From Streptosporangiales bacterium (GTDB lineage Bacteria; Actinomycetota; Actinomycetes; Streptosporangiales; WHST01): DNA of 64,000 nt. The notes under the pieces were generated by a model. The model did not search any database and was not told the DNA's origin. It saw nothing but the letters and a program-made list of their open reading frames with translations. Within the stretch, counting starts at the first letter, position 1. Each line of letters starts with the position of its first letter. Below are positions 1 through 64,000 of this stretch, piece by piece. Location of the stretch: NCBI GenBank assembly GCA_009379955.1, contig WHST01000002.1, forward strand, positions 1-64,000, given 5' to 3'. A program made the position numbers and the translations under genes.

Positions 1-159
1 ATGGAGGTAACGACCGACGCCGTCCAACTGCTCGGCGGCTACGGCTACGTCAAGGACTACCCCGTCGAGCGCATGATGCGCGACGCCAAGATCACCCAGA
101 TATACGAGGGCACCAACCAGATCCAGCGCATGGTCATCGCCCGCCAGCTACTGAAGTAG
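1..159 (+). CDS. Acyl-CoA dehydrogenase, C-terminal end only
   Basis: Partial gene cut by the window edge; the reading frame is open from base 1 to TAG at 157-159. The 52 visible residues match the last helices of acyl-CoA dehydrogenases: LGGYGY, then [11 protein letters not shown], then the very conserved [15 protein letters not shown] close to the end. In the family this segment helps shape the FAD site at the dimer interface, and the enzyme oxidises acyl-CoA to enoyl-CoA. The chain-length class cannot be told from this fragment. The first ATG visible is internal, not the real start. Confidence 0.9.
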
Positions 160-162
160 GAG

Positions 163-558
163 TCACTCGTCCGTGGTCCGGCACGAGACGCACGCGTGCT
201 TGAAGCTCCTTGCGACGAAACCGATGTTGCCGCGCGAGTTGTGTGTCACGGGCTTCACGCGCCCGGTGCAGTTGGCTCCGGAGTAGAAGTAGCCCTCGAT
301 GCCGGTGTTGTTGATGTACGACTGCTTGTCGAGCTTCCAGGGGCAGGACCCGTTGGGCTGGTCGATGATGACGCCGATGGTCCCGGTGTAGTTGCGGTAC
401 CTCCAGATGCAGAAGTCGCCGGCGGCGCAGGTGCCGGCCTGCGCGCTCTCGGTCGCGGGGGTGGGCGCGGCGGACGCGGGGGAGGCGAGCGAGGCGCTGG
501 TGAGCACCGCCAGGATCGCGGCGGCCAGGCTCGGCAGGCGGCGACGGCGTTGGCGCAT
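163..558 (-). CDS. Secreted peptidase-inhibitor family I36-like protein
   Basis: About 131 residues. The N-terminus is Arg-rich (MRQRRRRL), followed by a hydrophobic stretch ending in ASPASA, so a signal peptide is likely and the product is exported. The mature part is Cys-rich (7 Cys) with CAAGDFCIWR, then YRNYTG and SGANCTGR, the pattern of the small actinobacterial I36 inhibitor / beta-gamma-crystallin-like family. I chose the ATG at 558 because it gives a clean signal peptide; the frame stays open up to 621, but that extension is proline- and arginine-rich and would precede the signal. Inhibitory activity is inferred only from the family. Confidence 0.75.
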   Translation of the reverse strand: MRQRRRRLPSLAAAILAVLTSASLASPASAAPTPATESAQAGTCAAGDFCIWRYRNYTGTIGVIIDQPNGSCPWKLDKQSYINNTGIEGYFYSGANCTGRVKPVTHNSRGNIGFVARSFKHACVSCRTTDE

Positions 559-652
559 GTCGGTTGCTCTCGGTGGGGGCGGGATGCGTGCCACCGAGGA
601 CATCGGCCGGCGGTAGCGCATGAATTGCGCGCGGGTTGCGCGGACCGGGAGG

Positions 653-1138
653 TCAGGAGGTCCGGCTCAGCGTGTAGCTGTGGCCGGCGTCGCCGACCTT
701 CAGCCGCATGCCGTCGTCGAGGAAGAGCAGGATGTTGTCGTCCGCCACCTGGTAGAGGCGGAAGCCCTCCGGCGCCCGCGCGCCGAGCCGGTAGACCGCC
801 GCACGCGGATCCGCCTTCGTGCCGCGCGTGATCGTCCACCGCCCGCTCGTGGTGTGGCGCTCGTCGCCCTGCCCGACGTTGATCTGTTCGAGCACGTACG
901 TCGTCGGCTCGCTAGTCGCCGGGTTCTGCCGGAGCACGAGCCGGACCTTGACCCGCTCGCATCCGGCGCAGGGGACGCGACCCTCGAAGACGCCGAAGAA
1001 CGAGGGATCGCCGGTGTCGACCGCGGTCGGCGGTGCCGCCGCGCGCTCGTCGAACGCCAGCGCCCGGACGGCGAGCAGGCCGCCGAGCAGCACCGCCGCG
1101 GCCAGCACGGCGACGACTACGACCGTCTTCCTTGACAT
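653..1138 (-). CDS. NlpE N-terminal-domain-like membrane-anchored protein
   Basis: 161 residues. Residues 5-28 form one hydrophobic segment (signal anchor); the rest should face outside. The extracellular part carries GVFEGRVPCAGCERVKV, matching the NlpE/copper-resistance N-terminal domain with its CxxC pair, followed by a small beta-barrel-like region. NlpE-type domains bind copper or sense envelope stress in Gram-negatives; in actinobacteria the role is not established. There is no lipobox cysteine at the end of the hydrophobic segment, so this copy is probably anchored by its helix. It lies about 40 bp downstream of the short-chain dehydrogenase gene on the same strand and may be cotranscribed. 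Confidence 0.75.
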   Translation of the reverse strand: MSRKTVVVVAVLAAAVLLGGLLAVRALAFDERAAAPPTAVDTGDPSFFGVFEGRVPCAGCERVKVRLVLRQNPATSEPTTYVLEQINVGQGDERHTTSGRWTITRGTKADPRAAVYRLGARAPEGFRLYQVADDNILLFLDDGMRLKVGDAGHSYTLSRTS

Positions 1139-1177
1139 GCCTCATCGTAGCCTCGGGCAGGTCGCTCGGCAGGCTCC

Positions 1178-1921
1178 TCAGGTGAGCGTGCGGCCGCCGT
1201 TGACGGCCAGTCGCTGCCCGGTGATGAAGCCGGCGGCGTCCGAGGCGAGGAAGGCCACGGCGGCGGCGACGTCGTCGGGCACGCCGAGGTGGGCGAGCGG
1301 AACCAGCTGGGCGTAGGCATCCTTCTCCGCCTGGTCGACGCCGGCGTGCCGCTCGGTGGGGATCCAGCCGGGCGCCACCAGGTTGACCGTGATGCCGTGC
1401 GGCCCGAACCGGCGTGCCCAGGAACGGGTGAGGCCCAGCTGGGCGCTCTTGGCGGCGACGTACGCGCTGGAGCCCGGGTTGCCCAGGTCGACGACCTCGG
1501 AGCCGACGTTGACGATGCGGCCGTAGCCGCGCTGCTTCATCCCCTCGACCACCTGCTGGGTCAGCAGCAGCGGGCTCTTGACGAAGTACGCCAGTTGGTC
1601 GACGACGTCCTGCCAGGTCAGCTGCTCCGGCGCGATGGTGGGCTGCGGGCCGGTCGCGTTCAGCACCAGGACGTCGACCCTGCCGAAGGTCGCCAGCACC
1701 GCCGCATGGAGCGCCTCCACCTCGGCCTCGTCGGTGACGTCGGCCCGGAACAGCTCGGCGGTGCCGCCGCTCTCGACGATCGTGCGACGCACGTCGGCGG
1801 CGCCCCGCTCGTCGCTGCGGTAGTTGATCGCGACGGCGTGGCCGGCGTCCGCGAGGGCCCGTGCGATCGCCGCCCCCAGCCCTCTCGAGGCGCCGGTCAC
1901 CAGCGCGACGGTGGCGGTCAT
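1178..1921 (-). CDS. Short-chain dehydrogenase/reductase (SDR)
   Basis: 247 residues, full length for a classical SDR. The cofactor motif TGASRGLGAAIA is at residues 9-20, the NAG-equivalent reads NATG near residue 87, and the catalytic YxxxK is YVAAK around residue 155, with a serine about 13 residues before it. The C-terminal GQRLAVNGGRTL resembles the FabG-type ending. It should be an NAD(P)H-dependent oxidoreductase of the 3-oxoacyl-ACP reductase-like group; the substrate is unknown. The ATG at 1921 gives the usual MTATVALVTGASRG start. A long hairpin lies just upstream in its leader. Confidence 0.9.
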   Translation of the reverse strand: MTATVALVTGASRGLGAAIARALADAGHAVAINYRSDERGAADVRRTIVESGGTAELFRADVTDEAEVEALHAAVLATFGRVDVLVLNATGPQPTIAPEQLTWQDVVDQLAYFVKSPLLLTQQVVEGMKQRGYGRIVNVGSEVVDLGNPGSSAYVAAKSAQLGLTRSWARRFGPHGITVNLVAPGWIPTERHAGVDQAEKDAYAQLVPLAHLGVPDDVAAAVAFLASDAAGFITGQRLAVNGGRTLT

Positions 1922-1936
1922 CGGCGGCGTCGCGGC

Positions 1937-1990
1937 GTGGTGAAGGTGCCCATCACCACATCATGGCGTAGTGAGGGGCACCTTCACCAC
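1937..1990. repeat. Long perfect inverted repeat (hairpin) between erm and SDR genes
   Basis: The arms GTGGTGAAGGTGCCC (1937-1951) and GGGCACCTTCACCAC (1976-1990) are perfectly complementary. Inside them CACCAC and GTAGTG extend the stem with one mismatch, leaving a short loop around ATCATGGC. There is no T-tract. It lies after the end of the erm-type gene and 16 bp before the SDR start, both on the minus strand, so it could be the erm terminator or a dispersed palindromic element. Confidence 0.7.
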
Positions 1991-2031
1991 AGCACGGAAG
2001 GCGCTGACGAGGCACCGTGACCGACATGCCG

Positions 2032-2589
2032 TCAGCCGCGCTCGACGACGAGTACGCCGGCGGCGACCGAGGGCGGTGGGCGGAACGCGCCCGCGTTCAG
2101 GCGCCGGGCGACGCGGAAGGTGTACCTGCGGTGCCACCGGCGGGTGCGGGACCCGCCGTGTCCGGCGCCGGCGAGGCGCACGGCCAAGTGCCACGGCACC
2201 ACGAGGTCGGCGCGGCGCAGGCCGCTGCGCGGGTCGTCGAGCAACCGGCCGAGCACCGACATGGCGATGCTGAACGGCAGGTTGGCCACGACCCGGTACG
2301 GGCGGCGTGGCAACGGGATCGCGAGCATGTCGCCCTCGATCACCCTGACCTGCGCGGCCGCGGCGTAGCGCCGTTCGAGACTCCGCGCGAGCCGTGCTGA
2401 ACGCTCCACCGCGAGCACGCGGGCTCCGGTGGACGCCAACGGGCCGGTCAGTGCTCCGGTGCCCGCACCGAGGTCGATGACGAGATCGTCGCGGGTGATC
2501 CCCGCGTGCCGGACGAGCTCAGCCGCGAACCCCGTGCGCAGGACGTGCAGCCCGGGTGGGTTCGGCGTGCGCCGCCGTCCCCCGGTCAC
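2032..2589 (-). CDS. Erm-type 23S rRNA adenine N6-methyltransferase family protein
   Basis: 185 residues of the KsgA/Erm fold. The N-terminal GRRRTPNPPG is followed by a variant of the SQNFL region (GLHVLR). The SAM motif I is VIDLGAGTGALT around residues 38-49, the acidic motif is AVERS, and the catalytic motif IV reads NLPF instead of NIPY. A C-terminal basic stretch ends in FRPPPSV. It belongs to the short Erm-like subgroup that lacks most of the C-terminal helical domain. Such enzymes methylate A2058 and give macrolide-lincosamide-streptogramin resistance, often in producers or soil actinobacteria; activity here is inferred. The start is GTG 2589, with no good ribosome-binding site of its own. 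Confidence 0.8.
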   Translation of the reverse strand: MTGGRRRTPNPPGLHVLRTGFAAELVRHAGITRDDLVIDLGAGTGALTGPLASTGARVLAVERSARLARSLERRYAAAAQVRVIEGDMLAIPLPRRPYRVVANLPFSIAMSVLGRLLDDPRSGLRRADLVVPWHLAVRLAGAGHGGSRTRRWHRRYTFRVARRLNAGAFRPPPSVAAGVLVVERG

Positions 2590-2617
2590 GGAAGACCCGG
2601 ATCATGCAGCTACCCAT
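2519..2617 (-). CDS. Possible leader peptide ORF overlapping the erm-type start
   Basis: A 32-codon ORF from ATG 2617 to TGA 2519-2521, preceded by GAGGGG with 6-nt spacing, which is a better ribosome-binding site than the erm-type gene has. It overlaps the erm start (2589) in another frame. Leader peptides controlling erm expression by ribosome stalling are well known, but none of the known stalling motifs is recognised here. It could be chance in GC-rich DNA. Confidence 0.22.
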   Translation of the reverse strand: MGSCMIRVFRDRGTAAHAEPTRAARPAHGVRG

Positions 2618-2763
2618 GGGAGACCCCTCGTCGAGACGTTGTGCCGTGGTCGACGCTACGGGGGTACCGGCGCCATCCGCATCAGGTTTCGGCCGTACGG
2701 CGACACGCCGGGCGACCGCTGGGGTTCGCTGCGGCCAGGACGTGGCGGGGATACTCGGTGATC

Positions 2764-4233
2764 ATGTCGGAACGTTCAGGGGGATCCGGGGGGATCGGGA
2801 AGGGGAGGCGCGGGGGATCCGAGGGCGGGTCGTCGCGACGGTACGAGAGTACGAGCCGCACCTACGGACGGCCGAGGCCGGACCAGGGAAAGCGCGGCGA
2901 CGTCGCGTTCCGGCGGGCCCTCGTCGTCACCCTCCTCTCCGTCATCGCTCCCGGCAGTGGGCACCTCGCCCTGCGCCGCCACGGCGTCGGGCGGCCGGTG
3001 CTGCGCACGTACCTGATCCTCGTGGCCGCCGGCGTGCTCGCCGCGATCTTCGTGCCCAGGTCGTGGTGGCTCGCGCTCGCGTTCAAGCCGTGGGTGCTCG
3101 GCGCGCTGCAGGTGGCCGCGGTCGTCGTCGGCGTGCTCTGGGTCGCGGTCGTACTGCATGCCTTCGCGCTGGCCAGGCCCGGGCAGATCGTCGCGTCGCG
3201 CCGCGGCGTCGCGGTCGCGATCGCGCTCGTCCTCTGTGCCGGCATCCTCGCGCCGTTCGGGGTCGCGTCGCGGTACGCCGGCGTGCAGCGTGACCTCGTC
3301 ACGAGCATGTTCCCCGAGGAGGGCACGGGGCCGAAGGGACGGATGAACGTCCTGCTCATCGGCGGCGACGCGGGCAAGGACCGGGTCGGCGTCCGCACCG
3401 ACAGCATGATCGTGGCGAGCGTCGACCTCGCCACCGGTCGCACGGTGCTGATCAGCCTGCCGCGCAACCTGCAGCACGTGCCGATGCCGGAGGGCCCCGC
3501 GCGCGACCGGTTCCCGAACGGCTTCGACGACCTGCTCAACGCGGTCTACAAGTACGGCGAGGAGCACCCCAAGGTCGTACCGGGCTCACGGCACCCCGGT
3601 CCCGACCTCCTCAAGCAGACGGTCGGCGGCGTCCTCGGCATCCCCGTGCACTACTACCTGCTCGTCAACCTCAGGGGATTCCGGCAGATGGTCGATGCGC
3701 TCGGCGGCGTCACCGTCACGGTCAAGGAACGGCTGCCCATCGGCGGCGAGGGCGGGCCCGTCACGGGGTACGTGCAGCCGGGGCGGCGCAAGCTGACCGG
3801 GCTCGAGGCGCTCTGGTACGCCCGGTCGAGAGCGGCGTCGAGCGACTACGACCGGATGGCCAGGCAGCGCTGCCTGATCAGTGCCGTCGCCGAGCAGGCC
3901 GATCCCGCCAACGTGCTGCTGCGATATCAGAAGCTCGCGGCGGCGAGCAAGGAGCTCTTCGCGACCGACATCCCGCAGAACGTCATGAGCTCGCTGACCG
4001 GTGTCGCGGAGAAGGTCAAGACGCACAAGATCAAGAGCCTCGCCCTGGTGCCACCGCTGATCGATACGTCCGACCCTGACTGGGGCCTGATCAAGCGCAG
4101 GACCGACAAGGCGATCAAGGCGTCGATGAAGGACCCGAAGCCGAGGAGCGGAGACCCCACCCCGGCCGGCTCGAAGGACCGCGCGACACCGAAGCCCGAT
4201 CGCTCGGTCTCGCCGTACGCGTCCTGTGATTAG
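2764..4233 (+). CDS. LytR-CpsA-Psr (LCP) family cell-wall glycopolymer ligase
   Basis: About 489 residues. A cytoplasmic, Gly/Arg-rich N-terminus (about 45 residues) is followed by three to four membrane helices. The LCP catalytic domain starts at MNVLLIGGDAGKDR and runs through RTDSMIV and SLPRN to the late YARSRAASSDYDRMARQR motif, which holds the conserved arginines that bind the pyrophosphate lipid. LCP enzymes transfer teichoic-acid-like or arabinogalactan-type polymers from undecaprenyl carriers to peptidoglycan. ATG 2764 was chosen because the ORF before it does not look like protein; GTG 2758 is an alternative. It opens the envelope-glycan region and is divergent from the erm-type gene. 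Confidence 0.88.
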   Translation: MSERSGGSGGIGKGRRGGSEGGSSRRYESTSRTYGRPRPDQGKRGDVAFRRALVVTLLSVIAPGSGHLALRRHGVGRPVLRTYLILVAAGVLAAIFVPRSWWLALAFKPWVLGALQVAAVVVGVLWVAVVLHAFALARPGQIVASRRGVAVAIALVLCAGILAPFGVASRYAGVQRDLVTSMFPEEGTGPKGRMNVLLIGGDAGKDRVGVRTDSMIVASVDLATGRTVLISLPRNLQHVPMPEGPARDRFPNGFDDLLNAVYKYGEEHPKVVPGSRHPGPDLLKQTVGGVLGIPVHYYLLVNLRGFRQMVDALGGVTVTVKERLPIGGEGGPVTGYVQPGRRKLTGLEALWYARSRAASSDYDRMARQRCLISAVAEQADPANVLLRYQKLAAASKELFATDIPQNVMSSLTGVAEKVKTHKIKSLALVPPLIDTSDPDWGLIKRRTDKAIKASMKDPKPRSGDPTPAGSKDRATPKPDRSVSPYASCD

Positions 4234-4383
4234 GGAACCGGACGGGTACCCGGCTCCGTCGATGCCGGCGTGCACACTCGCAGTCAGCCGGCGGCCCCGA
4301 TCCGTACGAGTCCGCCTCGAACTCCCGCGGCACCACCGAGCAGCGGTGAATCCTTTCTTCATCGGCTAGAGGAGATGACGACC

Positions 4384-4560
4384 GTGTTCGCGATCCGGCG
4401 TAGTCCGTGTCATCGCGAGGTCTGCTGCGGTGGGCCTGCCCGGGTCTGGTGCCCCAGGTGCGGTGCCAGCTACCAGGCCGATGACCCGCGCCTGACCGTC
4501 GACACTCCCGCGAGCGCGACAATGACGAGGCCCGACGCCTTCGCGACAGCGGGTTCCTGA
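4384..4560 (+). CDS. Small Cys-rich hypothetical protein (zinc-ribbon-like)
   Basis: 58 residues from GTG 4384, with AGAGGAG ending 9 bases upstream. It contains HREVCCGGP and VWCPRCGASY, so a CxxC pair plus a CC pair could bind zinc. The ATG at 4375 sits directly on the ribosome-binding site and is less likely. It lies between two LCP genes and ends 7 bp before the convergent LCP gene. No family is recognised; it may be real because of the ribosome-binding site and the clustered cysteines. Confidence 0.45.
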   Translation: MFAIRRSPCHREVCCGGPARVWCPRCGASYQADDPRLTVDTPASATMTRPDAFATAGS

Positions 4561-4567
4561 CCGGCCG

Positions 4568-6019
4568 TCAGCCGCCGCACGGGCCCGCGGCGGTGACGCT
4601 GAGGGCGTCGTTCTCCGAGACGCCGGGCTCGGCGTTCTTCACGTAGTTCACCTGGCGCACGCCGGAGTACGAGCGGCCGACCACGACACGCATGGTCGAG
4701 CTCTTGGTCTTCGTGACCGCGAGCTCCGCTCCGGGGATCGCCGCCTGGAGGGTCCTGGCGTGCTTCTCGTGCGCGGCGTCGTGGTAGATCGTGGTCGTCG
4801 AGCTCTCCTGATCGGCGTTCGACGGCGCACCCTTCATCCGGAACCCGACGCCGCGCAGCTCCTCGGTCGCCTTACCGGCGAACCCCTCGATGCCCGCGCC
4901 GTTCTCCACCCGGACCGACACCGAGCCCGGCCGCAGGGGCACCGGCGCGGGAGTGAACAGGGACGGGTCGATCCGCGAGTCCTTGCCGAGCTCCTCGAAG
5001 AGGTAGGTGGTGAGCTGCGACTGCCACGTCGTGACGGTGCCGTCCTTGGTCTTCTTGGTCTCGTCGACGGGCACGGACACGATCGAGGTGCGGTCGCCGT
5101 ACGGGTCGCGCAGGGCGAGGGCGACCCGGCGCGCGAGCGCGCGGTCGAACCCGTCGTCGACGCGGAGCGCGGCCGCCCCCTCGTCGAGCAGCTGGGTCGC
5201 CTGCCACGGGGTGAGCACGGCGGTCGCCCCGAACAGCCGCTCCGCCGCGGCGCCGAACAGCAGCTGCGTGCGACGGAGGCGGTCGAGCGAGCCGCCCGCG
5301 GTCGTCCGGGCGTAGGCCGCCGCCTGCTCGGCCGTGATCGTCTGCTCGCCGGGTGCCATGCGCAGCTTCGCTGCCTTGTCCTCGACCGTCTTGGGCAGGC
5401 ACAGCTCGATGCCGTCGAGCGCCGCGACGACGTCGGTGAGGGCCGGCAGCGAGAGCTCGACGTAGCCGTCGATCCTGATCTTGGTGACGGTCTCGAGCGA
5501 CTGGACGAGCAGGGCGGGCCCGCCGTCCTCGTACGTGGCCGCCAGCGGGCGCTTGCTGGCCCCGACGTCCTTGCCGCGGAAGTCGCGGTGGGGCGGGACG
5601 TCGACGAGCGAGTTGCTCGGCAGGTCGATGAGCACGGTCGAGTCATGTCGCCGGGACAGGTGGACGAGCGCCAGGTGGCTCAACCGCCGGTCGGGCAGTG
5701 CCTTCTCGTCGGCGGACTCGCCCTTCTCGTCATCGGCCTTCTCGTCGACGGGGTCGTCGGTCGCGGCGAAGAGGATGTCGACAGACCCGTTCGCGGTCTG
5801 CGGGGGCCTGGTGTCGATGTCGCCCAGCGAGCCGACCCGTTCGACGCCGGCGTCGGCGGCCGCGTTGACGCTCCACAGCACGCCACTCGCGGCCACGACC
5901 AGTACCGAGACACTACCGACCACGAGGGCGGCGATCGTCGCGCTGCCCCCGCGCACCCCCCGGATGCTGGCGAGCGTCCTGCGCGCCCGCGCCAGCACCT
6001 CCCGTATGAAGCTGGCCAT
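4568..6019 (-). CDS. LCP family protein with C-terminal LytR_C domain
   Basis: About 483 residues. One membrane helix lies near residues 20-45 (TIAALVVGSVSVLVVAASG). The LCP domain follows: SVDILF, LIDLPSNSLVDVP, and the late ARTTAGGSLDRLRRTQ motif. A LytR_C domain (SVSVRVENGAGIEGFAGKA onward, about residues 365-460) comes after it. The LCP domain carries an unusual acidic insertion (DEKADDEKGESADEK). The family attaches glycopolymers to peptidoglycan; LytR_C may bind the wall. Starts ATG 6022 and ATG 6019 are adjacent after GGAGG; 6019 has the better spacing. It is divergent from the GT2 gene at 6083. Confidence 0.85.
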   Translation of the reverse strand: MASFIREVLARARRTLASIRGVRGGSATIAALVVGSVSVLVVAASGVLWSVNAAADAGVERVGSLGDIDTRPPQTANGSVDILFAATDDPVDEKADDEKGESADEKALPDRRLSHLALVHLSRRHDSTVLIDLPSNSLVDVPPHRDFRGKDVGASKRPLAATYEDGGPALLVQSLETVTKIRIDGYVELSLPALTDVVAALDGIELCLPKTVEDKAAKLRMAPGEQTITAEQAAAYARTTAGGSLDRLRRTQLLFGAAAERLFGATAVLTPWQATQLLDEGAAALRVDDGFDRALARRVALALRDPYGDRTSIVSVPVDETKKTKDGTVTTWQSQLTTYLFEELGKDSRIDPSLFTPAPVPLRPGSVSVRVENGAGIEGFAGKATEELRGVGFRMKGAPSNADQESSTTTIYHDAAHEKHARTLQAAIPGAELAVTKTKSSTMRVVVGRSYSGVRQVNYVKNAEPGVSENDALSVTAAGPCGG

Positions 6020-6082
6020 CATGCTTCCTCCCGGCGAGGGCCATCGTAGATGACCGAGGTGTCCCGGTATCGTGCGTGCCCC

Positions 6083-7129
6083 ATGAACGAACACGCGAGT
6101 GTCGAGCCGAACTGGCCGCCGGTCTCCCTGGTCATGCCCGTCCTCAACGAGGAGCGGCACCTGCGCGAGGCGGTCGAGGGCGTCCTGGCGCAGCACTACC
6201 CGGGCGACCTCGAGGTGGTGCTCGCGCTGGGCCCCTCCCGCGACCGGACCGACGACGTCGCCGCCGCGCTGGCGGCCCTCGACGAGCGCGTCCGGGTGGT
6301 CGACAACCCCGCCGGGCATACGCCGCACGCGCTCAACGCCGCCATCGCCGCGGCGAAGCACGACGTCATCGTCCGGGTCGACGGCCACTCCGTGCTGCCC
6401 GACGACTACGTGCGCACCGCGGTGTCCGTGCTCCTCGAGGCCGGTGCCGACAACGTCGGCGGGCTGATGGCGGCGGAGGGCACCACGGACTTCGAGCGAG
6501 CGGTCGCGGCCGCGATGTCGTCGCGGATCGGCGTCGGCGCGACGCAGTTCCACACCGGGGGAGCCGACGGTCCGGCGGAGACGGTGTACCTCGGCGTGTT
6601 CCGGCGGTCGGCGCTCGACCGGGTCGGCGGCTACGACGAGGCCTTCCACCGTGCCCAGGACTGGGAGATGAACCACCGGATCCGCGAGACCGGCGGACTG
6701 GTCTGGTTCACGTCGAGGCTGAAGGTCGCCTACCGGCCACGTGCGACCTTCGCCGCGCTCGCCAGGCAGTACTTCGACACCGGGTCGTGGCGCTGGCAGG
6801 TGATGGTGCGGCACCCCGAGACGGTGTCGCTGCGCTACCTCGCGCCGCCCGCGGCCGTCGCGGGTACGGCGGCGGCGCTCGGCCTCGCCCTCGCGGGCCG
6901 CCGGTGGGCGCTCGTCGTGCCGGTCGCGTACGCGGCCGCGGTCGTGGTGGGTGCCGCCGTCACCGGACGCGGCCTCCCGCCGCGGGGCAGGGCGATGCTC
7001 CCCGGGGTCTATGCGACCATGCACTACGCCTGGGGCGCCGGCTTCCTGAAGGGCGTCGCGGCGTCCGCGCTGTCGCGAGACCGCCGGAGGCAATCAGTAC
7101 TGGACCGGGTGCGCCGCCGCCGCAGGTAG
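6083..7129 (+). CDS. Glycosyltransferase family 2, ExoA-like, with C-terminal membrane helices
   Basis: 348 residues. The GT-A domain begins with VSLVMPVLNEERHLREAV. The nucleotide-sugar motifs are VRVDGHSVLPDDY (a DxD-like DGH) and the later RAQDWEMNHRI, the ED/QDWE catalytic-base region. Two membrane helices at about residues 255-300 anchor it. It resembles succinoglycan-type ExoA glucosyltransferases acting on a lipid-linked sugar at the cytoplasmic face. The ATG 6083 start lacks a ribosome-binding site. It ends one base before the convergent CDP-alcohol phosphotransferase. Confidence 0.85.
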   Translation: MNEHASVEPNWPPVSLVMPVLNEERHLREAVEGVLAQHYPGDLEVVLALGPSRDRTDDVAAALAALDERVRVVDNPAGHTPHALNAAIAAAKHDVIVRVDGHSVLPDDYVRTAVSVLLEAGADNVGGLMAAEGTTDFERAVAAAMSSRIGVGATQFHTGGADGPAETVYLGVFRRSALDRVGGYDEAFHRAQDWEMNHRIRETGGLVWFTSRLKVAYRPRATFAALARQYFDTGSWRWQVMVRHPETVSLRYLAPPAAVAGTAAALGLALAGRRWALVVPVAYAAAVVVGAAVTGRGLPPRGRAMLPGVYATMHYAWGAGFLKGVAASALSRDRRRQSVLDRVRRRRR

Positions 7130-7130
7130 G

Positions 7131-8057
7131 TCAGTCGGTCTCCGTCAGCCGGTCGGTGTCGGCCGGAGTGGCGTACGACGCGATGGCGCGGTCGAAGTCC
7201 CTGATGCTGAGCCAGAGCTTGTAGACGAGCACGGCCTCGAACACCAGGAGCAGCGCCGCCGCCCCGATCATCACCGGGGCGACGAGCCCGGTGACGGGCC
7301 CGACGATGCAGACGAACATCTGGAACTCGATGCCGCTCCACAGGTGCGGTCGCATGCGGTGCCTGCGCAGGAAGTCACGGAACCTGTTGTAGAAGCGGAA
7401 CTTGCTGCGGAACCCCTGCTGCAGGTCGACGACGTTGCCCGACGCCGCCACCTCGTTCGGGTCGAGGTCGGGGTTCTCGGTGAGCACGTCCTCGATGAAG
7501 GGCAGCTGCTCGTCGACGTCGTCGTCGCCACGGGCGCGTGCCCCGCGCCGCGCCTCGGTGATGCGCGTGCGCATGTCCTCGCGCATCTTGTACGTGTGCG
7601 CCGAGTTGATGTAGCGCAGCGCGTCGACGAAGACGACGCACATGCCGATCACCAGGAACAGCGGGCGCTCCGTGAGGACGTACTGGCCGACGGTGAGCCC
7701 GAGGACGCAGAGGAAGATGCGGACCCGGTCGAAGATGAAGTCGAGCCACTGGCCGAACGTCGAGCCGGTGCCCTTGAGCCGCGCGATCTTGCCGTCGAGG
7801 CAGTCGATGTAGAACGCCAGGTAGAACAGCACTGCGCCGAGCACCAGCCACGGCCAGTCGCCGAGCAGGAAGACGCTTGCCGAGCCGAGCCCGACCACGA
7901 ACGCGACCAGGCTGAGCTGGTTGGGGGTGAGCCGGGTGTGGTTGGCGAGCAGGCGCACCACGGGGGCCGCGAGCGGGTCGACGAGGAAGACCGTCCACCA
8001 CGAGTCCCGCGCCTTGTAGGTACGTCGGACGTCGTCCGCCGAGAACGTGCCCGACAT
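7131..8057 (-). CDS. CDP-alcohol phosphatidyltransferase family protein
   Basis: 308 residues. The full family signature is present at residues 85-110: D85, D88-G89, A92-R93, G102, D106 and D110, as required for metal binding and for attack on a CDP-alcohol. Several membrane helices flank it. An extra soluble insertion of about 60 residues, rich in Arg/Asp, lies near residues 150-220. Such enzymes join a CDP-activated alcohol (diacylglycerol, glycerol, inositol) to a second alcohol with release of CMP. ATG 8057 has GGAAGG upstream; GTG 8096 is an alternative. It is divergent from the cytidylyltransferase gene, which may supply its substrate. Confidence 0.85.
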   Translation of the reverse strand: MSGTFSADDVRRTYKARDSWWTVFLVDPLAAPVVRLLANHTRLTPNQLSLVAFVVGLGSASVFLLGDWPWLVLGAVLFYLAFYIDCLDGKIARLKGTGSTFGQWLDFIFDRVRIFLCVLGLTVGQYVLTERPLFLVIGMCVVFVDALRYINSAHTYKMREDMRTRITEARRGARARGDDDVDEQLPFIEDVLTENPDLDPNEVAASGNVVDLQQGFRSKFRFYNRFRDFLRRHRMRPHLWSGIEFQMFVCIVGPVTGLVAPVMIGAAALLLVFEAVLVYKLWLSIRDFDRAIASYATPADTDRLTETD

Positions 8058-8146
8058 CGTTGGTGCGTCCTTCCGGTCCGAGGGCGAATGACCCACCGTA
8101 CTCCCGGGCGGCGCAGGCAGTGGAACCGCCGCGAGACGCCTGTCGT

Positions 8147-8152
8147 TATCCT
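8147..8152 (+). promoter_or_regulatory. Likely -10 element for a leaderless cytidylyltransferase mRNA
   Basis: TATCCT ends 6 bases before GTG 8159, so transcription would start at the start codon itself. No ribosome-binding site precedes the gene, which agrees with leaderless translation. No clear -35 was found. Confidence 0.4.
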
Positions 8153-8158
8153 CTGCTG

Positions 8159-8890
8159 GTGCTTGGCATGATCCTTGCGGCCGGTGAAGGTCGTCGGCTG
8201 CGGCCGTACACGGAGAAGCTGCCGAAGGCCCTGGTGCCGGTCGACGGCGAGACCACGATCATGGACATCGTGCTGCGCAACATGGCCGCGGTCGGCCTGC
8301 GCGACGTCGTCGTGGTCGTCGGCTACGCCGCCGAGGCGGTCGAGGAACGCCGGCAGGAGCTGGAGTCGCGGCACGGTGTGCGCCTCACCCTCGTGCCCAA
8401 CGACAAGGCGACGCAGTGGAACAACTGCTACTCCCTCTGGCTGGCCAGGGAGTACTTCGCCGAGGGGGTGCTGCTCTCCAACGGCGACACGGTGCACCCG
8501 GTGTCGGTGGAGGAGACGCTGCTGTCCGCGCGGGGGCCCGGTGTGCTGCTCGCTCTCGACGACGCGAAAGCCCTCGCCGACGAGGAGATGAAGGTCACCC
8601 TCGACGGCTCCGCCCGCGTCTCCCGCATCACCAAGCAGATGGCGCCGAGCGACGCGCACGGTGAGTACATCGGCGTCACCCTGATCGAGCCGGCCGCCGC
8701 GCAGCCGCTCGCCGACGCGCTCGAGACGACGTGGCGACGCGACCAGGGTCTGTACTACGAGGACGGCTACCAGGAGCTCGCCGACCGCGGCGGCGACGTC
8801 CGTACCGCGTCGATCGGCACGGTGGAATGGGTGGAAGTCGACAACCACGACGATCTGGCTCGGGCACGGGAGATCGCATGCCGCTGCTAG
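8159..8890 (+). CDS. Sugar/alcohol-phosphate nucleotidyltransferase, LicC-like (CTP type)
   Basis: 243 residues. N-terminal MILAAGEGRRLRPYTEKLPK is the nucleotidyltransferase signature GxGxRxxxxTxxxPK. WNNCYSLWLARE and the metal-binding LLSNGD that follows are typical of cytidylyltransferases of the LicC / inositol-phosphate type. It should make a CDP-activated alcohol from CTP and an alcohol phosphate. The start is GTG 8159 (leaderless) or ATG 8168. The end overlaps the next gene by 13 bp, so coupled expression with the dehydrogenase is expected. Confidence 0.83.
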   Translation: MLGMILAAGEGRRLRPYTEKLPKALVPVDGETTIMDIVLRNMAAVGLRDVVVVVGYAAEAVEERRQELESRHGVRLTLVPNDKATQWNNCYSLWLAREYFAEGVLLSNGDTVHPVSVEETLLSARGPGVLLALDDAKALADEEMKVTLDGSARVSRITKQMAPSDAHGEYIGVTLIEPAAAQPLADALETTWRRDQGLYYEDGYQELADRGGDVRTASIGTVEWVEVDNHDDLARAREIACRC

Positions 8891-9951
8891 CGCGCATGGT
8901 CATGAGTCCGCTCGTCGTCGAGGTGCGCCCGGGAGCGGTGGCCGGCCTCGCGGACGTGCTCGCCGACCAGCGGATCTCGCCGAACGGTGTCGTCGCGGTC
9001 GTCGTCGGCGGCGGCCTCGGCGACCGGATCGCCGAGGAGCTGTCGCACACCCTCGGCAACGCCGACGTCTTCCTCGCGGCCGACGGCACCCTCGACGTCG
9101 CCGCCGAGATCGAGGTCGGGTTGCGCAAGCGGTCGTACGACGCCGTGGTGGGGATCGGCGGCGGCAAGACGCTCGACGTCGCCAAGTACGTCGCCAGCCG
9201 GCTCGGACTGCCGATGGTGGCCGTCGCCACCAGCCTCGCCCACGACGGCATCTCCTCGCCGGTGTCGAGCCTCGACCACGGCGGCGGCCGCGGCTCGTAC
9301 GGCGTGCACATCCCCGTCGCGGTGCTCGTCGACCTCGACTACGTGCGGGCCGCGCCGGCGCGGCAGGTCAGGTCGGGGGTCGGCGACCTGATCAGCAACC
9401 TCTCGGCGACGGCCGACTGGGAGCTCGCCAGGGAGGTCCGCGGCGAGCCGGTCGACGGGCTCGCCCTGTCGCTGGCCCGGGTGGGCGCCGACGCCGTGCT
9501 GAACCGTACCGACGGCATCGACTCGGATGCCTTCCTCGTGGTGCTCGCCCAGGGCCTCATCCTGTCCGGGCTCGCGATGGCCGTCGCGGGCAACAGCCGG
9601 CCGTGCAGCGGCGCCTGCCACGAGATCTCGCACGCGCTCGACCGGATGTCTCCCGGCTCGGGCACCCACGGCGAGCAGACCGGCTTCGGTGCGCTCTTCG
9701 CCACCTGGCTGCGTGGCGACCTCGACCTCGCCGGCGCGATCCACGGCTGCCTGCACCGGCACGGCCTGCCGACGCGACCGGCCGACCTCGGCCTGACCGA
9801 CGACGCGTTCGCCGCCGCGGTGGCGAACGCACCCGACACCAGGCCGGACCGCTATACGGTGCTCGAGCACCGCGAGGTCGACGCCGACCGTGCGGTCGCG
9901 TGGACGCGCGAGTTCGTGGCCTGGGCGGCGCGGCGTGAGGAGACCCGGTGA
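8878..9951 (+). CDS. Glycerol-1-phosphate dehydrogenase-like iron/zinc-containing alcohol dehydrogenase
   Basis: 357 residues of the AraM/EgsA-like branch. The NAD(P) motif is VGIGGGKTLDVAKYVA; metal ligands are seen as the Asp of GVGDLISNLSATADW, the His of CHEISHALD, and the His of GTHGEQTGFG. This matches sn-glycerol-1-phosphate dehydrogenases, which reduce dihydroxyacetone phosphate. Its position between a CTP-type nucleotidyltransferase and a CDP-alcohol phosphotransferase suggests it makes the alcohol phosphate that is then activated as a CDP derivative. The substrate could be another ketose phosphate. The start ATG 8878 overlaps the previous gene; ATG 8896 is an alternative. Confidence 0.83.
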   Translation: MPLLARMVMSPLVVEVRPGAVAGLADVLADQRISPNGVVAVVVGGGLGDRIAEELSHTLGNADVFLAADGTLDVAAEIEVGLRKRSYDAVVGIGGGKTLDVAKYVASRLGLPMVAVATSLAHDGISSPVSSLDHGGGRGSYGVHIPVAVLVDLDYVRAAPARQVRSGVGDLISNLSATADWELAREVRGEPVDGLALSLARVGADAVLNRTDGIDSDAFLVVLAQGLILSGLAMAVAGNSRPCSGACHEISHALDRMSPGSGTHGEQTGFGALFATWLRGDLDLAGAIHGCLHRHGLPTRPADLGLTDDAFAAAVANAPDTRPDRYTVLEHREVDADRAVAWTREFVAWAARREETR

Positions 9952-9999
9952 CGGGGCCGTACGCTGTCCCTCGCCTCGCACCGACCAGACCATGAGGAC

Positions 10000-10779
10000 G
10001 TGACCGTCATCAGCCCACTCGAGGCCTCGCCGGCGCAGATCCGCGAGATCGCGCAGCCGCCGGGGATCATGGACCGGCGCAGCGGCGAGCACTGGGCGGG
10101 CCGGCTGTACATGCGCCGCCTCTCGCCGTACGGCACCTGGCTGCTCGTCCGCACGCCGATCACGCCGAACGTGACCACCGGCCTGATGATCGTCGCCGGC
10201 GTCGCCGGCGGCGTCGTGCTGGCCCTCGGCGGGCTCTGGTCGGCGGTGGTGGCGGCGCTGCTGATCCAGCTCTACCTGCTGCTCGACTGTTCCGACGGCG
10301 AGCTCGCCCGCCTCACGGGACGGACGAGCATCGTCGGTGTCTACCTCGACCGGGTCGGCCACTACCTCGCCGAGGCCGCTCTGCTGGTCGGGCTGGGCAT
10401 CAGGGCCCAGGGCGAGCTCACCGGCGGCTGGGCGCAGCTCGGCGCGCTCGCGGCGCTCGGCGCGATCCTCATCAAGTCCGAGACCGACCAGGTCGACGTC
10501 GCGCGCATCAGGTCGGGCCTGCCGGCCGTCACCGAGGAGGCCGCGGAGCTGCGCAGCAGCCGGCTGGGCACGCTGCGCAGGATCGCGTCGCTGTTGCTGG
10601 TGCACCGCGTGATCCAGGGCATCGAGGTGTCGCTGCTCGCCGTCGTCGCGGCGGTCGTCGACGTCGTCACCGGCACTCTGGTGGGCACCCGGGTGCTGGT
10701 CGTCGCGTGCGTCCTGGTGGCGGGAGCGTTCGTGGTCCTCCACCTGATCAGCGTGCTGATGAGCAGGAGGCTGCGGTGA
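10000..10779 (+). CDS. CDP-alcohol phosphatidyltransferase-like protein with altered catalytic motif
   Basis: 259 residues with about five membrane helices. The family motif is at residues 96-121: D96, D99-G100, A103-R104, G113 and D117, but the fourth position (the proposed general base Asp) is His121, codon CAC at 10360-10362. The first part MDRRSGEHWAGRLYMRR is an amphipathic N-terminus. It should transfer a phospho-alcohol from a CDP carrier to a lipid or sugar, if active. It overlaps the following GT2 gene by four bases (GTGA), so both are probably made from one mRNA. Confidence 0.82.
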   Translation: MTVISPLEASPAQIREIAQPPGIMDRRSGEHWAGRLYMRRLSPYGTWLLVRTPITPNVTTGLMIVAGVAGGVVLALGGLWSAVVAALLIQLYLLLDCSDGELARLTGRTSIVGVYLDRVGHYLAEAALLVGLGIRAQGELTGGWAQLGALAALGAILIKSETDQVDVARIRSGLPAVTEEAAELRSSRLGTLRRIASLLLVHRVIQGIEVSLLAVVAAVVDVVTGTLVGTRVLVVACVLVAGAFVVLHLISVLMSRRLR

Positions 10780-11639
10780 ACGACGTCACGCTCTCGTGCG
10801 TGATCCTGACCATGGGTGACCGCCCGGGGGAGCTGCGCCGCGCGATCGACAGCGTCCGCGCCCAGCACGGCGAGCCGATCGAGGTCGTCCTGGTCGCCCA
10901 GGGCGCCGACGTCGACGACGTCCCCGACGACGTCACGTACGTCCGGCTACCTGAGAACGTCGGCCTGCCCGAGGGCCGCAACCGCGGTGCCGCCCGGGCG
11001 ACGGGCGACGTGGTGCTGTTCCTCGACGACGACGGCTGGTACCCGGAGCCGACGCTGGCCGACTGGGTCAGGGCGAGGTTCGCCACCGACCCTCGCCTCG
11101 GCATCATGTCGTTCCGCATCGTCGACGAGGAGGGCCGCAGCGCCCGCAGACACGTACCGAGGCTGCGGGCCGGCGACCCGATGCGGTCGGGCCAGGTGAC
11201 CACCTTCCTCGGCGGCGGCAGCGCCGTGCGGCGCGAGACGTTCGAGCGGGTCGGCGGGCTGCCGGGGGAGTTCTTCTGGACGCACGAGGAGACCGACCTC
11301 GCCTGGCGGGTGCTCGACGCGGGCTACCGGATCGTGTACGACGCGCGCGCGGTGATGGCCCATCCGCGCACGAGCCCGGCGCGGCACGCGAACTACCTCC
11401 GGATGAACGCGCGCAACCGGGTGTGGCTGGCCAAGCGCAACCTCCCGCTGCCGCTCGCGGTCGCGTACGTGGGGGACTGGTTCGCCGTCACCGTGGTGCG
11501 GGAACGCAGCGTCACGGCACTGCGTCCGTGGCTCCGTGGTTTCGCCGAGGGACTCCGTACGTCTGGAGGGCCGCGCCGGCCGATCGCCTGGCGTACCGCC
11601 TGGCGGATGGCCAGGCTCGGTCGCCCACCGGTCATCTGA
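10776..11639 (+). CDS. Glycosyltransferase family 2 (rhamnosyl/galactosyl-transferase-like)
   Basis: 287 residues from GTG 10776, overlapping the upstream stop codon (GTGA), with AGGAGG just before. GT-A features: LSCVILTMGDRPGELRRAI, LPENVGLPEGRNRG, VVLFLDDDGWY (DxD) and FFWTHEETDLAWR, the EETDLAWR region containing the catalytic base. There is no clear membrane anchor, so it is a peripheral cytoplasmic enzyme. Being last in the cytidylyltransferase-dehydrogenase-phosphotransferase row, it probably adds a sugar to the same phospho-polyol product. Confidence 0.87.
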   Translation: MNDVTLSCVILTMGDRPGELRRAIDSVRAQHGEPIEVVLVAQGADVDDVPDDVTYVRLPENVGLPEGRNRGAARATGDVVLFLDDDGWYPEPTLADWVRARFATDPRLGIMSFRIVDEEGRSARRHVPRLRAGDPMRSGQVTTFLGGGSAVRRETFERVGGLPGEFFWTHEETDLAWRVLDAGYRIVYDARAVMAHPRTSPARHANYLRMNARNRVWLAKRNLPLPLAVAYVGDWFAVTVVRERSVTALRPWLRGFAEGLRTSGGPRRPIAWRTAWRMARLGRPPVI

Positions 11640-11769
11640 CCAGGGGGCATATCATCGTGACCGTCGGGATCGGGCTTGCCGTGAACCTTCTGGTGTTCCC
11701 CGCCGTCCCAACCCCCGCGGCCGCGAACGCGAGTGCGTGAGTTCGACCATCGACCGAGGAGATGGCGCA

Positions 11770-12174
11770 GTGACCCAGCAACCCGGATGGAGCGACCCGC
11801 AGGGTGATCCCGGCGGTACCTCCCCGCAGTGGCACGACCAGCCGCCGGCCGACCAGGCGGGCTACGGCCAGCAGCAGTATGGTCAGCCACAGCCGTACGG
11901 CCAGGGCTACGGTCAGCAGCAGCCGATGTACACGTACCCGCCCTCGCGGCCCACCAACATGATGGCGATCCTCGCGCTGGTGTTCTGCTTCGTCTTCGCG
12001 CCGGTCGGGTTGATCCTCGGCATCATCGCGCGCAGGCAGATCGAGGAGACCGGTGAGGAGGGGCACGGGCTCGCTCTCGCCGGCACCATCATCGGCGCGA
12101 TCTTCACCGGGTTCGGCGTTCTCTACGTCGTCGTCGTCGTGATCGCCGTGGTGGCGTCCGCGTCGGCGGTATGA
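11770..12174 (+). CDS. DUF4190 domain membrane protein (copy 1)
   Basis: 134 residues from GTG 11770, with GAGGAG 8 bases upstream. The Gln/Pro/Tyr/Gly-rich cytoplasmic N-terminus (about 55 residues, GYGQQQYGQP-type repeats) is followed by two membrane helices: MMAILALVFCFVFAPVGLILG and the GTIIGAIFTG region. Between them is the conserved GxxARRQIEETGEEGxGLA loop. DUF4190 proteins are common small actinobacterial membrane proteins with unknown roles. Two further copies follow. About 130 bp upstream (11640-11769) hold no gene and only a weak TATCAT. Confidence 0.85.
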   Translation: MTQQPGWSDPQGDPGGTSPQWHDQPPADQAGYGQQQYGQPQPYGQGYGQQQPMYTYPPSRPTNMMAILALVFCFVFAPVGLILGIIARRQIEETGEEGHGLALAGTIIGAIFTGFGVLYVVVVVIAVVASASAV

Positions 12175-12206
12175 ACAACGAGCGATCGACCGAGGGGATG
12201 GACCAG

Positions 12207-12632
12207 GTGACTCAGCAACCCGGATGGAGCAACCCGCAGGGCGACCCCGGCGGCGCCTCCCCACAGTGGTACGACCAGCCGCCGGCGGACCAGCCGGGCT
12301 ACGGTCAGCAGCAGTACGGCCAGCAGCAGTACGGCGAGGTACAGCAGTACGGCCAGGGCTACGGTCCGCAGCAGCCGATGTACGTCTACCCGCCCTCGCG
12401 GCCCACCAACATGATGGCGATCCTCGCGCTCGTCTTCTGCTTCGTCTTCGCGCCGGTCGGGTTGATCCTCGGCATCATCGCGCGCAAGCAGATCAGGGAG
12501 ACCGGTGAGGAGGGGAACGGGCTCGCTCTCGCCGGCATCATCGTCGGCGCGATCTTCACCGGCCTGATCGTGCTGTACATCCTCTTCTACGTCGTCCTGT
12601 TCGGGATCCTGTTCGCCACGACCGGCGTGTAA
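12207..12632 (+). CDS. DUF4190 domain membrane protein (copy 2, recent duplicate)
   Basis: 141 residues. Its start GTG 12207 follows GAGGGG and matches the start context of copy 1; ATG 12198 and ATG 12171 (overlapping the previous stop) are alternatives. The protein repeats copy 1 almost exactly through the first helix and the ETGEEGxGLALAG loop, with one extra QQYG-type repeat. The second helix and C-terminus differ (LFYVVLFGILFATTGV). The DNA identity over the helix region shows a recent tandem duplication. Confidence 0.85.
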   Translation: MTQQPGWSNPQGDPGGASPQWYDQPPADQPGYGQQQYGQQQYGEVQQYGQGYGPQQPMYVYPPSRPTNMMAILALVFCFVFAPVGLILGIIARKQIRETGEEGNGLALAGIIVGAIFTGLIVLYILFYVVLFGILFATTGV

Positions 12633-12641
12633 GGTTCTCCT

Positions 12642-12661
12642 CGGCGGGAGCGGGCCCGCCG
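12642..12661 (+). terminator. Possible hairpin after DUF4190 copy 2
   Basis: CGGCGGG (12642-12648) and CCCGCCG (12655-12661) form a 7-bp GC stem with a 6-nt loop. There is no U-tract. It may end or attenuate transcription between the second and third DUF4190 genes. Confidence 0.35.
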
Positions 12662-12690
12662 TCTCACGACCAGGTGGGGATGTCGCGCTC

Positions 12691-13116
12691 ATGACGCAGC
12701 AGCCGGGGTGGAACGACCCTCAGACGCAGCCGTACGGCCAGGCAGGTGCCCCGATGGGGCAGCCGCAGCAGTACGGCCAGGTGCAGCCGTACCAGGCCCC
12801 GGCGTACCAGACGCCGATGGTGATGCAGCCGATGCCGACCTTCCAGGTCAAGGCGGCGAACAACACCATGGCGACCTGCTCGCTGATCTTCGCGCTCGTC
12901 GGCCTGATCTTCTTCCCGATCCTCGCCCAGATCCTCGCCCTGATCTTCGGCATCGTGGCGAAGGGCCAGATCAAGCGCACTGGTGAGGGCGGCGCGGGCA
13001 TGGCGACCGCCGGCATCATCATCAGCTCGATCATCCTGGGTCTCGCGGTCATCGGCACGATCTTCTGGATCGTGGTCGTCGTGATCCTGGGCGCCGCGGG
13101 CGTCGCGGCCAGCTGA
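12691..13116 (+). CDS. DUF4190 domain membrane protein (copy 3)
   Basis: 141 residues beginning MTQQPGWNDPQ, the same opening as the two copies before it. The N-terminus is rich in Gln, Tyr and Pro (QPQQYGQVQPYQ), then two helices around residues 58-85 (CSLIFALVGLIFFPILAQIL) and 105-135. The loop is KGQIKRTGEGGAGMATAG. It is the most diverged copy, with longer hydrophobic parts. The three genes form a small paralogue array; the function is unknown. Confidence 0.85.
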   Translation: MTQQPGWNDPQTQPYGQAGAPMGQPQQYGQVQPYQAPAYQTPMVMQPMPTFQVKAANNTMATCSLIFALVGLIFFPILAQILALIFGIVAKGQIKRTGEGGAGMATAGIIISSIILGLAVIGTIFWIVVVVILGAAGVAAS

Positions 13117-13141
13117 CTGACGCGAGACACTAGGGGCTCGG

Positions 13142-13948
13142 TCAGCGGGTCTTCTTCTCGAACGTCAGCAGCACGAACGTGTAGTCGAGGCCGTGCCGCG
13201 GCCAGTGCACCGGTCGTTCGGGGTGTGCGAGGTCGAGCTCGCCGCGGAGCGCGAGGCCGGCCCGGGCGGCGTCCGCGACCAGGGTCTCGATCTCGGCGGG
13301 TCCGAAGATGTGCACCGTCTCGCCGTACGCGGCGAGGTGGGCGGTGTCCGGCGGGTCCTTGTCGAAGTCGGTCGAGAGCACCAGCAGGCCGCCCGGACGC
13401 AGGATGCGTGCGGTCTCGGTCAGGAACGCGGGCACGTCGACGCCGTGCTCGATGACGCTCATGCAGGTAACGGCGTCGAGCGACCCGGAGTGCAGGCCGG
13501 TCGCGGTGATGTCGCCGTGCCGGAACTGCACCGGGCCGCGGTGGGTCGTGCCGGTGAACTCGGGGTTGATGCCGGCGAGCTCCCGCAGGCCGTACAGGCG
13601 CAGGGACGGGAGCACCGTCGAGTAGCGGGCGGCGCCGCCGTCGAGCACGCGCGCGTCGGTGCCGCAGTGCTCGACCACCGCGCGGACCGCGCCCAGCACG
13701 TCCCAGTTCTTCGCGCGCGTGGGGTGGAGCGGCAGCCGCAGCCGGCGGGCCTCGTGGACCGCCGCCTCGACCTCGGTGCGGCGCCTGAGCACGCCGGTCG
13801 GCGCCACCGTCGTCGGCAGGGGACGGGACGCGGCGGGCAGCAGGGCGCGCTCGGCCGTGCGTTGCACGCCGACCCTGCCCCACAGGGCGAGGTCCGCCGC
13901 GACCTTGGCGGCTCGCAGCGGCAGGCTGTCGGTGGGGAGGAGCTTCAC
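13142..13948 (-). CDS. Class I SAM-dependent methyltransferase
   Basis: 268 residues from GTG 13948. The SAM fold is seen from VLDGGAARYSTV (motif I, variant with few glycines), through FRHGDITATG and LDAVTCMSVIEHGVDV, to the post-motif ARILRPGGLLVLSTDF. This VIEHG/LRPGG pattern is common in methyltransferases of glycan or lipid pathways. It sits convergent to the DUF4190 genes and divergent from the DUF2079 gene within the envelope region, so a sugar O-methyltransferase is possible, but the substrate cannot be told. Confidence 0.8.
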   Translation of the reverse strand: MKLLPTDSLPLRAAKVAADLALWGRVGVQRTAERALLPAASRPLPTTVAPTGVLRRRTEVEAAVHEARRLRLPLHPTRAKNWDVLGAVRAVVEHCGTDARVLDGGAARYSTVLPSLRLYGLRELAGINPEFTGTTHRGPVQFRHGDITATGLHSGSLDAVTCMSVIEHGVDVPAFLTETARILRPGGLLVLSTDFDKDPPDTAHLAAYGETVHIFGPAEIETLVADAARAGLALRGELDLAHPERPVHWPRHGLDYTFVLLTFEKKTR

Positions 13949-14005
13949 GGCGGCAAACCCTACCCGCCCTTGCTCGGATGCCGCGGGAAGGATCGGTAGC
14001 CTGCG

Positions 14006-15463
14006 GTGGTGCTCCGACCTCGCGGCCGCCCCGCGCACATGTTGCGGCATCGCACCGGGGTCGGTGTCCTGACGCTCGCCGCGGTGGCCCTCTACGTCAC
14101 GTACGCGGTGAGCCGGCTGACCCGCTTCCGCGCAGCAACGTACGACCTGGTCATCTTCGACCAGGCGGTGCGCAGCTACTCCCGGTTCGAGCCCGGCCTC
14201 GCGCCGGTGAAGGGCGTGCACAACGACTTCGGCCCCGACTTCTCGGTGCTCGGCGACCACTTCTCGCCGATCCTGGCCGTCCTCGCCCCGCTCTACTGGG
14301 TGCACGACCGGCCGATCATGCTGGTCGTCGCGCAGGCCGTCCTGATCGCCGCCGCGATCCCGTTCGTCTGGGTGTTCGCGAACCGCCTCCTCGGTCCCCT
14401 CGCCGCCTACCTGGCGTCCGGGGCGTTCGCGCTGAGCTGGCAGGTCCAGTCGGCGATCGCGTTCGACTTCCACGAGGTGGCGTTCGCGGTGCCGCTCGTC
14501 GCGGTCGCCATGGAACGGTTCCAGGCCGCGCGGTACTGGCACGCGACGATCGCCGCGGGAGTGCTGCTGCTCGTCAAGGAGGACATGGGCTTCCTCGTGG
14601 CGGGCCTGGGGGTGCTGCTGATGTGGCGCGCGCGGCGCCGGCTACACGGCCTGGGCCTCGTCGTCGCCGGTCTGGCCATGGTCTGGTTGACGACGCAGGT
14701 GCTGATGCCGCTGGCGGGTGGACGGCCCGGCTACTACTGGCAGTACGAGGACCTCGGCGGGTCGCCGGGCGAGGCACTGCGGTTCATGGTCACGAACCCG
14801 CTCGAGACCCTGGCGCTGATCGTGACGCCGGAGACCAAGCTGCACACGCTGCTGTGGCTGTTCGTACCGTTGGCGTTCTGCGCCCTCGTGTCGCCGTACC
14901 TGCTGCCCGCCCTGCCGCTGCTCGCGGAGCGGCTGCTGGCGTCCAACCCGAACTGGTGGACGACCTGGCCGCACTACAACGCGTTCGTGGTCGTCCTGCT
15001 GTTCTGTGCTGGCATCGATGGTGCCGCCCGGGTGGCGCGGTGGGTCGGTCGGACGAGCGCGCGACGCAGGCGGGTCGTGCATGTCGGCTGGGCCGCGTTC
15101 ACCCTGGCGGCGGCCGTCGTGTCGGTCGGCCACTTCCCGTTCGGCAACCTCACGCACGACACGTGGTGGCCGGAGTCGGGGCGGCAGCGCGCGGCGGCGA
15201 CCGCGGTGGCGACGATCCCCGACGGCGCGACCGTCGAGGTGCTGAACAACCTCGGTCCCGCGCTCACCGGCAGGTGCGCCGTGCGGCTGCTCGACCGCAC
15301 CCCGCGTGACGCGCCGTGGGTGATCACCGACACGAGGATCCGCACGTTCCCGTTCCGCACCCTCGCCGAGCAGCGCGGCCGGCTGGGCGTTCTCGAACGC
15401 GACGGCTACCGCCGGGTGTGGAGCGGTCAGGGGTACGTCGTGCTGCACCGGAGCGGCTCGTGA
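14006..15463 (+). CDS. DUF2079 multi-TM membrane protein
   Basis: 485 residues with about 10 membrane helices. Conserved DUF2079 features: TYDLVIFDQAVRSYSRF and FGDHFSPIL-like LGDHFSPILAVLAPLYW near residues 45-100, which belong to the first extracytoplasmic loop with acidic residues in the position used by GT-C glycosyltransferases. DUF2079 proteins are thought to be GT-C-like enzymes using polyprenyl-phosphate sugars. The start is GTG 14006 or ATG 14039. The gene overlaps the next one by four bases (GTGA at 15460-15463), so the two are translationally coupled. Confidence 0.85.
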   Translation: MVLRPRGRPAHMLRHRTGVGVLTLAAVALYVTYAVSRLTRFRAATYDLVIFDQAVRSYSRFEPGLAPVKGVHNDFGPDFSVLGDHFSPILAVLAPLYWVHDRPIMLVVAQAVLIAAAIPFVWVFANRLLGPLAAYLASGAFALSWQVQSAIAFDFHEVAFAVPLVAVAMERFQAARYWHATIAAGVLLLVKEDMGFLVAGLGVLLMWRARRRLHGLGLVVAGLAMVWLTTQVLMPLAGGRPGYYWQYEDLGGSPGEALRFMVTNPLETLALIVTPETKLHTLLWLFVPLAFCALVSPYLLPALPLLAERLLASNPNWWTTWPHYNAFVVVLLFCAGIDGAARVARWVGRTSARRRRVVHVGWAAFTLAAAVVSVGHFPFGNLTHDTWWPESGRQRAAATAVATIPDGATVEVLNNLGPALTGRCAVRLLDRTPRDAPWVITDTRIRTFPFRTLAEQRGRLGVLERDGYRRVWSGQGYVVLHRSGS

Positions 15464-17484
15464 GGGACGACTCGGCGAGCGTCGACCCCGCCGGCCGGTT
15501 GCTGGTGCGGCTGTCGACGTGGCCCGCACTGGTGCTCGCCGGGTTCCTGGCCGTGGCGTTCCCGCTCGTCCTCGGCGGCGTCTTCTCGCCGCTGCCGGCG
15601 TTCGGGCTCACCGCGGTGGTCGCGGCGCTCTTGCTGGTGTGGGTGCGCCGTCCCGCGCGGCTGCACCGGACCGACACGCCGTGGTGGGTGGCGTGGTCGG
15701 TGCTCGCCGTCGCCGTCGCGTTCGGCGTCCTGGAATGGCTGACCCACTCCGAGCAGATCCTCGTGGAGCGTGACCCGGCCGCGTACGTGCAGTTCGGCTG
15801 GTGGCTCGCCGAGCACGGGGGTCTGCCCGTCGAGCAGCACCGGGAGGCGTTCGGCGGCGGCGTGCCCAGTCTCTCGTGGAACAGCCCGGCGTTCTACCAG
15901 GTCGGCACGGCGATCTGGCCGCAGTTCATGGTCGGCCTGCCGACGGTGCTCGCCGCCGCGGCGTGGATCGGCGGTGTCGGCGGCATGCTCGTCACCAACG
16001 CGGTCGTCGGCGCATTGTCCGTGCTCGCGTTCGGCGGGCTCGTCGCCCGGCTCGTCGGGCCGCGGTGGGCACCGCTGGGCGCCTTCCTGCTCGCGTTCTG
16101 CTACCCGCAGCTGTTCGTGGCGAAGTCCGCGTACAGCGAGCCGCTCGCGCAGCTGCTCGTCGTCTCCGCGCTGTGCCTGCTCGTGGACTGCCGGGTGCTG
16201 CGTGGCAGAGCCGCGTGGGCCGCGGCCGGCGCGGCGGGGCTGCTGCTCGGCATCGGCGAGCTGGTGCGGATCGACGTGCTGCGCGACCTCATTCCGGCGG
16301 TGGCGCTGGTCGGGGTGTTCGCCGCGCGCCGGCGGGCGTACGCGCTGCCGTTCGGGGCGTTCCTCACGGTCGGTTTCGCGTTCGGCGCGCTCGACGGTGT
16401 GCTGCTGAGCCGGCCGTACGTCGAGGCGCTGCGCGGGTCGCTCGTGCCGCTGCTCGGTGTCGCGGGACTGACGGTGCTCGCCGCCGTCGCGTACGCGGTG
16501 CTCGGCAGGCGCGGTCGGCTCGGTCCGCTGACACCCGAGCGGCTGCGCGCCGCGCGGATCGGCCGCGTGTCGCTGCCGACGGTGGCGGGAGCGCTGGTGC
16601 TGGTGGCGTTCGTGGCGTTCGCGACCCGGCCGCTGTGGCAGACCGTGCGCGGTGCCGACGGATCCACGGGCGACTACATCAGGCTGCAGCAGCGCAGCCA
16701 GGGCCTCCCGATCGACCCCGGCCGCTGGTACTACGAGTGGAGCCTGCACTGGGTCGCGTGGTGGGTCGGCTGGCCGGCCGTGGTCCTGGCGGGCGTCGCG
16801 GCGGCGGTGCTGACCGTCCGGCTGGTGCGCGGGCGCGCCCCACGCTGGCTGCCGGTCCTGCCGCTGCTGCTGTGGAGCACCGCGACGACGTTGTGGATGC
16901 CGTCGATCACACCGGACCACCCGTGGGCCGACCGCAGGCTCGTCCCCGTGGTGCTGCCGGCCGTCGTGCTGCTGGCGTGCTGGGGGCTGCGCTGGTGCGT
17001 CCGGCGGGTGCGCGAGGGCCGGCCCGGCCGGTTGCCCCGGGTGGTCGCCGTCGTGGGCGTCCTCGCCCTGCTCGTACCGGTGGGGTACGCGTCCGGCCCG
17101 CTGGCCTGGCGCGCGACGCACCGCGGGGAGATCCGCGAGCTCGCCGACCTGTGCCGTGCGATCGGGCCGAACGCCGCGGTGATCGGCATCGACCGTGCGA
17201 CCAACGTGTACATGCAGGCCGTCCGCGGCATGTGCGGCGTACCGATCGCGCGCTTCTACGACGCGGAGCCGGTACGCGTCCGCGCGGCCGTCGCCGCGGT
17301 CGAGCGTTCCGGCCGCCGTCCGGTGCTGCTCGGCGGGAGCCCGGAGACGCTGGCGAAGGTGACCGACGCGACCCCACGCCACGTCGTCGACCTGCGCAGC
17401 ACCCAGGACCAGCACAACCTGCTCGAACGCCCCACCCACACCGTCCGCAAGGGCCTGACCGGCTGGCTGGCGTTCCCGTCCTGA
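15460..17484 (+). CDS. GT-C-like multi-TM membrane glycosyltransferase
   Basis: 674 residues from GTG 15460. About 12 membrane helices. The first large periplasmic loop has LVERDPAAYVQFGWWLAEHG, the acidic pair plus Y typical of GT39-like / ArnT-like GT-C enzymes that use polyprenyl-phosphate sugars. The C-terminal soluble portion ends in a region beginning IREL-ADLCRAIGPNAAVIG, probably a substrate-handling domain. It is coupled to the DUF2079 gene, and together they suggest decoration of a surface polymer outside the membrane. Confidence 0.8.
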   Translation: MRDDSASVDPAGRLLVRLSTWPALVLAGFLAVAFPLVLGGVFSPLPAFGLTAVVAALLLVWVRRPARLHRTDTPWWVAWSVLAVAVAFGVLEWLTHSEQILVERDPAAYVQFGWWLAEHGGLPVEQHREAFGGGVPSLSWNSPAFYQVGTAIWPQFMVGLPTVLAAAAWIGGVGGMLVTNAVVGALSVLAFGGLVARLVGPRWAPLGAFLLAFCYPQLFVAKSAYSEPLAQLLVVSALCLLVDCRVLRGRAAWAAAGAAGLLLGIGELVRIDVLRDLIPAVALVGVFAARRRAYALPFGAFLTVGFAFGALDGVLLSRPYVEALRGSLVPLLGVAGLTVLAAVAYAVLGRRGRLGPLTPERLRAARIGRVSLPTVAGALVLVAFVAFATRPLWQTVRGADGSTGDYIRLQQRSQGLPIDPGRWYYEWSLHWVAWWVGWPAVVLAGVAAAVLTVRLVRGRAPRWLPVLPLLLWSTATTLWMPSITPDHPWADRRLVPVVLPAVVLLACWGLRWCVRRVREGRPGRLPRVVAVVGVLALLVPVGYASGPLAWRATHRGEIRELADLCRAIGPNAAVIGIDRATNVYMQAVRGMCGVPIARFYDAEPVRVRAAVAAVERSGRRPVLLGGSPETLAKVTDATPRHVVDLRSTQDQHNLLERPTHTVRKGLTGWLAFPS

Positions 17485-17500
17485 CGGGTAGGTTCGCTGC

Positions 17501-18418
17501 GTGGTCGAGCGGCGGCGGGTCCTGGCGTGGGTGCGCATCGTGCTCGGGGTCGCGGTCGCGGTCGGCGTCGTGCTGGCACTGGCCGACCAGTGGCCGCGTG
17601 TGCGCCCGCACCTCGCGCGGTTCGATGTCCCGCTGGTGGTGTCGGCGTTCCTCGCCGTGCTCGTCGCGCTCGGCGCGAGCATGCTGTCGTGGCGCGCGGT
17701 CCTGACCGAGCTCGGGTCGCGGCTGCCGTTGCGCGACGCCGCGCGCATCTACTTCGTCGGGCAGGTCGGCAAATACCTGCCGGGCAGCGTGTGGCCGGCG
17801 CTCGTCCAGATGGAGCTCGGCCGGTCCGCGGGCGTGCCGCGGTCGCGGATGGGCGTGTCGTTCGTGCTCGCGCTCGCGCTGAGCCTGCTGACCGGTGCGG
17901 TGATCGGGCTGCCGTCGGTGCTCTCGACCGGCCGTTACCTGCTGCCCGCGCTCGGCATCATCGTGCTCGTGCTGCCGGTGCTGCTCGTGCCCCGGCTGCT
18001 CGGCGCCGTGCTCGACCGCGGGCTGCGGCTGCTGCGCCGGCCGCCGCTCGAACGCCCGCTGACGCGCAGGGGCATCCTCAAGGTCGTGGGGCTGTCGGCG
18101 ATCGGCTGGGTGGCGTACGGCGTCCAGGCCTGGCTGCTCGCCGTCGACCTCGGTGCCCCCCTGGCGCAGACCCTGCCCGTGGCGGTCGGTGCGTACGCCA
18201 TCGCGCTGGTGCTCGGCGTCGTCGTCGTGCTCGCGCCCGCGGGCGTCGGCGTCCGCGAGTTCATGCTGGTCGTGGGGCTGGCGAGCGTCCTCACCGGAAA
18301 CGCGGCCACGGCGCTCGCGATCGTGTCACGCGCCCTGGTCACGGTGGCCGACGTCGCCACCGCCGCCATGGGACTGCTGCTGCGCCGGCCGGCGGCTGAC
18401 AAGGTGCGGGGACGCTGA
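17501..18418 (+). CDS. Lysylphosphatidylglycerol synthase TM-region / flippase-like protein
   Basis: 305 residues with about eight membrane helices and no soluble synthetase domain. IYFVGQVGKYLPGSVWP (residues 84-100) is the signature of the LPG_synthase_TM family, and LAPAGVGVREFMLV near residue 245 is the second conserved block. Free-standing members beside glycosyltransferases are thought to act as lipid or glycolipid flippases. It stands between a GT-C protein and a polyprenyl-phosphate-sugar-synthase-like GT2, which fits that idea. The start is GTG 17501. Confidence 0.85.
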   Translation: MVERRRVLAWVRIVLGVAVAVGVVLALADQWPRVRPHLARFDVPLVVSAFLAVLVALGASMLSWRAVLTELGSRLPLRDAARIYFVGQVGKYLPGSVWPALVQMELGRSAGVPRSRMGVSFVLALALSLLTGAVIGLPSVLSTGRYLLPALGIIVLVLPVLLVPRLLGAVLDRGLRLLRRPPLERPLTRRGILKVVGLSAIGWVAYGVQAWLLAVDLGAPLAQTLPVAVGAYAIALVLGVVVVLAPAGVGVREFMLVVGLASVLTGNAATALAIVSRALVTVADVATAAMGLLLRRPAADKVRGR

Positions 18419-18442
18419 CGGCTGGCGATACGCTCGGGCCTC

Positions 18443-19420
18443 ATGGCCACCCCCGCCCGTCACCCCGTCGAGCTGGTCGATCCGACCAGGCGCCACTACA
18501 CGCTGTCACCCGCCGTCGCCGACGTCAGCGGCCCGCGGCCGCTCGCCACGATCGTCCTGCCCTGCTACAACGAGTCGGCCCACGTCCTGCGCGAGATCGA
18601 GCGCATCACGTTCGCCATGGACACCAGCGGCATGAGCTACGAGCTCCTCGTCATCGACGACGCGTCGACCGACCGCACGCTCGAGGTGCTGCAGGAGGCG
18701 CTGCCGAGGTTCCCCCGGATGCGCCTCATGCCGTTCCGGCGCAACGGCGGCTCCGGCACCGCGCGGCGGATCGGCACCAGGGAGTCGCGCGGCGAGATCG
18801 TCGTATGGACCGACGCCGACCTCACCTACCCCAACGAGCGCATCCCCGAGTTCATCCGCTACCTGATCGAGCACCCCGAGTGCGCCCAGGTCGTCGGCGC
18901 GCGCACCGCCGAGCGCGGCACGCTCCGGGTGCTTCGCGTGCCCGCGAAGTGGTTCATCCGCAAGGTGGCCGAAGGCCTCGCCGGGGTGAAGATCGCCGAC
19001 CTCAACTCCGGCATGCGGGCGTTCCGCCGCGAAGTGTCGCTGCCGTTCCTGCGACTGCTGCCGCCAGGCTTCTCCTGCGTCACCACGATCACGCTGGCGT
19101 TCCTGTCGAACCAGCACGACGTCGACTACCTGCCGATCGACTACGGCAAGCGGTCCGGGCAGTCGAAGTTCCATCCGTTGCGCGACGCCTACCGCTACAT
19201 CCTCCAGGTCGTCCGCATGGTGATGTACTTCAACCCGCTCAAGGTGCTCCTGCCGCCGGCGCTCGTCCTGCTCGGAGTCGGCGTCGCCAAGGCGGTGTAC
19301 GACATGATCGTGCACCCGTTCTACTTCGCTGCCAACACGATCCTGCTCTTCATGACGGGGCTCATCATCGGCTCGTTGGCGCTGCTCGCCGACCTCGTCG
19401 TGCGGTCGCGGTCCGAGTAG
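18443..19420 (+). CDS. DPM1-like glycosyltransferase family 2 (polyprenyl-phosphate sugar synthase)
   Basis: 325 residues. LATIVLPCYNESAHV (UDP/GDP-sugar loop), LLVIDDASTDRT, the DxD motif TDADLTYPN, and the C-terminal SGQSKFHP region match dolichol-phosphate-mannose synthase-type enzymes. Two membrane helices at the C-terminus (about residues 265-318) anchor it. It should load a sugar onto polyprenyl phosphate, the donor needed by the GT-C proteins upstream. The start ATG 18443 follows the previous gene by 24 bp; the next gene begins two bases after its stop. Confidence 0.87.
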   Translation: MATPARHPVELVDPTRRHYTLSPAVADVSGPRPLATIVLPCYNESAHVLREIERITFAMDTSGMSYELLVIDDASTDRTLEVLQEALPRFPRMRLMPFRRNGGSGTARRIGTRESRGEIVVWTDADLTYPNERIPEFIRYLIEHPECAQVVGARTAERGTLRVLRVPAKWFIRKVAEGLAGVKIADLNSGMRAFRREVSLPFLRLLPPGFSCVTTITLAFLSNQHDVDYLPIDYGKRSGQSKFHPLRDAYRYILQVVRMVMYFNPLKVLLPPALVLLGVGVAKAVYDMIVHPFYFAANTILLFMTGLIIGSLALLADLVVRSRSE

Positions 19421-19421
19421 C

Positions 19422-20528
19422 GTGAAGGTCGCGATCGTCGGGCCGACCCATCCCTACAAGGGCGGCATCGCGCAGTCGACCACCACCCTCGCGCGGCAGC
19501 TCGGCGCCGCGGGGCACGTGGTCGATGTCGTCTCGTGGTCGGCGCAGTACCCCGACTTCCTGTACCCAGGGGAGCAGCGCGTACCGGCCGACCGTCCCGA
19601 GGTCGAGCCGTGGCCGCGCGCGACGTACCCGCTCGCGTGGTACCGGCCCGACGGCTGGGTGCGGACGGGTCGCAGGCTGCGGGCGTACGACGTCGTCGTG
19701 TTCGTCCTCGTCACCCCGGTGCAGGTGCCGGCGTACCTCACGATGCTCGCGGCCCTGGGACGGCGACCGTCCGTCCGCACCGTCGTGCTGTGCCACAACG
19801 TGCTGCCGCACGAGCGCCGCATGGTCGACCCGACGCTGGTACGCGCGCTGTTCCGGCGCACCGACGGCGCGCTCGTGCACTCGGGTGACCAGGCGCGCAT
19901 GGCCCGTGGCCTGGGCGCGCGGCAGGTCGCGGTCGCGGAGCTGCCGTCCGGTTTTCCGACGCTCGCGGGTGCGGAGCCGGCGGTCGTGCCCGACGCGGAC
20001 GTGCACCGCCGGCTGCTGTTCTTCGGCCTCGTCCGGCCGTACAAGGGCCTCGACATCCTGCTGGCCGCGCTGGCGAAGGTCCCCGGCGTCGGCCTGACGG
20101 TGGCGGGGGAGTTCTGGGGCGAGACGCTGCGGGTCACCGAGCTGACGGTCGACGAGCTCGGCCTCCGCGACCGGGTCGAGATCCGCGCGGGCTACGTCGA
20201 CGCCGCGGAGGTGCCCGCCCTGTTCGCCGGCACCGACGCGCTGGTGCTGCCGTACCGGCAGGCGACGTCGTCGTACAACGCCGACGTCGCGTTCCAGTAC
20301 GGCGCACCGGTCGTGGTCACCCGCGCGGGCGCGCTCGCCGATCGGGTGAGCGACGGCGTCGACGGTCTCGTGTGCGCGCCCGACGACGTCGACGACCTCG
20401 CGGCGGCACTGCGGCGGCTCTACGGCGAGCCCGGCCTGCTCGCCGCCCTGCGCGCGGGCGTACGTCCGCCCGACCACACCGGCAAGTGGGAGCGCTACGC
20501 CGAGGCGCTCCTCGCCGCGGCCGGGTGA
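19422..20528 (+). CDS. Glycosyltransferase family 4
   Basis: 368 residues from GTG 19422. The N-terminal Rossmann half starts MKVAIVGPTHPYKGGIAQS, an acceptor-binding loop. The C-terminal half contains LLFFGLVRPYKGLDIL and ALVLPYRQATSSYNADVAFQYG, the GT-B donor-site helix region in which an E-x7-E motif is not clear. Retaining GT-B enzymes of this kind add sugars to membrane-linked acceptors using NDP-sugars. It starts two bases after the DPM1-like gene and ends 6 bp before the convergent gmd. Confidence 0.85.
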   Translation: MKVAIVGPTHPYKGGIAQSTTTLARQLGAAGHVVDVVSWSAQYPDFLYPGEQRVPADRPEVEPWPRATYPLAWYRPDGWVRTGRRLRAYDVVVFVLVTPVQVPAYLTMLAALGRRPSVRTVVLCHNVLPHERRMVDPTLVRALFRRTDGALVHSGDQARMARGLGARQVAVAELPSGFPTLAGAEPAVVPDADVHRRLLFFGLVRPYKGLDILLAALAKVPGVGLTVAGEFWGETLRVTELTVDELGLRDRVEIRAGYVDAAEVPALFAGTDALVLPYRQATSSYNADVAFQYGAPVVVTRAGALADRVSDGVDGLVCAPDDVDDLAAALRRLYGEPGLLAALRAGVRPPDHTGKWERYAEALLAAAG

Positions 20529-20534
20529 CCGGAG

Positions 20535-21548
20535 TCAGCGCCGTGCCGGTTTGGCCCGCTCGATCTCGAGGTCGTTGTCGACCATCATCTCGACGATCTG
20601 GCGGAAGCTGACCGTCGGCGACCAGCCGAGCTCCTCCCTGGCGCGCGTCGCGTCCCCGACGAGTACGTCGACGTCGGCCGGGCGGAAGAAGCGCTCGTCC
20701 TGGACGACGTGCGGCTGCCAGTCGTCGATGCCGACGCGCGCGAACGCGAGGTCGAGCAGGTCGCGCACCGAGTGCTGGGTGCCGGTCGCGACCACGAGGT
20801 CTTCTGGCTCGTCGCGCTGCAGCATGCGCCACATCGCGTCGGTGTAGTCGGCCGCGTATCCCCAGTCACGGTGCACGTCGAGGTTGCCGAGCGTCAGCGT
20901 GTCGTGCAGCCCGAGTGCGATGCGCGCGACGCCCTGGGTGATCTTGCGGGTGACGAACTCGTACCCGCGTCGCGGGCTCTCGTGGTTGAACAGGATGCCC
21001 GAGCAGGCGAACGCGCCGTACGACTCGCGGTAGTTCATCGTGATGTAGTGGCCGAACGTCTTCGCGACGCCGTACGGCGACCGCGGGTGGAACGGCGTGG
21101 TCTCCGACTGCGGTGTCTCGCGCACCTTGCCGAACATCTCCGAGCTCGACGCCTGGTAGAAGCGCACCCGGCCCATGTCGTTCTGGGTGTGGATCCTGAT
21201 CGCCTCGAGCATGCGCAGGACGCCCATGCCGGTGATCTCGCCGGTGAGCTCGGCCTGCTTCCAGGACAACCCGACGAAGCTGATCGCGCCGAGGTTGTAG
21301 ACCTCGTCCGGCTGGGAGATCTCCAGCGCGGAGATCAGGCTGGCCAGGTCGCGCAGGTCGCCCTCGAGGAGGTGGGCGGACGGTACGACGTCGTTGACGC
21401 GTTCGGCCTTGGGGTTGCTCTGCCCGTTGACGAGGCCGAACACCTCGTATCCCTTCGCCGCGAGGAGCTCGCCGAGGTAGAGGCCGTCCTGGCCGGTGAT
21501 GCCGGTGATGAGAACGCGTGGCACGTGCCGTCCTGCCGTCTCGTCCAT
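20535..21548 (-). CDS. gmd: GDP-mannose 4,6-dehydratase
   Basis: 337 residues from ATG 21548; the frame stays open further upstream but that part is not conserved in style. NAD(P) motif GITGQDGLYL at the start, GDLRD, YNLGAISFV, SSSEMFG with the catalytic Thr/Ser-Glu region, and the catalytic Tyr-Lys in SPYGVAKTFGHY. NHESPRRGYEFVTRKIT and the late FRPADVDVL-GDATRAREELGW are diagnostic for Gmd. It converts GDP-mannose to GDP-4-keto-6-deoxymannose, precursor of GDP-fucose, GDP-rhamnose or GDP-perosamine. No partner reductase is next to it, so the end sugar is unknown. Confidence 0.93.
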   Translation of the reverse strand: MDETAGRHVPRVLITGITGQDGLYLGELLAAKGYEVFGLVNGQSNPKAERVNDVVPSAHLLEGDLRDLASLISALEISQPDEVYNLGAISFVGLSWKQAELTGEITGMGVLRMLEAIRIHTQNDMGRVRFYQASSSEMFGKVRETPQSETTPFHPRSPYGVAKTFGHYITMNYRESYGAFACSGILFNHESPRRGYEFVTRKITQGVARIALGLHDTLTLGNLDVHRDWGYAADYTDAMWRMLQRDEPEDLVVATGTQHSVRDLLDLAFARVGIDDWQPHVVQDERFFRPADVDVLVGDATRAREELGWSPTVSFRQIVEMMVDNDLEIERAKPARR

Positions 21549-21690
21549 GGGTGCGAAGGTGTGCGCATGCGTACCACATCGCCTTCGTATTTGGGGACGG
21601 TAGTGTCCCGTCACACGTTCTTAACCCCGTGGGCGTAGTGTTCGGCGGAAGAGTTGGAGTGCCCGGAACAACCCTGGAGGCGAGGCGCAG
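21549..21690. promoter_or_regulatory. Divergent promoter region between gmd and GT4
   Basis: 142 bp without a gene between divergently transcribed gmd and the GT4 gene. It is less GC-rich than its surroundings (TCGTATTTGGGG, CGTTCTTAACCCCG) and probably carries both promoters. GGAGGCGAGG before GTG 21691 is the GT4 ribosome-binding site. No clear operator is seen. Confidence 0.5.
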
Positions 21691-22806
21691 GTGTCACCGC
21701 GAGTACTGATCGACGGTACCGATCGCGGGGGCGTCAACCGGTACGTCGACGGCCTGGTGAGGGCGTTGGACAAGGCGGGTGCCGACATCGGGGTCGCGTG
21801 CCAGCGTGCCGACGCCGACCGCTACGGCCGGATGGCGCCGGGCGCGGCGATCATCATGGGTCCCACCGCGATCGCCCACCGTCCCGCACGTCTCGCCTGG
21901 GAGCAGACCGGCCTGCCGGTCGTCGCCGAGTCGTTCGGCGCCGACGTCATCCACGCGCCGTTCTACACGATGCCGGTACGCGCGGGCCGCCCGACGGTCG
22001 TCACGGTGCACGACGTCACGGTGTTCACCAAGCCCGAGCTCATCCCGCCGGTCAAGGCGACGTTCCTGCGCTCGGCGATCCGCACCGCGGTCCGGCGCGC
22101 GACCCGCATCATCGTGCCGTCCAAGGCGACGCGTGACGAGCTCGTCGAGCACCTGTCGTCCGACCCCACGAAGATCGACGTCGCCTACCACGGCGTCGAC
22201 CACCAGCTGTTCCACCGGCCGGAGTGCGCGGACTGCGAGCGCGTGTCCAACCGGCTCGGCCTGCACGGCCAGCCGTACATCGCGTTCCTCGGCGGGTTCG
22301 AGCCGCGCAAGAACGTCCCCGACCTCATCCGCGGGTGGGTCAGTGCGGTCGCCGACCGCGACGAGCCGCCGGCGCTCGTGCTCGCCGGCAGCCGCGGCAA
22401 CGACGACGCCGTCGACGACGCGGCGGCGCAGGTGCCCGAGCACCTGCGGCTGATCCGTCCCGGCTTCCTGCGCTACGTCGACCTGCCCGCGTACCTCGGC
22501 GGCGCCGTGGTCGTCGCGTTCCCCAGCCACGGTGAGGGGTTCGGCCTGCCGGTGCTCGAGGCGATGGCCTGCGGGGCACCGGTGCTCACCACCCACCGCA
22601 CCTCGCTGCCCGAGGTCGGCGGCGACGCGGTGGCGTACACCGAGCCCGACCCCGACAGCATCGCCGCGGGACTGACCGACCTCCTCGACGACCCCGACCG
22701 GCGCACCGCGCTGGCCAACGCGGGCTACGAGCGGTCGCAGGAGTTCACCTGGCAGATCTCGGCCGAGACCCACCTGGCGAGCTACCGCCGGGCCGTCGGC
22801 GAGTGA
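21691..22806 (+). CDS. Glycosyltransferase family 4 (mannosyltransferase-like)
   Basis: 371 residues. N-terminal DGTDRGGVNRYVDGLVRAL is the GT4 acceptor loop; VTVHDVTVF, then IIVPSKATRDEL, and the donor-site block FLGGFEPRKNVPDLI. The C-terminal SHGEGFGLPVLEAMACGAPV contains the E-x7-E motif (EGFGLPVLE) of retaining GT4 enzymes. It resembles WbdB/WbaZ-type mannosyltransferases. A four-Cys-like short piece (ECADCERV) near residue 178 is an uncommon insertion. GTG 21691 follows GGAGG; it precedes the GDP-mannose synthesis gene, which supports mannose as donor. Confidence 0.88.
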   Translation: MSPRVLIDGTDRGGVNRYVDGLVRALDKAGADIGVACQRADADRYGRMAPGAAIIMGPTAIAHRPARLAWEQTGLPVVAESFGADVIHAPFYTMPVRAGRPTVVTVHDVTVFTKPELIPPVKATFLRSAIRTAVRRATRIIVPSKATRDELVEHLSSDPTKIDVAYHGVDHQLFHRPECADCERVSNRLGLHGQPYIAFLGGFEPRKNVPDLIRGWVSAVADRDEPPALVLAGSRGNDDAVDDAAAQVPEHLRLIRPGFLRYVDLPAYLGGAVVVAFPSHGEGFGLPVLEAMACGAPVLTTHRTSLPEVGGDAVAYTEPDPDSIAAGLTDLLDDPDRRTALANAGYERSQEFTWQISAETHLASYRRAVGE

Positions 22807-22815
22807 CCGACACCC

Positions 22816-23913
22816 ATGGGTGAGGCCGGGGCGCTGTACGCCGTCGTCCCCGCGGGCGGGTCGGGCACCCGTCTGTGGCCGCTGAGCCGCAGGGACGAGC
22901 CGAAGTACCTCCACCCGCTCGCCGGCGGCGAGCGGTCGCTGCTGCAGGGCACCGTCGACCGGCTGGCGCCCGTCGTCCCCGCCGACCGCACGTACGTCGT
23001 CACCGGCGCCAGCCATCGCGCCAAGGTGGCCGCGCAGCTGCCGGAGCTGCCCGCGGGCAACGTCGTCGTCGAGCCGTCGCCGAAGAACTCCGCGCCGGCG
23101 ATCGGGCTCGCCGCGGCACTGATCGCGCGGCGCGAACCCGACGCCGTGATGGGCTCGTTCGCGGCCGACCACGTCGTGCCCGACGCCACCGCGTTCCGCG
23201 CCGCGCTGCGCGACGCCGTCTCCGTCGCCGAGGCGGGGTACCTCGTCACGATCGGCATCACGCCGACCTATGCCGCCACCGGGTTCGGCTGGATCCAGCG
23301 GGGCGACCCGCTGGCGGGAGGCGTCGGCGAGCGCGTGGCCACGTTCACCGAGAAGCCGCCTGCCGACGTCGCGCAGGGCTATCTCGACGGCGGTCGCAGC
23401 CTGTGGAACGCGTCGATGTTCGTGTGGCGGGTGGCGACGTTCCTCGACGAGCTCGGCCGGCAGCTGCCCGCGCTCCACGAGGGCCTGCTGCGCATCGCGG
23501 CCGCGTGGGACGGCCCCGACCGCGACGCCGTGCTGGCGGAGGTCTGGCCGACCCTGCCCGCGGAGACCGTCGACGACGGCGTGCTCGTCGACGCGGCCTG
23601 CGGCGGGCGGGTGGCCGTCGTGCAGGGCCGCTTCGAGTGGCACGACATCGGCGACTGGAACGGCCTCGCCGACCTGCTCGCGAGCGCGGCAGGCGGCAAC
23701 GTCGCGCTCGGCGAGGGGGAGTGGCTGTCCGAGGACGACACGGGCACGCTCGTCGCCGCGTCCGGCGGCCGTCTCGTCGCGACCCTGGGGCTCCGCGACC
23801 TCGTGGTCGTCGACACCCCCGACGCCGTGCTCGTCCTGCCGAGGCACCGCGCGCAGGACGTCCGCCGGCTCGTCGAGGAGCTGAAGAGACGTGGCGACGG
23901 CACCCACCTGTGA
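22816..23913 (+). CDS. manC: Mannose-1-phosphate guanylyltransferase
   Basis: 365 residues, single-domain form. VVPAGGSGTRLWPLSR is the nucleotidyltransferase signature, EPSPKNSAPAIGLAAAL the second block, FAADHVV the metal site, and FTEKPPADVAQGYLDGG then WNASMFVW the sugar site typical of GDP-mannose pyrophosphorylases. It makes GDP-mannose from GTP and mannose-1-phosphate, feeding gmd and the neighbouring transferases. There is no isomerase domain; isomerase and mutase are encoded separately at 52.6 and 36.1 kb. The end overlaps the next gene by 23 bases. Confidence 0.92.
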   Translation: MGEAGALYAVVPAGGSGTRLWPLSRRDEPKYLHPLAGGERSLLQGTVDRLAPVVPADRTYVVTGASHRAKVAAQLPELPAGNVVVEPSPKNSAPAIGLAAALIARREPDAVMGSFAADHVVPDATAFRAALRDAVSVAEAGYLVTIGITPTYAATGFGWIQRGDPLAGGVGERVATFTEKPPADVAQGYLDGGRSLWNASMFVWRVATFLDELGRQLPALHEGLLRIAAAWDGPDRDAVLAEVWPTLPAETVDDGVLVDAACGGRVAVVQGRFEWHDIGDWNGLADLLASAAGGNVALGEGEWLSEDDTGTLVAASGGRLVATLGLRDLVVVDTPDAVLVLPRHRAQDVRRLVEELKRRGDGTHL

Positions 23914-24841
23914 CGGGCCGCCCGCGCGGGTGAGCCGGTTGTGGCGACCGCCGTACGCGGTCGACGTCGGGTTCACGCTGTCCTGCCACCGCCGCGGCCC
24001 CGGGGACCCGGCGTTCCGCCGGTCGGGCGACGGCGCGGTCTGGCGCGCGGTGCGGACACCTGACGGTCCCGGCACGCTGCACGTACGGTCCCTGACGCGG
24101 CTGGGCGAGGTCGAGGCGCAGGCATGGGGGCCGGGGGCGTCGTGGCTGCTCGACCGGCTGCCCACCATGCTCGGCGCGGCGGACGACCCCGGCGCGCTCG
24201 TCCCCGCGCACCCGATCGTCCGCGACATGGCCCGCCGCAGGCCCGGCTTCCGGATCGGCCGCAGCGAGCGGGTGCTCGACGCGCTCGTACCGGCGATCCT
24301 CGAGCAGAAGGTCACCGGCACCGAGGCGTTCCGGTCGTGGCGGCAGCTGCTGTGGCGGTTCGGCGAGCCCGCCCCGGGGCCGGCCGAGCTGGTCGCCAAG
24401 ATGAGAGTCCCGCCGGACGCCGCGACGTGGGCGTCGCTCGCCACCTGGCACTGGCACCTCGCCGGCGTCGACCCGCGACGCGCCAGGACCATCAGGATCG
24501 CGGCGTCGCGGGCAGGTCGGCTGGAGGAGACGCTGACCCTCGGCCGTGCGGTCGCCGCGACGCGGATGCGCGCGTTGCCCGGCATCGGTCAGTGGACCGT
24601 CGCCGAGGTGCTGCAGCGCTCGCACGGCGACGCCGACGCGGTGTCGGTGGGCGACCTGCACGTGCCGGGCATCGTCGGCTGGGCGCTCGCGGGGGAGGTC
24701 GTCGACGATGCGGGCATGCTCGCGCTGCTTGAGCCGTACGCGGGCCACCGTTACCGCGTGCAGCGCCTGCTGGAGACCGCCGGCGTCGGCCCGCCACGCC
24801 GCGCCCCGAGGTTCTCGCCGAGGGACTACCGCTCCCTCTGA
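23891..24841 (+). CDS. AlkA-like DNA-3-methyladenine glycosylase (HhH-GPD)
   Basis: 316 residues from GTG 23891, overlapping the manC end. The N-terminal half resembles the AlkA N-domain (PPYAVDVGFTLSCHRRGPGD). In the second half VLDALVPAILEQKVTGTEA starts the HhH-GPD domain, and LPGIGQWTVAEVLQR followed by VSVGDLHVP gives the helix-hairpin-helix and the catalytic Asp (VGD). The end GHRYRVQRLLE is usual in this family. It removes alkylated purines in base excision repair. The overlap with a sugar-nucleotide gene is probably accidental for function but suggests shared transcription. Confidence 0.87.
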   Translation: MATAPTCDGPPARVSRLWRPPYAVDVGFTLSCHRRGPGDPAFRRSGDGAVWRAVRTPDGPGTLHVRSLTRLGEVEAQAWGPGASWLLDRLPTMLGAADDPGALVPAHPIVRDMARRRPGFRIGRSERVLDALVPAILEQKVTGTEAFRSWRQLLWRFGEPAPGPAELVAKMRVPPDAATWASLATWHWHLAGVDPRRARTIRIAASRAGRLEETLTLGRAVAATRMRALPGIGQWTVAEVLQRSHGDADAVSVGDLHVPGIVGWALAGEVVDDAGMLALLEPYAGHRYRVQRLLETAGVGPPRRAPRFSPRDYRSL

Positions 24842-24938
24842 CCGCTGGCAAAACCTGCTGCGACGGTGCCGGCACGGCCCAGGTTCCCGCAAGGATGACG
24901 CAATCGGCGTGCAAGCGACGGCCCGTCCACTGGTGGGC

Positions 24939-25214
24939 ATGCAACAGATCGACCTCGACCCGGCCGCGGTGCACAGCCTCGGCGACAAGAGCAGCGGATC
25001 CGCGGAAGTGGTGCAGCCGGCGGTGAAAGACCTCTCCGACGGCTGGCTGCCGAAGTCCCAGCCGGAGTTCAAGAGCACGCTGGAGCTCTGCCGGCAGAAG
25101 TGGATCTTCACGTTCGTCGACTTGGACGACGCGCTCACCGCCATCGGTGACAAGCTGCACGCCAGCGCGAACGCCGTCACCACGGGGGATACCACCTCCG
25201 CCGACCAGTTCTGA
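24939..25214 (+). CDS. Small WXG100-like helical protein
   Basis: About 91 residues predicted to form two long helices: a first one with D-L-D-P and later SLGDKSSG, and a second with RQKWIFTFVDLDDALTAIG ending in KLHASANAV. The W and the loosely heptad spacing resemble ESX-type WXG100 secretion partners. The start is uncertain: ATG 24939, GTG 24933 or GTG 24909 (with AAGGA upstream). It is 11 bp before a 432-residue helical protein, so the two form an operon. No type VII secretion genes are in the window. Confidence 0.6.
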   Translation: MQQIDLDPAAVHSLGDKSSGSAEVVQPAVKDLSDGWLPKSQPEFKSTLELCRQKWIFTFVDLDDALTAIGDKLHASANAVTTGDTTSADQF

Positions 25215-25225
25215 AGGGGCAGCAG

Positions 25226-26524
25226 ATGGGACAGATGACGAAGTCGACGCTGCTGCACATCGGCAGCGACGGCGGGGGGTCGGCGGGGTTCGGTGACGCG
25301 AAGACGCGCGCGACCAGCGGGCTGAGTGCGTTCGAGCAGCCGGTCTGGGCGCAGGTCAAGAGGGGGGTGGTGTGGAGCGGGGTCGGCCAGCCGGACGCGG
25401 AGAGCGTGACCCACACCAACGCCCTCGCGCTCAACATCGGCCAGGCGATGATGGAGTCGGGCGGCGCCGCCATGGAGGCAGCCACCCTGGGCTTCAGCAA
25501 GCTCGAGGACAACCTGAGGGAGCTCAACGACCACGCCAAGTCGTTCGGCAGCTGGGTCAACGAGGACGGCACCGTCGTCTGGGACGAGAACAACCCGAAG
25601 AAGCCCACCTCGATCTACGACGAGGACACCATCAGGCAGACCAACGTCCAGCTCGCCATCCAGCAGACGCTGAAGACGGCCACCCTGCTCGACCACGGCA
25701 CGATGGCGTCGATGCAGACGGTGTACGACAACGCGCCCGAGGTGGTCGACAACGCGGCCGACGCCGCCGAGGCATTGCCGAGCAACAAGAAGACCCTCGT
25801 CGAGGCGCTGGATGCCCGGCAGCAGATCCTGGAGGTGTCGGCGAGCTTCTACCTGATCGACAGGAACGGCCTGCTCGGCGTCGCCGACGTCAAAGCCGCC
25901 GGCGGCAACCCGTTCGCGGACGGGGTCGCGGAGCAGGTCAGCGAGCTCGACAAGCTCGTCCAAGGCGCGATCGGCCTGACCAAGGCCGGGCCCCTGCTGA
26001 ACCTGCTGAAGGCCGACCTCCCCGCGATCATCGTCGACGGCCTCCTCGTGAAGGCGGGCGCGGCCGCCGCGGGAGCGGAGGCCGCGGGCAGGAAGGCGGC
26101 CGCGGAGATCCTCAAGATGCCCGGCCGCGTCCTCGGCGTGGCCGGGGTCGCCCAGTTCGTCGCGGACCTGGCGGTGTTCGCGGCGGGCAAGCTCGCACCG
26201 GACGCCCAGCCCACCGAGTTCGACGTCATCACCCACAACGGTGAACCCAAGGCGACGGTCGGCGACCAGCAGCTCGCCGGGATCGCGAGCGGGTACTACT
26301 CACCCACCGGGATCGGCAACGACCAGGCGGAGTCCGTCGCGGACCTCGCGCACCTGCAACGACTCGACGCGCTCCCCGAAGGTTCCGAAGACTTCAGGGC
26401 CCAGGCGATCGAGACCCGCGACCAGCTGCAGGCGTGGCTGGACGAGCACCCGGACATGAGCACGGACACGGTCTACGCGCAGGGCCTCATCGAGGAGCTG
26501 GACGCGTGCATCGGCCAGCGCTAG
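25226..26524 (+). CDS. Unrecognised helical protein downstream of WXG-like gene
   Basis: 432 residues from ATG 25226 (GGGGCAGCAG upstream). I do not recognise the family. It looks mostly alpha-helical and Ala-rich, with a hydrophobic zone around residues 255-320 (LLKADLPAIIVDGLLVKAGAAAAG), which may form hairpin helices. The C-terminal 80 residues are acidic. There is no toxin motif I can name. Its tandem position with a WXG-like gene suggests a substrate or partner of a type VII-like system, as in polymorphic-toxin carriers, but this is inference only. It converges with fbiB, 4 bp apart. Confidence 0.7.
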   Translation: MGQMTKSTLLHIGSDGGGSAGFGDAKTRATSGLSAFEQPVWAQVKRGVVWSGVGQPDAESVTHTNALALNIGQAMMESGGAAMEAATLGFSKLEDNLRELNDHAKSFGSWVNEDGTVVWDENNPKKPTSIYDEDTIRQTNVQLAIQQTLKTATLLDHGTMASMQTVYDNAPEVVDNAADAAEALPSNKKTLVEALDARQQILEVSASFYLIDRNGLLGVADVKAAGGNPFADGVAEQVSELDKLVQGAIGLTKAGPLLNLLKADLPAIIVDGLLVKAGAAAAGAEAAGRKAAAEILKMPGRVLGVAGVAQFVADLAVFAAGKLAPDAQPTEFDVITHNGEPKATVGDQQLAGIASGYYSPTGIGNDQAESVADLAHLQRLDALPEGSEDFRAQAIETRDQLQAWLDEHPDMSTDTVYAQGLIEELDACIGQR

Positions 26525-26528
26525 CGCG

Positions 26529-27797
26529 TCAGCGCGTCTCCAGGTAGGGGGCCGGGTCGCGGTCCCTGGGGTCGACGGGCTTGGCCGGGCGGCCGATGGC
26601 CACCGTGCCCATGGGGTCCCAGTGCGCCGGCAGGTCGAGGGCAGTACGGGTGGCGTCGCGGCAGTACAGCGTGCTCGCGATCCAGGCCGAGCCGAGCTGC
26701 TCGACCGCGAGGGCGACGAGCAGGTTCTCGACCGCAGCGCCGGCGGACAGCGTCGCCATCTCGACCTCCGCCGGGTCGCCGGCGTGGCGGAGCGCGGAGC
26801 GGTCGACGCAGGGGACCACGAGCACCGGTGCACGGCAGAGGACGTCGACGCTCTCGGCTCGCTCGGTCTCGCCCGGCGGGTCGGCCCAGTGCGTCTCCAG
26901 CGTGTCGAGCAGGCGGGCGCGTGCGTCCGCTGACTCGACGAGCACGAACCGCCACGGCGTCGACGCGTATGGTGCCGGCGCGGTGACCGCGGCCGCGATG
27001 GCGCGCCGTACCGGCTCGGTGCCGATGGGCTCGCCGGTGAACTCCCTGACGGTGCGCCGGGACGAGACGACGTCGCGCGCGCCGAGCGAGAACATGTCGA
27101 GCTCGGACGGCCGGACGAGCGCGCGTACGCCGGGACCGTCCTCGCGCGTGGTGTGGTGCGCGAGACCGCGGACGACGGCCACGGGTACGCCGGTGCTCTT
27201 GCCCTTCACCAGGTCGGCCGCGGCCGCCACCTCGTCGGCGATCGCGATCTCGGTGACCAGCAACGGACGCCCGTGCGCGTCGGTGCGCCCGCGGTGGTCG
27301 TCGACGACGGCCAGTCCCGCGGCGCCGAGCGCGACGTCGGTCTGCCCGACACGCCACGGCCGGCCGAACGTGTCGGTGACGACGACCGCGACCGTGACGC
27401 CGAGCCGCTCGCGCAGGCCTGCCCTGATCGCACGCGCCGACGCGTCCGGGTCGAGGGGGAGCAGGACCACGGTGCCTTCGGGGGTGTTGGACTCGTCGAC
27501 GCCGGCCGCCGCCATCACGAAGCCGTGCGCGGTCTGCACGATGCGGGTGGGCCCGCGACGCGCGACGACACGGACGGTCTCCGCCGTGATCGCGTCGTCG
27601 CGCATCCGCTCGAGGTCGTCACCGGGCGCGGCACGCCGGACGCGGCCCTCGGCCTTGCTGACCACCTTGCTCGTGACCACGACCACGTCGCCGTCGCGCA
27701 GCCCCGGCGTGGCCGCGGCGACGAGGGCGGCGAGGTCGTCACCGTGGGCGATCTCGGGGATCCCCTGGACACCCCAGATATCGATCGCCGACGTCAT
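26529..27797 (-). CDS. fbiB: F420-0:gamma-glutamyl ligase with nitroreductase domain (FbiB)
   Basis: 422 residues with two domains. Residues 1-245 are CofE-like: [10 protein letters not shown]-like start, [15 protein letters not shown], and [21 protein letters not shown]. Residues 246-422 are the FMN nitroreductase-like domain ([14 protein letters not shown], then [13 protein letters not shown]). Fused FbiB adds L-glutamates to coenzyme F420 and also reduces dehydro-F420-0. The ATG at 27797 overlaps the fbiA stop (ATGA), so both are coupled. F420 is widely used by actinobacterial reductases. Confidence 0.95.
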
Positions 27798-28756
27798 CGC
27801 AGGATCTCGGCGAGCTCGAGCGCGTCGGCGGCCATCCGTGCGGCCGCGTCGACGTCGTGCATCACGAGCGGCACCGCGCGGCAGCGGATGCCGAGCGCCT
27901 CGACCGGCTCGACGGCGTCCTTGTCGGTCTCGTCGACGAGCCAGCCGTCGACGAGACCCGGGCCGTAGAACTCCGCCACGCCGGCGGCGGTCGACGTCGC
28001 GCCGACCGCGGCGAGCACCTTGTCGGCCATGCCCCGCAGCGGGTGCCCGCCGATGACGGGGGAGAGCCCCACGACAGGCACGCCGGCACCGGCGATCGCC
28101 GGCCTGATGCCGGGCACCGCGAGGATCGTGCCGATCGAGACGACGGGGTTGCTCGGCGGCAACAGGACGACGTCGGCCGCGGCGATCGCCTCGACCACGC
28201 CCGGCGCCGGGCCGGACTCCTCGGCCCCCACGGGCACGACGCCGAGTGCGCGGGGCTCCGCGTGCAGTCGTACCCAGTACTCCTGGAAGTGCACCGCGCG
28301 GCGTCCCGACTCGGCGGCGGTGTCCTCGATGACGACGTGGGTCTCGACGGGATCGTCGGTCATCGGCAGCAGCCGTACGCCGAGACCCCAGCGCGCCGAC
28401 AGCGTCGCGGTCACCGCGGACAGCGGCTGACCCGCGGCCAGCAGTTGGCTGCGGAAGACGTGGGTGGCGAAGTCGCGGTCACCGAGGCCGAACCACTGCG
28501 GCTCCGCGCCGTACGCCGCGAGCTCGTCCTTGACGGTGAACGTCTCGCCCGCGCGTCCCCACCCCTGCTCGTCGTCGATCCCGTCGCCGAGGGTGTACAT
28601 GACGGTGTCGAGATCGGGACAGACCCGAAGGCCGAAGAGGGTGATGTCGTCGCCGGTGTTGCCGATGACGGTGATGTCCGCGTCGGGGACGGCGCGGCGC
28701 AGTCCACGGAGGAAACGAGCACCGCCCACTCCACCTGCCAGCACGACGATCTGCAT
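27794..28756 (-). CDS. fbiA: 2-phospho-L-lactate transferase / FbiA
   Basis: 320 residues. [19 protein letters not shown] is the CofD/FbiA start, followed by [21 protein letters not shown], the metal/phosphate site. [13 protein letters not shown] and [19 protein letters not shown] are further family blocks. FbiA transfers a phosphoenolpyruvyl or phospholactyl group to FO, giving (dehydro-)F420-0, upstream of FbiB. It is divergent from whiB, with 125 bp between. The start ATG 28756 was chosen because the preceding residues in the frame are not family-like. Confidence 0.95.
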
Positions 28757-28785
28757 GCGGAAAGCCTGCCATAGCATGCCCCGGC

Positions 28786-28821
28786 TTGACGTACCGGCAT
28801 TGACGCGCGTGTAATTACACG
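28786..28821. promoter_or_regulatory. whiB promoter with palindromic operator
   Basis: On the plus strand TTGACG (28786-28791) and TGTAAT (28810-28815) are 18 nt apart, making a plausible sigma-70-type promoter for whiB with a leader of about 60 nt. The -10 lies inside a perfect palindrome CGTGTAATTACACG (28808-28821). A regulator dimer bound here would block or alter whiB transcription and, since the region is shared with divergent fbiA, perhaps that gene as well. Confidence 0.55.
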
Positions 28822-28881
28822 AGTGTCGTTCCCGCGCCGGGGGGCGCGGCGGGCCAGCGGCAGGGTCGAGGAGGGTCTTTT

Positions 28882-29157
28882 GTGTCCGAGCAGAACTGGC
28901 TATCAGGGGACAGTGGCGAGGAGCTCGAGGAGCTTGAGGAGCTTGAATGGCAGGAACGCGCGCTCTGCGCGCAGACCGACCCGGAGGCATTCTTCCCGGA
29001 GAAGGGCGGTTCCACCCGGGAGGCCAAGAAGGTGTGTCTCGTGTGCGAGGTCCGGCAGGAGTGCCTGGAGTACGCACTGGCGCACGACGAGCGGTTCGGC
29101 ATCTGGGGCGGGCTCTCCGAGCGTGAGCGCCGCAAGCTGAGGCGGCGTGCCGGCTGA
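28882..29157 (+). CDS. WhiB-family iron-sulfur transcription regulator, WhiB2/WhmD type
   Basis: 91 residues from GTG 28882, with GAGGAGGG upstream. Four cysteines C29, C52, C55 and C61 can hold a 4Fe-4S cluster, then GIWGG (residues 73-77), and a basic end ERRKLRRRAG for DNA contact. An acidic N-terminus (EELEELEELE) precedes them. Adjacent to fbiA-fbiB, it occupies the position of WhiB2 (WhmD) in mycobacteria, a regulator needed for septation. Its own promoter carries a palindrome. Confidence 0.93.
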   Translation: MSEQNWLSGDSGEELEELEELEWQERALCAQTDPEAFFPEKGGSTREAKKVCLVCEVRQECLEYALAHDERFGIWGGLSERERRKLRRRAG

Positions 29158-29240
29158 CACCGCGTAGGTGGCGCGATACCGGCGTCGACTAGTCTTTCGC
29201 CGTCATCCCCCTCGGCGCCGCCGAGGATCTGCCGCCGACC

Positions 29241-32200
29241 GTGACGGGGAAAGCCGTTCGTACGCCAGTGACACCGCAGGCGAGGCCCAACCACTTCGTC
29301 ACCGCCGTGCTCGTCGTGCACGACGGTGGTCGTTGGTTGCCCGAGACCATCGCGGCGCTCGCGGAGCAGACCCGTGCACCCGACCTCATCCGGGTCGTCG
29401 ACACCGGCAGCACCGACTCCAGCGGCGAGATCCTCGCCGACGCTGTCGGTTCCGACCAGGTCATCGCGATGCCGCGCAGGACCGGCTTCGGCGCCGCCGT
29501 CGCCGCGGGTCTCGCGCGCCCCGAGGTCACCCGCCGCGGCCGCCGCGCCGTCCCGCGTCCCACCGACGGCACGTCCTGGATCTGGCTGCTGCACGACGAC
29601 TCCGCCCCCGCCCCGGACGCGCTCGAGAGGATGCTGGCGGCCTCCGACCGGTCGGCGGGTCGCCGCACCGCGCCGCCCGGCATCCTCGGCTGCAAGCACC
29701 GCGACTGGTACGACCACCGCGTCCTGCTCGACGTCGGCCTCACCACCGACCTCGGTGGCCGCCGCGAGACCGGCATCGACCGAGGCGAGCACGACCAGGG
29801 GCAGTACGACGACCACCGTGACGTGCTCGCCGTCGACTCGGCCGGCATGCTGGTCCGCCGCGACGTGTGGGACTACCTCGGCGGGTTCGACCCGACACTG
29901 CCGCTCTACCGCGACGACATCGACTTCTGCTGGCGGGCCACCCGGGCCGGCATCGGCGTCGCGGTCGTCACCGACGCGGTCGTCTACCACGCCGAGGCCG
30001 CGTCTCGGCACCGTCGCACCGTCCACGCCACCGCCAGCCACCCACGGCTCGCGGACCGGCGGCACGGCATGTACTCGCTCGCGGCCAACCTGCCGATGGG
30101 GCTCGCCGCGTTCGCGCTGCTCCGCAACGTCGTCACCTCGGTCTTCCGCGCCGTCGGCTGGGTGCTGGCCAAGCAGCTCGGGTACGCGTTCGACGAGCTC
30201 GCCGCCGTGGCGCTCGTCATCGCACGTCCCGACCTGGTGCTCCGGGCACGGGCGGCCAGGCGCCGGCTGAAGCGTCCGTGGCGGCAGATCCGCACGCTGA
30301 TGCCGCCCCGCGGCGCGGCGATCAAGCGGGTCGGCGAACGCATCTCCGCGTTCAGCGCGGGCGCGGCGGCCGACTCGGGCCGGCACAGCCAGGCGGCGAT
30401 CGACCCGACGGCCGACGACGACGAGGCCTTCGGCGCGTTCGAGGAGGCGCCGAGCGCGTTGCGCCGGGTGCTGTCGCACCCCGGCCTGCTGCTCGTCGCA
30501 GCCCTCACGCTCGTCGCGCTGGTCGCCGAGCGCGACGTGCTCGGCATGAGGCTCGCCGGCGGCGCGCTGCTCCCGGCACCGGACGGCGCCGGCGACCTCT
30601 GGCGCTCCTACCTCGAGTCCTGGCACCCGATCGGCCTCGGCGGCACGACGACCGCCCCGCCCTACCTCGGGGTGCTCGCCCTGCTCTCCACCGCCTTCTT
30701 CGGCAAGCCGTGGCTGGCCGTCAACATCCTGCTGCTCGGCTGCGTGCCGCTCGCCGGTTGGTCGGCGTACCTCGCCGCGGGCCGGCTCGGCACCGACCGG
30801 GCGGTGCGGGTGTGGGTCTCCGCCGCGTACGCCCTGCTGCCGATCGCGACCGGCTCCATCGCCGCGGGACGCCTCGGCAGCACGGTCGCGTTCGTGATGC
30901 TCCCGCTGATCGCCTACTTCGGCGCACGGGTGCTGAGACCCGCCGCCAAGGGTGCCCTGCGACCGGCGTGGGCGTGCGCGCTCCTCCTCTCGATCGGCGT
31001 CGCGTTCGCGCCGGTGCTGTGGCCGATGGCGTTCGTGCTCGCGGTGATCGCCGGCGCGGTGCTGTGGCGCCGGCGCGCCGTCATCTCCGGACTCGTCATC
31101 ACGGTGCTGTTGCCGGTCGCGCTGCTCTACCCGTGGTCGTTCCGCGTGATCACCAGGCCGCAGCTGCTGCTCCTCGACACCGGCTACCACCCGGCGTACC
31201 TCGCGGCGGCCGACCTGCCGCCGCTCGCGATCCTGCTGCTGCACCCCGGCGGGCCCGGGCAGTACCCCGTCTGGATGAGCATCGGGCTCGTCCTCGCCGC
31301 CCTCGCGGCACTGCTGCGCCGCCGCGCCAACCGTCCGGTGGTGGCGGGCTGGATCGTCGCGTTCGTCGGCCTGGCCTTCGGTGTCGTGCTGAGCCGGGTC
31401 ACCCTCACCGAGCCCGACGCCACGATCGGGGCGGTCGTGTGGCCCGGCATCGCGGTGGCGGTGGTGGGTCTCGGCTTCCTCGTCGCGATCGGTTCCGCGG
31501 CGCAGGACGCGCCAGAGCGGCTCTTCCGCTTCGGGTTCGGCTGGCGTCAGCTCGCGCTCGTCGCCCTCGTGGTCGTCGTCGGCGTCACGCCGCTCTTCGC
31601 CGGTGCCTGGTGGGTGGTCAACGGCGCGGGCGACCCGCTGCACGTCGCGCGCGGCGAGGTCGTCCCCGCGTACCTCACGGCGCAGAGCGACGTGCCCAGC
31701 CGCCCGCGCACCCTCATCGTCAGGAAGCTGCAGGGCCGCGTCGAGTACACCGTCGTCCGGGGCCGGGCGCCCGCGCTCGGCGACGAGTTGTTGCAACCGC
31801 CCAAGGCGACGCGAGAGCGGCTCGACGCCCTGGTCGCCGACCTCGTGTCCGGACGGTCGGCCGACGTCACGTCGCGGCTGGCGCCGTACGGCATCCGCTA
31901 CGTCCTCGTCGCAGGTCCCGTCGACTCCCGGCTCGCGCAGCGGCTCGACGGCGAGGCCGGGCTCGTCCGGCAGTCGGCGACGCGCGACTTCGCGCTGTGG
32001 CAGGCGGCCGAGGAGCCCACCAGGCTCCGCATGGTCGGTCCCGACGGCACCACCTCGCCGTTGCCGGCCTCCGGCGATGTGGAGTCCACCGTCCGCATAC
32101 CGCCGGGCGCCGACGACCGGATGCTCGTCCTCACCGACGCCGCCTCGCCGGGATGGCGCGCGAGGATCGGCGACACCGAGCTCGAGGCGCGCAAGGTCGA

Positions 32201-32675
32201 CGGCTGGGCGCAGGCGTTCGTCCTCCCGTCGTCGGGCGGCCGGCTGTCCCTGTCGTTCGCCGAGACCACCAGGCACGGACAGCTGATCTTCCAGGGCGCC
32301 GTGCTGCTCGTCGTCCTCGTCCTCGCCCTGCCGGGCGCCCGGCGCGAGGAGTTCGACCCGGAGCCCGACCGTGCGGCGCGCGAGGCCGCACCAGGGCCGC
32401 GTGCCCGGCTGCCGCGATCCGCGCTCGACGGTGGCCCCGACACCGGTCCGCAGGACACCCACGGCCCGCCACCGCACAGCGAGCCCGAGTATGCGCCCCA
32501 GCCCGACTACGGCCAGCCCGACTACGGCCAGCCCGACTACGGCCAGCCCGACCAAGGGCAACCCCCGTACGGCCAGCCCGGGTACGGCCCGCCGCAGGCA
32601 CCCGATCCCGCCTACGGGCCGGCACCGCAGGAGGACGCGCCCCGCTATGTGCCCGGCCAGTGGGAGAGGCGGTAG
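29241..32675 (+). CDS. Large GT2 glycosyltransferase fused to a multi-TM membrane region
   Basis: 1144 residues from GTG 29241. Residues 1-250 are a GT2 domain: VTAVLVVHDGGRWLPETI, VVDTGSTDSSGEI, LLHDDSAPAPDAL and LYRDDIDFCWRA. After a linker, about 12 membrane helices (residues 410-780) follow, then an extracytoplasmic domain and a last helix. The tail is cytoplasmic, made of QPDYG-type repeats. Related large actinobacterial proteins act in cell-wall glycan assembly next to the whiB2-fbiA locus. The next gene, a DUF5719 protein, starts 3 bp after the stop, so both are probably partners. Substrates are unknown. Confidence 0.85.
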   Translation: MTGKAVRTPVTPQARPNHFVTAVLVVHDGGRWLPETIAALAEQTRAPDLIRVVDTGSTDSSGEILADAVGSDQVIAMPRRTGFGAAVAAGLARPEVTRRGRRAVPRPTDGTSWIWLLHDDSAPAPDALERMLAASDRSAGRRTAPPGILGCKHRDWYDHRVLLDVGLTTDLGGRRETGIDRGEHDQGQYDDHRDVLAVDSAGMLVRRDVWDYLGGFDPTLPLYRDDIDFCWRATRAGIGVAVVTDAVVYHAEAASRHRRTVHATASHPRLADRRHGMYSLAANLPMGLAAFALLRNVVTSVFRAVGWVLAKQLGYAFDELAAVALVIARPDLVLRARAARRRLKRPWRQIRTLMPPRGAAIKRVGERISAFSAGAAADSGRHSQAAIDPTADDDEAFGAFEEAPSALRRVLSHPGLLLVAALTLVALVAERDVLGMRLAGGALLPAPDGAGDLWRSYLESWHPIGLGGTTTAPPYLGVLALLSTAFFGKPWLAVNILLLGCVPLAGWSAYLAAGRLGTDRAVRVWVSAAYALLPIATGSIAAGRLGSTVAFVMLPLIAYFGARVLRPAAKGALRPAWACALLLSIGVAFAPVLWPMAFVLAVIAGAVLWRRRAVISGLVITVLLPVALLYPWSFRVITRPQLLLLDTGYHPAYLAAADLPPLAILLLHPGGPGQYPVWMSIGLVLAALAALLRRRANRPVVAGWIVAFVGLAFGVVLSRVTLTEPDATIGAVVWPGIAVAVVGLGFLVAIGSAAQDAPERLFRFGFGWRQLALVALVVVVGVTPLFAGAWWVVNGAGDPLHVARGEVVPAYLTAQSDVPSRPRTLIVRKLQGRVEYTVVRGRAPALGDELLQPPKATRERLDALVADLVSGRSADVTSRLAPYGIRYVLVAGPVDSRLAQRLDGEAGLVRQSATRDFALWQAAEEPTRLRMVGPDGTTSPLPASGDVESTVRIPPGADDRMLVLTDAASPGWRARIGDTELEARKVDGWAQAFVLPSSGGRLSLSFAETTRHGQLIFQGAVLLVVLVLALPGARREEFDPEPDRAAREAAPGPRARLPRSALDGGPDTGPQDTHGPPPHSEPEYAPQPDYGQPDYGQPDYGQPDQGQPPYGQPGYGPPQAPDPAYGPAPQEDAPRYVPGQWERR
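32499..32588 (+). repeat. Six 15-bp tandem repeats coding for QPDYG-type pentapeptides
   Basis: Three identical 15-bp units (32499-32543) and three diverged ones to 32588 encode QPDYG x3, QPDQG, QPPYG and QPGYG in the C-terminal tail of the GT2/membrane protein. Such Tyr/Pro/Gln repeats are typical of disordered cytoplasmic tails; the copy number may vary between strains. Confidence 0.85.
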
Positions 32676-32678
32676 CCG

Positions 32679-34331
32679 GTGAGCCCCCACGGGAAGCAGC
32701 GTGGCAGGCGCCGCGGCGGCAGGCGCCGCGCGGGCGCGTCGCCGACCCAGGCCGACGCGCCACCGACCGCTCCGCCGCCCGGGTACCAGCAGGCACCCCC
32801 GTACCAGCAGGGCCCGCCGCAACAGCAGGGCCCGCCGGCTCGTGGCGCCCGTACCGCCGCGGCCCAGGGCCGGCGCCCCAGGCGCAGGCGCCGCAGCCTG
32901 GTCGATCTCATCCCGCTGCCACTCGTCGCCGTGCTCGTCCTGCTCGCCGCGCTCGTCGGCGTCGGTGAGCTCACGCTGCCCGAGCGGCGCACCCAGATCG
33001 CCGGGCTCGAGGCGGCGAAGGCGGCCGTCACGTCCGCGCGCGTCGTGTGCCCGTTCGCGCCGGCGCAGCAGATCGCCGTCGCCGCGCCGGGCAAGGGCAA
33101 GGGAGAGGTGACGGTCCAGCCGCTGGGGTCGTCCACCGGCTCGCCGCTCGGTGCGCTGCGCACGGCGCCCGGCCGCGCGGTCGCCGACACGGTGGACGAG
33201 AACGAGGCGGTCGTCGCGAGCGCCGAGGGGGCGACCGCGCCGGGGTTCGAGGTCGAGCAGTACAGCCGCTCGGACTCCGGCGTCAACCGCGGCATCAGGG
33301 ACGTGCGGTGCACGACGCCGAGCACCGACTGGTGGTTCGCGGGTGCGGCGACCACCGCGGGCAACACGACCGACCTGTACCTGAGCAACCTCGACCGCAG
33401 TGCCTCGACGGTCGACATCGTCGCGTACGGCGAGGACGGCGTCATCGATCCCGAGGCGGGGCGCGGCATCACCATCGACCCGGGCAAGCGCCGCGTCGTC
33501 AAGCTGTCGGAGATCGCTCCCGAGCTCGCGACCAGCGCGGTCCGGGTGTTCGCCAGGTCGGGGCGGGTCGCCGCCGCGATGCACACCGGGGTCAGGGACG
33601 GCGACACGTCGTACGGCGGCGCGTGGGTGCCGCCGTCGACGCCGAAGGCGGGCAACATCGTCGTCCCCGCGGTGCCGTCGGGGTCGGGTGACCGCAAGCT
33701 CGTGCTGTTCGCCCCCGGCGAGCAGGACACCACCGTCGGGGTGCGGCTCTCCACACCCACGGGCTCCTTCGCCCCGGAGGGCAAGGACAAGGTCAACATC
33801 CCGGCGCAGCAGGCCATCGAGGTCGATCTCGGCGACGTCATGACCAAGTCCGCGACCGCCCTCCAGGTCAGCTCCGACGTTCCGCTGGTCGCCTCCGTCG
33901 TGGCCGTCGAGGGCGGCTCGGGCGAGGACGGCGGCGTCGCGTTCTCGGCGGGCACCCCCGCACTCAGCTCGCCGGCGACCGTCCCGCTGGTGCCGACCGG
34001 CAAGATCGAGGCGACCCTGCATCTCACCGCGGCCGTCGAGGACGCCCAGGTCGACGTGCGCACGATGTCGCCGCGGCCCTCCGCGCCGAGGACGGTGCGC
34101 ATCCCGGCCGGCCGCACCGTGCAGGTGAAGCTGACGCCACCGCGCGGCGACTCCGCGTACGGCATCATCGTCACCCCGCGCGACGGGAGCGGACCCGTCT
34201 ACGGGTCCCGCGTGCTGACAGCGTCGCCGAAGGACGGTCCGCTCATCGCCTCGCTCGGCCTGGTGCCCGGCGTGCACCAGGTGTCCCTGCCGCCGGTGGT
34301 GCCGGAGATCGGTGCGGGCGTACCGCGCTGA
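32679..34331 (+). CDS. DUF5719 family membrane-anchored protein
   Basis: 550 residues from GTG 32679. The N-terminal 85 residues are Arg/Pro/Gln-rich and cytoplasmic, then one helix (LIPLPLVAVLVLLAALVGVGEL) near residues 85-107. The large extracellular part has repeated beta-strand patterns with STDWWFAGAATTAGNTTDLYLSN and other beta-sandwich-like stretches. It has the actinobacterial DUF5719 arrangement. No catalytic motif is seen. Only 3 bp separate it from the GT2/membrane gene, so an external partner of that protein is likely. Confidence 0.85.
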   Translation: MSPHGKQRGRRRGGRRRAGASPTQADAPPTAPPPGYQQAPPYQQGPPQQQGPPARGARTAAAQGRRPRRRRRSLVDLIPLPLVAVLVLLAALVGVGELTLPERRTQIAGLEAAKAAVTSARVVCPFAPAQQIAVAAPGKGKGEVTVQPLGSSTGSPLGALRTAPGRAVADTVDENEAVVASAEGATAPGFEVEQYSRSDSGVNRGIRDVRCTTPSTDWWFAGAATTAGNTTDLYLSNLDRSASTVDIVAYGEDGVIDPEAGRGITIDPGKRRVVKLSEIAPELATSAVRVFARSGRVAAAMHTGVRDGDTSYGGAWVPPSTPKAGNIVVPAVPSGSGDRKLVLFAPGEQDTTVGVRLSTPTGSFAPEGKDKVNIPAQQAIEVDLGDVMTKSATALQVSSDVPLVASVVAVEGGSGEDGGVAFSAGTPALSSPATVPLVPTGKIEATLHLTAAVEDAQVDVRTMSPRPSAPRTVRIPAGRTVQVKLTPPRGDSAYGIIVTPRDGSGPVYGSRVLTASPKDGPLIASLGLVPGVHQVSLPPVVPEIGAGVPR

Positions 34332-34441
34332 GCCAGCGATCCGATCCGAAATCCGTTCGACTTCGTGCGAACCAGCAGTGCGCTCGTCACGTCTGACCCC
34401 GCGTACCAGGTTCGACTGAGGTTTCGACGGAGGCAACGGCC

Positions 34442-34537
34442 ATGGATACCAGGATGCGCATCGCCAAGGTCGGCGCGGGTGTCTGGCTCTTCGCCGCGTT
34501 CGTGGCGATCATCGCCTACCTCGGCATTGTCGGCTGA
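34442..34537 (+). CDS. 31-residue single-helix membrane peptide
   Basis: ATG 34442 to TGA 34535-34537, with GGAGG at 34429-34433 and 8-nt spacing, an ideal ribosome-binding site. The peptide has a short basic start (MDTRMRIAKVG) and then one hydrophobic helix (VWLFAAFVAIIAYLGIVG) running to the end. It is followed directly by a strong hairpin. Codon third positions are GC-rich, as for real genes here. The orientation should be N-terminus in. Function unknown. Confidence 0.65.
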   Translation: MDTRMRIAKVGAGVWLFAAFVAIIAYLGIVG

Positions 34538-34567
34538 CGATCACCGAGCACCCGACCAGCTGATCCG

Positions 34568-34604
34568 CAGGGCCCTCACCACGTGCCGCGTGGTGGGGGC
34601 CCTG
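34568..34604. terminator. Strong bidirectional hairpin between membrane-peptide gene and def
   Basis: Arms CAGGGCCCTCACCACG (34568-34583) and CGTGGTGGGGGCCCTG (34589-34604) pair over 16 bp with one G-T and a 5-nt loop. It lies between two genes that converge, so it can serve both. No T-tract, as often in high-GC actinobacteria. Confidence 0.75.
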
Positions 34605-34611
34605 CCGCATG

Positions 34612-35124
34612 TTAGGACGCGTTCGGCGCCGGCGTGTGCCGAAGCGCCTGTGCGCGAAGCCGGCGCGGCAGCCGGTCGACGAAGATCGTGCCGTTCAGGT
34701 GGTCGGTCTCGTGCTGGAGGCAGCGTGCGAAGTACTCGGGGTCGTGCTCGTCCCCGGTCGGGCGCACGGTGATCGGCTCGCCGTCGGCGCCGAACCCGGT
34801 GACCTCGACCGACGCGGCGCGCGCGAGCGGGAAGTTCGCGCCGGGCAGCGACAGGCACCCCTCGACCTCGGTGACCTCGGTGTCGTCGAGGACGGTGAGC
34901 TCGGGGTTGGCGACGCAGCCCTGCGTGCCGTCCTGCATGTCGTAGACGAACAGCCGCAGCGGCACGCCGATCTGTGGGGCCGCGAGACCGAAGCCGGGCG
35001 CCTTGCGCATCGTCTGCATCATGTCCTTGACCAGCTTGCGAAGCGCCCTGTCGAAGTCGACGACGGGCTCCGTGATGTCGCGCAGCACGGGGTCGCCGAG
35101 CAGACGGATCGGCCGGATGGTCAC
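34612..35124 (-). CDS. def: Peptide deformylase
   Basis: 170 residues from GTG 35124, with GGAGG 6 bases before. All three catalytic motifs are present: GFGLAAPQIG, EGCLSLPG and QHETDHLNG (HExxH with Glu and two His ligands; the Cys of motif II is the third metal ligand). It removes the formyl group from the N-terminal Met of new proteins. The ORF stays open upstream, but the start TIRPIRLLGDPVLR is the standard one. Confidence 0.95.
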   Translation of the reverse strand: MTIRPIRLLGDPVLRDITEPVVDFDRALRKLVKDMMQTMRKAPGFGLAAPQIGVPLRLFVYDMQDGTQGCVANPELTVLDDTEVTEVEGCLSLPGANFPLARAASVEVTGFGADGEPITVRPTGDEHDPEYFARCLQHETDHLNGTIFVDRLPRRLRAQALRHTPAPNAS

Positions 35125-35182
35125 GACGCTCCTCCCGAGGGTGACGAGGCTGTTGCGAGAACCTCGCAACAGCGTAGTGCTC

Positions 35183-35623
35183 CTAGGGCTCGTCGTAGCG
35201 GGGGTCGATCTCCTCGGGTGCCCGGCCCAGGACGAGCGCGATCTCCTCGACCACGATGTTGTGGACGAGCAGCGCGAGGTCGTCGGACGAGCTGCGGGCC
35301 TCGATCGGCCTGCGGTAGAGGACGATGCGGGTGCGCCGCAGCCGGCCGCCGGAGAACATCCTGGCCAGCGGGATGGGGTCGTCGTCCCAGTCGGACGCGT
35401 CGCCGCCGGACGGCGGTACCTCCTCCACCGCGAAGTCGAGCTGCGCGATCTCCTGCGGCCACAGCCGCTCGAGCCGCTCGACCGCATCGAGCACGTGCTC
35501 GTCGAACCGCTCCGCCCTGCTGCGGCGGAGCGGGACGCCGGCCGGCACGAGCGGGCCACGCATGCCCCGGCCATGCCGGTCACGGCGGCGTAGTCGGCGG
35601 ACGCGACGTCCCTGCGAGGCCAC
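35183..35623 (-). CDS. Metallopeptidase-family (zincin-like) protein
   Basis: About 146 residues. RRDRHGRGMRGPLVP near the start and SRAERFDEHVLDAVERLERLWP are the signature of the actinobacterial family (Rv3259-type) that lies beside DUF3499 genes. The helix where HExxH would stand reads VHNIVVEEIALVLG, so the zinc motif is incomplete and activity is doubtful. GTG 35623 is proposed; GTG 35680 would add 19 residues but leaves little room before the divergent DUF3499 gene. The function is unknown. Confidence 0.8.
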   Translation of the reverse strand: MASQGRRVRRLRRRDRHGRGMRGPLVPAGVPLRRSRAERFDEHVLDAVERLERLWPQEIAQLDFAVEEVPPSGGDASDWDDDPIPLARMFSGGRLRRTRIVLYRRPIEARSSSDDLALLVHNIVVEEIALVLGRAPEEIDPRYDEP

Positions 35624-35706
35624 GCGCCGAGCGTACGCCAGGGTGCCGGGCTCAACGTCCGCGTGGCGACCCCGGAGCACGGTGGGTTTCGGGATAGCGT
35701 TCGGGC

Positions 35707-36078
35707 GTGAGCTCTGTACGTCGTCAGTGCTCGCGCAATGCCTGCCAGGGGCCGGCGATTGCCACGCTGACCTATGTCTACGCGGACCAGACCGCGGTCG
35801 TCGGTCCGCTGGCGACCTATGCCGAGCCGCATTGCTACGACCTCTGCACCGCGCATGCCGACCGGCTCACCGCGCCCAAGGGCTGGGAACTCGTCAGGCT
35901 CGCGCAGGACCCCGCCTCGCTGCAGCCGAGCGGCGACGACCTCGTCGCACTCGCCGAGGCGGTGCGCGAGGCCGCGCGGCCGCCCGCGCCAGGCACCGAG
36001 CCCGTCGGCCAGGGGGTCGAGGTGGGCCGCAAGGGTCACCTACGGGTCCTGCGCTCCGCGCCGCCCGTCACGCGGTAG
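35707..36078 (+). CDS. DUF3499 family protein
   Basis: 123 residues from GTG 35707. The opening CSRNACQGPAIATLTYVYAD carries two Cys, followed by PHCYDLCTAHADRLTAPKGWE with two more Cys and a His, suggesting a small zinc-binding fold. This matches the DUF3499 family found only in actinobacteria next to phosphomannomutase. No function is known. The gene precedes pmm by 19 bp and is likely cotranscribed with it. Confidence 0.92.
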   Translation: MSSVRRQCSRNACQGPAIATLTYVYADQTAVVGPLATYAEPHCYDLCTAHADRLTAPKGWELVRLAQDPASLQPSGDDLVALAEAVREAARPPAPGTEPVGQGVEVGRKGHLRVLRSAPPVTR

Positions 36079-36097
36079 TCGGTACTAGGGTCGCCAC

Positions 36098-37444
36098 GTG
36101 AGGCTGACCGACGTGTTCAAGGCGTACGACATCCGCGGGGTCGTGCCCGACCAGCTCGACGCCGACGCGATGCGGCGGATCGGGGCGGCGTTCGCGCAGG
36201 TGGTGGGCGGCCCGGCGTTCGTCGTGGGTCACGACATGCGCCCGTCCTCTCCCGAGCTGTCCGCCGCGTTCGCCGACGGCGTCACGTCGACCGGTGCCGA
36301 CGTCGTCGCCATCGGCCTCGCCTCCACCGACATGCTGTACTTCGCCAGCGGTCACCTCGACCTGCCGGGCGCGATGTTCACCGCGAGCCACAACCCCGCC
36401 CAGTACAACGGCATCAAGCTGTGCCGGGCCGCGGCGCGGCCGATCAGCCAGGCGAGCGGGCTGACCGAGATCCGTGAGCTGGCCGGGCGGGGCATGCCCG
36501 AACCCGCCGCGACGCCCGGCTCCGTGCGTACCGATGACCTGCTCGCCGCGTACGCCGCGTACCTCGCCGACCTCGTCGACATCTCCGGTATCCGCCCGCT
36601 GCGGGTGGCCGTCGATGCGGCCAACGGCATGGCCGGATACACCGCGCCGGCAGTCTTCGGCGGCACGCCCGTCGAGACGGTGCCGCTGTACTTCGAGCTT
36701 GACGGCACCTTCCCCAACCACGAGGCCAACCCGCTCGAGCCCGCCAACCTCCGCGACCTGCAGGCGCTGGTCAGGGACAGCGGCGCCGACTGCGGGCTTG
36801 CGTTCGACGGTGACGCCGACCGGTGCTTCGTCGTCGACGAACGCGGCGAGCCGGTGTCGCCGTCGGCACTGACCGCCCTGATCGCCACCCGCGAGCTCGC
36901 CCGCGAGCCCGGCTCGACGGTCATCCACAACCTGATCACGAGCCGCGCGGTGCCGGAGATCGTCCGTGAGCACGGCGGGGTGCCGCTGCGTACGCGGGTC
37001 GGGCACTCGTTCATCAAGGCCGAGATGGCGTCGACCGGCGCGATCTTCGGCGGCGAGCACTCCGCGCACTTCTACTTCCGCGACTTCTGGTTCGCCGACT
37101 CCGGCATGCTCGCCGCGCTGCACCTGCTCGCCGCGCTCGGCCGGTACGACGGCACGCTGTCCGGGCTGATGGCGGAGTTCGACAGGTACGCGAGCTCGGG
37201 CGAGGTCAACAGCACCGTCACCGACCAGGAGGCCACGCTCGCCGCTGTCGAGCGGGCGTTCGGCACCCGCGACGGCGCTACCCTGGACCGCCTCGACGGC
37301 CTCACCGTCGAAGGCCCCGACTGGTGGTTCAACGTCCGCCCGTCCAACACCGAGCCGCTGCTCCGCCTCAACGTCGAGGCCCCCGACGAGGAGCGCATGT
37401 CGAAGCTCCGCGACGAGGTCCTCACGGTGATCCGCACCGCCTGA
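36098..37444 (+). CDS. manB: Phosphomannomutase/phosphoglucomutase
   Basis: 448 residues from GTG 36098. Domain 1 has FKAYDIRGVVPDQ and the catalytic phosphoserine loop TASHNPAQYNGIK; domain 2 the metal loop FDGDADRC; domain 3 GGEHSAHFYFRDF for sugar recognition; domain 4 RPSNTEPLLRLN for phosphate binding. It interconverts mannose-6- and mannose-1-phosphate for GDP-mannose synthesis (manA at 52.6 kb, manC at 22.8 kb). In other actinobacteria the Trm112-SIS-manA genes follow directly; here the 37.6-50.1 kb island comes between. Confidence 0.93.
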   Translation: MRLTDVFKAYDIRGVVPDQLDADAMRRIGAAFAQVVGGPAFVVGHDMRPSSPELSAAFADGVTSTGADVVAIGLASTDMLYFASGHLDLPGAMFTASHNPAQYNGIKLCRAAARPISQASGLTEIRELAGRGMPEPAATPGSVRTDDLLAAYAAYLADLVDISGIRPLRVAVDAANGMAGYTAPAVFGGTPVETVPLYFELDGTFPNHEANPLEPANLRDLQALVRDSGADCGLAFDGDADRCFVVDERGEPVSPSALTALIATRELAREPGSTVIHNLITSRAVPEIVREHGGVPLRTRVGHSFIKAEMASTGAIFGGEHSAHFYFRDFWFADSGMLAALHLLAALGRYDGTLSGLMAEFDRYASSGEVNSTVTDQEATLAAVERAFGTRDGATLDRLDGLTVEGPDWWFNVRPSNTEPLLRLNVEAPDEERMSKLRDEVLTVIRTA

Positions 37445-37470
37445 CCGCACGGCCAAGGCATACTGTCCGA

Positions 37471-37511
37471 CCTCGGCAGGTCCGAGGGGTCCATCCCTGT
37501 TCCTGCCGAGG
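37471..37511 (+). terminator. Inverted repeat after phosphomannomutase gene
   Basis: CCTCGGCAGG (37471-37480) and CCTGCCGAGG (37502-37511) are perfect 10-bp arms with a 21-nt loop, 27 bp after the pmm stop. Probably the terminator of the pmm operon at the left border of the island. Confidence 0.55.
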
Positions 37512-37571
37512 CCGGGGCGTGACGGCCGATCCGTTCCTGAGGGACAGGGGCCGACCGCCACGCCCACCTAC

Positions 37572-37616
37572 GGTGAGCCGGCCGGACTGTCGGGGCGCCG
37601 CCTCGGCCGGCTCACC
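37572..37616. terminator. Second inverted repeat at the island's left end
   Basis: GGTGAGCCGGCCG (37572-37584) and CGGCCGGCTCACC (37604-37616) are perfect 13-bp arms with a 19-nt loop. It lies just before the end of the small minus-strand ORF (stop at 37620), for which it can act as terminator, and may also insulate pmm from the island. Confidence 0.55.
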
Positions 37617-37619
37617 AGC

Positions 37620-37748
37620 TCAGATGTTGTTCCAGACGGGGACGCGGTACTTCTCGGCGAGGCACATCGGGCAGGGCAGCCGGTTGTCGTGCGGCTCGCA
37701 CCGCTCGTCCGTGTCGCCTTCGGTCGGCGTCGTCGGGTCCTCGCTCAC
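37620..37748 (-). CDS. 42-residue putative zinc-binding peptide
   Basis: From GTG 37748 with GGGGG before it. The sequence is acidic at first, then CEPHDNRLPCPMC, a CxxH-x5-CxxC arrangement that could bind one zinc, and a short end. A strong hairpin follows. It is divergent from the HTH gene at 37856, whose operator lies between them. No family is named; small peptides like this occur beside actinobacterial HTH genes. Confidence 0.45.
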   Translation of the reverse strand: MSEDPTTPTEGDTDERCEPHDNRLPCPMCLAEKYRVPVWNNI

Positions 37749-37829
37749 TTCGGTACCCCCAGTCAGTCCCAGACGAGATCTCGCATGACGGCCACTCTCG
37801 GGCCCGTCGCCGCGTAGGGGTAGCGGTGC

Positions 37830-37847
37830 ATAACGAAGCGTTATACG
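37830..37847 (+). promoter_or_regulatory. Palindromic operator overlapping the HTH gene's -10
   Basis: ATAACG (37830-37835), spacer AAG, CGTTAT (37839-37844) is a perfect 6+6 palindrome. The -10-like TATACG (37842-37847) overlaps its right arm and ends 8 bases before ATG 37856, so the mRNA would be leaderless. The HTH protein probably binds here to control itself and maybe the divergent small gene. Confidence 0.5.
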
Positions 37848-37855
37848 GTCCGGGG

Positions 37856-38977
37856 ATGGCAGTCCGCGGGCTCGGCGACGCGTTCCGCGTGGTGATGCAG
37901 CGCCACGGCTGGACCGGAGCGCACCTTGCCCGGCAGCTCCGAACGTCGCAGCCATGGGTGAGTATGGTCCTCAGCGGCCGCCGCGACCCAGGGATGCGCC
38001 GCTCGACCGAGCTCCTCGAGCGGCTCGGGTGGGAGCTGGAGCTCGTCCCCTCCGGGGAGGTGGACCCGGTGAAGCGCAGGGAGTTCTTCGCCGTGGCGGC
38101 AGCCGTCGCGTTCGTGCCGGCGCCGACGGCGAGCCCCTACAGCGACGCCGCGTACGTGACGAAGCTCGCCGACCGGCTCATGCACCATGAGGCGCAGCTC
38201 GGCGGTGCGCCGCTCGCGCGCGAGGCGGTACGTCATGCCGCCCGGGTCGCGCCCGGGCTCCGCAGTCGCGACAGCGCGCTGCACGCCGCGGCGTCCGGGC
38301 TGTGCCGGCAGGCCGCGCTGATCGTGCACGACGTCCGCGACCTGGCGCAGGCCGAGCGCCTCGCCGCGCTGTCGCTGCGGTTCGCGCGCCGCACCGACGA
38401 CCCGGCCGCGCAGGTCCACGCGTACGACGCGCTCAGCCTCACCGCCGCGTACTCCCCGGATGGCCGCGGCGTCGAGTACGCTCGCCGCGGGCTGGCCGTC
38501 CGCGGCGCCGGGGACGCCGACCGCGCCGCACTGTCCGCGCGTCTCGGTCGCACCCTCGCGCTCATGCCCGACCAGGCGACCGGCGCGCGCCGGTACCTCG
38601 AGCAGGCGCTCACGCTCGCCGGCGACAGCGGCGCGGTCACTGCGGAGATCTACGGCAACACCGGCATCGGGTTCACCGATCTCGGCCTACCCGGGGCGGC
38701 CGAGGCGCACCTCGCGTCCGCGGTCGAACTCACCGCCAGTGCGCCGTTCGTACAGTCGCTGTACCTCGCCCGGCAGGTGAAGATGGCGATCCGCGCACGG
38801 AACCCCGACGCCGCTATGCCGGTGATGCTGGCGCTCGCCGGCGTGGTCCCGGTGGTCGACTCGCCGCGGCTGACGATTCACCTGCGGCACATCCTCGACG
38901 GCACGCGGCGGTGGGCCGCGATGCCTGGGGTCAGGCACGCCCGCGACGCGATCAGGGAGGCAGCCCGTGGTCGGTGA
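37856..38977 (+). CDS. Helix-turn-helix (XRE-like) regulator with TPR-like C-terminal region
   Basis: 373 residues from ATG 37856 (GTG 37826 is possible but lies inside the promoter-operator). Residues 5-45 are an XRE-type HTH: WTGAHLARQLRTSQPWVSMVLSG. From about residue 90 on, helical pairs (AERLAALSLRFARRTDDPAAQVHAY-type) suggest tetratricopeptide-like repeats as in actinobacterial signal-responsive regulators. A hydrophobic FFAVAAAVAFVP lies between. It is coupled to the next small gene. It is the first larger gene of the island. Confidence 0.85.
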   Translation: MAVRGLGDAFRVVMQRHGWTGAHLARQLRTSQPWVSMVLSGRRDPGMRRSTELLERLGWELELVPSGEVDPVKRREFFAVAAAVAFVPAPTASPYSDAAYVTKLADRLMHHEAQLGGAPLAREAVRHAARVAPGLRSRDSALHAAASGLCRQAALIVHDVRDLAQAERLAALSLRFARRTDDPAAQVHAYDALSLTAAYSPDGRGVEYARRGLAVRGAGDADRAALSARLGRTLALMPDQATGARRYLEQALTLAGDSGAVTAEIYGNTGIGFTDLGLPGAAEAHLASAVELTASAPFVQSLYLARQVKMAIRARNPDAAMPVMLALAGVVPVVDSPRLTIHLRHILDGTRRWAAMPGVRHARDAIREAARGR

Positions 38978-39215
38978 GGTACCGACGTTCGAGGAGGTCG
39001 CCTCGTCGGGCGGGCACAAGGACGCCACGATGCACGTCGGCGGTCACGGTGAGCCGTGGCCGGACGTGAAGGTCCTCGTGATCACCAAGGGCGACCAGAC
39101 CTACGTGTGCGTACGCCGCGATGGCGATGAGACCGTGACCCCTGTCGCGAGCGTCCGCACCGGACTGGAGCTGTTCGTCGAGCAGCTCCAGCAAGCGATG
39201 AAGGACCTGCCGTAG
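38967..39215 (+). CDS. 82-residue hypothetical partner of HTH regulator
   Basis: GTG 38967 overlaps the end of the regulator gene by 11 bp and follows GGGAGG. A possible beta-strand core (DVKVLVITKGDQTYVCVRR) and a final helix (LELFVEQLQQAMKDL) are visible. I do not recognise the family; its arrangement resembles the small partners that follow XRE regulators in actinobacteria, though the sequence is not DUF397. Co-translation suggests a joint role. Confidence 0.7.
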   Translation: MVGEVPTFEEVASSGGHKDATMHVGGHGEPWPDVKVLVITKGDQTYVCVRRDGDETVTPVASVRTGLELFVEQLQQAMKDLP

Positions 39216-39266
39216 GCCGCACCTGGCATGGGCAGGACACCTCCACCGTGGGACCTGGGCGCAGCG

Positions 39267-40688
39267 TCAGGCGGCTCGTTCGGCCGCAGCTTCACCTGCT
39301 CCGGTCAACGCTGTCTGGGCCTGGTTGAGGAGTCGGTTGACAGCTGTCCGTACGGCCTCACAGTTCTGTTCGATCTTGTCGGCGTTCTGCCGGATCGTCC
39401 CCGCGGTCTTCTTGATGCCGTCGATCTGCGGCAACAGCGCGATCGCTTCCCCGATCTTCTCCTGGGCGGTCAGGATCTCGCCGGCGTCGCTTCGGGAGGC
39501 GGCGGCGATCGCGCTGGTACGCAGGAGCTGGACGACGGTCCTGAGCAGGTCGGGATCGTCGACGAGGGGGTCGAAGGCCAGCACTATGCGCCTCGATCCC
39601 AGACACTGGATGCTGGTTCCTCGCAGCTGCTCTACCGTGCGAACCAATCCAAGGGAGGCAACGGCCTCACGGTTGCGCTCGGCTTCCTCCAGGTAGCCGT
39701 TCCAGTTCTGCCGCCTTGAGTCGCTCATCTCGACGGCCACCCGGACGGACCCACTGTCGACCACCAGCACGCCGTCGCCCTTCTTGCTGCGGGGCACAGC
39801 GCCAGGCGTCGTCGATGTGTCGACGTACTCGTCTCCGAGACCACGGGCGACCTCGTCAAGCAGCTTGTGGACGCCCTCGGCGTATGCCTCGCCCTTGAGC
39901 GGTGTCGCCTGCGCTGTCGCGGCGGCGGCCTCGGCAGCCGAGGCCTGGACCCTGACGGCCGTCGCGAGCTGGTCGATCTTCTCCCCCAGCGCGTGGTGGC
40001 TCTTATCCAGCGTCGTCGCGAGCTTCTCGTGCTGGGTGCGCAGCTCGCGCGCGTGCTTGGCCATCGGCGATGTCGGGTCGTCGGGGTCGAACTGCCTGGC
40101 GGCACGGGCGAACAACTCGCTGGTCTGCCGGGCGACACGCTCGTCGAGCTCGTGTCCGAAACGCTTGAGGAGCGGTTGGAGACGGGACAGCAACTCCGGG
40201 TCGTCGCCACCGACCAGGCGCTGCACCTCCTCCTGTAGGGCCTTGTGGGCGCTGGCGACGTTGTCCGCGAAGCTCTGCTGGACGGTACGGCTTGCCTCGG
40301 TGAGCGCGTGCCTGGCGGCGGTCGAGGCCTGCTCTACGGTCTTGGCAGCCCCGCTGGCCGCTTCCGCGGTCGAAGCGTTCGTCCTGACGCACGACTCCGT
40401 CGTGCGTGCCTCGACGTCGGCGACCAGACGCTGTAGATCGAGGGTGTCCTGTACGCCGCCGACCGACGTGATCGCGTGCGCACCGACGACGACCGCCTGG
40501 GTGACGAAGGCACTTAGGTCGGCGCTGGCGAGCTTGTCCGAGCCGGCCTCGGCGCCGCGCTGCCCGGTGCTCCAGCGTCGGGCCTCGGCGACGACCGCAT
40601 GGTCGGAGATGGTGAGGCGTTCCACCCGGACCGCCGGTCCGTCCGACACGTAGTACGCGCCCGATCGGGCTTCCTGAGGCCTGTTCAT
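39267..40688 (-). CDS. Coiled-coil protein with nuclease-like C-terminal core, R-M associated
   Basis: 473 residues from ATG 40688 (AAGGAG, 8-nt spacing). Residues 90-250 form long helices rich in Ala, Thr and Gln, a coiled coil. At about 300-420 is a compact core: GDGVLVVDSGSVRVAVEMSD then YLEEAERNREAVASLGLV and RRIVLAFDPLVDDPDLL. The D-x(n)-E-x-S order recalls the PD-(D/E)XK nuclease fold (DUF2130-like), but the Lys is replaced. Similar proteins are often labelled Fis family, without evidence for DNA bending. It is divergent from the R-M operon and shares its promoter region. Confidence 0.75.
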   Translation of the reverse strand: MNRPQEARSGAYYVSDGPAVRVERLTISDHAVVAEARRWSTGQRGAEAGSDKLASADLSAFVTQAVVVGAHAITSVGGVQDTLDLQRLVADVEARTTESCVRTNASTAEAASGAAKTVEQASTAARHALTEASRTVQQSFADNVASAHKALQEEVQRLVGGDDPELLSRLQPLLKRFGHELDERVARQTSELFARAARQFDPDDPTSPMAKHARELRTQHEKLATTLDKSHHALGEKIDQLATAVRVQASAAEAAAATAQATPLKGEAYAEGVHKLLDEVARGLGDEYVDTSTTPGAVPRSKKGDGVLVVDSGSVRVAVEMSDSRRQNWNGYLEEAERNREAVASLGLVRTVEQLRGTSIQCLGSRRIVLAFDPLVDDPDLLRTVVQLLRTSAIAAASRSDAGEILTAQEKIGEAIALLPQIDGIKKTAGTIRQNADKIEQNCEAVRTAVNRLLNQAQTALTGAGEAAAERAA

Positions 40689-40783
40689 CGCACTTCTCCT
40701 TCTGGCGCCCGCCTGCTTGGACGGGGAAATGAGTGGTGTCACGAAGTGTGAGCACGGCGAGAGGGTTGTAGTGTGTGGCGCGT

Positions 40784-40799
40784 GATAAGGGGGCTTATC
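40784..40799. promoter_or_regulatory. Palindromic operator between coiled-coil gene and R-M operon
   Basis: GATAAG (40784-40789), GGGG, CTTATC (40794-40799) is a perfect 6+6 palindrome in the 199-bp divergent region 40689-40887. A second, looser pair TCGACGTG / CACGTCGA lies at 40818-40825 and 40848-40855. Either could be the site for the HTH domain of the first R-M gene or for another regulator. No gene lies in this stretch. Confidence 0.45.
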
Positions 40800-40887
40800 G
40801 AGAGATTAGGAGAAGAATCGACGTGTCTGGGTCTAGGCTGTACTCCTCACGTCGATCTGGGCACAGCAGAACGGAGGAGATGCGATC

Positions 40888-42947
40888 ATGCTGGTCAGCG
40901 ACCCGGCGACCCTACGGATCGCCCTCTCCGACGTCGCCCTATTGGCACAGGTCCGACGCCCCGTGGTATCCACCTGGCGTACCCGCAGAGCCGGATCCGA
41001 TGATCCGTTCCCAGTGCCCGTCGTCACCCAGGGTGGCCAGGACTGGTTCGATGTCGAGGAGGTCGTGGCCTGGCTGGAGCGGACGGGGCTGGGTAACAAC
41101 GACAGCGTCCGCGACGACGCCATGGCGTACGTGAGCCTCGGCGGCTCGTCGCGAGGAAGCGATGCCCAGTCGTTCGCCGGCCTGACCGCCCTGCTCTGCG
41201 TCAAGGTGATCACGGGCGAGGCGCTCACGCACCTCAGCGCGGAGGCGCTGCTCGATCTGGCGGACGACCTCGATCCCGACGACACCTACCTGTACACAGA
41301 GCTCGAGGCGTTGGACCACCGGCTCGAACCGCTGGCGCGTTACGCTGACCTGTACACCAGTGCCGCGTACAACCCGGTGGATGCATTCGAGAAGCTGGTC
41401 ACCGAGCACTTCAGGCGGCACGTCCGCGGCCAGGCCGTCGTTGACCTGGCATGGCCAGCACGTGCACTTGCGGCAGCCACGGCCGTAGCGCTCGCTGCCG
41501 ACGCCGGGCAGCCCACCTCTGTGTTCGTCGACCCGACACCCGGCGGCAGCGATCTGCTCGTCAGTGTTGCGCGCGCACTCGGAGAGGACGCCACTCTCAC
41601 CACGATGACCGCTGGTCAGACCGATCCCGCCTCCCGTCTCGCGTGCCGACGGCTGTGTGTGCACGACATCGTCAGGGCACCGCTCGAGATCGCGGAGGAC
41701 GGTTCCTTCGAGGTCCAGGGGCCGGCGGTGTTCGTCGCGCAGTACCCACCGCCCGCGGAGCCCGAGATGCCTCCCGGCCGGACACTCGACGCGATCGATC
41801 AGATCGTTCTCCAGATGGACGACACGCAGCGCGCCGTCGTCCTCGCCCCCGCTCCCGTCCTCAGCGACCGGCCCACGGGACGGGAGCTGGACGAGCTCCG
41901 AGCCGGGATCCTCAGGTCGGGTCGGGTGCGGGCGGTGGTCCGCCTGCCGCGAGGTCTCGTCCCATCCAAGTCGCGCCAGTCGCTGGCCCTGTGGGTACTA
42001 GGGCGTGCACTCGACGAGGTGGCCATCGCCGACCGGTGGACGATGGTCGGTGACCTGGTCGACGTCGACCTGACGGCCGAGGGTGTCACCGACGACCTCG
42101 TCACCGACCTCGCGGCCGCGACGCACGGATGGCCCGCTGTCCGTGCCCACGCGTTCCGCTTCCTGCGCCGGGTGTCGACCTCGACGTTGCTCGCCGGCGG
42201 CGGTGAGCTGGTGGCTCAGGCGCGTGTTCCGCGCAAAGGTGACCCCGCCCCCTCGACCGATCTGGTGGTGCGTGCGATCTCGATCCGTGATCGACTTGCC
42301 GCTGGAGCGTATGACTCCGCCGCGCCCACAATCGCGATCGCGGCCCGCGACCAGCGTGGTCAGCGCCCACCGCCGGGCATGACCGTGCTCGGGCAAGCGA
42401 TCGCGGACGGGCGTATCCACTTGATCGGCGGCAACCGTGTCGACCCGACAGATCTGCGTGCCCGTGCAGGTCATCGCGTGCTCGGCCCGGCAGAGCTCAC
42501 CATGGGCGCGCCGGCCCGTTTCATTGACCGCATGGTCTTCGCTTCGAAGTATCCGGCAGGCCGGCTCAGCGAGTCGGGGGACGTGGTCTTCTGTACGTCG
42601 CCGCGGCCAGCAGCCCTGGTGGACCATGCGGGAGCCTCGGTCGTCGTCTCGCCGGCACGCATCCTGCGTATCCGCAACGATGACCCCGGCGGGCACGTGG
42701 CCAACGTGTTGTCCGCCGACATCAACGCGCTCCCTGTCGGCGCCAAGACCTGGAAGACCTGGCAGGTCCGGCGGGTGCCGGACGAGCAGATCATGCCGCT
42801 CGTCGACGCGCTCGACGACGTGCAGCGACACCGAGCCGCCCTGGCGGACCGGATGAGCCAGTTGGACGAACTCGCCGACTTGATCACCCAGGGCGCCACG
42901 ACCGGGTCCCTCGACCTGCGACCGCCCGCCACGTCCAGGAAGGGACA

Positions 42948-42951
<4 letters not shown>
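40888..42951 (+). CDS. HTH + N6-methyltransferase-like + S-subunit-like fusion protein
   Basis: 687 residues from ATG 40888 with GGAGGAG upstream. Residues 10-60: HTH with [18 protein letters not shown]. Residues 150-400: fold of N6-adenine methyltransferases ([18 protein letters not shown], then [16 protein letters not shown] and a late [23 protein letters not shown]). The SAM motif reads PGGSD instead of CGSG, and where NPPF/Y is expected the chain has VAQYPPP, so catalysis is doubtful. Residues 490-680: a specificity-subunit-like half with a TRD and the final [20 protein letters not shown] coiled coil. Its stop overlaps hsdM by four bases. It may be regulator, targeting subunit or a pseudo-methyltransferase. 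Confidence 0.75.
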
Positions 42952-44569
<1,618 letters not shown>

Positions 44570-44573
<4 letters not shown>

Positions 44574-45742
44574 CCGTACGGCCCACACTAAATTATGTCC
44601 GCCTAGCGGAGCTAGCAATTGATGGGCAGATCCCTTACGGCATCGTTCAGCCTGGAACACATGTCGACGACGGAGTGCCGATCGTCCGAGTTGGAGATAT
44701 TCGAAATGGAACGATCAATACGGCCAACCCATTGCGAGTCGATCGTCGAATCGCTGCCACTTACAGTCGCACGATCTTAAGGGGAGGGGAGCTGTTGATT
44801 TCTCTTGTCGGAACAGTCGGTGAATGTGCAGTTGTTCCTGAAGAGTTGGTGGGATGGAACGTTGCGCGAGCTGTTGCAGTTGTCCGGCCCGAGGGTATTT
44901 CGTCGCACTGGATGCGATTCTGTCTTGCCTTACCTGAGGTCCGACATAGGCTACAAAGCGTTCTAAACACCACGGTTCAGGCTACGCTGAATCTTAGTGA
45001 TCTCAAGGCACTAGAAATACCAGTTGGAGATGCGGCAACGATGAAAGCGCTCGTCCGAGTTATGGGGGCGCTCGACGACAAGATCGCCGCCAACGCCAAG
45101 CTTGCTCGCACCGCCGATGAACTGGCTGGCGCGATCTTCTTGTCGATGCTGGGCGAGACTGAGTCACTACCTCTAACGGATGTTGCACAGTTCGTGAACG
45201 GCAGAGCGTTCACCAAGGGGGCATGCGGGACTGGACGCGTCGTGATCCGCATCGCGGAGCTAAATTCGGGTATCGGCGGCTCGACGGTGTACAGCGATAT
45301 CGAGCCTGAAGAGAAGTATTTTGCGCGGCCCGGTGATCTGTTGTTCGCTTGGTCAGGATCGTTGACTCTTCGCCGGTGGTTCCGTCCGGAAGGGATTGTG
45401 AACCAACACATATTCAAGGTGATGCCATTTGACGCGTACCCGCTCTGGCTGGTGCACGGTCTGCTCGCCCGCAAGCTCGATGCCTTTAAGGCGATAGCAG
45501 CGGACAAAGCGACGACGATGGGGCACATCCAGCGTCGGCATCTCGACGAAGCGGTCGACGTTCCTGTTCGATCCGCCGTCGAAGGTTACGACCCGATCAT
45601 GTCCGCGCTGTGGCAGAGAGCGCTCGGTGCCGAACAGGAGAACCTGACTCTTGGGGCGACTCGGGATGCCTTGCTGCCGCATCTGATGTCGGGGCGGTTG
45701 CGGGTCAGGGATGCCGAGAAGGCGGTCGAGGAGGTGCTGTAG
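44570..45742 (+). CDS. hsdS: Type I restriction-modification system, S subunit
   Basis: 390 residues from GTG 44570 (GGAGG upstream); ATG 44558 is possible. Two target-recognition domains, residues about 5-160 and 195-350, each followed by a conserved helix ([22 protein letters not shown] and [17 protein letters not shown]). It determines the DNA sequence recognised by the complex. The DNA of the first TRD is visibly AT-richer than the neighbours (many third-position A/T, for example CTAAATTATGTCC and ATATTCGAAATGG), suggesting import by recombination. Confidence 0.93.
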
Positions 45743-48700
45743 ATGACCGGGACATCGGGGATCTCCGAGAGTGATTGGGAGTCCTACGCCGTCGAGACAC
45801 TCGGGGAGCTCGGCTGGCCGCAACTCGACGGAGCCAAGATCGCACCGGGGGCGGGGCATCGCGAGTCGTGGGACGAGCTGGTAATCCCGTCTCGGCTGCT
45901 GGAGGCGTTGCGCAAGTTCAATGCAACCGTGCCGGTCGAGTACCTTCGGCAGGCGCTCGCGGAGATCCTGTCGCCGAAGTCGCAGGACGCGATCACCGAG
46001 AACCATCGCCTCCACACGTACCTGACGGGTGGGTTCCGCGGGATCAGTTACGTCGACGCCGACGGCCTGGAGGTCACGCCGACGATTCGGCTGCTCAGTA
46101 TGGATCCGGACGAGAACGACTGGCTGGCTGTCAACCAAATGACGGTCGTGCGCGGTGACTACCGGCGGCGGTTCGATATCGTGCTGTACTGCAACGGCAT
46201 GCCGGTCAGCATCATCGAGCTGAAGAAGGCCGGCAGCCGCAGCGCCGACGTCGGCTCCGCACATGCACAGCTGCGGACCTACCTGCGTGAGTTCCCGATG
46301 GCCTTCCGGTTCGCGGTCTGCGTGCTGGCGTCGGATGGTGTCACCGCAAAATACGGTACGCCGTTCACCGAACTGCACCACTTCTCGCCATGGAACGTCG
46401 ACGACAGCGGCGCGCCAGTCGCGCTCGGCGAGACCGTCGACGACATCGAGTCCGCAACAGGTCAGGATCTGGCGCTCTACGGGCTTTACAACCAGGACCG
46501 CTTCCTGCAACTCCTCCACTCGTACACCGCGTTCGACGAGGGCGCCGCGGGGCTGCACAAGCGGATCGCCAAGCCGCACCAGTACTTCGCGGTGGCCAAA
46601 GCCATCGGCAGTACCGTGCAGGCGGTCGAGAGCAACGGCAAGGCCGGCGTCGTCTGGCACACCCAGGGCTCCGGCAAGTCGATGGAGATGGAGCTCTACG
46701 CCAACCTCGTCATCCGGCATCCGAAGCTGCTCAACCCCACGATCGTCGTCATCACCGACCGCAAGGAACTCGACGGCCAGCTCTACCAGACCCTGGCGCG
46801 GAGCACCCTCCTTCCGGAGAAGCCGACACTGATCAAGCGTCGTTCCGACCTCAGGGACGAGCTGAGCAACCGGACCACCGGTGGTATCTACTTCACTACG
46901 CTGCAGAAGTTCAGCCGGAGCGAGGACGAGCGGCATGCCGGCACGGATCACCCACTGTTGTCCGACCGCCGCAACATCATCGTCATCGTCGACGAGGCGC
47001 ACCGCAGTCACTACGACGACCTCGACGGCTACGCCCGCCACCTGCGGGACGCCCTGCCCCACGCCACTCTCATCGCCTTCACCGGTACGCCGATCTCGTT
47101 CGCGGACCGCAACACCCGCGCCGTGTTCGGCGACTACATCGACGTCTACGACCTCACCCGCGCCGTCGAGGACGGGGCGACCGTCCCGGTGTACTTCGAG
47201 CCGCGCCTGATCAAGGTCGGACTTGCCGAGGACGTCACCGAGGAGGTTCTCGATGCCGCCGCCGACGAGGCCACCGCTGGTCTCGACGACACCGAGCGGA
47301 CACAGATCGAACAGAGCGTCGCGGTCATCAACGCGGTCTACGGCGCTCCCGAGCGCATCGCGGCGCTAGCGGAGAACATCGTCGACCACTGGGAGAACCG
47401 ACGCGACCGAATGCACAAGTTCGTCGAGGCGCCAGGCAAGGCGCTGATCGTCGGCGCGACCCGGAAGATCTGCGCAGACCTGTACGCCGCGATCGTCGCC
47501 CTACGACCCCAGTGGCACGCCGACCAGCTGGACAAGGGCCTGATCAAAGTCGTCTATTCCGGTTCCGCCTCCGACCAGCCGCCGATCTCCGACCATGTGC
47601 GGCGCGAATCCGCCAACGCCACGATCAAAGAGCGACTCAAGGACGACGATGACGAGCTCCAGCTCGTCATCGTCAAGGACATGATGCTCACCGGGTATGA
47701 CTCGCCGCCGCTGCACACGCTCTACCTCGACCGCCCGCTCAAGGGCGCCCTGCTCATGCAGACCCTCGCGCGAGTCAACCGCACGTTCCGCGGCAAGGAG
47801 GACGGGCTGCTCGTCGCGTACGCCCCGCTCGCCGACAACCTGCAGAAGGCGCTCGCTGAATACACCAGCACCGACCAGGAGAACAAGCCACTCGGACGCA
47901 ATGTAGAAGAAGCCAGCGCCCTCACCGTCGAGCTGCTCACCAAGATCCGCAGCATGCTCGCGGAGCACGACTGGCGGGCCGATCTCGCGAAGGGCGGTAA
48001 GCGCCCGTACCAGCGTGCGGTACACGCGACTGTCAACTACATCCGAAACCCGGCTACTCCCGGCAACCAGGTGGCAGAAAGCGAGAGCACACTCGCCGCC
48101 GGGTATCGACGGCTGTCCGGCCAGCTCTCCCGGGCGTGGGCTCTCTGCTCAGGCTCCCAAGACATGCATGGGCTACGTCCGGAGGCGGCGTTCTACGAAG
48201 AGGTCCGCGTCTGGATGGCCAAGTACGATGCCGAGGACCGGCACTCCCGTGGGGAACCGATCCCGGACGATATCCGCCGCCTGCTCGGCGGGCTCATCGC
48301 GGAGTCGACGGCGTCGGGGGATGTCCTCGACATCTACGACGCCGCGGGGATGCCCAAGCCGAGCCTGGACGACCTGAACCCCGCCTTCTTGGCCAAGGCA
48401 CAACGGGCACGCAACCCTCACCTCGCCATCGAGGCGCTGCGCAAGCTCGTCATCGAGGAGTCCGACAAGGCCACCCGCACGAACGTCGTGCGACAGCGGG
48501 CGTTCTCCGAGCGCGTCACTGAGCTCATGAACAGGTACACCAACCAGCAGCTCACCTCCGCCGAGGTCATCGCCGAGCTCGTCGAGCTCGCCAAGGAGGT
48601 CGCCGCCGAGAAGGACCGAGGTACGCGCTTCACCCCGCCACTTGGCACCGACGAGCTGGCCTTCTACGACGCCGTCGCGCAGAACGAGTCGGCAGTAGAG

Positions 48701-48934
48701 ATCCAGGGGGAGGGCGTGCTCGCCGAGATTGCCAGGGAACTAGTTGGCGTCATGCGCCGGGACGTGCGCACGGACTGGACCGTACGTGAGGACGTTCGGG
48801 CCAAGCTGCGCTCGTCGATCAAGCGGCTCCTCGTGAAGCACGGCTACCCGCCGGACAAGCAGCCGGCCGCGATCAAGCTGGTCATGGAGCAGATGGAGAC
48901 CATGGCTCCGCGCTACGCGGAAGAGCGGCGTTGA
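45743..48934 (+). CDS. hsdR: Type I restriction enzyme R subunit
   Basis: 1063 residues from ATG 45743, starting right after the hsdS stop. Nuclease domain: [21 protein letters not shown], around residues 140-165, with D and the E-x-K pair. Motor: Walker [13 protein letters not shown]-like WHTQGSGKS near residue 305, [10 protein letters not shown] (DEAH box) and AFTGTPI. The later helical part binds HsdM. It cuts DNA after ATP-driven translocation from an unmodified site. Together with hsdM/hsdS and the fusion gene it forms a complete system. Confidence 0.95.
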
Positions 48935-49060
48935 GTTCGGGGAGATGAGGCACCATGAAGTTGTCGCGGGCGAGGGGTGGCTCGGGCAGCATGCTCGAGT
49001 AGGCGTTGGACCGACCAGCGAGGAGCGAGGAGCGGGACGTGACGATCCGGAAGGTGTGCT

Positions 49061-49327
49061 GTGACCGCACTCGATGACTTGCAGGCAGGGGCCCACACCG
49101 CCAGGGCCGGACTGGACGACTCGCTGGCAGCTGTGGCGGACCTGGACAAGAGCACTGAAGACGTAGCTGGTCAGTTCGCCGCGCTCGGGCAGGAGAGTAG
49201 CGCGCAGATCCTCACCCAGGGTGCGGCAGTGCGCCTGGCGACCGTGCAGGAGATGCTCGCGAACGCTCAGCGGGAGCTCGACACTTTTGTCGACGACTGT
49301 GAGCGGGCAAAGGGTGGCGGTGGTTGA
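49061..49327 (+). CDS. Small helical protein upstream of EndoU toxin
   Basis: 88 residues from GTG 49061. It is a helical hairpin: LDDLQAGAHTARAGLDDSL, LAAVADLDKSTEDVAGQF, and ATVQEMLANAQRELDTFV, ending in a Gly run. This form resembles WXG100-like or DUF6244-like partners of toxins. It is in the same reading frame as the EndoU ORF that follows; only one TGA (49325-49327) and 29 codons separate the two. It probably helps to export or neutralise the toxin. The 126 bp before it contain no gene. Confidence 0.65.
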   Translation: MTALDDLQAGAHTARAGLDDSLAAVADLDKSTEDVAGQFAALGQESSAQILTQGAAVRLATVQEMLANAQRELDTFVDDCERAKGGGG

Positions 49328-49353
49328 CTGCCGCGAAGTGCAGGACCGCCAGC

Positions 49354-49401
49354 AACTGGATACAGAACCTCGTCGAGAACTGGATACAGAACCTCGTCGA
49401 G
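49354..49401 (+). repeat. Perfect 24-bp tandem duplication in the toxin leader
   Basis: Bases 49354-49377 and 49378-49401 are identical. In the frame beginning at TTG 49324 they code for NWIQNLVE twice; in the EndoU frame they code for TGYRTSSR and TGYRTSSS. The duplication lies exactly where the reading frame of the toxin is unclear. Confidence 0.85.
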
Positions 49402-49414
49402 CGCAGCGGGTCCC

Positions 49415-49804
49415 ATGACGGGATGGGAAGCGGCACATGCATTCGGTCACCGACCGAACCTGGCGTTGCTGCACCTACCCGACAAGCGACTGGCCCACAT
49501 CCTCGACGGTGACCAGTACGGCGGTGGTCACCGGCACGGTACCGGGATCCCTGGTAAGTCCGAGTTTCCAGCGACCTGGAGCGACCAGACTGCCGCCTCG
49601 TTCATCAGGGCCACGGCCCGTGCACCGCAAAGGGTCGTCTACACCGCGGCTCGAGGACGTCGCGTGGAGCAGTGGCGTTGCGAACGCGAGTGGGACGGCG
49701 TCGTCGTTGTGTCGATCGTGCATGGTGATGGACACGTGCACACTGCATGGCCGTTGCCGGGTGGGCGTGGGGTCGTGGACAACCCGAGAGGAATCGAAGG
49801 ATGA
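49415..49804 (+). CDS. EndoU-family nuclease toxin
   Basis: 129 residues from ATG 49415. The bacterial EndoU domain is almost the whole protein: LAHILDGDQYGGGHRHGTG, GKSEFPATWSD, a middle strand DGVVVVSIVHGDG and HTAWPLPG. His28, His39 or His41 and Lys48 could be the catalytic triad. EndoU toxins cleave RNA (in some CdiA toxins tRNA). The stop overlaps the immunity gene (ATGA). The true N-terminus may lie upstream in another frame (TTG 49324), so a frameshift is possible. There is no long carrier protein in this locus. Confidence 0.8.
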   Translation: MTGWEAAHAFGHRPNLALLHLPDKRLAHILDGDQYGGGHRHGTGIPGKSEFPATWSDQTAASFIRATARAPQRVVYTAARGRRVEQWRCEREWDGVVVVSIVHGDGHVHTAWPLPGGRGVVDNPRGIEG

Positions 49805-50094
49805 GCGAGTACGCGACTAGCAGCCCGGAGTTCATCTCGGCCGTCGACGCGTTACCTGAGACGTTCGCGACACGCCTCGACGACGAGAGCCTCTATGTCG
49901 TGCGTACCGCGTTCCAGGCGGGTGAATGGGGCGAGGGACTGGAGGAGCTCGTCGTCCGCCTCGCGCACCGCGAGTCGGTGGTCACGAGTGCTGAACGGGA
50001 TCAGCTCGCGGCCCTGTACGGGACAGCCGGTCTGAGCGCGGACCTACTCGATGAGCTGACGATCGAGGACGTTTCGCGGGGCTTCCCCCCGTGA
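49801..50094 (+). CDS. Probable immunity protein to EndoU toxin
   Basis: 97 residues from ATG 49801, overlapping the toxin stop. The protein is acidic and helical (FATRLDDESLYVVRTAFQAG, EGLEELVVRLAHRESVV, DLLDELTIEDVS). I do not recognise a named family; the assignment rests on the tight overlap, small size, acidity and the universal need for an antidote beside such a toxin. It ends the island; 200 bp without a gene follow. Confidence 0.65.
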   Translation: MSEYATSSPEFISAVDALPETFATRLDDESLYVVRTAFQAGEWGEGLEELVVRLAHRESVVTSAERDQLAALYGTAGLSADLLDELTIEDVSRGFPP

Positions 50095-50296
50095 TTCCGG
50101 GGTTACCTCATGCTGCAGCTGGTGGGAACCCCCGAATCGCGAGGTGCAGAGCTGTACGGAGGTGATGAGCCCGGCCGCATCCCTGACTGGCCCCTGACCG
50201 GCCGCTCCTCGCCGGCTGACCGGACGGCCGGGGTCGATGCGCGCCTGTGACCGGGCGCTGGTTACCGTGTGCGAGGCGAGGGAAAGGACCACGACG

Positions 50297-50470
50297 GTGA
50301 CGCTCGATCCGTGGCTGTTGGACGTGTTGGCATGCCCGGCCTGCAAGGCGCCGTTGCGTGCCCTCGACGAGACCGGGGAGCTCGCGTGTACGAGCGAGAC
50401 CTGCGGCCTGGTCTACCCGGTGCGTGACGACGTGCCCGTGCTGCTGGTCGACGAGGCGCGCCGACCGTGA
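50297..50470 (+). CDS. Trm112-like zinc-ribbon protein (UPF0434)
   Basis: 57 residues from GTG 50297, with GGAAAGGA upstream. WLLDVLACPACKAPL and LACTSETCGLVYPVRDDVPVLL, four Cys in two pairs, match Trm112-type zinc ribbons. In actinobacteria this gene usually follows phosphomannomutase and precedes the SIS gene, and here also overlaps it (GTGA at 50467). Methyltransferase-partner activity is known for eukaryotic Trm112; in bacteria the partner is unclear. Confidence 0.9.
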   Translation: MTLDPWLLDVLACPACKAPLRALDETGELACTSETCGLVYPVRDDVPVLLVDEARRP

Positions 50471-51609
50471 CCGTGCAGATCGACGAGTCGGTGCTCGACG
50501 ACCCCGAGCGGTTGGCCGATGCCGATCCTGGGGCGATGCTCCGCGTGGTCGCGGGATCGGGAGCGCAGGTGCGTGAGGCGTCCGCGCTGGCGATGGAGGC
50601 AGGCGTCGACCGGCTCGCGAACGAGGGACCGTCGCGCAGCTGCATCCTCACCGGCATCGGGAGCTCGTCCGCTCCCGTGGCGCTCGTTCGTGCCGTCGTC
50701 GGCGACGACGCGCCGCTGCCGCTGATCACGCATCCCGGTGGTCGGCTGCCGCGCTGGGTCGGGCCGCTCGACACGGTGTTCGCGGTGTCGCGTTCCGGTA
50801 CGGCGATCGAGACGCTGCAGGCGGTCGAGGACGCGGGCCGGCGCGGCTGCGGGCTCGTCGTCGTCGCGCGTCCAGGGTCGCCGCTTGAGGAGCTGGCCAG
50901 GCGCTTCCGCGGCCTGTTCGTCGCGGCAGACCGGACGCCGCGGCACACCAGGTCCAGCCTGTGGCACCTGGCGGTCCCGCTGCTGATGGCCGCCGACCGG
51001 CTCGGCGTCACCAGCGTGCCGGGCGAGATCCTCGCGACGACCGCCGACATCCTCGACCGCGTGGCCGAGGGCTGCCGCCCGGACAGCGAGTCGTTCGTCA
51101 ACCCGGCCAAGAAGCTCGCCGTCGACCTCGCCGGCAGCCTTCCCGTGGTGTGGGGCAGCGGCGAGGTGGGCGCGTTCGCCGCCGAACGCTTCGTCCGGCA
51201 GCTCGCCGCCAACGCCAAGTACCCGGGCGTGCAGTCGCGGCTGCGCGACGTCGCCCACGGCGGGGTCGCCCTGCTCGACGGACCGTTCGCCAGGCGCTCC
51301 GACGCCGACATGTTCCGCGACCGCGTCGACGACGACGGCGACACCGAGATGCGCATCCGACTGGTGCTGCTGCGCGACGACGCCGAGCCCGAGGACGACC
51401 GGCAGCGTCGCGCCGCCGCCGGCGTGCTCGCCGACGCGCGCGGCGTGCCCGTCCACGAGGTCGCGGCCGAGGGGTTGCATCCGCTGGAGCGGCTGGGCAG
51501 CCTCGTCGGGCTGACCGACTTCGTCACCGTCTACCTGGCGCTCTGCGTCGGCGTCGACCCCACGCCGACGCGCGCCGTGCTCGAGCTCAAGGACCGGGTG
51601 CGGCAATGA
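50467..51609 (+). CDS. SIS-domain protein (TobH / sugar-phosphate isomerase-like)
   Basis: 380 residues from GTG 50467. Two SIS-like halves: CILTGIGSSSAPVALVRAV and later VFAVSRSGTAIETLQAVEDA with the Ser/Thr sugar-phosphate loops, then a second half from VVWGSGEVGAFAAERFVRQL. It is the homologue of the mycobacterial gene between manB and manA. The family resembles bifunctional phosphoglucose/phosphomannose isomerases, but the activity is not established. The next gene follows after 34 bp. Confidence 0.87.
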   Translation: MTVQIDESVLDDPERLADADPGAMLRVVAGSGAQVREASALAMEAGVDRLANEGPSRSCILTGIGSSSAPVALVRAVVGDDAPLPLITHPGGRLPRWVGPLDTVFAVSRSGTAIETLQAVEDAGRRGCGLVVVARPGSPLEELARRFRGLFVAADRTPRHTRSSLWHLAVPLLMAADRLGVTSVPGEILATTADILDRVAEGCRPDSESFVNPAKKLAVDLAGSLPVVWGSGEVGAFAAERFVRQLAANAKYPGVQSRLRDVAHGGVALLDGPFARRSDADMFRDRVDDDGDTEMRIRLVLLRDDAEPEDDRQRRAAAGVLADARGVPVHEVAAEGLHPLERLGSLVGLTDFVTVYLALCVGVDPTPTRAVLELKDRVRQ

Positions 51610-51643
51610 CCGACACACTGAGGCGGACCACGGGAGCGGGCTG

Positions 51644-52606
51644 ATGGCGGCAGGCGGCGGTACCAAGGCGATCGTGGCGGCCCTGCTCGCCAACCTGGGC
51701 ATCGCGGTGAGCAAGTTCGTGGCGTTCGGGTTCACCATGTCGTCGTCGCTGCTGGCGGAGGGGATCCACTCCTGCGCCGACTCGGGCAACCAGGCCCTGC
51801 TGCTGCTCGGTGGCAAGCGCGCCAAGCGTGACGCGGACGAGCAGCACCCGTTCGGGTACGGGCGCGAGCGCTACATCTACGCGTTCGTCGTGTCGATCGT
51901 GCTGTTCAGCCTCGGCGGTCTCTTCGCCCTGTACGAGGGCTACCACAAGATCCACGAGGCGCTCGAGCATCCGGGCCCGATGGAGCACTGGTACTGGGCC
52001 GTGGGCGTCCTGTCGGTCGCGATCGTCCTCGAGTCGTTCTCGTTCCGCACCGCGATCGTCGAGTCCAACCACGTCAGGGGCAGGGCGACCTGGGTGCAGT
52101 TCGTCCGTCGCGCCAAGGCGCCTGAGCTCCCGGTCGTGCTGCTCGAGGACCTCGGCGCGCTCGTCGGCCTGGTCCTCGCGCTGCTGGGCGTCGTGGCCTC
52201 GGTGGTCACCGGCAACACGGTCTTCGACGGCATCGGCACCCTCTGCATCGGCGTGCTGCTCGTGGTCATCGCGGTCATCCTCGCGATCGAGACCAAGAGC
52301 CTGCTGCTCGGCGAGTCGGCGACCGCCGACCAGGTGCGGGCGATCCGCGCCGCGATCGAGACCGAGTCGACGGTCGACCGCGTCATCCACCTGCGCACCC
52401 TGCACCTCGGTCCCGAGGAGCTGCTCGTCGCGGCCAAGGTGGCCATCGGCTCCGACCAGTCGGCGTCCGACATCGCCGAGGCGATCGACGCCGCGGAGGC
52501 ACGTATCCGCGAGGCGGTGCCGGTCACCACCGTGATCTACATCGAGCCCGACCTCGACCGCACGCCGTCTCCGGCCGCACCGGCGAAGGACAGCGCCGCG
52601 CCGTGA
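51644..52606 (+). CDS. Cation diffusion facilitator (CDF) family transporter
   Basis: 320 residues. Six membrane helices: AIVAALLANLGIAVSKFVAFG and the following EGIHSCADSGNQALLLLGGKRA, where H-x3-D in the second helix is a metal site; LEDLGALVGLVLALLGVVA is helix V with D. The C-terminal cytoplasmic domain (about 230-300) is the metal-binding ferredoxin-like fold. CDF proteins export Zn, Mn, Fe or Co. The stop overlaps the start of manA (GTGA at 52603), so both are translated together. Mn or Zn supply to ManA, a zinc enzyme, may explain the link. Confidence 0.9.
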   Translation: MAAGGGTKAIVAALLANLGIAVSKFVAFGFTMSSSLLAEGIHSCADSGNQALLLLGGKRAKRDADEQHPFGYGRERYIYAFVVSIVLFSLGGLFALYEGYHKIHEALEHPGPMEHWYWAVGVLSVAIVLESFSFRTAIVESNHVRGRATWVQFVRRAKAPELPVVLLEDLGALVGLVLALLGVVASVVTGNTVFDGIGTLCIGVLLVVIAVILAIETKSLLLGESATADQVRAIRAAIETESTVDRVIHLRTLHLGPEELLVAAKVAIGSDQSASDIAEAIDAAEARIREAVPVTTVIYIEPDLDRTPSPAAPAKDSAAP

Positions 52607-53865
52607 TCGTGGAGCTGGCGAACCCGGTCCAGCCGTATCCCTGGGGTTCGCGTACGGTCATCGCCGAGCTGCTCGGCGAGCCCGTTCCGGCACCTGGGCC
52701 GCAGGCCGAGCTCTGGCTCGGCGCGCATCCCCGGGCGCCGTCGCGGGTCGGCGGCATCGCGCTGTCCGAGGTGATCGCCGACGACCCCGGGTCGACGCTC
52801 GGCGCCGCGGTGACGGCCGAGTTCGGGCCGCGGCTGCCGTTCCTGCTCAAGGTGCTCGCCGCGGACTCGCCGCTGTCGCTGCAGGTGCATCCGTCGCCCG
52901 CACAGGCGCGCGAGGGGTACGCGGGCGAGGAGGCGGCGGGCGTGCCCGTCGACGCCGACCACCGCAACTACCGCGACGACTGGCCCAAGCCGGAGCTCAT
53001 CTGCGCGTTGACCGACTTCGATGGCCTGTGCGGGTTCCGCGATCCGGAGTCGTCGCGCCGGCTGTTCGAGCTGCTGGTACGCCACGGCGCGCGCGTCCTG
53101 CGCCCGTACGCGGACGCGCTCGAGCCAGGTGCGGACCTCGGCGCGCTCGTCGCCCGGCTGCTCACGGCGGATCCCGCGCACGCGGACGCGCTCGTGACCG
53201 AGGTCGCGCGGGCGTCCGCCTCCGTGTCCGAGTCGGGCGAGGCGGACCTCGCCTGGGCCGTCGACCTCGCGGCCGCGTACCCGGGCGACCCGGGCGTCGT
53301 GGTGGCGCTGCTGCTCCACCACGTCAGGCTGGCGCCAGGGGAGGCCCTGTACCTGCCGGCGGGCAACCTGCACGCGTACCTGCACGGCGCGGGCGTCGAG
53401 GTCATGGCCGCGTCCGACAACGTCCTCCGCGGCGGGCTCACGGGCAAGCACATCGACGTGCCGGAGCTGCTGCGCGTGCTCGACGCCCGGCCCGTCGACG
53501 TCGACGTGCTCCGCCCGCGGGTGGACGGGGCCGAGGCCGTCTACGACACCGCGGCGCGGCACTTCCGGCTGTCGTGCATCGACGTGTCGGCGGAGCCGGT
53601 CACGCTGCCGGGCGGTGGGCCGCAGATCCTGCTGTGCGTCGCCGGCACCGCCGAGGTCCGCGCCGGTGACGAGCACGTCACGTTACGCGGCGGTCGCGCA
53701 GCGTTCGTCGGGGCGGCGACCGCGTGTGCGGTCCTGTCCGGCTCGGGCCGCGTCTACCGGGCGACCGTGGGGCACGGGGTGACCTTACGAAGCGGCAACG
53801 AGACCGGCGAAGGACCCGACGGCGCGGCGGCGCACGGTAGCGTACCGCCGGGGAGGGGCAACTAG
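52603..53865 (+). CDS. manA: Mannose-6-phosphate isomerase, class I
   Basis: 420 residues from GTG 52603. PYPWGSRTVIAELLG, then the zinc ligands in LQVHPSPAQA (Gln and His), WPKPELICAL (Glu) and the later LPAGNLHAYLHGAGVEVMAASDNVLRGG (His). Class I PMI interconverts fructose-6- and mannose-6-phosphate. Together with manB (36.1 kb) and manC (22.8 kb) it completes the route to GDP-mannose. The stop is 3 bp before the following gene. Confidence 0.93.
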   Translation: MIVELANPVQPYPWGSRTVIAELLGEPVPAPGPQAELWLGAHPRAPSRVGGIALSEVIADDPGSTLGAAVTAEFGPRLPFLLKVLAADSPLSLQVHPSPAQAREGYAGEEAAGVPVDADHRNYRDDWPKPELICALTDFDGLCGFRDPESSRRLFELLVRHGARVLRPYADALEPGADLGALVARLLTADPAHADALVTEVARASASVSESGEADLAWAVDLAAAYPGDPGVVVALLLHHVRLAPGEALYLPAGNLHAYLHGAGVEVMAASDNVLRGGLTGKHIDVPELLRVLDARPVDVDVLRPRVDGAEAVYDTAARHFRLSCIDVSAEPVTLPGGGPQILLCVAGTAEVRAGDEHVTLRGGRAAFVGAATACAVLSGSGRVYRATVGHGVTLRSGNETGEGPDGAAAHGSVPPGRGN

Positions 53866-53868
53866 ACG

Positions 53869-55182
53869 ATGAGTGCGTTCGATCTGTGGCCGTTCGAGAA
53901 CGTCCGGTCGGTGGGACGACGCGGCGAGCTCGAGGTCCTCGAGGGCACCTCGCCCGACGGTCTGCCGGTGACGATCACGCGGGTCGCGCCCGGCGCGGCC
54001 CAGGACAGCGCGACGCGGCGGCGGTTCCGTGACGCCGTCGAGGCGGCCACCCGGCAGGCCGGTCCCGACGACCCGCCGATCATGTGGGCCGACACGTCCA
54101 CCCTCGTGCCCTGGGCGGCGACGTACGACGACGTCGCGCACCGCGGGGCGGACGTCATCGGCGGCATCTTCGAGTCCGGTGCCGGCGCACCGGCGGAGCC
54201 GGCCGGGCCGGGGCGGAGCGTCCACCACCCCACCTCGTTCGGCGAGAAGAGCGTTCCCGCCCTCGACGAGTTCGACTCGGTCGCGCACCAGACCGGCCAC
54301 GACACCGGTCCCGGCCTGCCGCCCCCGCCGGGCTACGGCCCTGTGCACCATCCATCCGATCCCGGCCGCGGTCCCGCCGGGCCGCCGCCGATGCCCGGCC
54401 CGCCCGCACCGGCCCCGCCGGGTGGTCCCGGACGCGGTCCGCTCTACGTCGGCCTGGGGGTCGCCGGCATCGTGGTGGTCGCGCTCCTCGGCACCCTGAT
54501 CTCGTTCGGCCTCACCCGTGACCGCGACGTCTCGGCCGAGCCGGGCTCGACGCCGTCGTCGTCCACGTCGATCCCGGCCACCGCGCCATCGACGCAGTTC
54601 TCCACCGGTCCTGGCTCGCCGTCGCCGACGCTGTCGGGCACCCCCACGGGCACGCCGAGCCAGGTGAAGCCGACGCTGAAGAACCGCAAGGCGGTCGCCG
54701 TCTACGGCTCCACCTGGAAGTCGAGCGACAAGACCTTCACGATGGCGTTCACGCACCTGGGCTGGGCGTTCCGCGCGCCGAGCGACTGGGACTGCCTGGT
54801 CACGAAGAACTCGCCGAGCAAGAAGCAGATCAACTGCACGAAGCTGGGCGCGCCCGACGACTCGTCGCGGCGGGTGATCATCGTCGACCGGCTGTGCAGC
54901 GGTGACTCGTGCAGCGCGTTCGAGCGGAAGAGAGCCGAGACCGACCTCTGGGGCAAGCGGCCGAAGCTGAAGAAGAAGGACTCCACGACCAAGTTCCTCG
55001 CCGGCACCTTCACCAACACGCAGAACAAGAAGAAGTACTTCGGTTACTACATGGGCCACTACTACAAGAACTCCTCGGGCAAGCTCAACCGGCACGTTCT
55101 CGCGTACGGCGACGGCCCGGTCGGCAGCATCGGCACCCAGGTCCAGAAGACCATCAACGACATCCGCACGCAGTCCGGCTAG
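53869..55182 (+). CDS. Membrane protein with kinase-N-lobe-like domain (copy 1)
   Basis: 437 residues. The N-terminal 70 residues (VRSVGRRGELEVLEGTSPDG with TITRVAPG) resemble the small lobe of a Ser/Thr kinase, with a glycine-poor loop and no Lys; there is no catalytic lobe. A Pro/Gly-rich linker (residues 90-190) leads to one membrane helix (YVGLGVAGIVVVALLGTLIS). The outside has a Thr/Ser/Pro stalk and a Cys-containing domain (WDCLVTKN, INCTKLG, DRLCSGDSCSAF). A second copy follows. It may be a wall or signal sensor without kinase activity. Confidence 0.75.
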   Translation: MSAFDLWPFENVRSVGRRGELEVLEGTSPDGLPVTITRVAPGAAQDSATRRRFRDAVEAATRQAGPDDPPIMWADTSTLVPWAATYDDVAHRGADVIGGIFESGAGAPAEPAGPGRSVHHPTSFGEKSVPALDEFDSVAHQTGHDTGPGLPPPPGYGPVHHPSDPGRGPAGPPPMPGPPAPAPPGGPGRGPLYVGLGVAGIVVVALLGTLISFGLTRDRDVSAEPGSTPSSSTSIPATAPSTQFSTGPGSPSPTLSGTPTGTPSQVKPTLKNRKAVAVYGSTWKSSDKTFTMAFTHLGWAFRAPSDWDCLVTKNSPSKKQINCTKLGAPDDSSRRVIIVDRLCSGDSCSAFERKRAETDLWGKRPKLKKKDSTTKFLAGTFTNTQNKKKYFGYYMGHYYKNSSGKLNRHVLAYGDGPVGSIGTQVQKTINDIRTQSG

Positions 55183-55195
55183 GGAACGGCGGCAC

Positions 55196-56314
55196 ATGCA
55201 CGACGGCTCGTGGCCGTTCACCGACGTGCGTACGGTCGGGCGCCGAGGCGACCTCCTCGTGCTGGAGGGCACCGCCCCCGACGGCGTGCCGGTGACGATC
55301 ACGCGGCTGGCTCCCGGCCCGGCCACCGACCCCGCCACGCACCGCCGCTTCCACGAGGCGGTCGAGGAGATGCGGCGCCGCACGGGTCCCGGCGACCCGC
55401 CGATCACATGGTGGGACACCAGGACACTGTCGCCGTGGATCGCCACGTACGCGGACACGTCGCACCGGGGTGCCGACCAGCTCGCCGGCTACTTCGCGCC
55501 GTCACACGCGCCGGGCCGGTACCCGCCGCCACCGGCGTACACGCCCGCTCCGGCCGGGCCGGCACCCGACGCCGCCCTCGCGAGCGTGGGCCGCCGATTC
55601 CTGCCGCGGATCATCGCCGCCGGCGCCGCCGTCGTGGTGCTCGTCATGACCCTCGCGGTCGTGGGTGCGGTGGTGCGCAGCGGGAGCGAGGCGACACCGT
55701 CGGAGAGCTCGACGCTGGCGGGCGTCCCGACCGGCTACCCGACCTCGTCGAGCAGCCCGAGCATGACCACCGGCGGCCCGACCGCCACTCCCGCGCCCAA
55801 GCCGACGCTGCGCAGGGTCAAGCCGAAGGCGGTGTACGGACCGACCTGGAAGTCGGGCGACGACACCTACACGATGGCCTTCGCCGGCGACGACTACGCG
55901 TTCCGCGCACCGGGTGACTTCGACTGCTTCCGCGCGGGCGCCACGTCGCGCGACACGTACATCCGCTGCACCAAGCTGCTCGCCGTGCCCGAGGAGTCCA
56001 GGCGTCTCACCGTGATCAACCAGGTCTGCGCGAAGACGACCTGCACCTCGACGGAGTGGAAGTCGATGGTGCGGCGGCTCGGCGTCGCGCCGAAGAAGTG
56101 GAAGACCAAGGACAAGACGACGAGGTACGCGGTCGAGACGTTCAGGAACGAGCAGAACGGCGAGAAGTACTTCAGGTACTACCTCAGCCACACCTACCCG
56201 GACGACGACGGGAAGCTCGGCAGGCACGTGAGCGCGGTCGCCGAGACGCCCGTGGGGAAGTACGCCGGGCAGCTGCAGAAGACCGTCAACGACATCCGTA
56301 CCCAGTCGGGGTGA
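55196..56314 (+). CDS. Membrane protein with kinase-N-lobe-like domain (copy 2)
   Basis: 372 residues, a diverged duplicate of the gene before it with the same order: WPFTDVRTVGRRGDLLVLEG, short linker, membrane helix (IIAAGAAVVVLVMTLAVVG), Ser/Thr/Pro stalk, and a Cys domain (FDCFRAGAT, IRCTKLL, QVCAKTTCTS). Both end in the identical KTxNDIRTQSG. The second copy has a much shorter linker. No enzyme motif is intact. The stop overlaps the fumarylacetoacetase start (GTGA at 56311). Confidence 0.75.
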   Translation: MHDGSWPFTDVRTVGRRGDLLVLEGTAPDGVPVTITRLAPGPATDPATHRRFHEAVEEMRRRTGPGDPPITWWDTRTLSPWIATYADTSHRGADQLAGYFAPSHAPGRYPPPPAYTPAPAGPAPDAALASVGRRFLPRIIAAGAAVVVLVMTLAVVGAVVRSGSEATPSESSTLAGVPTGYPTSSSSPSMTTGGPTATPAPKPTLRRVKPKAVYGPTWKSGDDTYTMAFAGDDYAFRAPGDFDCFRAGATSRDTYIRCTKLLAVPEESRRLTVINQVCAKTTCTSTEWKSMVRRLGVAPKKWKTKDKTTRYAVETFRNEQNGEKYFRYYLSHTYPDDDGKLGRHVSAVAETPVGKYAGQLQKTVNDIRTQSG

Positions 56315-57513
56315 GCGTCGTGGAGACCTGGGCGCCGGTGCCGCCCGACAGTCCGTTCGGCCTCGCGACCCTGCCGTACGGCGTCTTCGCGCCGCACGAC
56401 CGCGCGCCCCGCGCCGGCGTCCGCGTGGGCGACCACGTGCTCGACCTGGCGACGGCGCTCGACGACCCGGTGTTCGACGCGCCGACGCTGAACGGCTTCC
56501 TCGCCCAGGGCCCCGCGCGGTGGGCGGAGGTCCGTGACCGGCTCACCCGCCTGCTGAGCGACGAGCGGCACCGGCTCGACGTCGAGCCGGCCCTCTACCC
56601 GCTCGACCGAGTGGCGCTGCGGTTGCCGGTCGAGGTCGCCGACTACGTCGACTTCTACGCCAGCGAGCACCATGCGGCCAACCTCGGGCGCATCCTGCGG
56701 CCCGGTACCGAGCCACTGACCCCGAACTGGAAGCACCTGCCGATCGGCTACCACGGACGCGCGGGAACGATCGTCGTGAGCGGCACCGACGTCCACCGGC
56801 CGTGCGGGCAGCTCAAGCCGCCGGACGCCGCGCGACCGGAGCTCGGTCCCTCGCAGCGCCTCGACATCGAGGTCGAGGTCGGCTTCGTCGTCGGCGTGCC
56901 GTCCGCGCCCGGGCGACCCGTTGGCGTCGCCGACTTCGCCGACCACGTCTTCGGTGTCTGCCTCGTCAACGACTGGTCGGCCCGCGACATCCAGGCGTGG
57001 GAGTACGTGCCGCTGGGGCCGTTCCTCGGCAAGTCGTTCGCCACCTCGGTGTCGCCGTGGCTCGTGCCGCTCGCGGCCCTCGACCACGCGCGGATCGCGC
57101 CACCCGCACGCGACCCCGAGCCGCTGCCGTACCTGCGTGACGCCGACGACTGGGGTCTCGACCTGCGGCTGGAGGCGAGCCTCAACGGGCAGCCGCTGTC
57201 GCGCCCGTCGTACGCGGCGATGTACTGGACGCCCGCGCAGATGCTCGCCCACCTGACGGTCAACGGCGCCTCCCTGCGCACCGGCGACCTGTACGCCTCG
57301 GGCACGGTCTCGGGACCCGAGCCGGCGCAGTGGGGCTCGCTGGTCGAGCTGTCACGCGGCGGCAGCGAGCCGGTCGAGCTGCGCGACGGCACGCGACGGT
57401 CCTTCCTCGAGGACGGCGACGAGGTCACCATCACCGCCACCGCGCCGGGCCCGGACGGGCAGGTCATCGGCCTCGGCGAGGTCACCGGCCGCATCCTCCC
57501 GCCGAACGTCTAG
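56311..57513 (+). CDS. fahA: Fumarylacetoacetase
   Basis: 400 residues from GTG 56311 (or GTG 56320). YVDFYASEHHAANLGRILRP, then LTPNWKHLPIGYHGRAG and VVSGTDVHRP are typical. LDIEVEVGFVVG gives the metal-binding Glu pair; LVNDWSARDIQAWEYVPLG and FLGKSFATSVSPW complete the site. It splits fumarylacetoacetate into fumarate and acetoacetate in tyrosine breakdown (EC 3.7.1.2). No other tyrosine-pathway gene is in this window. Confidence 0.93.
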   Translation: MSVVETWAPVPPDSPFGLATLPYGVFAPHDRAPRAGVRVGDHVLDLATALDDPVFDAPTLNGFLAQGPARWAEVRDRLTRLLSDERHRLDVEPALYPLDRVALRLPVEVADYVDFYASEHHAANLGRILRPGTEPLTPNWKHLPIGYHGRAGTIVVSGTDVHRPCGQLKPPDAARPELGPSQRLDIEVEVGFVVGVPSAPGRPVGVADFADHVFGVCLVNDWSARDIQAWEYVPLGPFLGKSFATSVSPWLVPLAALDHARIAPPARDPEPLPYLRDADDWGLDLRLEASLNGQPLSRPSYAAMYWTPAQMLAHLTVNGASLRTGDLYASGTVSGPEPAQWGSLVELSRGGSEPVELRDGTRRSFLEDGDEVTITATAPGPDGQVIGLGEVTGRILPPNV

Positions 57514-57519
57514 ACCGGG

Positions 57520-57554
57520 TTGACTTTGACATAAAGATGGGCTAGACGTAGCCT
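57520..57554 (+). promoter_or_regulatory. Two interleaved promoters for the HicA/HicB-type pair
   Basis: TTGACT (57520-57525) with TAGACG (57543-57548) and TTGACA (57526-57531) with TAGCCT (57549-57554), each pair 17 nt apart. The first would start mRNA near GTG 57555, the second near 57561, a few bases before ATG 57567. Both give a leaderless or near-leaderless mRNA. Confidence 0.55.
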
Positions 57555-57566
57555 GTGGCCAAGCCG

Positions 57567-57719
57567 ATGAAGACCCGGGAAGTCGACCGGGCACTGCGCG
57601 GGAACGGGTGCACCGTGAAGAGCGACGGCGGTCCACACACCACGTGGGCCTGCCCTTGCGGCATGCACACTGCCGACATCCAGCGGATGATCTGCCTGCC
57701 GAAGGGATGGCTGCAATGA
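57567..57719 (+). CDS. HicA-like toxin (short)
   Basis: 50 residues from ATG 57567, beginning MKTREVDRALRGNGCTV, then SDGGPHTTWACPCG, with the conserved G-x-H pattern (GGPHTTW) that carries the catalytic His of HicA mRNA interferases. GTG 57555 would add four residues. The tail PKGWLQ is short compared with usual HicA proteins of 60-80 residues and lacks the PRH motif (here IQRMI), so activity is open. The stop overlaps the next gene (ATGA). Confidence 0.72.
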   Translation: MKTREVDRALRGNGCTVKSDGGPHTTWACPCGMHTADIQRMICLPKGWLQ

Positions 57720-58093
57720 GCACCTACCGCGTGCGCGCCGTACGGTGGGAGCACGGCTGGGAACTCCACGTCGACGGCGTCGGCGTCACTCAGTCTCACG
57801 GGCTCGGTGACGCTGAGATGATGGCTCGCGACCTCATCCACCGCCGTTGCGACATCCCCGTCGACGGCTTCGACCTTGACATCACGCCAGAGGTCGGTGA
57901 CGGCCTCGATGACGAGGTCCGCGCCGCACGCGAGGAGGTCGCCGCCGCCGACGCCGCTCAACGTCGCGCCGCGGCCCGGTCACGCGCCATCGCCCGGCGG
58001 ATGAAGGAACAGGGGATGTCCGGTCGTGACATCGCCGTCGTGTTGGGTGTATCGCCGCAGCGCGTGTCGCAGCTGACGCGTAAGGCCGGTTGA
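57716..58093 (+). CDS. HicB-like antitoxin with C-terminal HTH
   Basis: 125 residues from ATG 57716. Residues 1-65 form the HicB-like partially degraded RNase-H fold (YRVRAVRWEHGWELHVDG, then SHGLGDAEMMARDLI). A coiled-coil-like linker (residues 65-95) follows and the end is an HTH: MSGRDIAVVLGVSPQRVSQL. It should bind the toxin and its own promoter. It is coupled to the toxin by the ATGA overlap. Confidence 0.78.
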   Translation: MSTYRVRAVRWEHGWELHVDGVGVTQSHGLGDAEMMARDLIHRRCDIPVDGFDLDITPEVGDGLDDEVRAAREEVAAADAAQRRAAARSRAIARRMKEQGMSGRDIAVVLGVSPQRVSQLTRKAG

Positions 58094-58119
58094 CTCGGAC
58101 CCTGCCAGGCGCCGGACGA

Positions 58120-58141
58120 CCTTGACACGGTAGTGGTAAGG
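58120..58141 (+). promoter_or_regulatory. MerR-type interrupted palindrome upstream of merR-ahcY
   Basis: CCTT-n2-CAC-n4-GTG-n2-AAGG at 58120-58141 is a perfect interrupted dyad. TTGACA (58122-58127) lies in it. It ends 10 bases before the MerR start. MerR dimers bind such dyads between -35 and -10, so the gene is likely self-regulated and controls ahcY with it. Confidence 0.55.
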
Positions 58142-58151
58142 TTTCGTCGCG

Positions 58152-58525
58152 ATGGACGGGCTGACGATCGCGGAGGCGGCGGCGACCACGGGGTGGTCGG
58201 CGCGCATGCTCCGGTACATCGAGGATGCGGGGCTGGTCGCCCCGCAGCGCTCGGCGTCCGGGTACCGCCTCTACGGTCCCGAGCAGCTGCAACGGCTGCG
58301 CACGCTGCGCGAGCTGCTGCAGGAGTTTGACATCGGGCTGTCCGAGATGGGCTTCGCCCGCCGGCTCCGTACGGAGGAGCCGCTGCGGACGTCCGTCGAG
58401 GAATGGCTCGCCGCGACACCCGCCCGGCCGGTCCACGTGGACGCGTCGGACTGGCTTCGCTGGGAACAGGACAAGCACGAGAAACTGCTGGCCACGGCGC
58501 CGGCCGTACCCGAGGAGCACAACAG

Positions 58526-58529
<4 letters not shown>
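58152..58529 (+). CDS. MerR-family transcription regulator
   Basis: 125 residues. [32 protein letters not shown] is the Mer[23 protein letters not shown] the wing and helix. The following part (residues 75-125) is short, without an obvious metal site. The stop overlaps ahcY (ATGA at 58526), so they are translated together. MerR genes linked to ahcY are found in several actinobacteria. What it senses is not known; a methylation-cycle metabolite would be logical. Confidence 0.9.
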
Positions 58530-59959
<1,430 letters not shown>

Positions 59960-59968
59960 CCGGCGCGC

Positions 59969-60007
59969 TGTCCCGGTCCTCGACCCTCGTGGTCGCGGGC
60001 CGGGACA
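59969..60007 (+). terminator. Inverted repeat after ahcY
   Basis: TGTCCCGG (59969-59976) and CCGGGACA (60000-60007) pair over 8 bp with a 23-nt loop, just after the ahcY stop and before the second ahcY-like gene. No T-tract. A weak terminator or an attenuator. Confidence 0.35.
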
Positions 60008-60025
60008 CCGGCCGTCACCTCTGTC

Positions 60026-61306
60026 ATGGCGACGAAGAGACGTAGCGCGACGCACAGCGTCGCCGACCTCGGGCTGGCGCCGTTCGGCGTGCGCCGGATC
60101 GAGTGGGCGGCGCGCGCGATGCCGGTGCTCGAACAGGTGCGTACGCGGTTCGAGGCGGAGCGCCCGTTCGACGGCGTGCGCATCGCGGCCTGCATGCACG
60201 TCACCGCCGAGACCGCCCACCTCGTCCGCACGCTCGCGGCGGGTGGTGCCGACGTCGCCCTCTGCGCCGCCAACCCGCTCTCCACGCAGGACGACACCGC
60301 CGCAGCACTCGTCCGCGAGTACGGCATCTCCGTCCATGCCGCCGCCGGGGTCGACCGCGACGGCTACTACGCGCACATCGACGCGGCCCTCGACGCCAAG
60401 CCCGACCTCGTGCTCGACGACGGCTGCGACCTGACGAGCACCCTGCACGCGCACCGACCCGAGCTGCTCGACCGCGTGCGCGGCGGCTGCGAGGGCACCA
60501 CGACCGGCGTCGTCCGGCTGCGGCAGATGACGAGGGCCGGCGCGCTGCGCGTCCCGATGCTCGCGGTGAACGACACCCGTACCAAGCGGATGTTCGACAA
60601 CCGTTACGGCACCGGGCAGTCGACGGTCGACGCGATCATGCGGGCGACGAACATGCTGCTGGCCGGCCGCACCGTCGTGGTCGCCGGCTTCGGCTACTGC
60701 GGACGCGGCGTCGCCGAACGCGCGCGCGGTCTCGGCGCCCACGTCGTCGTCACCGAGATCGACCCGATCAAGGCGCTCGACGCCACGATGCAGGGCTACC
60801 CGGTCGAGCCGATGGAGGTCGCGGCCGCGCGCGGCGACGTCTTCGTCACGGTGACCGGCAACCGCGACGTCGTCACCGCCGACCACTTCGCGCTGATGAA
60901 GGACGGCGCGGTGCTCGCCAACTCCGGGCACTTCGACGTCGAGATCGACGTCCGTGCCCTCCGCGAGCTGGCCGACGACGTCGTCCCCGCCGTCCGCCCG
61001 CACGTCGACGAGTACGTCCTGCGCGACGGCAGGCGGCTGCTGCTGATCTCGGAGGGACGTCTCGCCAACCTCGGCGCCGCCGAGGGACACCCGGCGTCGG
61101 TCATGGACCTGTCGTTCGCCGGACAGGCGCTCGCCACGGCCTGGCTCGCGGCCAACGCCGACACGCTCGACCCGGGTGTCCACGACGTGCCCGAGGACAT
61201 CGGCAGGGACGTCGCGGCACTCGCGCTGGAGGCGCTCGGCGTCCGCATCGACGCGCTCACGACGGAGCAACGCCGCTACCTCGGCTCCTGGGAGCACGGC
61301 TCCTAA
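60026..61306 (+). CDS. Second adenosylhomocysteinase-like protein (archaeal/Thermotoga-type)
   Basis: 426 residues, the short form without the insertion of about 40 residues and without the C-terminal Lys-Tyr extension. ACMHVTAETAHLVRTL keeps the catalytic His; LDDGCDLTSTLHA the Asp; NDTRTKRMFDNRYGTGQS the Lys-Asp-Asn; the NAD loop is VAGFGYCGRGVAERA. At the position of the second Glu of EETTTG it has Gly (CEGTTTG, Gly157, codon 60494-60496). It lies directly behind ahcY. It may act on a related nucleoside thioether or be inactive. Confidence 0.88.
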   Translation: MATKRRSATHSVADLGLAPFGVRRIEWAARAMPVLEQVRTRFEAERPFDGVRIAACMHVTAETAHLVRTLAAGGADVALCAANPLSTQDDTAAALVREYGISVHAAAGVDRDGYYAHIDAALDAKPDLVLDDGCDLTSTLHAHRPELLDRVRGGCEGTTTGVVRLRQMTRAGALRVPMLAVNDTRTKRMFDNRYGTGQSTVDAIMRATNMLLAGRTVVVAGFGYCGRGVAERARGLGAHVVVTEIDPIKALDATMQGYPVEPMEVAAARGDVFVTVTGNRDVVTADHFALMKDGAVLANSGHFDVEIDVRALRELADDVVPAVRPHVDEYVLRDGRRLLLISEGRLANLGAAEGHPASVMDLSFAGQALATAWLAANADTLDPGVHDVPEDIGRDVAALALEALGVRIDALTTEQRRYLGSWEHGS

Positions 61307-62067
61307 CGAAGCGCCGTGGGGCTCCAGCCGGGTTGCATGCGCAGGGCCTCGCGGCGGCGGCGTTCGGCGAGGACGGCGGAGAGGTAGACGTACGGCGGGT
61401 ACTCCGGGGGTGGCGGGGGGGTGACCCGGCTCGACACCTGGGCGGCGATGCGGCGGCCGAGCTGGTCGGCGATCGCGGGGGTGAAGTCCTCGTACCTGGT
61501 GAGGTACTGCCGGGCGGTCAGCGCGAGGTCGTCGTCGAGCAGCGCCAGCTCCAGCGTCGCCGCCCAGGCCTCCGCGCCCTGCGGCATCTCGACCATGAGC
61601 CGGCGGCGCCCCGGCGTGCGCTCGCCGATGACCATCGTGCCGGTGAAGACGTCGCCGAGCCGCTTGCCCCGATGGTTCACGAACGACACGATGATCGACA
61701 GGAACCCGGCGGTCGCCCAGATCTCGATGACCCCGGTCAGGGCGCGGAAGAGCGCCTGCCGGAACTGTTCCGGCCCGCCGTCGTCGCGGACGACCCGCAG
61801 CCCCATGACCCACTTGCCGAACGTCTTGCCCCGCCAGAGGGTCTCGGCGACGGTCGGATAGCCGACGATGATCGTGACGTACAGGACGAGGTAGATCGCG
61901 GCCGCTGCGGCGCCGTCGAGGTCGAGTGTCGGCATCAGCCAGAACGTGACGGCGTAGAGCACGAACAGCTGCAGCACCATGTCGATGCACTTGGCCACGC
62001 CACGGCTCGCCAGCTTCGCGACACGGATGTCGAGGACGACCGCCTCACCGTTCACCAGCTCGGACAC
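61303..62067 (-). CDS. RDD-family membrane protein
   Basis: 254 residues from GTG 62067 with GGAGGGGG upstream. RVAKLASRGVAKCIDMVLQLFV is the RDD helix (Arg then Asp), then ETLWRGKTFGKWVMGLRVVRDDG, the second conserved block, and RALTGVIEIWATAGFLSIIVSF. Four membrane helices. The C-terminal 90 residues are cytoplasmic and charged. The stop overlaps the end of the converging ahcY-like gene. Role unknown; often paired with SpoIIM-type proteins, as here with the divergent gene at 62110. Confidence 0.87.
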   Translation of the reverse strand: MSELVNGEAVVLDIRVAKLASRGVAKCIDMVLQLFVLYAVTFWLMPTLDLDGAAAAAIYLVLYVTIIVGYPTVAETLWRGKTFGKWVMGLRVVRDDGGPEQFRQALFRALTGVIEIWATAGFLSIIVSFVNHRGKRLGDVFTGTMVIGERTPGRRRLMVEMPQGAEAWAATLELALLDDDLALTARQYLTRYEDFTPAIADQLGRRIAAQVSSRVTPPPPPEYPPYVYLSAVLAERRRREALRMQPGWSPTALR

Positions 62068-62097
62068 CGTGCACCCCCTCCGTCGTCGGCAACAGGT

Positions 62098-62103
62098 TAC
62101 TGT
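62098..62103 (+). promoter_or_regulatory. -10 element for leaderless spoIIM-type mRNA
   Basis: TACTGT ends 6 bases before GTG 62110, and no ribosome-binding site is present, as expected for a leaderless mRNA. The promoter is in the 42-bp space divergent to the RDD gene. Confidence 0.4.
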
Positions 62104-62109
62104 GCTGAC

Positions 62110-63111
62110 GTGGATCTGGACGTCTTCGTGTCGATGCATGCGCAGGAGTGGCGCCGGCTCGAGGAGCTCGTCAAGCGCCGCCGCCGGCTGACCGGCGCCG
62201 AGGCCGACGAGCTGGTGGAGCTCTACCAGCGAGTGAGCACCCAGCTGTCCGCGGTGCGGTCCAGCTCACCCGACCCCGGCCTGCTCACGAAGCTCTCCAC
62301 GCTCGTCGCGCGCGCCAGGTCGGCGATCACCGGTGCGCACACGCCGGCGTGGCGCGACCTGCTGCGGTTCGTGCTCGTGGTGTTCCCGACCGTGGCCTAC
62401 CGCTACCGGTGGTGGTGGCTGATCGCGGGCGCGGGCACGCTCCTCGTCAGCACCGTCACCGCCGCGTGGCTCGTCGCCAACCCCGACCTCCTCACCGAGC
62501 TCGCCCCGCCGGCGTACCTGAAGGAGTACGCGGAGGAGGACTTCGCGTCCTACTACGGCGAGTACGGCGCGAGCAGTTTCGCCGGCCGGGTGTGGACCAA
62601 CAACGTCTGGGTGTCGGCGCAGGCACTCGCGTACGGCATCATGCTCGGCGTCCCGACGGCGTACGTGCTGTGGATGAACGCCGTCAACCTCGGTATCTCC
62701 GCGGCCATCATGATCGTGTACGGCAAGGCGGAGCTGTTCTTCGGCCTCATCACGCCGCACGGCCTGCTCGAGCTCACCGCGGTGTTCCTCGCGGGTGGCG
62801 CCGGCCTGAAGCTCGGCTGGACCATCATCTCGCCCGGCCCTCGCCGCCGGCTCGAGGCGCTCGCCGCCGAGGGACGCGCGGCCGTCAGCGTCGCGCTCGG
62901 CCTCGTCGGCGTCCTGCTGGTCGCCGGCATCGTGGAGGCGTTCGTCACGCCTTCGGGGCTGCCGACATGGGCGCGCATCGCCATCGGTGTCGTCGTCGAG
63001 GTCGCGTTCCTCACCTACGTGTTCACGCTCGGCCGCCGCGCGGCCCGTGCGGGTGAGACCGGTGACCTGATGAGAGGCGAACGCGACGACGTCCTGCCCA
63101 GTGCGGGCTGA
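62110..63111 (+). CDS. Stage II sporulation protein M (SpoIIM)-family membrane protein
   Basis: 333 residues from GTG 62110. N-terminal cytoplasmic helices VDLDVFVSMHAQEWRRLEELVKRRRRLTG, then six membrane helices with NNVWVSAQALAYGIMLGVPTAYVLWMNAVNLG and LFFGLITPHGLLELTAVFLAGGAGL, both diagnostic of the SpoIIM family. In actinobacteria such genes neighbour RDD proteins and MoxR ATPases and are thought to serve membrane assembly, not only sporulation. Confidence 0.9.
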   Translation: MDLDVFVSMHAQEWRRLEELVKRRRRLTGAEADELVELYQRVSTQLSAVRSSSPDPGLLTKLSTLVARARSAITGAHTPAWRDLLRFVLVVFPTVAYRYRWWWLIAGAGTLLVSTVTAAWLVANPDLLTELAPPAYLKEYAEEDFASYYGEYGASSFAGRVWTNNVWVSAQALAYGIMLGVPTAYVLWMNAVNLGISAAIMIVYGKAELFFGLITPHGLLELTAVFLAGGAGLKLGWTIISPGPRRRLEALAAEGRAAVSVALGLVGVLLVAGIVEAFVTPSGLPTWARIAIGVVVEVAFLTYVFTLGRRAARAGETGDLMRGERDDVLPSAG

Positions 63112-63152
63112 AAAGCCGGGTCTCCGGTGCCTGTCGGCATAGGGTCGGGATC

Positions 63153-63947
63153 GTGACGAACGTGCAGCGCGAGATGACCCGCCGCGGCGAGTGGGCGAGG
63201 CAGGCGAACAGGTTCACCGACCGCATCATGGCGGACGGTTCGACGGCGTGGCCGGTGGAGCCGGGACGTTACCGGCTCGTCGTGTCGCTCGCGTGTCCGT
63301 GGGCCCACCGCTCGATCATCGTGCGCCGCCTCCTCGGGCTCGAGGAGGCGATCGGGCTGGCGGTCGTCGACACCGTCACCGGCCTGGTGGTCACCAACGA
63401 CTTCCCGCAGATCTCGCTCGACCTCAGCACGCAGTGGCGTGCGCACGCGCGGCCCGACGCCCCCGACCTGTACCCGGCCGAGCTGCGCGACGAGATCGAC
63501 GACGTCAGCACCGGGGTCTACGCCGACGTCAACAACGGTGTCTACAAGGCCGGCATCGCGACGTCGCAGGACGTGTACGAGGCCGCGTTCGAGGCGCTCT
63601 TCGCGCGGCTCGACCGGCTCTCCGAACGCCTCGCCACGCGCCGCTACCTCGTCGGTCGTGCGATCAGCGAGGCCGACGTCCGGTTGTTCGTCACGCTGGT
63701 GCGCTTCGACGCCGTCTACCACGGGCACTTCAAGTGCAACCGGCACAAGCTCACCGAGATGCCGGTGCTCTGGGCGTACGCGCGTGATCTCTACCAGACG
63801 CCGGGCTTCGGCGAGACGGTCGACTTCGACCACATCAAACGGCACTACTACGTGACACACCCGCAGATCAACCCGAGCGGCGTCGTGCCCGTCGGCCCCG
63901 ATCCGGCTGGATGGACCACTCCGCACGGCAGGGAGGGGCTGCGGTGA
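63153..63947 (+). CDS. Glutathionyl-hydroquinone-reductase-like (Xi-class GST) protein with internal deletion
   Basis: 264 residues from GTG 63153. SLACPWAHRSIIVRRLLGLE carries the catalytic Cys48 of the Xi class; VTNDFPQISLDLSTQW and VNNGVYKAGIATSQDVYEAAF and ISEADVRLFVTLVRFDAVYHGHFKCN are conserved blocks. Family members have about 310 residues; here roughly 45-50 residues between EEAIG (residue 68) and VVDTVTG (71) are gone, including the strand with the cis-Pro that closes the glutathione site. The frame is kept. Mycothiol or another thiol would be the cosubstrate in actinobacteria. Activity is uncertain. Confidence 0.82.
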   Translation: MTNVQREMTRRGEWARQANRFTDRIMADGSTAWPVEPGRYRLVVSLACPWAHRSIIVRRLLGLEEAIGLAVVDTVTGLVVTNDFPQISLDLSTQWRAHARPDAPDLYPAELRDEIDDVSTGVYADVNNGVYKAGIATSQDVYEAAFEALFARLDRLSERLATRRYLVGRAISEADVRLFVTLVRFDAVYHGHFKCNRHKLTEMPVLWAYARDLYQTPGFGETVDFDHIKRHYYVTHPQINPSGVVPVGPDPAGWTTPHGREGLR

Positions 63948-64000
63948 ACGGCGGGCAGATCACCGGCCTGGTGCTCACCCTGGTGGGCGTGGTGGCGGCC
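63944..64000 (+). CDS. Start of a further gene, cut by the window edge
   Basis: GTG 63944 overlaps the previous stop (GTGA), with GGGAGGGG before it. The 19 visible codons begin MNGGQITGLVLTLVGVVAA, a first membrane helix. Probably a small membrane protein; nothing more can be said. Confidence 0.6.
   Translation, partial: MNGGQITGLVLTLVGVVAA

Follow-up and report, generated by a model that had tools for sequence, protein, structure and literature searches.

Gene Arrangement at the Locus

The window analyzed here is a stretch of 64,000 nucleotides from the genome of a Streptosporangiales bacterium. On its forward strand, four genes lie in one row, namely those for an NTP transferase, predicted to be a CTP:polyol-phosphate cytidylyltransferase of the LicC/IPCT-like type (8159-8890, with a GTG start at 8159), a dehydrogenase of the G1PDH type, predicted to convert DHAP to sn-glycerol-1-phosphate (8878-9951), a CDP-alcohol phosphotransferase homologue of putative activity, in which His occupies the position of the fourth Asp of the family signature (D4; 10000-10779), and a GT2 glycosyltransferase (10776-11639; Glycos_transf_2, 66.5 bits). 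The spacing is operon-like, as the first two genes overlap by 13 bp, a gap of 48 bp follows, and the phosphotransferase and GT2 genes overlap by 4 bp. All four reading frames are open, and the preliminary description of this DNA, which had placed four such genes in a single row, was correct in both their order and their coordinates. The same description had mentioned an additional phosphotransferase and an additional GT2 beside the row. Both turned out to be real in the Pfam search: a CDP-alcohol phosphotransferase with the complete D1-D4 motif on the reverse strand (7131-8057; 55 bits) and a second GT2 on the forward strand (6050-7129; Glycos_transf_2, 77.7 bits), the latter being retained in the neighborhood of relatives and belonging to a cluster, GT2B, found in 28 loci. 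The forward strand also carries a gene for a LytR-CpsA-Psr (LCP) protein (2758-4233; PF03816, 97.8 bits), a possible polymer-to-peptidoglycan ligase.

The Dehydrogenase and the NTP Transferase

The dehydrogenase scored 105 bits against Fe-ADH_2 in Pfam (cut-off 28) and 248.8 bits (7.2e-74) against the G1PDH model NF002022, compared with 60.8 bits against that of glycerol dehydrogenase; the equivalog cut-off of NF002022 (413 bits) was not reached. The profile made from 18 homologues of the dehydrogenase hit the G1PDH of M. jannaschii with ~240 bits and 9h4x, which is Bacillus subtilis AraM according to the fold search, with 154 bits. The best PDB matches of the AlphaFold model (pLDDT 92.8) were 3ce9 and the M. 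jannaschii G1PDH with NADPH and DHAP. The SRPxSG...H...H motif is kept, and, among the candidate metal ligands, whose roles were assigned from the alignment, D170 is nearly invariant and H248 and H264 are invariant. Altogether, the HMM scores, the homologue profile, and the fold match well support the assignment of this protein to the G1PDH type on the grounds of sequence and predicted structure, in agreement with the AraM/EgsA-like dehydrogenase of the preliminary description, and it is reasonable to infer that the enzyme produces glycerol-1-phosphate. The residue preceding one of the metal-ligand His residues is C or D in the clade of this dehydrogenase but E in classical G1PDHs. The idea that the Glu-to-Cys change beside the metal ligand signals a new substrate was weakened by the occurrence of Asp at this position in 22 of the 99 homologues.

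The NTP transferase exceeded the Pfam cut-offs of both NTP_transferase (43.9 bits; cut-off 21.2) and NTP_transf_3, and its closest solved structure was LicC (1jyk; E 6.5e-16). When examined as a LicC/IPCT-type enzyme, the protein was found to have the NTP_transferase domain together with nucleotide-binding motifs, and LAAGxGxRLxPxT..LPK, NNxYSxW, and NGDTVHP are near-invariant across 83 homologues. No NCBIfam equivalog among the 25 families listed reached its cut-off. The nucleotidyltransferase named in the preliminary description can be specified as a LicC/IPCT-like NTP transferase that partners the dehydrogenase.

Two Phosphotransferases with Distinct Active Sites

The phosphotransferase in the row scored 20.9 bits in Pfam, just below the cut-off of 22, and its predicted fold was closest to AF2299 and IPCT-DIPPS. 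Its motif (DCSDGELARLTGRTSIVGVYLDRVGH) departs from the signature DxxDGxxAR...GxxxDxxxD, D4 being replaced with His in 39 and Ala in 4 of the 43 homologues. The signature is complete in the neighboring phosphotransferase (DCLDGKIARLKGTGSTFGQWLDFIFD), of which the best solved match was AF2299 (E 8.5e-16) and which is found at the same place in both sister genomes. D4 is kept as Asp also in the CPT_A and CPT_M types of phosphotransferases in relatives. Catalysis by CDP-alcohol phosphotransferases is presumed to rely on the fourth Asp of the signature as the base, and the D4N replacement nearly abolished the activity of a PIP synthase (PMC4634129, PMC6506517). We therefore withdraw the role that the preliminary description had given to the in-row phosphotransferase, because this protein is devoid of the catalytic Asp, and assign the transfer to the intact, AF2299-like enzyme encoded on the opposite strand, which is the likely transferase. 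The D4-less protein in the row might catalyze the reaction with His in place of Asp, or it might serve as a partner without catalytic activity. The homologue of this row phosphotransferase is followed downstream by a GT2 gene in every one of the 28 Streptosporangiales loci read.

Conservation of the Gene Row

G1PDH was found in 200 of the 201 genomes of the order Streptosporangiales, to which the window belongs, while G1PDH homologues occurred in 37 of the 296 genomes in the phylum sample. The genome G334 of this order matches Streptomonospora mangrovi (L094) with identical proteins throughout the region, which points to Streptosporangiales as the order. One scan of a sequence collection gave >580 coding matches for G1PDH among the matches listed. 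The four genes are together in 28 of 28 Streptosporangiales loci read, with another gene call between them in one case, and also in the majority of the Streptomyces loci. Both groups have the row as a core feature. The NTP transferase gene lies directly upstream of the G1PDH gene, with a median spacing of 5 bp, in 94 of 99 loci covering many families (the main NTP cluster accounts for 83 of these genes, and a profile added 11), and their adjacency is thus beyond chance. Two of the five exceptions, found in Streptomyces, are extra G1PDH copies beside rplU in genomes that possess a complete row elsewhere (L107 and L112). The pair is kept with other neighbors in a clade 38-45% identical to the window and, in the Micromonosporaceae, accompanies a different phosphotransferase with no such GT2. 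In a further locus (L145), the pair is followed by a gene of the mannitol-dehydrogenase family. The firmest unit of the row is the pair of the NTP transferase and G1PDH genes. The preliminary description had made its reading depend on the four genes staying together in relatives, and this held within the order but not across the phylum; a fixed four-gene module at the phylum level was ruled out by the Micromonosporaceae and one sister genome (G297), which differ from it, the constant part being the pair.

The closest genomes are draft assemblies, in which every junction compared falls inside one contig. In G299, a sister genome from the same genus, the gene order is phosphotransferase, NTP transferase, G1PDH, TagG, TagH, D4-less phosphotransferase, and GT2. 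TagG/TagH genes are in the row of the second sister, G297, as well, but are missing from that of the window, and the nearest TagG/TagH pair in the window's genome is on another contig (C97), its TagH being just 36% identical to that of the sister. G297 misses the NTP transferase and G1PDH genes, albeit their neighbors are kept, and a G1PDH was not detected in any other part of that genome. As the two halves, NTP transferase plus G1PDH and TagG plus TagH, are each missing as a pair, the comparison supports the presence of two functional units in the row. Furthermore, the D4-less phosphotransferase and GT2 genes persist in G297 without the NTP transferase and G1PDH genes, and therefore these two proteins may use another donor. 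The TagGH-type exporter in the row of the sister species lay outside the view of the preliminary description.

Envelope-Glycopolymer Genes around the Row

In Nocardiopsis and Streptomyces, the row has genes for TagG/TagH-type transporters nearby, and LCP genes lie close to it in 15 of the 99 loci. In Streptosporangiales, the neighbors of the row include LCP, Glyphos_transf, GDPD, and IspD-like enzymes, which may or may not contain an SDR domain. The surface-glycan setting suggested in the preliminary description is supported by these surroundings, as the row sits among envelope-glycopolymer genes, with the TagGH-type exporter and LCP in relatives. Among 61 genomes of the order, none had TagD above the cut-off (the window's own genome gave no match) and none had GGGPS (PF01884), for which the positive controls were detected, while the poly(glycerophosphate) glycerophosphotransferase family PF04464 was present in 60 of them and gave a weak partial match in the window's own genome. 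The absence of TagD and GGGPS, the presence of PF04464, and the neighboring genes are consistent with a CDP-polyol being supplied for an envelope polymer, but the PF04464 proteins could instead use CDP-ribitol made by the IspD-like enzymes. A mutual exclusion between TagD and G1PDH was considered and dropped: no overlap was seen among 296 genomes (13 with TagD and 37 with G1PDH), but this is not significant, because only about 1.6 genomes are expected by chance.

A Possible CDP-1-Glycerol Route and Its Alternatives

We tentatively propose a route from DHAP via sn-glycerol-1-phosphate and CDP-1-glycerol to an envelope glycopolymer, of which the substrates, the stereochemistry, and the final polymer are inferred; the whole may well be correct, but we stop slightly short of even confidence in it. 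CDP-1-glycerol is the most likely product of the pair, which would supply a polyol phosphate in activated form: judging from its family and fold, the dehydrogenase would reduce DHAP to sn-glycerol-1-phosphate, and the NTP transferase would couple the latter to CTP. An intact membrane CDP-alcohol phosphotransferase (7131-8057 in the window; CPT_A or CPT_M in relatives) would then move glycerol-1-phosphate to an acceptor, which could be lipid-linked or a glycan. The polymer would be extended or decorated by the GT2 enzymes, exported by the TagG/TagH-type ABC transporter, and attached to the wall by LCP proteins. A broader version of this proposal, in which CDP-1-glycerol is the standard donor for envelope polymers in hundreds of actinobacteria, replaces CDP-3-glycerol made by TagD, and is transferred by paired catalytic and D4-less phosphotransferases, is possible but rather doubtful.

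It is somewhat unlikely, but deserves to be considered most seriously among the alternatives, that the polyol phosphate activated by the pair is a different one, for instance glycerol-2-phosphate or a pentitol or hexitol phosphate, destined for an envelope polymer of the same type. The score of the dehydrogenase under the G1PDH equivalog cut-off, the C or D in place of E next to the metal ligand, the gene of the mannitol-dehydrogenase family after the pair in L145, and the IspD-like enzymes near many loci, which suggest polyol-rich polymers, would all agree with such a substrate. Nevertheless, the best sequence and fold matches are all G1PDHs, including the DHAP-bound M. jannaschii enzyme, or a close relative (3ce9), and the SRPxSG motif is retained.

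The product of the row might also be a small phosphodiester rather than a polymer, such as glycerophosphoinositol or diglycerol phosphate known from Archaeoglobus and Thermococcales. The NTP transferase and the phosphotransferases match IPCT-DIPPS weakly (49.2, 43.6, and 45.9 bits), and AF2299 and DIPPS are the nearest matches of both phosphotransferases. We regard this as improbable, since the TagGH exporter, GT2, LCP, and Glyphos_transf neighbors indicate an exported polymer, and the row occurs in ordinary actinobacteria, Streptomyces and Nocardiopsis among them. Even less probable is the possibility that a phosphotransferase joins CDP-diacylglycerol with glycerol-1-phosphate or a related alcohol to form an unusual phospholipid head group. 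The CDP-alcohol phosphotransferase superfamily takes in PIP and PGP synthases, and the PIPSynth and archaetidylinositol models match weakly, but the dedicated NTP transferase, the most constant partner in the row, would be needless in this reaction, and the predicted fold is nearer to the enzymes using soluble donors. Finally, we give almost no credence to G1PDH feeding archaeal-type ether lipids via GGGPS as Bacillus AraM does, a role proposed for Streptomyces, some members of which were reported to have G1PDH, GGGPS, and DGGGPS together (PMC6431249), and reject it for this order because GGGPS is lacking in all of the 61 genomes and the row neighbors are the NTP transferase and envelope genes.

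If the CDP-1-glycerol route is true, bacterial G1PDH would have a role beyond ether lipids, which bears on the argument over the "lipid divide," and the gene set for an uncharacterized actinobacterial envelope polymer would be in hand.

Comparison with Known Systems

G1PDH in Streptomyces was noted earlier and tied to possible archaeal-type lipids (PMC6431249). In 2021, the great majority of bacteria were argued to lack free glycerol-1-phosphate, and CDP-1-glycerol was considered likely absent in bacteria (PMC8262930). Contrary to this view, the row predicts both compounds as part of core metabolism in Streptosporangiales and Streptomyces. We found no paper in the open-access literature proposing a CDP-1-glycerol route or a glycerol-1-phosphate cytidylyltransferase. 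The synteny of araM, tagGH, and the CDP-alcohol phosphotransferase, GT2, and NTP transferase genes in Streptomyces was noted in 2026, as synteny only (PMC13118837). The gene set of that region is identical to the one described here and was confirmed in our Streptomyces loci, but the portions of that article dealing with it contain no CDP-1-glycerol pathway, no analysis of the pair, and no active-site analysis. Thus, the statement in the preliminary description that such a route is undescribed in actinobacteria needs to be narrowed: the Streptomyces synteny is on record, whereas, as far as those portions go, a CDP-glycerol-1-phosphate route is not.

The dehydrogenase shares the family, the fold, and the SRPxSG...H...H motif with EgsA and Bacillus subtilis AraM, but it scores below the equivalog cut-off, and its partner is an NTP transferase instead of GGGPS. 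The logic of CDP-activated glycerol phosphate is common to the TagD-TagF-TagGH system for wall teichoic acid, and the TagGH-type exporter, LCP, and PF04464 proteins are found in relatives. The order studied here, however, is without the canonical TagD and involves integral-membrane CDP-alcohol phosphotransferases, and the supply by G1PDH and a LicC-like NTP transferase would yield the opposite enantiomer of glycerol. The combination of an NTP cytidylyltransferase with a CDP-alcohol phosphotransferase using a soluble donor is shared with IPCT-DIPPS and AF2299, the CDP-inositol/CDP-glycerol type of Archaeoglobus, which are also the closest to the phosphotransferases studied here in both fold and sequence. 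In contrast to the Archaeoglobus system, the functions are encoded here by separate genes, accompanied by a dedicated G1PDH and embedded in a neighborhood for polymer export.

Genes within and downstream of the row

In the two sister genomes, the genes of a TagGH-type ABC exporter (TagG/TagH) are located inside the row (L135, 5987-7593; L178, 7540-9155), whereas the row in the window lacks them and has a 48-bp gap alone at that place (9952-9999). Contig C97 of the window species (L179) carries a distant TagG/TagH pair. At 11770-13116 of the window, three small genes stand in succession, and their products have N-termini rich in Q, Y, and P; the first two, which are the ones scanned, encode DUF4190 proteins. 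Similar small genes were found at the equivalent place in the sister genomes. Genes of the squalene/phytoene-synthase type come after the row in Streptomyces (L182-L185 and L190-L191); with one homologue scanned, they probably represent the hopanoid cluster.

Other settings of the dehydrogenase homologue

The genes of the predicted LicC/IPCT-like NTP transferase and the glycerol-1-phosphate-dehydrogenase (G1PDH) homologue are kept together in a different actinobacterial family (L147, L148, and L150-L154), where the neighboring genes encode a DUF4012 protein, a bacterial sugar transferase, and type I phosphodiesterase-like proteins. Several of these loci also have the gene of an intact CDP-alcohol phosphotransferase beside the pair. 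A mannitol-dehydrogenase-family gene directly follows the pair in L145 (8495-11792). Some Streptomyces possess an additional G1PDH copy (L107 and L112, 10040-11062), with genes recognized as rplU-rpmA-obg directly downstream, as well as the complete row elsewhere in the same genomes. In L071, the gene adjoining the row (5300-6730) encodes a fusion of an IspD-like domain and a short-chain dehydrogenase, similar to bifunctional CDP-ribitol enzymes.
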